Notes under the pieces: generated by a model | What the model was told of the DNA's origin: nothing | The model's database searches: none | Seen by the model: the letters and a program-made list of their open reading frames with translations, nothing else | Source of the DNA: a virus | Direction: 5' to 3' (one strand) | Length of the DNA: 22,131 bases | IMG/VR virus record: IMGVR_UViG_3300017764_000133 | Coordinates: 1 to 22,131 of that record | Shown here: positions 1 to 22,131 of the stretch, one piece after another | Position numbering within the stretch: position 1 is the stretch's first letter | Layout: each line of letters opens with the position of its first letter | Translations under genes and position numbers: made by a program

Positions 1-1
1 A

Positions 2-265
2 TATGACCCAGCTAATGAATCATATTTTAAAAGTTTTATGGTTGAAACAAAACCAAGAACTTCTTTAATTTATATTATACATCATGCTGATATGATGGCT
101 GCAAGAGTTGAATTTGAAAAAGAATGGTTACATACATTTAAAAGTAGTGTGGATGAGCCAAAAAAGAATTATACATTGAAGTCAAATAAAAAAACAAGCA
201 CTAAATCTAAAGCTTTAAATACTATAAAAAGCGAAGGACTTAAAAATTTATTTGATAAATTATGA
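2..265 (+). CDS. C-terminal fragment of a probable HD-domain phosphohydrolase (5' end outside window)
   Basis: The reading frame is open from base 2, so the gene begins before the window and only its last 87 codons are present. A Met at 38 is in frame but probably internal, because the coding sense continues upstream of it (YDPANESYFKSF). The segment SLIYIIHHADMMAARVEFEK resembles the C-terminal helix of HD-superfamily hydrolases found in T4-like phages, where an H-x-A-D-M-M-A-x-R/Q-x-E motif closes the metal-binding fold. The HD pair itself would lie upstream and cannot be checked here. After this helix comes a lysine-rich tail (SNKKTSTKSKALNTIKS), likely disordered. The stop overlaps the next start (ATGA at 262-265), which suggests coupled translation. 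Substrate unknown; the family cleaves phosphate esters of nucleotides. The call rests on motif recognition only. Confidence 0.5.
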   Translation, partial: YDPANESYFKSFMVETKPRTSLIYIIHHADMMAARVEFEKEWLHTFKSSVDEPKKNYTLKSNKKTSTKSKALNTIKSEGLKNLFDKL

Positions 266-537
266 TAACAGCAATAGTAATACTGTCAATAATAGTCGTG
301 GTCCTAGGATTTACGACTATTAATCTATTACGTAAAAATGAAAAACAAGAAGATATTCTTTTAGGATATCTTAAATATTTAGATAATATATCTAGAGTAA
401 TCGAGGTTTCGGATGAAAAAATAAAAAAGATAGACATTAAGGGCTCATTTGAAGGTGATGATGAAATAGGATATTTCTTTAAATCAATTAAACAAATACA
501 AGAAATTCTTAATGATTTTAATATTAAAAAAATCTAA
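262..537 (+). CDS. Small single-pass membrane protein, function unknown
   Basis: This is a 91-residue protein. Residues 1-23 (MITAIVILSIIVVVLGFTTI plus NLL) form one uncleaved-looking transmembrane helix, followed directly by RKNEK, a positive stop-transfer-like stretch. The remaining ~65 residues are charged and probably helical (YLKYLDNISRVIEVSDEKIKKIDIKGSF, then an acidic EGDDEIGYFFKSIKQIQEIL), so I infer an N-out/C-in anchor with a cytoplasmic helical domain. The start overlaps the upstream stop and has no Shine-Dalgarno sequence, and the sigma-factor gene begins 6 bases after its stop. No family is recognised. A holin or membrane-associated regulator is possible, but nothing specific supports either. 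Confidence 0.75.
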   Translation: MITAIVILSIIVVVLGFTTINLLRKNEKQEDILLGYLKYLDNISRVIEVSDEKIKKIDIKGSFEGDDEIGYFFKSIKQIQEILNDFNIKKI

Positions 538-543
538 GAATAA

Positions 544-1353
544 ATGGATTACATAATTGAGAGGAATAAAAGAGAAAGAAAAGGAAGAGTATACTTTACT
601 AAAGAAACAGAAGCAGCAATTGTAAGATATAATAATTCCACAGACCCAGAAGAGAGAAGTAATATTTATCAAGACTATATCCACTATCCTTTTTATAAGC
701 TTACTCAAAATATAATCCATACTTTTAAATTTTATTATACTGAAGTTGAAAACCTAGAAGATCTACAACACGAGTTAATAACATTTTTACTATCTAAAAT
801 TCATAAATTTGATCCTACTAATGGTGCTAAAGCATATTCTTATTTTGGTACTATAGTAAAGAGATGGTTAATAGTATATAATACTAAAAACTATGGTAAA
901 AAAATTAAAAACATACAAATTACAGATTTAGCAAATTATTCCAATTTAGATGCATCAGAACCAGGATTTATTGTATCCCAAAAAATGGAAGATAGTATGG
1001 AAAAAGTTACACAAGGTGAATTTGAAGGTGATGAGTTATCTAATAAAGGTTATAAACATGAAGATAAATTATATATCTTTATAGATCAATTTGTTAGTTA
1101 TTGTACTGAAAGGATATATACTATTTTTCCTAAAGGGAATGATGCTCAAATAGCAGATGCGATTTTAGAATTATTTAGAAAAAGAGACAAAATTGATGTA
1201 TTTAATAAAAAAGCTCTTTACATCTATATTAGAGAGATGATTGATGTTAAAACTCCAAAAATAACAAAAATATCAAATGTTTTACATAAAATATTTAAGG
1301 AAAAATATATGTTTTATTTAGAACATGGATATTTTCCGGGCTTAAAAGGTTAA
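544..1353 (+). CDS. 55: gp55-like RNA polymerase sigma factor for late transcription
   Basis: This 269-residue protein resembles the T4 gp55 family, which replaces the host sigma factor on RNA polymerase and directs it to late promoters. Residues ~67-110 (VENLEDLQHELITFLLSKIH, then KFDPTNGAKAYSYFGTIVKR, W108) match sigma region 2: the acidic/leucine-rich helix that contacts the polymerase clamp, followed by the aromatic F-x-T/K-I-x-K-R-W segment that recognises and melts the -10 box. T4 gp55 is about 185 residues. This one carries an extra C-terminal part, including a helix-turn-helix-like stretch at ~235-255 (VKTPKITKISNVLHKIFKEK), and ends in YFPGLKG with no obvious acidic/hydrophobic clamp-binding tail as in T4 gp55. 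The first of three candidate late promoters lies 8 bases past its stop. The start follows an A-rich leader without a Shine-Dalgarno sequence. Confidence 0.8.
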   Translation: MDYIIERNKRERKGRVYFTKETEAAIVRYNNSTDPEERSNIYQDYIHYPFYKLTQNIIHTFKFYYTEVENLEDLQHELITFLLSKIHKFDPTNGAKAYSYFGTIVKRWLIVYNTKNYGKKIKNIQITDLANYSNLDASEPGFIVSQKMEDSMEKVTQGEFEGDELSNKGYKHEDKLYIFIDQFVSYCTERIYTIFPKGNDAQIADAILELFRKRDKIDVFNKKALYIYIREMIDVKTPKITKISNVLHKIFKEKYMFYLEHGYFPGLKG

Positions 1354-1360
1354 ATTAGTT

Positions 1361-1373
1361 ATATTTATAATAA
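1361..1373 (+). promoter_or_regulatory. Candidate phage late promoter (-10-like ATATTTATAA)
   Basis: ATATTTATAA occupies 1361-1370 and is followed by TAAAAC. It sits in the 25-base gap between the sigma-factor gene and the gene at 1379. The same 10-mer occurs in the other two long gaps. It contains TATAATAA (1366-1373), two mismatches from the T4 late box TATAAATA. If spaced as in T4, transcription would start at about the A of the ATG at 1379, giving a leaderless message. Confidence 0.65.
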
Positions 1374-1378
1374 AACTT

Positions 1379-1720
1379 ATGAGCCAACTAGATTCAATCG
1401 TATTTGGGGATAAAAAATTTTCTGATATATTAGAAGAAATTTATCTTAACCAAAAGAAAAAGTCGGAACAAGTAACAGCTTTAATTTCTGAATTAAAACC
1501 ATTAGTACAAGAAATAGGAGATGCTACTCTTATAGTGCCTTTAATTAAAGAGTATATGGAAATTGGTGTTAAAAATGATGACGCCTTAATTAAAATGGCT
1601 ACTATAATACAAAGAGTAGTTAATAACAGCGCAGGTGAAGATGCACTAGGTATTACAGAAGCAGAAAAAGAAGAATTACTAGCCGAAATGGAAAAAATAC
1701 AAATTAATAAAAAAGATTAA
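1379..1720 (+). CDS. Small acidic helical protein at the head of a late operon, function unknown
   Basis: This is a 113-residue, largely helical, acidic protein. It opens MSQLDSIVFGDKKFSDILEE and continues with a helix around YLNQKKKSEQVTALISELKP. A middle segment (ATLIVPLIKEYMEIGVKNDD) is followed by a charged C-terminus (EAEKEELLAEMEKIQINKKD). There is no signal peptide or membrane segment and I recognise no family. It is the first gene after a candidate late promoter, and its stop overlaps the start of the gp5-like gene (TAATG at 1718-1722). The position suggests a small virion component or an assembly helper for the hub/spike protein, but that is inference from context alone. Confidence 0.8.
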   Translation: MSQLDSIVFGDKKFSDILEEIYLNQKKKSEQVTALISELKPLVQEIGDATLIVPLIKEYMEIGVKNDDALIKMATIIQRVVNNSAGEDALGITEAEKEELLAEMEKIQINKKD

Positions 1721-2955
1721 TGTTAAGGATACTATCAGGGTTAAATTCCTTATATAGACTAGCACAAGCTAACCCTAAAGATGCAAATATTTTTGCAGCT
1801 AGGGTAATACATCCTATATTAGATGATAAAACAGAAGCAAAGGTTTTTAAAAAATATGGAGATTGGAGTTCCTTAGGTTGTTTATTTTTTGATAAAATAA
1901 ATAATCCTAATCCAAATCCTCAATTTGAAACAGACAATTTTGCAAGACCACTTTTTCCTAATATGTCTGCTATACCCTTAAAAAATGAAATTGTATATAT
2001 TATGTCTATGCCTAATAGTAATATACAATCAAATGTAAATGATGTAACATATTATTATTTCCAATCTATTAATATATGGAGTAGTACTCACCATAATGGT
2101 ATTCCAAATCCAATTAATAATAACGACACAATCCCAGAATCACAACAACAAGATTATCAACAAACTTCAACAGGTAATGTAAGAAGAGTAACTGATGGAA
2201 GTACTGAAATTAATTTAGGTGATACCTTTCAAGAACGTTTAGACGTAAGAAATCTTTTACCTTATGAAGGTGATTACATTTATCAAGGTAGATGGGGTAA
2301 TACTATAAGATTAGGTTCAACTGTAACAGATGCCCCAATTCCAAATCCTTGGTCTAATACAGGTGAAAATGGAGATCCTATAATGATTATAAAAAATGGA
2401 CAACATGACGAGGATACTAATCCTTGGGAACCCCAAGTTGAAGATATTAATACAGATTTATCAAGTGTTTATTTAACATCAACTCAGACATTACCTATTG
2501 ATGTAGCTAGTAAAAGTTATAATTCTTATTTTAATTCTCCTGTAGCAACTAATGAATTTGACAGTGAGCAAGTAGTAATCAATTCTGGTAGAATACTATT
2601 TAATGCTAAAAATGATAATATTTTATTAAGTTCATTTGATACAATTAATTTAAATTCTGTAAATAGTTTAAATATAGACACACCAAAAACAGTTATACAA
2701 TCAAAAGAAATATATTTAGGAGATAAATATGCTACTGAACCTGTAATATTAGGAGATACTTTTTTAGCTGATTTTGAAGATTTATTAAAAAAATTAGTAA
2801 AAATGTCTAAATCATTACAAACTCCAATATCGGAATTTCCACCTAAAAAACCAGTTGCAACATTAATACCTGATGCTACATCAGTACTATTACAATCTCA
2901 AAAAATGATTGGTAATATAAGAAAATATAAATCTACAGTAAGTAAAAGTAAATAA
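1720..2955 (+). CDS. gp5-like baseplate hub / tail spike protein lacking a lysozyme domain
   Basis: This 411-residue protein is probably the central spike or hub subunit below the tail tube. The N-terminal part has an OB-fold-like stretch (~75-130, around PLKNEIVYIMSMPNS). Residues 175-201 (DVRNLLPYEGDYIYQGRWGN followed by TIRLGST) match the conserved G-R-x-G-N-x-I-R-x-G-S motif of gp5-like proteins of T4-like phages, and GDPIMIIKNGQ follows at ~218-228. Residues ~289-345 alternate polar and hydrophobic positions (INLNSVNSLNIDTPKTVIQS, then KEIYLGDKYATEPVILGDTF), as in the intertwined beta-helix of T4 gp5 and VgrG spikes. The C-terminus is helical and lysine-rich. No region resembles the ~160-residue lysozyme domain of T4 gp5, so peptidoglycan cleavage would have to come from another protein. 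It overlaps both neighbours by one base (TAATG). Confidence 0.72.
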   Translation: MLRILSGLNSLYRLAQANPKDANIFAARVIHPILDDKTEAKVFKKYGDWSSLGCLFFDKINNPNPNPQFETDNFARPLFPNMSAIPLKNEIVYIMSMPNSNIQSNVNDVTYYYFQSINIWSSTHHNGIPNPINNNDTIPESQQQDYQQTSTGNVRRVTDGSTEINLGDTFQERLDVRNLLPYEGDYIYQGRWGNTIRLGSTVTDAPIPNPWSNTGENGDPIMIIKNGQHDEDTNPWEPQVEDINTDLSSVYLTSTQTLPIDVASKSYNSYFNSPVATNEFDSEQVVINSGRILFNAKNDNILLSSFDTINLNSVNSLNIDTPKTVIQSKEIYLGDKYATEPVILGDTFLADFEDLLKKLVKMSKSLQTPISEFPPKKPVATLIPDATSVLLQSQKMIGNIRKYKSTVSKSK

Positions 2956-4685
2956 TGGGTTTAGAAAAAGTAATAGGAAAACAAGTAGTTCAAATGATTA
3001 AGGATTCTGATAGAGTTCAAAAATCAGTTAGTCAAATGAAAGACAAATTGATTAAAGAATCTTTAACTGTACTAAAAAAAGCAGGAATAGATCCTGCTGC
3101 TTTACCTTTCGACCCTATAGCTGTATTAAATGGTAACGGTCCTGACGTAAATTCATTATTAACACCTGAAAATGTCTGTAGTATACCACCAATCCCAGCA
3201 GATAAAATAGAACCTGCAACTGCAGCTATAAGTAATGCTCAATCATCATTTGCTAATGTAATTGAAAATTCAAACAAATTAAAATCAGCATTAGTTGATT
3301 TACAAACTCCCTTAACTCAAATACAAACAACAGGAGAAAGTGTTGAAGGAATAGTAAACTCAGTTGATAATGCTGTAAAGGTAATTAAATCTATACCTAT
3401 CCCCACAGCTTTTGGAGCACCAGCAGTAGCTTTACCCGTAAAAGTATTAACTATATTATCTAGTTCATTAGTTAGATTAGATAAAATTATTGTTGCAGGT
3501 AAAGGTACAATTAGTTTTGTTTCACCTATGATTAAAAATGTATCTGGTGTATTAAATCAGACTATATCTGCTGTGGGTTCATTAGAACAAGCAGTACAAC
3601 CAGCATTAACAATGTTATCTTTAGTTAAATCTACATTAGAATTAGGAAACCAATGTCCTGATGTTAGTCAAGCAGATATTGATGATATTAATAATGATGT
3701 AGCTGGGGAATTAAATCAAGCTTTATTAGAATCTGGGGATTCATCTTTATTAGCAGTAAACTTAGAAGATGAAGAAGCTTTAATAGCAAGTTTTCCATTT
3801 GACTACAAAGGATTCTTATTAGAATTAGTATATAATCCTAGCAATGATTTCCCATTCCCATCAAGAAAAATAAGAGCAACAAGAGATTTTTCATCAAATC
3901 CAGAAGAAAATAGTGGTAGTATTTTTGTAAGAACTAAATTTAATACTCCTTTAGGAGAGGTAATATTATATAATGACCCCGGAGGACAAGCTAGATACTC
4001 ATATAGTACTTCTGTTGCTGTTTTAGTAAAAGAAATGAAATTTAAATTAGATAATTATCTAAAAGGAGTAAAATTATTAGCACTCCCAGCAGTTACATCT
4101 GGAGATGCTTCAATAGGAGGATCTGTTCGTGGAGGAGGCCAACCATTTGTACCATCTCCAGTAGCTCCAGCACCAAATATTATTCCACCAAACTTACCAG
4201 GAGGAAGTATAGATCCACCTAGTCCAACAGGAAGCTTAGATCCACCTTTACCACCAGCATACATATTTAGCGATCCAGATATTATTATACCAGAAGTAAC
4301 ACCTGCATCCCCTTATTTAGAAGGTACTTTTACAGTAATAAGACCTATAAAAATAAAAATGACTACATTTGGGGGTAATGGAGGTTTTTCTGATTCAACA
4401 GCATTTTTAAGAATTTTTAAAGAAGGAGCTTTATCATATAGTTATATGTTTGAATCTCAATTCGCAGATCAAATGGAAACTATAACTACTAAAAATAATC
4501 CTGTGGGGTATTATAATGGTAACCCACTTGACCCTGAATATTGGCCTATAACCCCAGGATATTTTAATGGTGGTTTACAAACTGGTACCGGTATTTTTAA
4601 ATTTACCTTAGAATTGACTAACTGGAATGGAGCACTTGGGGGTGGATCCGGGAACTTTGCGAAATTTGAAATAGAAGCACAATAA
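2955..4685 (+). CDS. Probable tail/baseplate structural protein: helical N-terminus, proline hinge, beta C-terminus
   Basis: This 576-residue protein is not assigned to a named family. Residues 1-60 are charged helix; ~80-240 are Ala/Ser/Val-rich amphipathic or hydrophobic helices (for example SIPIPTAFGAPAVALPVKVL and KTILSSSL-like runs), reminiscent of membrane-interacting or tape-measure-like segments. Residues ~282-375 form a globular-looking domain (YKGFLLELVYNPSNDFPFPS followed by RKIRATRDF). A Gly/Pro-rich linker at ~394-440 (VPSPVAPAPNIIPPNLPGGS) leads to a beta-rich C-terminal domain (~445-576: FTVIRPIKIKMTTFGGNGGF; SYSYMFESQFADQMETITT). It starts inside the stop of the gp5-like gene, so the two are probably translated together and may form one hub assembly. 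It is too short for a full T4-type tape measure. It ends the first late operon; a new candidate promoter follows. Confidence 0.65.
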   Translation: MGLEKVIGKQVVQMIKDSDRVQKSVSQMKDKLIKESLTVLKKAGIDPAALPFDPIAVLNGNGPDVNSLLTPENVCSIPPIPADKIEPATAAISNAQSSFANVIENSNKLKSALVDLQTPLTQIQTTGESVEGIVNSVDNAVKVIKSIPIPTAFGAPAVALPVKVLTILSSSLVRLDKIIVAGKGTISFVSPMIKNVSGVLNQTISAVGSLEQAVQPALTMLSLVKSTLELGNQCPDVSQADIDDINNDVAGELNQALLESGDSSLLAVNLEDEEALIASFPFDYKGFLLELVYNPSNDFPFPSRKIRATRDFSSNPEENSGSIFVRTKFNTPLGEVILYNDPGGQARYSYSTSVAVLVKEMKFKLDNYLKGVKLLALPAVTSGDASIGGSVRGGGQPFVPSPVAPAPNIIPPNLPGGSIDPPSPTGSLDPPLPPAYIFSDPDIIIPEVTPASPYLEGTFTVIRPIKIKMTTFGGNGGFSDSTAFLRIFKEGALSYSYMFESQFADQMETITTKNNPVGYYNGNPLDPEYWPITPGYFNGGLQTGTGIFKFTLELTNWNGALGGGSGNFAKFEIEAQ

Positions 4686-4700
4686 AAACTTAATAATTTA

Positions 4701-4713
4701 ATATTTATAAATA
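4701..4713 (+). promoter_or_regulatory. Candidate phage late promoter (contains exact TATAAATA)
   Basis: ATATTTATAA lies at 4701-4710 in the 30-base gap before the gene at 4716, and the overlapping TATAAATA at 4706-4713 is the exact T4 late -10 octamer. Its end is only 2 bases before the ATG, so T4-like spacing would place the transcript start at or just inside the coding region. The alternatives are a different spacing from T4 or an upstream -10 within TTTAATATTTA. Confidence 0.65.
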
Positions 4714-4715
4714 AA

Positions 4716-5069
4716 ATGAAGACATCAGCACTAAAATCAATAATAAAAGAAGCCGTTAAAGAGGCTATTCAAGAAGAATTGAAGGAAATTTTATTGGAAG
4801 CTGTTAAAACTCCAAAAGTTATAACTCAACCAACTTATACTCCTCCAATAATGGAAAGTAATACACCAAAACCACCACAAACACCTACAATGACTGCAGA
4901 AGCTAAAAGAGCAGCATATGAAAATATATTAGGTGACACAGCAGCTACTTTTAATAGTAGTAATGCACAAACATTTAGACCACAAGCTGGTATGGATGTA
5001 GCAAATGGTACTTTACCCCCTGGAGAAGTTGATATGAGTCAGATAGCAGGGCTAATGAGTAAAAAATAA
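4716..5069 (+). CDS. Small protein with N-terminal amphipathic helix, probable virion component, function unknown
   Basis: This is a 117-residue protein. Residues 1-31 form a strongly amphipathic helix with a repeating K/E-x-x pattern (KSIIKEAVKEAIQEELKEIL), suited to coiled-coil or surface binding. A Pro/Thr-rich disordered linker follows (~34-62: PKVITQPTYTPPIMESNTPK), then a short helical C-terminal part (TAEAKRAAYENILGDTAATF) ending in MSQIAGLMSKK. No in-frame Met occurs before residue ~46, so the start is fixed by the helix. It sits between a candidate late promoter and gp25, with the gp25 start 2 bases after its stop. The architecture would fit a small linker or chaperone of baseplate-wedge assembly, but this is a guess from shape and position. 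Confidence 0.75.
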   Translation: MKTSALKSIIKEAVKEAIQEELKEILLEAVKTPKVITQPTYTPPIMESNTPKPPQTPTMTAEAKRAAYENILGDTAATFNSSNAQTFRPQAGMDVANGTLPPGEVDMSQIAGLMSKK

Positions 5070-5071
5070 TA

Positions 5072-5479
5072 ATGGCAAGATTAATTCAAAGTAAAAATCC
5101 AATAGATCTTCAACCCAGTAGAGCGGTTGGGTTTGGTTTTCCTTTGAATGGAGATGCCGTTTTTGTACCAACATATACAACAAGAGAACAAACAAAAGCA
5201 AATTTATTAAACTATTTATTAACTAATAAAGGAGAAAGAGTATTTAGGCCTAATTTTGGTGCTAATTTAAGAGCTTTATTATTTGAAAATATAATAGATG
5301 CTTCAATAGATGATTTAGAATCACGAATACAAAATGATATAAGTTTTTTCTTTCCAAATGTTATAGTAAAAGAATTACAATTTAATAATGAACCTGATAG
5401 AAATGAAATTAATTTTACTCTTACATATGAAATTGCAAACTTAGGAATAACAGATAACTTAAATATATTAATACAATAA
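5072..5479 (+). CDS. 25: gp25-like baseplate wedge protein (GPW/gp25 family)
   Basis: This 135-residue protein is close to T4 gp25 in length (132). It belongs to the GPW/gp25 family, the wedge subunit that joins the baseplate to the tail sheath and shares its fold with VI-secretion TssE. Recognisable features are the N-terminal GFGFPLNG (20-27), the helix TTREQTKANLLNYLLTNKGE (36-55), and the family core GERVFRPNFG (54-63), equivalent to the E-P-R-x-P-x-F-G loop; the Glu and Arg are kept. LRALLFENIID follows, then a C-terminal beta part (IVKELQFNNEPDRNEINFTL). The old label of lysozyme for this family is not supported by structure. The stop overlaps the start of the gp6-like gene (TAATG), as expected for two wedge partners made together. 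Confidence 0.92.
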   Translation: MARLIQSKNPIDLQPSRAVGFGFPLNGDAVFVPTYTTREQTKANLLNYLLTNKGERVFRPNFGANLRALLFENIIDASIDDLESRIQNDISFFFPNVIVKELQFNNEPDRNEINFTLTYEIANLGITDNLNILIQ

Positions 5480-7341
5480 TGGCTAAATTAGAAAGAGATA
5501 TAAGATATATTGATAGGGATTTTAATACACTTAGAAATTCCCTTATACAATATTCTAAAACATATTTTCCAAATACCTACAATGACTTTACAGAAACATC
5601 AACTGGGATGTTATTTATGGAAATGGCTGCTTATGTTGGTGATGTATTATCTTTTTATTTAGATAATCAAATTCAAGAAACATTTATACAAAAAGCAAGA
5701 CAAACAACAAATTTATATGCTTTAGCTTATTCATTAGGTTATGTACCAAAAATAACTACGGTTGCATCTGTTGATTTAGATTTTTTCCAACAAGTCCCAG
5801 CAATATTAAGTGCAAGTGTTTATATTCCAGATTATAATTATGCTTTAATAATCCCAGAAAATACTCAAGTAACATCAAATACTGATAGTAGTCAAAAATT
5901 CTTAATAGAAGATGCTATTGATTTTTCTGCATCTAGTTCTTTAGACCCAACTATAGTATCAGTTTATCAAATATCAGGTGTTAATCCTACTTATTATTTA
6001 TTAAAGAAAACAAGAAAAGCTATATCTGCAACAGTAAATACTGAAACCTTTACATTTACTAATTCAATAAAATTTGATACTAGAACAATTAAAGCAGCTA
6101 ATATAATTGGTGTTTTAGATTGTACTGATACTAATGGAAATGAATGGTATGAGGTACCAAATTTAGCTCAAGAAAACGTATTTAACTCAATTAGAAATAC
6201 TAATACGAATGATCCTAACTATAGTTTAGATACAGAAGTACCTTATATATTAGAATTAAAAACAGTACAAAGAAGATTTGCTACTCGTTTTATGGACTCG
6301 GGTTCATTACAATTGCAATTTGGTGCCGGTAGTACTAGGTCAACAACAGAAGAAATTATACCTAATCCTGATAATGTAGGTTTAGGTTTACCATTTGAAA
6401 AAACAAAATTAACAACAGCTTTTTCACCTGTTAACTTTGTATTTACCAATACTTATGGCATTGCTCCTTATAATACTACTCTATCAGTAAGATATTTAAC
6501 TGGAGGTGGAGCAGCAGCTAATGTTGAAGCAGGATCTTTAACACAAGTAGATGATACTAATATTACATTTATAAATCCTAATTTATCTAATGCTACTTTA
6601 GCAAACCAAATATTTTCATCAGTTGCGAGTAATAATACTTTAGCAGCAGATGGTGGTATGGATGGAGATACAGTAGAAGAAATTAGACAAAATTCATTAG
6701 GTAATTTTCAAAATCAATTAAGAACAGTTACAACACAAGATTATTTAGTTAGAGCCTTATCTATGCCTGCTAATTTAGGTGTTATAGCTAAAGCACATGC
6801 TGAACCGCAAAAAATAGGTGACTATCAAGCCGGTGAATTACCAACAGTATTAGATTTATACATTTTATCTTATAATATAAATAAAAAATTAAGAACAGCA
6901 TCTGCATTATTAAAAAGAAATTTGCAAACATATTTATCTGAGTATAGAATGATAAATGATTCTATTAATATTAAAGATGCTTATATAATTAATATAGGAG
7001 TTAATTTTGATATTATAGTTGCTCCTAATTTTAATAATAGTGAAACTATTACAAAATGTATAGATTCATTAACTAGTTATTTTGCTATAGATAAATGGCA
7101 AATAAATGAACCTATTTTAATAAAAGATTTATTTATATTACTAGATAAAGTACAAGGTGTACAAACAGTTCAAAATGTAGAAGTAGTTAACCTAACAGGA
7201 TCAAGTTTAGGATATAGTGATTTTGCATATGATGTAAGTGGAGCTGAGATTGATAATGTAATTTATCCATCAATAGATCCAATGGTATTTGAATTAAAAT
7301 TCCCAAATCAAGATATTAAAGGTAGAGTAGTACCATTATAA
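5479..7341 (+). CDS. 6: gp6-like baseplate wedge protein (baseplate J-like)
   Basis: This 620-residue protein is comparable to T4 gp6 (660), the dimeric wedge subunit that forms the continuous inner ring of the baseplate and drives its change of shape at infection. The N-terminal section has the conserved gp6 pattern TETSTGMLFMEMAAYVGDVL (~38-57) followed by SFYLDNQIQETFIQKARQ and YALAYSLGYVPK. The middle is beta-rich. Residues ~388-427 (GGMDGDTVEEIRQNSLGNFQ, then NQLRTVTTQDYLVRALSMP) are the hallmark of the baseplate J/gp6 superfamily (E-x-x-R-x-x-A/S plus T-x-x-D-Y). The C-terminal domain includes LFILLDKVQGVQTVQNVEV. It lies directly after gp25, the usual gene pairing in contractile tails. 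No sign of interruption. Confidence 0.9.
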   Translation: MAKLERDIRYIDRDFNTLRNSLIQYSKTYFPNTYNDFTETSTGMLFMEMAAYVGDVLSFYLDNQIQETFIQKARQTTNLYALAYSLGYVPKITTVASVDLDFFQQVPAILSASVYIPDYNYALIIPENTQVTSNTDSSQKFLIEDAIDFSASSSLDPTIVSVYQISGVNPTYYLLKKTRKAISATVNTETFTFTNSIKFDTRTIKAANIIGVLDCTDTNGNEWYEVPNLAQENVFNSIRNTNTNDPNYSLDTEVPYILELKTVQRRFATRFMDSGSLQLQFGAGSTRSTTEEIIPNPDNVGLGLPFEKTKLTTAFSPVNFVFTNTYGIAPYNTTLSVRYLTGGGAAANVEAGSLTQVDDTNITFINPNLSNATLANQIFSSVASNNTLAADGGMDGDTVEEIRQNSLGNFQNQLRTVTTQDYLVRALSMPANLGVIAKAHAEPQKIGDYQAGELPTVLDLYILSYNINKKLRTASALLKRNLQTYLSEYRMINDSINIKDAYIINIGVNFDIIVAPNFNNSETITKCIDSLTSYFAIDKWQINEPILIKDLFILLDKVQGVQTVQNVEVVNLTGSSLGYSDFAYDVSGAEIDNVIYPSIDPMVFELKFPNQDIKGRVVPL

Positions 7342-7353
7342 TAAAAATTAATT

Positions 7354-9300
7354 ATGGCAATATATAAAATTTTTCCTTCAAAAGATGCTTCGCTTTATAC
7401 TATATCTCAAAGTATGAATACGGGATTAGATGAAATTTTAGAAGCATCTACTGCTATACAAGCTACTAAACCTCAAGTTAGTAGATATTTACTTGAATTT
7501 TCTCAAACAGAAATAAATAATTTTGTTGAAAAACATATATCAGGATCAGGTGTTACTAGATTAATAATTAATGATACAGGTGTCGGTACAGGTGGTGAAT
7601 TTTTATATGATCAGGATATGTCAGCGGGACCTACTTATCCAACATCATCAAATAGTATTTCAGGTCAGACACTTGCTGTAAATAATAATTTAGAATTTTC
7701 AATTGTTCCATCATCTTCATTTGGTGATGGTTATGGACAAAGATTTCTTGTAGGATTAAATAGTGGTTATTTTATACCAGGAGTTGATATAGTAGACGAT
7801 GCTGTAGTAAGTGGTTCAATACCAACAGGGTTTGCAGCAGCAGATGGTACTTATGGTCCCTTTATTTTCTCTCATGTAGATGGAAATCTTGATCTTAATA
7901 GAACAACATCATCTTTAAGCTCATCAGTAAATTTAACAATTGAAAATAATACACTAGTATCAGCAGTTATACAAAATAATGGCTCAGCTTCATATGTAGC
8001 AGCAGAATATTACCCAGTAGCAAGAGGTCCTTTAAATGATGGTGGGATGGGAGATTTATATATTTCAGAAGCTACAATGGATGCAGCTTACCCAGGTGTA
8101 TTCACTTTTTCAGGACCAACAGATTACAGACATTTTTATTTTAATATAAATAAAATACATACAGTAACAGTACCAAGTTTTATTAGAACTTTAGATTCAC
8201 AAGGATTTAAATATAAATCAGGAGATAAATTAGTATTCCCTTCACAATCATTTAACCCATACCCAATGTCAGACGATGTTTCAATTACATTATCTCCACC
8301 TACAGTATCAGGATCAAATTGGGAAGATGTACCAGCACAATATGAATTATTAAATTCGGCAGCTGTTGTTACAGGGGTACAAATGGATCAAACATTAAAA
8401 GTATATGCTGTATCCGGTAGTTGGAATATGGGAACAGGAAAATTTGCAAATAACCCCGTTACAACTAATGGTTGTAGTTGGACATTTAGAAATTATTCTG
8501 GATCAGCCGCAGATGGAGCTACAACATGGCAAACAACAGGAACTTATGGAGATTATGCTACTGCTTCTTTTTCATCATCAGATAATGCTGGAGGAGGGAA
8601 TTGGTATACAGGATCAGCTTTAGGTTTAGATATTGTTAAAGAACAAGTATTTTCATATGGTAACACAATTGATCTAAAAGTAGATGTAACTAATTATGTA
8701 AAAACATGGTACACAGCTTCTTTAGTAGACGCAGCTAAAGGATTTCCTAATGACGGATTTTTAGTTAAACAATCAAGTTCTAAAGAATTTATAAATAATC
8801 TAAATACAACAGCTACATTTAGATATTTTTCAGTAGATACAAATACAATATATCCTCCACTATTAAATATGAAGTGGGAAGATTATTACTTTACAACAGG
8901 ATCTTCAAATAATACAATAATAGGTACACAAGAATCATTTATGTCAATTTATAATAATGATGGTGTTTATTATTCTGGAAGTGTAGCTAGAATGAGAATT
9001 GCAGCTATACCAAAATATCCAGATGTAGTATTCCAAACAGCTTCTTTATATACAACAAATTATTATTTACCAGAAAATTCATCATCATATGCTATTAAAG
9101 ATACTGATACAAATGAATTTGTAATAGATTTTGATGACAAGTATACTAATATTAGTGCTGATGCTACATCAAGCTATTTTGACGTGTATATGAATGGTTT
9201 AGAACCAGAAAGATATTATACTATTTTAATTAAAACAAAATTAGATGGTACTACACAAATATATGATGAAGATATAATGTTTAAAGTAATAAATGGATAA
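7354..9300 (+). CDS. DNRLRE-like virion protein, probably with an inserted G-Y-x-x-G-D beta module
   Basis: This 648-residue structural protein follows gp6. The N-terminus (FPSKDASLYTISQSMNTGLD, residues 7-26, then RYLLEFSQTEI) and residues ~350-510 (VSGSWNMGTGKFANNPVTTN; TTWQTTGTYG; DLKVDVTNYVKTWY; NDGFLVKQSS; PPLLNMKWED) together follow the DNRLRE-type beta-sandwich pattern found in bacterial wall and disaggregatase-related proteins. The two halves are separated by ~270 residues that I read as an insertion. This stretch includes FIRTLDSQGFKYKSGDKLVF (277-296), similar to modules elsewhere in the window. The last ~135 residues look like an Ig/Fn3-like domain (EPERYYTILIKTKLDGT). The gene starts 12 bases after gp6 without a Shine-Dalgarno sequence, and its stop overlaps the next start. 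Likely role: outer baseplate or tail protein. The exact T4 equivalent is not identified. Confidence 0.65.
   Translation: MAIYKIFPSKDASLYTISQSMNTGLDEILEASTAIQATKPQVSRYLLEFSQTEINNFVEKHISGSGVTRLIINDTGVGTGGEFLYDQDMSAGPTYPTSSNSISGQTLAVNNNLEFSIVPSSSFGDGYGQRFLVGLNSGYFIPGVDIVDDAVVSGSIPTGFAAADGTYGPFIFSHVDGNLDLNRTTSSLSSSVNLTIENNTLVSAVIQNNGSASYVAAEYYPVARGPLNDGGMGDLYISEATMDAAYPGVFTFSGPTDYRHFYFNINKIHTVTVPSFIRTLDSQGFKYKSGDKLVFPSQSFNPYPMSDDVSITLSPPTVSGSNWEDVPAQYELLNSAAVVTGVQMDQTLKVYAVSGSWNMGTGKFANNPVTTNGCSWTFRNYSGSAADGATTWQTTGTYGDYATASFSSSDNAGGGNWYTGSALGLDIVKEQVFSYGNTIDLKVDVTNYVKTWYTASLVDAAKGFPNDGFLVKQSSSKEFINNLNTTATFRYFSVDTNTIYPPLLNMKWEDYYFTTGSSNNTIIGTQESFMSIYNNDGVYYSGSVARMRIAAIPKYPDVVFQTASLYTTNYYLPENSSSYAIKDTDTNEFVIDFDDKYTNISADATSSYFDVYMNGLEPERYYTILIKTKLDGTTQIYDEDIMFKVING
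8176..8301 (+). repeat. Candidate G-Y-x-x-G-D beta module copy within the DNRLRE-like protein
   Basis: Residues ~275-316 of the host protein read SFIRTLDSQGFKYKSGDKLV then FPSQSF, followed by a beta strand DDVSITLSPP. This parallels AGRGYNYGDVVTFPGS plus NTVTITF in the protein at 20441. Here the GY of the core is replaced by G-F-K-Y. It is the weakest of the copies and its boundaries are approximate. Confidence 0.4.
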
Positions 9301-10154
9301 TGGCGTACGGAAGCAAAACAAGTAAAGGAAGTACAGTAGTTTCGAGAATATCAAAAGCAACTACTAAACCACTATTATCAAGACCATCAGAAGGTTTTGA
9401 ACTGCCTGCTACTAATGTTACTCCTCCTCAAGCTAATGCAGAACAAGTAATATTAAATAGAGATGTTTTTAATAAAACAGCTTTTAATAATACTGTTAAT
9501 ACTAGTTTTACACAATTAGATCAAGCACCACCTGATTTAAGTTTTTTCGATTCAAACTTGGCTACCGTAAATGATTTTTTTAATATATATCAAAATTTAT
9601 TTTATCAAATACCAAAATTTGGACCTATTAATTCACATGAATATTTAGTTGTTGAAAGTACAGCATATTCTAATGTAATAGAAAATCAGGAACAAATAGA
9701 TGCTTTGTTAGAAGAAATAACAGATTTAAGAGCTGAAAATTTGCAATTACAATTAGATATAAATGAATTATTAGGGGTTCAAACAACATTAGATCAGGCT
9801 ATACAAGCTAGTAGTGGTGTAGGTAGTAGTTTAGAAGAGTTATTACAACAAGAAGCAGATCTAGGGGCTGAACAATCTAATTCAAGTTCTGATAATCTAA
9901 CAACAGCTCCATCTACTACACCAACAGGTGCTACTTTAGGCAATTTTGGTGGAGTTAATGGAGTAGGAATTGGAACAGCAACAGGTGGAACAGGAATTGG
10001 TGCAATACAAATGCCTAATTTTATTATACAGTCAGGTGCAGGGGCAGCAGAAGGATTAAATCCTACTTTAAATCAATCATTACTGGAACAACAATTAGGT
10101 GTTCCAACAGTTGGAATGCAAAATGTGATACCAATTAATGTACAAATATATTAA
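9300..10154 (+). CDS. Probable virion protein with a short central coiled coil
   Basis: This is a 284-residue protein. The N-terminus is basic and Ser/Thr-rich (MAYGSKTSKGSTVVSRISKA). A globular-looking part at ~80-125 contains DLSFFDSNLATVNDFFNIYQ and IPKFGPINSHEYLVVESTAY. A coiled coil follows at ~128-170 (NQEQIDALLEEITDLRAENL, then QLQLDINELLGVQTTLDQAI) with heptad-like Leu/Ile spacing. The remainder is Gly/Ser/Thr-rich and low in charge (GATLGNFGGVNGVGIGTATG) and ends QNVIPINVQIY. The coiled coil suggests an oligomer, possibly a trimeric connector or short fibre between wedge proteins. The start overlaps the upstream stop (TAATG), and the giant gene begins 7 bases after its stop. It may fill the position of T4 gp7-gp8-gp9 wedge proteins, but no sequence motif decides this. 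Confidence 0.6.
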   Translation: MAYGSKTSKGSTVVSRISKATTKPLLSRPSEGFELPATNVTPPQANAEQVILNRDVFNKTAFNNTVNTSFTQLDQAPPDLSFFDSNLATVNDFFNIYQNLFYQIPKFGPINSHEYLVVESTAYSNVIENQEQIDALLEEITDLRAENLQLQLDINELLGVQTTLDQAIQASSGVGSSLEELLQQEADLGAEQSNSSSDNLTTAPSTTPTGATLGNFGGVNGVGIGTATGGTGIGAIQMPNFIIQSGAGAAEGLNPTLNQSLLEQQLGVPTVGMQNVIPINVQIY

Positions 10155-10161
10155 ATAGAAC

Positions 10162-13100
10162 ATGATATCAATATCATCATCAATAGCAGAAATTAGCCCA
10201 TCAGAATTATTTACTGATGGTTTTGAATTACAAAATCAGACTGTAATTCCTATGGAATCTTTCTCTGGGTCATTCACTCAGAACTTAAATAATATAGAAT
10301 TTTATGTATATGATGCTAATAAAAATATTCAATATTCTGATTATGATTTTTCAAATTATTCTATAATATCAAATAATACCCCAGGAGCATCTCCAGCAGG
10401 TCAATCATTTGTACCTAGAACAACAAATACAAATTTATACGAAAGAAATAATAATTATACTTCTGAAAGAAATAGTACTACAAAATTTCAGTCGACTACT
10501 GATATAGTAGCAATATCCCCAGAAGAAGATGTTTATAATGCTGGTTATACAACAGGTAAATTATATGGGGTTTATAATTTTGTTAACTTAGAATTAAGCT
10601 CCTCTATTGATAATCCTTTTTATTTAGCAGAAATATCATCAGATAGAACTGAAATAAGATTAAAAACAAACTATCAAAATAATAATCAAATTCAAAGTGG
10701 TTATTTATCATTATCTAGAAAATTAGAACAAGCTCAATTTTTTGATGAGTTTTATATTTCATTTGGTCAAAATGAATACCACATAGGGGTTAACACTCAA
10801 TTATCAGTTCCAACACCAGGAACAGAAGACCAACAATATTCAATTTTAATTAAATTATATGATCCACTCCCTATAAAATACCAATTATTAGATGAATTAT
10901 ATATTGTTACTAAAACAGCAGAAACTAAAGCATTTCAAGTTGAATATATAGAAGATTTAGGTAATTTAGATGATTTAATACAATTAAAAGGACCTAATAC
11001 AAACTTAAAAATAAAAGATTTTATAAATAATTCAACTACTTATAAAAATAAAAATGAATTATTAGGTACAGAATCTTCGGGTTCAAAAGATCAATTATTA
11101 AATAGATTAAAACAAGATGGAATTGTTTTAACGCCAAATTACTCTACAGCATCTTTTAATGAATTTGTTAATTTTTCTTCTGCAAAATCAAGAGTAAATA
11201 ATTTTTATGAAAAAGTAGGTAATATACAAGCTTATGAAGCTGACATAACTTCTTTAAGTAATACTACATCTTCAAATTCAGGTGTAACACAAATATCATC
11301 TAGTATAGCTTCTTTATATACTAAAATAGAAGATGAAATTTCTAATTTTGATGGGTTTGAATACTATCAATATTATAATACAGGTTCGGATGCTTACCCA
11401 AAAACAGGATCATCATTTCCTTTAGAATTATTATCTACAAGCTCAGCAGAGGTACTAAGATGGTTAGGTAGTGATGTAGAAAACAATCAATATTATGGTG
11501 GAGCAATACTATCAGCTTCTTTATATGATTATGATAATCAAAATTGGTTATGGTTTACTATTCCTGAATTTATTAAAGAACAAAGTAATAATGATAATTA
11601 TATAGATTTTGTAAATATGACTGGTCAATCATTTGATGAGTTATGGATGTATACAAAAGCAATAACAGAAAAATTAAATACAACAAACGAATTAGATAAA
11701 GGAGTTCCTTTATCATTAGCTGATGATGTTATTACATCTTTAGGATATGCTGGATATGGAAATAATTATAATAATCAAGATAATTTTATAGGTTTAACAG
11801 GTGAAGATAATGGGGTATATGTTCCATCAACAGGAAGTGAATTAATTACACAATATATTGCTATCAATAATGGTCAAATAGCTAATTATTGGCAGTATGA
11901 TTATTCTGTACAAGATTATGTACAACAATTATTAACAGCAGGTTTCCCTTATCCAATTGATAAAGTAAGTAATGAAATATATAAACGTCTTTATCATAAT
12001 ATGGCTTATCTTGTTAAGAAAAAAGGTACAGTAGCTGGATTAAGACAATTAATTAATATTTGGGGAGTACCAAGTACAATATTAAGAATAAATGAATTTG
12101 GAGGTAAAAATAAAGATCAAACTGATGATTATGATTTATGGTATAATAGATATAGTTACGCCTATAAACCTGTAGCTGATTCTTATAATGCAAGTTCATC
12201 AATAGTAGTACCATGGTTACCTTTAAATAGAAATTACATTGCAGAATCTAGTTCATTTATTGTACCAGATGGAGTTGGGTTTAGATTTAAAACAACAGGA
12301 CACCCATCATCATCTTTTGATGGAAATTATTATAGCCAATCATTAATAGCTAAAAAATCAGATGGTACAGCAGATGATAATTTTGATTGGACAGTAAATT
12401 TATTTTGGACAGGTTCACAATCAGGGTCGTATTCAGGATCAGGTAATAGTGATTATTATGAATATGGGGTAATGAATTTAATAATGTCTGGATCAGCAGA
12501 TGATGGGGGAACTGCTATATCAGAAGATATTTATCTACCATTCTTTGATGGTGGTTGGTGGTCAGTATTAGTACAAAGAGATCAACATCCTAATGCTGTA
12601 GGGTTAAGTTCAGGATTTAATTCTTTACTAGCTACTTTAAATTCAGGAGTAGGAGCAAATGCTAATCCAACAGATTGTACTGCTGGTACTTATACTAATG
12701 TTTCTTTAACTGGGGGTTCTGGAACAGGAGCAGTTGCAGACATAGTTTGTGCTCAATCAGGTTCAGGTACTCCAGATCCAATTGCTATTACAGAAATAAC
12801 ATTAACAAAAACAGGAACAGGATATGCTGTTGGAAATCAATTAAATATAGCAGCAGGTGCTTTAGGATCACAAACATTAGCAGGCACAATTGCAGTAGGT
12901 TCAATTACTTCCCCTTCAGGAACTTATACTACAGCAGGATTCCCAGGTCCAAATGGTGGAGGTAATTATCCATCAGTTACTTTAACAACAGTAACAGGAA
13001 CAGGTGCCGGAGGTGATGTTAACGTAGTAACAAATGATCAAGGTGGAATTACTAGTATTACAGTAGATACTATAGGTTCGGGTTATGCAACTGGTAACCA

Positions 13101-16100
13101 AGTATCAATTGCAGCAGGTGATTTAGGAGGAGGAACAGTAATTGGTCCTTTAGAAACTCCATTATCATACGCAGGTGCGGGTACATTATTCCCAGTTGGA
13201 ACTTATACTTATGAAAATACATCAGGTGGAACTTTAACCCAAACAGCAGGTACAGATGGAGATAATTTATCAATTAGATTTACAGTTGATGTAGTAAATA
13301 CACTACCAGCTTCAGTTGAAGTACTTATGCCAGGATTTGGATATGCAGGAAATTGTGTATTCCAAATACCAAATAATGCAGTTGTAGGAAACTCAGCAGT
13401 AAATGTATCTGTTCCTTCAGCTGCAATATCAGCTAACTCAGAAGCTATAACTATAACATTACAAGCAAGTGATATTAATGCTACATCTGATGCAGCTGCA
13501 ATAGTATTAACTGCAGCAGATTTAGCTAATGGAGATAATGGTCGAGCAACCAACTACACATTATTTGCTAAAAATAAAATATATGATGGTAATGATGGTA
13601 ATAGTATAGGATTTGAAGGATCAGCTAGTATATCAACAGGTGGTGGAGCAGGAAGTGGAGCCCTTTATGGATCTGGTTTATATGGATCAGGGGTATATGG
13701 TACTTATATTTCATCATCAGTTAATAAAGCATGGAACATGTTTGGAACTGTTGCAGTTCCAGATGGTGTTCATATAGGAGGTGCTTTAACAGGTGTTGAA
13801 ATAGCAGGTATAGGAACTAATAATTTCTTAGCACAAGAACCAGGAAAAATATTTTCAGGATCCTTCCAAGAATTTAGATATTATTCACATGATATAAGTG
13901 AGTCTGTATTTAATGATTTCGTTATGAATCCTGAATCAATTGAAGGTAACTTTATAACAGGATCAGAGTCATCATTTGATATAGTAAACTTTAGAGCCCC
14001 ATTAGGTAATGAATTAACAAATTTCTTTACAGCATCACAAGGTGTAACATCATCTAATGTAACTACATTCTTAACTTCTTCACACCCAGCAGTTACAGCA
14101 TCTGCACCTGAGTATATAACAGCTTCATTTATTGATACAGCAACAGATACTTACGACAGATATTCTTGGATACAATATCAAAATACTGCTGTAAGAACAT
14201 TTAGTGAACCTAATACAGAAACATATTTCTTAGACCAACCAGCTGTTGGAATTAGAAACAGAATATCAAATAAAATACAAGCTACAAGCAATTTAAATTT
14301 TGGTAATGTATTATCAAATCAAGTAAGTATACAAAAAGATCCATTTATAAGTCAAAGTTATACCGAAAATATTAATACATTAGAAGTAGCATTTTCACCA
14401 ACATCAGAAATTGATGATGATATTATACAATCATTAGGTTATGGTGCTATACAAGAAGTTATAGCAGATCCTAGGTTTAGATCATCATCAGATGATATTT
14501 ACCCAGGTTTAAGAAAAATTGCAGATGATTATTTTAGAAAATATATAGGTAGTGATCCTTATGATTACATAAGATTAATAAAATATTTTGATGATTCATT
14601 ATTTAAAGCGATTAAGAACTATGTACCTGCTCGTACAAGTGTGTCTACAGGTATTGTAATTAAACAAAACTTACTAGAACGTAATAGGTACCGAGAACCG
14701 CAAATGGACATAGTGACTACACAGTCCTACGCTACAACTAACGTTCCTTTAACATATAAAAATTTAATGTTATCAGGATCAATTTACTCACAATCTGTAA
14801 TAGTTGGTATTGAAGGTGGTGCAGGTGGTCCTTACAATCAATATAATACTTTAGAAACAGGCTCAATTATATTTCAAGCGGATGGTCCTACATCTAATGT
14901 TTCTTATGCTGCTTCTAAAGAAAATAATTTCTTATATAGATTTGGTGATTTCCTCCAACCAGATGCAGCTAATACTGGTGTTGTAGTTGATTTAGGTGAT
15001 AATACAACATCAGGAGATGTAACACAAGGTCCATTCTTTACAGTTAATAAATCAATAAGAACTCCTTTATATTGGAACCCAGCATATACTGTGGGTAATA
15101 CACCTGGTGATTTTACAATTAAAATATACTCAGATAAAAGAGGATTAATTTATGAAGCTGCAGATAGACAAACAGCTACTAATCCTGCAGGTCAATTATT
15201 ATACACAGATAGATTTCAAACCCAAATTGTATATGCTGAAATGCACCCCGGTGAAAGATTAAGATTATTTTTCAACCCAGATTCTGCTACAGTAATAACA
15301 AATGATGGAACTCAAGCAGTATTATCATTTGGTAATAGTAAAGATATATTTAATTTATATGATGGAACACCATTACTTAATTCTGCATCAATTAATTTAC
15401 CAATGTCACAACAGGGTTACTTTGCAAATGAAGTAACAACATTAGGTACAATTACATCATCATTTATTGATAATGAAGAACAATTTTATAATGGAGAATT
15501 AAGTGGTAGTAATTTTAATACATTTACATACTCATCATCATACGTAAGCCCTTATAACCCATATGCTAGAGTTTCTAAGAATTCAACAGGATCAGCTGCA
15601 TTTCAATCTTTACTACCAGTTGTAGACCTTTCTGCAGCTTATATATCAGCATCTGAGGGTGTTGGTGGTGGTTCATCAGGAGTTACAACATTATCTAGTC
15701 AAACGGCTACTGGATTTACAAGTACAGCTGGATCAACTGATTCTTCAACTGTATCATTCTTAGTAAGTAGATCATTAATACCAGGTCAAGAATATTTAAT
15801 GACTTATGACTTAAATGTAACTGCAAAAACATCACCAGGAAATGTAGGAATATCTGCATTTAATGAATCTCCAACTGGGGGTTACTTTAGTGAAAATGGA
15901 ATTGGATTTGGAAATGTAAAAGGTCAAGTAGATTCCTTCTCGGGACAAGGTGGAGGACTTGGTTACACTACAGGGGTTAAAGATACAATACCAGCTACAT
16001 TTATTAGTGCTTCAGTAGGACAAGAAATACAACCATTTACTGGTACAGCAGCTGAAGGATCAGGGTTAAGAGTAAATATTGGTTCGGTTGATGGAAGTGG

Positions 16101-18570
16101 TGCTCCTTCAAGTATTACAATAGTTGATGGAGGATCAGGATATTCAAAAGAAGACCCAGGATCAGTAAATATTATAGATGATGGAGTAAATAAAGGATGT
16201 GCATTAACAATAGGTGCAGCAGGAGCTGTAGTAACATCAATTACAGGTAATAAAGCTTACTCACAATCATTTAGAGCATATCAATTTGATGATGATATAC
16301 GAGCATATATGTCTGTTAATTTTATAACTTCTCAAAATACTACTGCTACACTATCTAATTTTAAAGTTGAAGGTCAAGGTGATTTCTTTAATGATCAAGT
16401 AGCTCCAATTTATTTAAATCCACTACAACAAGATCAATGGCAAGTATTAAATACTCAAAGTATATTATTTGATAATTCAGATTATAATCCATTAAATAAT
16501 TTTATAATGCCACAAAGATCAAGTAGTTTTAGATATGCTTTAACTTACGATCAATCACAAACTCAACCAACTGAATTTAATAATTTAGTTACTTGGTCTT
16601 ATGAAAATCAAAGTGTATCAGCTAGTGCACCTAATCCAGCAACTTTAGAGGATAGTAATTATACACAACAATCATATACTTTACCTAGATATAGAGGTAG
16701 TAAATTAAAAAGTTTAGATTATAACTTCTTTACACCTTCAGGAACAGTAGGACCTATTCAAGCACAACCAACAGCTCCTTATAATATAGGATATGGTTAT
16801 TCTTCAAGTGTTGCTATTGAATTCCTTGATGGGGCAACTGGTAGTTATACTGGTGACTTATCATATGGACAAACATCTTGTATTAATAAGAACCCACAAT
16901 ATATAGCTCATTTCCAATCATCATTTTCACCAACAAGTTATTACCAAGCAATGCAGTTTAATATTGATTCATTAATTGAAATACCAATGGATTCTATTAG
17001 TGGTAGTGAAATTACTCCTAATTCAATTGACATTAATGGTGATAATGAAAATAAAAAATCAGTATCAAGTGTATTTGAACCAAGTAGATTAATGCAATTT
17101 ACATTTGATGATTTAACATTTAACAATATTCAATATGGTACAATAGGAGCTGGTCCTTTTAAAATATTAAACTCAGCTACTGTATTTAAAACCATAAATT
17201 CAAATGCTAGAAATTTTGCAGCTGAATCTCAAACATATCAATATCAACAAGCAGGTGTACCTCTTTCACAATCTGTAGTACCTTTAGATGATGTAGGTAC
17301 AATTCAAATGGTAACAGCTAGTAATATTACAGTAACAGCTACTGTACCTACACAAAGTAATGGATTCTTATTAAGTGGTAGTAATTATTACGTAGCAAAT
17401 ATATCAGAATCATTCTTACCATTTGCAACATCACAATCTACAAATGAGCCAACAATTCCACCACCTTATAGGTTAGAATTATCTGGTCCACAATTAGCAT
17501 TATTCCACACTTACAACAAGTTAGTAGAAAGTGGATCTACAAGACAAGATCCCACATGTTTAACACCAGAATCATCATCTACGATATGGGTTAAAGATGG
17601 TTTAGATCCAAGAGATAAAGATAATTATTATTCATGGTACCCAACAGGTTCTAATTGTGGTAATTATGCTGATTATCAAGAACCATTCTTAATAAATAGA
17701 GGTGATATAATTAGAGCAGAAGGTTTAAGAGAAATATTTGTTGAAAATAATAAACCATCTCAATCATTATCATTTAACCAAGAATTTACAGTACTAGAAG
17801 TACAAAATTATAGATACTCAGGATCACAAGGAACATTAGTAAACGGGTCATTTATTAATAATTCATCAATAACACCTCCTGGATCAAGAACTTCAACTGT
17901 AGCAGGACCTGCAACTTTTCCTTTTAATGCGGCAAATCCAAATGATGATGCATTTCAAACAAGTGGAGCAGGTGTAAGTGGATCCGTAACATTAACAACA
18001 ACTTTAACTTCAAAATTTGTTAATACAATAACTGGTGGTTTCTTAACAGCAGGCGCATCCTCAGGTTATGTTGCTGGTGATACTATTACATTAACTGAAG
18101 ATTCATTAAATTCTCAATTTAGTAATGTTTTTGGTAGTGTAATATTAACTTTACAAGGAGCAAATGTTCAAACAGGAACAAGTGGTCCAAATAATGGGTT
18201 TAGATTTAAAGTAGATAAACAATGTTGGAATGGTGGTACAGAAAGATATAATGAACAACCTGAAGGAGGTATAGAATTTGTAGCACCTACATTTTTAAAA
18301 GTAACTCCTGATCCATTAGTAGCATTAAATGGGTTAGATAGTGGGGCAATCACTAAATTTACAGTAAGAAGAGAAGTAGAACAAGATAATAGAGTAATAG
18401 CTAGAGGTGTACAACCACCATCTGGATCAAAAGGAACAAGAACACAATCAGGTGGTGGGTATCTTATACCTAATGATTTAACATTACAACAAAAAGAAAA
18501 TGCTTTAAATATTATCAACCAATTAAGAGCTAAAAACGCATTTCCAGGTAATGATAATACTTCATCGTAA
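10162..18570 (+). CDS. Giant multidomain baseplate/tail protein (2802 residues; tail-protein-I-like, split LamG-like and jelly-roll-like domains)
   Basis: At 2802 residues this is far larger than any T4 wedge protein (gp7 is 1032). Residues ~17-60 and ~110-275 are conserved-looking N-terminal beta domains (SGSFTQNLNNIEFYVYDANK; NPFYLAEISSDRTEIRLKTN). Residues ~600-648 (KRLYHNMAYLVKKKGTVAGL then RQLINIWGVPSTILRINEFG) resemble the helical core of tail protein I/gp7-type wedge proteins. Residues ~694-1260 are a LamG/concanavalin-like domain split by three Gly-rich repeats. Residues ~1417-1515 (IDDDIIQSLGYGAIQEVIAD; FDDSLFKAIKNYVPARTSVS) are a second helical wedge-like block. Residues ~1835-2073 are a jelly-roll-like domain (LIPGQEYLMTYDLNVTAK to TLSNFKVEGQG) holding another module. 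The C-terminal part holds one more. It is probably an outer-baseplate scaffold displaying sugar-binding-like domains. The reading frame is uninterrupted. Confidence 0.7.
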   Translation: MISISSSIAEISPSELFTDGFELQNQTVIPMESFSGSFTQNLNNIEFYVYDANKNIQYSDYDFSNYSIISNNTPGASPAGQSFVPRTTNTNLYERNNNYTSERNSTTKFQSTTDIVAISPEEDVYNAGYTTGKLYGVYNFVNLELSSSIDNPFYLAEISSDRTEIRLKTNYQNNNQIQSGYLSLSRKLEQAQFFDEFYISFGQNEYHIGVNTQLSVPTPGTEDQQYSILIKLYDPLPIKYQLLDELYIVTKTAETKAFQVEYIEDLGNLDDLIQLKGPNTNLKIKDFINNSTTYKNKNELLGTESSGSKDQLLNRLKQDGIVLTPNYSTASFNEFVNFSSAKSRVNNFYEKVGNIQAYEADITSLSNTTSSNSGVTQISSSIASLYTKIEDEISNFDGFEYYQYYNTGSDAYPKTGSSFPLELLSTSSAEVLRWLGSDVENNQYYGGAILSASLYDYDNQNWLWFTIPEFIKEQSNNDNYIDFVNMTGQSFDELWMYTKAITEKLNTTNELDKGVPLSLADDVITSLGYAGYGNNYNNQDNFIGLTGEDNGVYVPSTGSELITQYIAINNGQIANYWQYDYSVQDYVQQLLTAGFPYPIDKVSNEIYKRLYHNMAYLVKKKGTVAGLRQLINIWGVPSTILRINEFGGKNKDQTDDYDLWYNRYSYAYKPVADSYNASSSIVVPWLPLNRNYIAESSSFIVPDGVGFRFKTTGHPSSSFDGNYYSQSLIAKKSDGTADDNFDWTVNLFWTGSQSGSYSGSGNSDYYEYGVMNLIMSGSADDGGTAISEDIYLPFFDGGWWSVLVQRDQHPNAVGLSSGFNSLLATLNSGVGANANPTDCTAGTYTNVSLTGGSGTGAVADIVCAQSGSGTPDPIAITEITLTKTGTGYAVGNQLNIAAGALGSQTLAGTIAVGSITSPSGTYTTAGFPGPNGGGNYPSVTLTTVTGTGAGGDVNVVTNDQGGITSITVDTIGSGYATGNQVSIAAGDLGGGTVIGPLETPLSYAGAGTLFPVGTYTYENTSGGTLTQTAGTDGDNLSIRFTVDVVNTLPASVEVLMPGFGYAGNCVFQIPNNAVVGNSAVNVSVPSAAISANSEAITITLQASDINATSDAAAIVLTAADLANGDNGRATNYTLFAKNKIYDGNDGNSIGFEGSASISTGGGAGSGALYGSGLYGSGVYGTYISSSVNKAWNMFGTVAVPDGVHIGGALTGVEIAGIGTNNFLAQEPGKIFSGSFQEFRYYSHDISESVFNDFVMNPESIEGNFITGSESSFDIVNFRAPLGNELTNFFTASQGVTSSNVTTFLTSSHPAVTASAPEYITASFIDTATDTYDRYSWIQYQNTAVRTFSEPNTETYFLDQPAVGIRNRISNKIQATSNLNFGNVLSNQVSIQKDPFISQSYTENINTLEVAFSPTSEIDDDIIQSLGYGAIQEVIADPRFRSSSDDIYPGLRKIADDYFRKYIGSDPYDYIRLIKYFDDSLFKAIKNYVPARTSVSTGIVIKQNLLERNRYREPQMDIVTTQSYATTNVPLTYKNLMLSGSIYSQSVIVGIEGGAGGPYNQYNTLETGSIIFQADGPTSNVSYAASKENNFLYRFGDFLQPDAANTGVVVDLGDNTTSGDVTQGPFFTVNKSIRTPLYWNPAYTVGNTPGDFTIKIYSDKRGLIYEAADRQTATNPAGQLLYTDRFQTQIVYAEMHPGERLRLFFNPDSATVITNDGTQAVLSFGNSKDIFNLYDGTPLLNSASINLPMSQQGYFANEVTTLGTITSSFIDNEEQFYNGELSGSNFNTFTYSSSYVSPYNPYARVSKNSTGSAAFQSLLPVVDLSAAYISASEGVGGGSSGVTTLSSQTATGFTSTAGSTDSSTVSFLVSRSLIPGQEYLMTYDLNVTAKTSPGNVGISAFNESPTGGYFSENGIGFGNVKGQVDSFSGQGGGLGYTTGVKDTIPATFISASVGQEIQPFTGTAAEGSGLRVNIGSVDGSGAPSSITIVDGGSGYSKEDPGSVNIIDDGVNKGCALTIGAAGAVVTSITGNKAYSQSFRAYQFDDDIRAYMSVNFITSQNTTATLSNFKVEGQGDFFNDQVAPIYLNPLQQDQWQVLNTQSILFDNSDYNPLNNFIMPQRSSSFRYALTYDQSQTQPTEFNNLVTWSYENQSVSASAPNPATLEDSNYTQQSYTLPRYRGSKLKSLDYNFFTPSGTVGPIQAQPTAPYNIGYGYSSSVAIEFLDGATGSYTGDLSYGQTSCINKNPQYIAHFQSSFSPTSYYQAMQFNIDSLIEIPMDSISGSEITPNSIDINGDNENKKSVSSVFEPSRLMQFTFDDLTFNNIQYGTIGAGPFKILNSATVFKTINSNARNFAAESQTYQYQQAGVPLSQSVVPLDDVGTIQMVTASNITVTATVPTQSNGFLLSGSNYYVANISESFLPFATSQSTNEPTIPPPYRLELSGPQLALFHTYNKLVESGSTRQDPTCLTPESSSTIWVKDGLDPRDKDNYYSWYPTGSNCGNYADYQEPFLINRGDIIRAEGLREIFVENNKPSQSLSFNQEFTVLEVQNYRYSGSQGTLVNGSFINNSSITPPGSRTSTVAGPATFPFNAANPNDDAFQTSGAGVSGSVTLTTTLTSKFVNTITGGFLTAGASSGYVAGDTITLTEDSLNSQFSNVFGSVILTLQGANVQTGTSGPNNGFRFKVDKQCWNGGTERYNEQPEGGIEFVAPTFLKVTPDPLVALNGLDSGAITKFTVRREVEQDNRVIARGVQPPSGSKGTRTQSGGGYLIPNDLTLQQKENALNIINQLRAKNAFPGNDNTSS
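12685..13428 (+). repeat. Three tandem ~87-codon Gly-rich beta repeats inserted in a LamG-like domain
   Basis: Three in-frame units each begin with G-T-Y (residues 842, 920, 1013) and carry a core at 885-894 (GTGYAVGNQL), 972-981 (GSGYATGNQV) and 1058-1066 (GFGYAGNCV). The core GY positions are 87 and 86 residues apart. Units 1 and 2 are also related at DNA level (GCAGCAGGTG...TTAGGA at 12850 and 13111, 261 bases apart), while unit 3 is more diverged. They lie between WWSVLVQRDQHPNA (799-812) and NYTLFAKNKIYDG (1131-1143), which look like adjacent strands of one lectin-like fold. Confidence 0.75.
16033..16248 (+). repeat. Single Gly-rich module copy in the jelly-roll-like domain of the giant protein
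   Basis: Residues ~1958-2029 contain FTGTAAEGSGLRVNIGSVDG, SSITIVDGGSGYSKEDPGSV and NIIDDGVNKGCALTIGAAGA. The order is the same as in the other copies: beta strand, then ITI/ITV-x-x-x-G-S-G-Y, then a strand and a final A-x-V-T-S-I-T-G. The flanks (TIPATFISASVGQ before, YSQSFRAYQFDDDIRAYMSV after) look like consecutive strands of the surrounding beta domain. Confidence 0.6.
17971..18180 (+). repeat. Diverged Gly-rich module copy near the C-terminus of the giant protein
   Basis: Residues ~2604-2673 read GVSGSVTLTTTLTSKFVNTI, then GGFLTAGASSGYVAGDTITL and a strand SVILTLQGANV. The core S-G-Y-V-A-G-D-T-I-T-L matches the pattern of the other copies. It lies between FTVLEVQNYRYSGSQ and TFLKVTPDPLVALNGLDSGA, which read like parts of one beta domain. 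Boundaries are approximate. Confidence 0.5.
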
Positions 18571-18616
18571 GATGTAGAATGTTTATTATAGCTTGGAATA
18601 GAAACTAAAAAATTAT

Positions 18617-18629
18617 ATATTTATAACTA
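18617..18629 (+). promoter_or_regulatory. Candidate phage late promoter upstream of the third structural operon
   Basis: ATATTTATAA at 18617-18626 is followed by CTAAAA, in the 72-base gap after the giant gene, which is the longest gap in the window. The octamer TATAACTA (18622-18629) differs from T4 TATAAATA at one position. T4-like spacing would give a leader of about 8 bases before the ATG at 18643. The rest of the gap (18571-18610) shows no G+C-rich hairpin with a T run, so no terminator is called. Confidence 0.65.
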
Positions 18630-18642
18630 AAATAACACAGTA

Positions 18643-19326
18643 ATGGGATATTTAAATAACCAAATTATAACAGTTGATGCAATATTAACTAAAAAAGGAA
18701 GAGAATTACTAGCAAAAGGTGATGGTTCCTTTAATATAACTCAATTTGCTTTATCTGATGATGAAGTAGATTACACATTATACAACCCTAACCATCCTTC
18801 AGGATCAGCATTTTATGGTGAAGCAATTGAAAATATGCCTTTACTAGAAGCATTCCCAGATGAAGCACAAATGATGAAATATAAATTGGTTACTTTACCA
18901 AGACAAACTGCTAAGATGCCTATTTTAGCTGGATCAGGAATTGGCCCATTATTAAAAATCCCACAATTATCATCAGAAACAATAACACCAGAAACATTAA
19001 ATTATCTAAATGGAACTAATTTTGAGCCATCAGGATATTCATTTACTATTTCAGATGTAAGAGTTACTTCACAATTTTTTGGTAACGGGGTTAAGTCAGC
19101 AGCCGCACTAGCGTTAGCAGCACAAAATGCTAATCAAACTATAACAAATGGTACAGCAACTTCTCAAACAGTAATAGGTACTAATTGTACGATTGTAGCT
19201 ACAGGAGTTAATACATTATTTGGATCTAATAATGTTTTATATGCTACACTAGTAGTAATAGGACAAGACTCAGGAGCAAGAGCGTCAGTTCCATTACAAA
19301 TAACTAAAACAACAACAGCATCTTAA
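18643..19326 (+). CDS. Conserved phage structural protein, probable tail component
   Basis: This is a 227-residue protein. The N-terminal block (MGYLNNQIITVDAILTKKGR, ELLAKGDGSFNITQFALSDD, EVDYTLYNPNHPSGSAFYGE) resembles a structural protein that recurs beside tail genes in marine T4-like phages. I know it by pattern only, not by an established function. A short middle part (MMKYKLVTLPRQTAKMPILA) leads to a ~80-residue Ala/Thr/Asn-rich beta domain (TSQTVIGTNCTIVATGVNTL; VVIGQDSGARASVPLQITK). No membrane segment or signal peptide. It is the first gene after the third candidate late promoter, followed 11 bases later by the paralogous tail pair. The start is preceded by AAATAACACAGTA, with no Shine-Dalgarno sequence. 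Confidence 0.7.
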   Translation: MGYLNNQIITVDAILTKKGRELLAKGDGSFNITQFALSDDEVDYTLYNPNHPSGSAFYGEAIENMPLLEAFPDEAQMMKYKLVTLPRQTAKMPILAGSGIGPLLKIPQLSSETITPETLNYLNGTNFEPSGYSFTISDVRVTSQFFGNGVKSAAALALAAQNANQTITNGTATSQTVIGTNCTIVATGVNTLFGSNNVLYATLVVIGQDSGARASVPLQITKTTTAS

Positions 19327-19337
19327 ATAAATAAACC

Positions 19338-20435
19338 ATGGCAGACGAAACAACATCAAGAACCACATCAGTAGCAAGTTTAAGAGGTGCTTATATACCA
19401 TTAGATGCCTCAGATAAAGTATTAAGTACTGATTCTGTAACAGCTGCAATGTGGAGTGATAATACACCAACATTACAAGTATTCCAAACAAGTTCAGCTC
19501 AAGTAACAAGTGCTGTAAAAGAATATTATACATCAGTATATCAAACAGCTTCAACAGGAGTAACAGCAGCAATTCAATTTGACATTGCTTATAATGATAT
19601 AGTAGGTAGTGGTAGTGCACCATTAAACCCATTAGTTGTAGGTACTACACCTTCAAGAATAAATTATGGTTCATATAGAAATTTAGTATTAGGAGATGAA
19701 AATGCTTCATTTATATTTGGTAGCCAAACATCATCTTATTTTTATTGTTTACCAATTGAAAGAGCAAGATATAAGCAAGCTATTTTACCTGGAACCTGGA
19801 CATTAAATATATCAGGATCAGCTAATGAATTATCATTAACTGATGATAGTAAAGTAAATACAGTCGCTCAATTTTCAGACGCTGGAAGATATTATAACAT
19901 AATTTCAGGATCAGCAGGAGCAGTTAGAACAACATCTGACCAAACAGACGTAAATGGATGGACCCTTAATTCAGGATCGTATGGTTGGATTTTACCAGAT
20001 GTAGATTTATTAATTTTAAGTGGAGAAGCTTTAGATGCAGCAGCTGCAGATGGAGGTATAGCTTTAGGTACAGTTAGATCAAATGGTTCTTGGGATGATA
20101 ACTCAGCAAAAATAGTAAATGCTTTAGGTGTAGCAGGTAAATTTGGAACAGCTACAAAAGGGTTTACATTAAATTCAAAAGAAGATTTATCATCTGATTT
20201 TATATTTTGTAGAGCAAAATCACAAGAATACAATTATTCATCTAATCCATCATTTATATCAAGCTCAACAGGAGCAATATTATTCGATTCATTCATAGAT
20301 AACCCAACAACTTACATTACAACAGTAGGTCTATATAATCAGTCACAAGAATTATTAGCAGTAGCTAAATTATCTAGACCATTAGAAAAAGATTTTACTA
20401 AAGAATTACTTGTAAGAGTTAAACTTGATTTCTAG
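19338..20435 (+). CDS. Tail structural protein, paralog A
   Basis: This is a 365-residue beta-rich protein. The C-terminus YITTVGLYNQSQELLAVAKL followed by SRPLEKDFTKELLVRVKLDF is a conserved closing domain. The same order of blocks appears in the neighbour at 20441: an aromatic Y-Y segment near residue 55, FGSQTSSYFYCLPIERARY in the middle, YGWILPDVDLLILSG, then a strand pair ending Q/N-E-Y/F-x-Y-S/T-x-N-P-S. The two are therefore duplicates that have diverged. Paralog A has no Gly-rich insert and so shows what the uninterrupted C-terminal domain looks like (NYSSNPSFISSSTGAILFDS, then FIDNPTTYITTVGLYN). Such proteins accompany baseplate genes in marine T4-like phages and probably form a tail or baseplate appendage. 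The exact location is unknown. The next gene starts 5 bases after its stop. Confidence 0.68.
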   Translation: MADETTSRTTSVASLRGAYIPLDASDKVLSTDSVTAAMWSDNTPTLQVFQTSSAQVTSAVKEYYTSVYQTASTGVTAAIQFDIAYNDIVGSGSAPLNPLVVGTTPSRINYGSYRNLVLGDENASFIFGSQTSSYFYCLPIERARYKQAILPGTWTLNISGSANELSLTDDSKVNTVAQFSDAGRYYNIISGSAGAVRTTSDQTDVNGWTLNSGSYGWILPDVDLLILSGEALDAAAADGGIALGTVRSNGSWDDNSAKIVNALGVAGKFGTATKGFTLNSKEDLSSDFIFCRAKSQEYNYSSNPSFISSSTGAILFDSFIDNPTTYITTVGLYNQSQELLAVAKLSRPLEKDFTKELLVRVKLDF

Positions 20436-20440
20436 GATGG

Positions 20441-21754
20441 ATGGCAGTATTCAAACAATTTAATACAAACGAGGTAGTAATAACTCCTTTCACTGCTAAT
20501 AAGCGATTTCATTTTAGTAGTAGTCAAGTTTCTGCTTCTGATGTTGGGATTGAATATTATCAAGGTATACAAGGTGCTTATACATCAGGATCAAACCCAA
20601 CAGGATTTACCACAGTATTAGATAAAGTATTAGTATTTAATAGTACTAAACAATTATATTATTCTAATTTTTTAACTTCATCAACAGGTGATAATTTACC
20701 TTCTCAAAGTTTAATCCCAGGAGCAACACCAGCATATAATAGAAATGTAGGTATAACTACGGGTCCTAGATTTGATAATTTTTTACAATCATCACTGTCA
20801 CAATCAAGATATTTTGCACAATTTTCATCTTCAACAGCTATAAATGGACCATCAGTAATCTCAATACCATCAAAACTATTTGGTGAAAAAATACCATGTG
20901 AACAATTTCAATTTGAATATACATCATCTGATTTTACTCATAGTTTAGTTAAAGATGATGGTGAAGGAAATTTATTAGCACAACAAACAGATGCAGCAGG
21001 TGGATTTAGTGTAACACATAGTGTAGGACAAATATTTTATTCTCAAGGAATAGCAGTATTAACAGGAGGACCAGATGACCCAGGTCAATTAAGATTATTA
21101 GGGTCACAAGTAGGTTATAAAGATAACATGACTTCTCAAATGAATTCATCTTCAATACAATTCTCATCCTCAATTACAATTAGAGAAAATCAATATAAAT
21201 GTGTAATTAGAGATAATGAATTTTCATATACAACTAATCCATCATCTTTAAGACCATCAGGTGAAGTTTCATTAGCTGAAAATGCTTTATTACCATCAAC
21301 AGATATAACAAATGTTTCACCAGTACAAGGTACTTATACACTTATAGGTAATGGAGCAGGTGCTTCAGTAATAACAACAGTATCTGGTGTAGGAACAGGA
21401 TTAATACTAACAGTAGTAGTAGGTGCTGATAGTACAATATCAACAATAACAGCTACTAGTGCTGGTAGAGGATATAATTATGGAGATGTAGTAACATTTC
21501 CTGGTTCACTAATAGGGGGTAACAATACAGTAACTATCACATTTGCAGTAGGAAATTTAATGGCAACTACATTTGAGGAAAATCCAAATGAAGTATACTA
21601 TGACTTTTGTACTGGATCTTATTTTAGCCCTTATATAACACAAGTAGGTTTATATAATGAAGCTAATCAATTAGTAGTTGTAGGCAAATTATCAAGACCT
21701 ATACCTATATCCCTTCAAACGGATACTACTTTTGTAGTTAATTTTGATACATAA
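20441..21754 (+). CDS. Tail structural protein, paralog B, with an inserted Gly-rich module
   Basis: This 437-residue protein is related along its length to the protein at 19338. Shared blocks are EYYQGIQGAYTSGSNPTGF, FGEKIPCEQFQFEYTSSDF, VGQIFYSQGIAVLTGG, ENQYKCVIRDNEFSYTTNPS and the closing ITQVGLYNEANQLVVVGKLS plus RPIP. It is ~70 residues longer, and the extra length is nearly all one Gly-rich module at ~297-370, placed between DNEFSYTTNPSSLRPSGEV and the closing domain. GGATGG upstream of the ATG (TTCTAGGATGGATGG) gives the only purine-rich element near a start in this window. Its spacing is short for a Shine-Dalgarno sequence. Role inferred as for paralog A: a tail or baseplate surface component, with the module probably exposed. 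Confidence 0.68.
   Translation: MAVFKQFNTNEVVITPFTANKRFHFSSSQVSASDVGIEYYQGIQGAYTSGSNPTGFTTVLDKVLVFNSTKQLYYSNFLTSSTGDNLPSQSLIPGATPAYNRNVGITTGPRFDNFLQSSLSQSRYFAQFSSSTAINGPSVISIPSKLFGEKIPCEQFQFEYTSSDFTHSLVKDDGEGNLLAQQTDAAGGFSVTHSVGQIFYSQGIAVLTGGPDDPGQLRLLGSQVGYKDNMTSQMNSSSIQFSSSITIRENQYKCVIRDNEFSYTTNPSSLRPSGEVSLAENALLPSTDITNVSPVQGTYTLIGNGAGASVITTVSGVGTGLILTVVVGADSTISTITATSAGRGYNYGDVVTFPGSLIGGNNTVTITFAVGNLMATTFEENPNEVYYDFCTGSYFSPYITQVGLYNEANQLVVVGKLSRPIPISLQTDTTFVVNFDT
21329..21550 (+). repeat. Gly-rich G-x-G-Y module inserted in tail paralog B
   Basis: Residues ~297-370 run GTYTLIGNGAGASVITTVSG, VGTGLILTVVVGADSTISTI, TATSAGRGYNYGDVVTFPGS and LIGGNNTVTITFAVG. It begins with G-T-Y like the tandem units in the giant protein and carries the core G-R-G-Y-N-Y-G-D. 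The neighbouring paralog at 19338 lacks it at the equivalent place, which is the clearest evidence that it is an insertion. Confidence 0.7.
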
Positions 21755-21757
21755 CAT

Positions 21758-22131
21758 ATGACACATATGCCAACAACCGCTACCTGGGTATACCAGGGAA
21801 GGGTTATAACATCAATAAAGGATATGCCAGAAGGAACTTATGGGTTTATCTATGAAGTTAGATATAAACCAACAGACGTAAGGTACATTGGTAAAAAAGT
21901 GCTTTATTTTGAAAGAAATAAAAGATTAGGCAAAAAAGCTTTAGCAGCACTTAGAGAAGAAAGATCAAAACAAGGACTAAGAGGTCGTGTTCCTATTAAA
22001 CAAAAAGTAATAACTGAATCTGATTGGAAGGATTATTTTGGATCCCAAAAAGAAATTGTTACATTATCCAAAAAAGATAATGCTGGTGAAAATTGGGAAA
22101 AACGTATATTACAATTTGTTCCTAACAAAAA
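21758..22131 (+). CDS. GIY-YIG-like nuclease family protein (3' end outside window)
   Basis: The start at 21758 lies 3 bases after the previous stop; an alternative Met is three codons later (21767). The 124 codons present contain TYGFIYEVRYKPTDVRYIGK (27-46), which fits the GIY-YIG pattern: F-I-Y at 30-32 and Y-I-G at 43-45 with 10 residues between. R53 sits about where the catalytic Arg of I-TevI-type enzymes falls. A second conserved-looking block, ESDWKDYFGSQKEI (87-100), and GENWEKRILQF near the break resemble uncharacterised phage proteins of this superfamily. The predicted activity is metal-dependent DNA cleavage. It could be a free-standing (Seg-like) homing endonuclease or a phage DNA-processing enzyme. 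The catalytic Glu cannot be assigned with the C-terminus missing. Confidence 0.6.
   Translation, partial: MTHMPTTATWVYQGRVITSIKDMPEGTYGFIYEVRYKPTDVRYIGKKVLYFERNKRLGKKALAALREERSKQGLRGRVPIKQKVITESDWKDYFGSQKEIVTLSKKDNAGENWEKRILQFVPNK

Follow-up and report, generated by a model that had tools for sequence, protein, structure and literature searches.

The phage proteins analysed here carry a self-contained module that is inserted into loops of virion proteins and is gained, lost and exchanged among phages. The module is rich in glycine and threonine and about 65-75 residues long. Eight copies of it are present in the window, by which we mean the whole stretch of DNA under study, 22,131 bases taken from a virus record; seven of these were detected by a sequence profile and the eighth is divergent (Table 1). 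They are hosted by three proteins, A648, B2802 and C437, which are preceded by a baseplate wedge gene of the Pfam family GPW_gp25 and a gp6-like wedge gene assigned by PHROGs. The closest annotated relatives are the immuto-group Flavobacterium phages, where distant homologues of the three proteins are found with the gene order preserved. An ORF at positions 544-1353, upstream of the baseplate genes, shows weak likeness to late sigma factors (PHROG 234, E=0.0026; Pfam Sigma70_r2, E=0.003).

Table 1. Proteins hosting the module, module copies, and occupied and empty insertion sites in the window.
Feature	Positions	Strand	Remarks
Host protein A648	7354-9300	+	Adjoins baseplate wedge genes gp25/gp6
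Module copy A-1	7846-8067	+	A648 aa 165-238; profile match 6e-11
Module copy A-2, divergent	8098-8316	+	A648 aa 249-321
Empty insertion site in A648	8542-8547	+	After aa 397, between WQTTGT and YGDY; one further module here in L056
Host protein B2802	10162-18570	+	Large virion-type protein
Alternative loop 1 site, B2802	12238-12243	+	After aa 693, between NRNYI and AESS; empty in the window, filled in L033, L035 and L046
Three-module cassette insert, B2802	12595-13542	+	316 aa, within loop 2 of the ~325-aa conserved region, between QRDQHPNA and RATNYTLF
Module copy B-1	12685-12888	+	B2802 aa 842-909; profile
Module copy B-2	12919-13146	+	B2802 aa 920-995; profile
Module copy B-3	13198-13410	+	B2802 aa 1013-1083; profile
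Module copy B-4	15997-16212	+	B2802 aa 1946-2017; profile, family-specific models
Module copy B-5	17917-18132	+	B2802 aa 2586-2657; profile, family-specific models
Host protein C437	20441-21754	+	
Alternative C437 site	21119-21124	+	Near aa 227; empty in the window, second module in L020
Insert in C437	21245-21592	+	~116 aa, aa 269-384; missing from L022 and from ~320-aa relatives, e.g. L038
Module copy C-1	21329-21541	+	C437 aa 297-367; profile

A first-pass annotation had proposed that one Gly-rich pattern recurs in these three different proteins. This was borne out, and the module extends beyond the three. A profile iterated from ten seed copies and searched against the window and the loci of its relatives yielded 86 domain matches in 51 proteins, which represent about 49 distinct copies, while none of 2,820 decoys, made by reversing or shuffling these proteins, matched it at E<=1. 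As self-inclusion is a concern with an iterated profile, we built family-specific models, and these recognized copies across families: the A-family model matched a B2802 copy (E=1.5e-7) and C437 (E=0.004), the C-family model matched B2802 copies (E=1.8e-5 and 8.8e-7) and the B-family model matched C437 (E=5.2e-7). The strict motif GxGYxxG[ND] occurs three times in the window, compared to 0.02 occurrences expected from shuffled sequences. A coincidence of low-complexity sequence was considered as well and rejected, given the lack of decoy matches and the success of the cross-family profiles. The module consensus reads GxYxx-(strand)-GxGxxxxxT-(turn)-ITxIT-xxxGxGYxxGDxxTI-(short helix)-strand.

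The positions proposed in the first-pass annotation agree with the profile in B2802 and C437 and had to be revised in A648. There, the segment marked at 8176-8301 belongs to a real module but covers only the C-terminal half of copy A-2, and the strong copy A-1 had been missed. The profile itself detects only the GxxYxxGD half of A-2 (E about 3e-4). In hhalign this copy received a probability of 45-58%, and none of eight control segments from A648 exceeded 0.3%. A-1 is joined to the other copies only via A-family relatives, because a model lacking the A family misses it; once realigned, it was detected also by a model lacking the C-family copies.

A structure was predicted for C437. The mean pLDDT of the model is 56, and most of residues 281-370 reach 75-88, excepting the loop at 301-320; copy C-1 is among the best-predicted parts of the protein. 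Strands are predicted at residues 297-302, 319-327, 333-343 and 350-354, followed by a short helix and a strand at 363-367. When the C437 module was modelled in isolation from a 63-row alignment the strand order was identical, at lower confidence (pLDDT 57.7), so that one strand order was obtained in and out of context for this copy, where the first-pass annotation had asked if the segments belong to different folds. Foldseek searches of the PDB with these weak models, of the full protein or of the isolated module, gave no useful match, and PDB searches with single sequences gave nothing. The module profile matched two PDB entries weakly, an Acinetobacter phage tailspike (E=0.038) and T4 gp18 (E=0.22). 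For the B2802 region, a guessed LamG/concanavalin-like identity was dropped, as neither Pfam nor the PDB supported it.

Five protein families have both occupied and empty sites among relatives, A648, B2802, C437, the tail sheath and a neck-adjacent protein, and in the first three the position of the module also differs from relative to relative. Most A648 relatives are about 370-390 aa long and miss both copies (the module-free reference, L038, has 381 aa). L056, which is ~92% identical to the window over the codons to the left of the aa-397 site, has one extra module there. The conserved region of B2802 spans 322-332 aa without inserts. With three modules in loop 2, as found in L023, L024 and the window, its length is 642 aa, and with the insert in loop 1, as found in L033, L035 and L046, it is 438-696 aa. 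Ten of 16 distinct B2802 relatives have no insert in either loop, among them L050, which shares 79% identity with the window over its best segment. Of the 16 full-length relatives aligned for C437, 15 have the main site occupied. Just upstream of C437, an E365-like protein carries one module in each of two relatives (L032, 18257-19708, and L033, 18150-19649), and no module was seen in E365, which occupies the same place in the window. The first-pass claim that the module interrupts a domain, rather than being added at an end, holds wherever empty sites are known; the region of B-4 and B-5 aligns poorly and offers no clean empty site. The occurrence of occupied and empty sites in close relatives suggests that phages trade the module as a detachable surface add-on.

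The same module was found in further virion genes. In a related 163-kb record (G001), the counterparts of A, B and C gave no module match, and a three-module cassette is present in each of two other genes. One encodes the tail sheath (864 aa; Pfam Phage_sheath_1, PHROG 23), and the insert is absent from the sheath of G004, a 576-aa frame that is 62-67% identical to it. The other encodes a 437-aa neck-adjacent protein, beside a head-tail adaptor gene. Its orthologue in G003 is about 150 aa long when counted from ATG and is 76-79% identical, and in the alignment query residues 98 and 380 meet with no gap between them. Module-to-module scores indicated that the order of the cassette is kept between both G001 genes, and for the first two B2802 modules; the best pairs were B1-neck2-sheath1, neck3-sheath2 with B2-sheath2, and neck4-sheath3. 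The cassette was found also in nine more sheath fragments or proteins. Whole-genome scans of isolated cyanophages yielded 13 matches in S-PM2 and 17 in S-B43, all in genes annotated as virion proteins or in neighbours of such genes; the tail sheath of S-PM2 is among them (match at aa 219-283, E=1.4e-8). No module match turned up when immuto, Mel-JY01, LR756508 and the record of G004 were scanned whole, and relatives of the sheath cassette were not found in bacterial genomes at the sensitivity used. In S-PM2 and S-B43 structural proteins (L115, L119, L121) the module is accompanied by a shorter variant repeat, GxGYxxPPxVxI, of about 35-40 aa, which is similar to a stretch of an Acinetobacter phage tailspike whose structure is solved (28lx, E=0.038). 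During 500 days of chemostat growth of S-PM2d with its host, mutations arose in the module-bearing genes S-PM2d081, 086, 088 and 218 (PMC9910659); all four genes are very large, and we conclude nothing about the module from these mutations.

The first-pass annotation had further suggested that the module spreads by recombination among loops, and allowed that relatives in which it is always present at a fixed position would speak for the opposite. Both presence and position were found to vary, and the DNA itself is mosaic. Between L056 and L034, the A648 insert is 88% identical, whereas the left flank is 57% and the right flank 74% identical. At fourfold-degenerate sites identity is 39/54 inside the insert and 59/119 outside (Fisher p=0.008), and therefore stronger constraint on the protein cannot account for the similarity of the inserts; this mosaic is the result of horizontal exchange. 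Such a contrast between module and flanks was not seen in the L033/L034 group. Synonymous sites of B2802 diverge less in the inserted stretch (0.18-0.23) than in the backbone (0.35-0.37). It is highly improbable that the modules are ancestral segments inherited vertically and lost in some lineages, with all apparent mobility due to loss. The wide sharing of the main C437 site is what such a history predicts, but it is contradicted by relatives of one protein that use different loops, by module DNA far more alike than its flanks in L056 and L034, and by one homologous cassette in unrelated genes. We rejected pure vertical inheritance for A648 and B2802 on the basis of the differing loops and the L056/L034 mosaic, though loss may lie behind some single empty sites.

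Immediately after C437, at positions 21758-22129, the window encodes a GIY-YIG protein (Pfam SegE_GIY-YIG, E=9.5e-13). In Microcystis phage Mel-JY01 a GIY-YIG gene likewise lies 3′ of the C homologue, and the G004 sheath is followed by an ORF that looks similar by eye (L133, 2897-3664). It is possible that exchange near these genes is driven by an endonuclease.

Portable accessory domains of virions are a known kind of element, and this module family is a previously unnamed member of that kind: it is absent from Pfam, and no description of it was found in the literature searched. The Ig-like domains of phage virions, described by Fraser et al. (2006) as cited in PMC9230969 and PMC10684548, are portable and non-essential and are supposed to bind surface sugars weakly. 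The module resembles them in being a beta domain that moves among unrelated virion proteins, but differs in its GxGYxxGD signature, its insertion into loops and its three-module cassettes, and no Ig-type family was among the Pfam matches of the 49 module copies at E<=1. The BACON repeats of crAss-like phages (PMC6949934) are likewise small beta domains that recur within structural proteins of phages; however, 0 of the 49 copies matched Pfam BACON. Twenty-six of the 49 matched PHROG 6005, annotated 'virion structural protein' (best E=2e-8), and therefore some phage proteins already catalogued contain the module. Unlike the module, PHROG 6005 is a whole-protein family of 1,512 positions, in which the module is neither named nor delimited. 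Ongoing exchange of fragments has been reported for phage tail fibres, tail spikes and baseplate proteins (PMC10684548). The process seen here is alike in that fragments pass among phage structural proteins, and to that text, which treats neither the tail sheath nor marine phages, our analysis adds empty sites at the level of the module in sheath and neck-adjacent genes.

The module also shows some resemblance to domain I of T4 gp18 (PF22639). That domain protrudes outward, makes no inter-subunit contacts and binds the retracted long tail fibres, and three mutations in it block fibre retraction (PMC3004832). The single module match in the whole T4 genome falls within this domain (18 positions, E=6.8e-4), and hhalign aligned the module with PF22639 at 82% over just 24 columns, or at 68% when a doubled module profile was used. 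The gathering cut-off of PF22639 was reached by none of the 49 copies and two matched below it (best E=0.018), while S-PM2 gp18, with a full module inside, has no PF22639 match. The G001 cassette follows the conserved sheath stretch RVAS, which precedes domain I in T4, and the S-PM2 module lies further along its sheath than this slot. Both are small beta domains inserted in the same region of the sheath and share a GSNYxVGDxI stretch, but the likeness spans only 18-24 positions, and domain I is described as a six-stranded barrel whereas the module is predicted to have five strands. We regard common descent of the two as a lead and not as a result. That the module serves as a docking pad for fibres, whiskers or other virion parts, as domain I does in T4, seems to us quite unlikely: it would fit the fibre-binding role of domain I, the location of the sole T4 match and the slot of the G001 cassette, but the match is very short, and a required dock is not expected to vary or to be missing in close relatives, as the modules are. 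A broader scenario, which we regard as speculative and rather doubtful, is that the three-module cassette is a mobile unit that marine myoviruses pass intact among their genes for sheath, neck-adjacent and baseplate proteins, giving one phage the same coat on several tail parts, and that domain I of the T4 sheath would be a fixed and rearranged descendant of a single module.

By crude counts from few sequences, module pN/pS is 0.31-0.40, and the backbone values are 0.15-0.19 in C437 and in the N-terminal half of B2802 and 0.385 across the whole of B2802. The modules are under purifying selection by these values, which stay below 1 and so speak against an average copy being caught in an arms race over receptor contacts. 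Lysine and arginine make up 2.0% of the modules compared with 5.8% elsewhere in the same proteins, and the mean net charge is -2.7 per copy, which makes electrostatic attachment to acidic surfaces less likely. Polar contacts with glycans still fit, and a passive spacer fits the low charge equally well. The module might be a structural spacer or clamp that packs on adjacent subunits to make large tails stiffer, and it would then play no part in contacting the host. The purifying selection, the charge and the occurrence in sheath, neck and baseplate would all suit such a role, and either adhesion or stability has been proposed for additional sheath domains (PMC9230969); yet close relatives of the same protein do without the module and its site varies, so that no fixed interface depends on it, and we consider this explanation somewhat unlikely.

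The reading that we favour, and hold to be reasonably probable, is of a self-contained, loop-inserted beta module, present singly or in three-copy cassettes, that is recombined between phages, faces outward and provides many weak, mainly uncharged contacts. It is a Gly/Thr-rich beta domain of about 65-75 residues, with five predicted strands and a short helix, set in surface loops of virion proteins and conserved enough to be of use, and its termini are probably close together, as the clean insertions hint that it buds from a loop without disturbing the fold of the host protein. Recombination between phages adds, removes and swaps single copies or cassettes. By analogy with T4 gp18 domain I, whose slot is used by one cassette, the modules would point outward on sheath, neck and baseplate, where they would most likely make their contacts with glycans of the host surface or with neighbouring virion parts. 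These contacts would tune adsorption and the robustness of the particle, and not the choice of receptor. The natural empty sites hint that the module may be dispensable for infection in the laboratory.

A hitherto nameless domain, found repeatedly in the virion genes of marine phages and of cultivated Synechococcus phages among them, is hereby named and delimited. Matches to 'virion structural protein' family profiles should be read with caution, as they may stem from the module alone. Some of the differences in length among tail sheath, neck-adjacent and baseplate proteins are due to the module, and the natural pairs with and without it, such as the 150-aa and 437-aa neck-adjacent proteins and the 576-aa and 868-aa sheath frames, make its role as an accessory domain directly testable.
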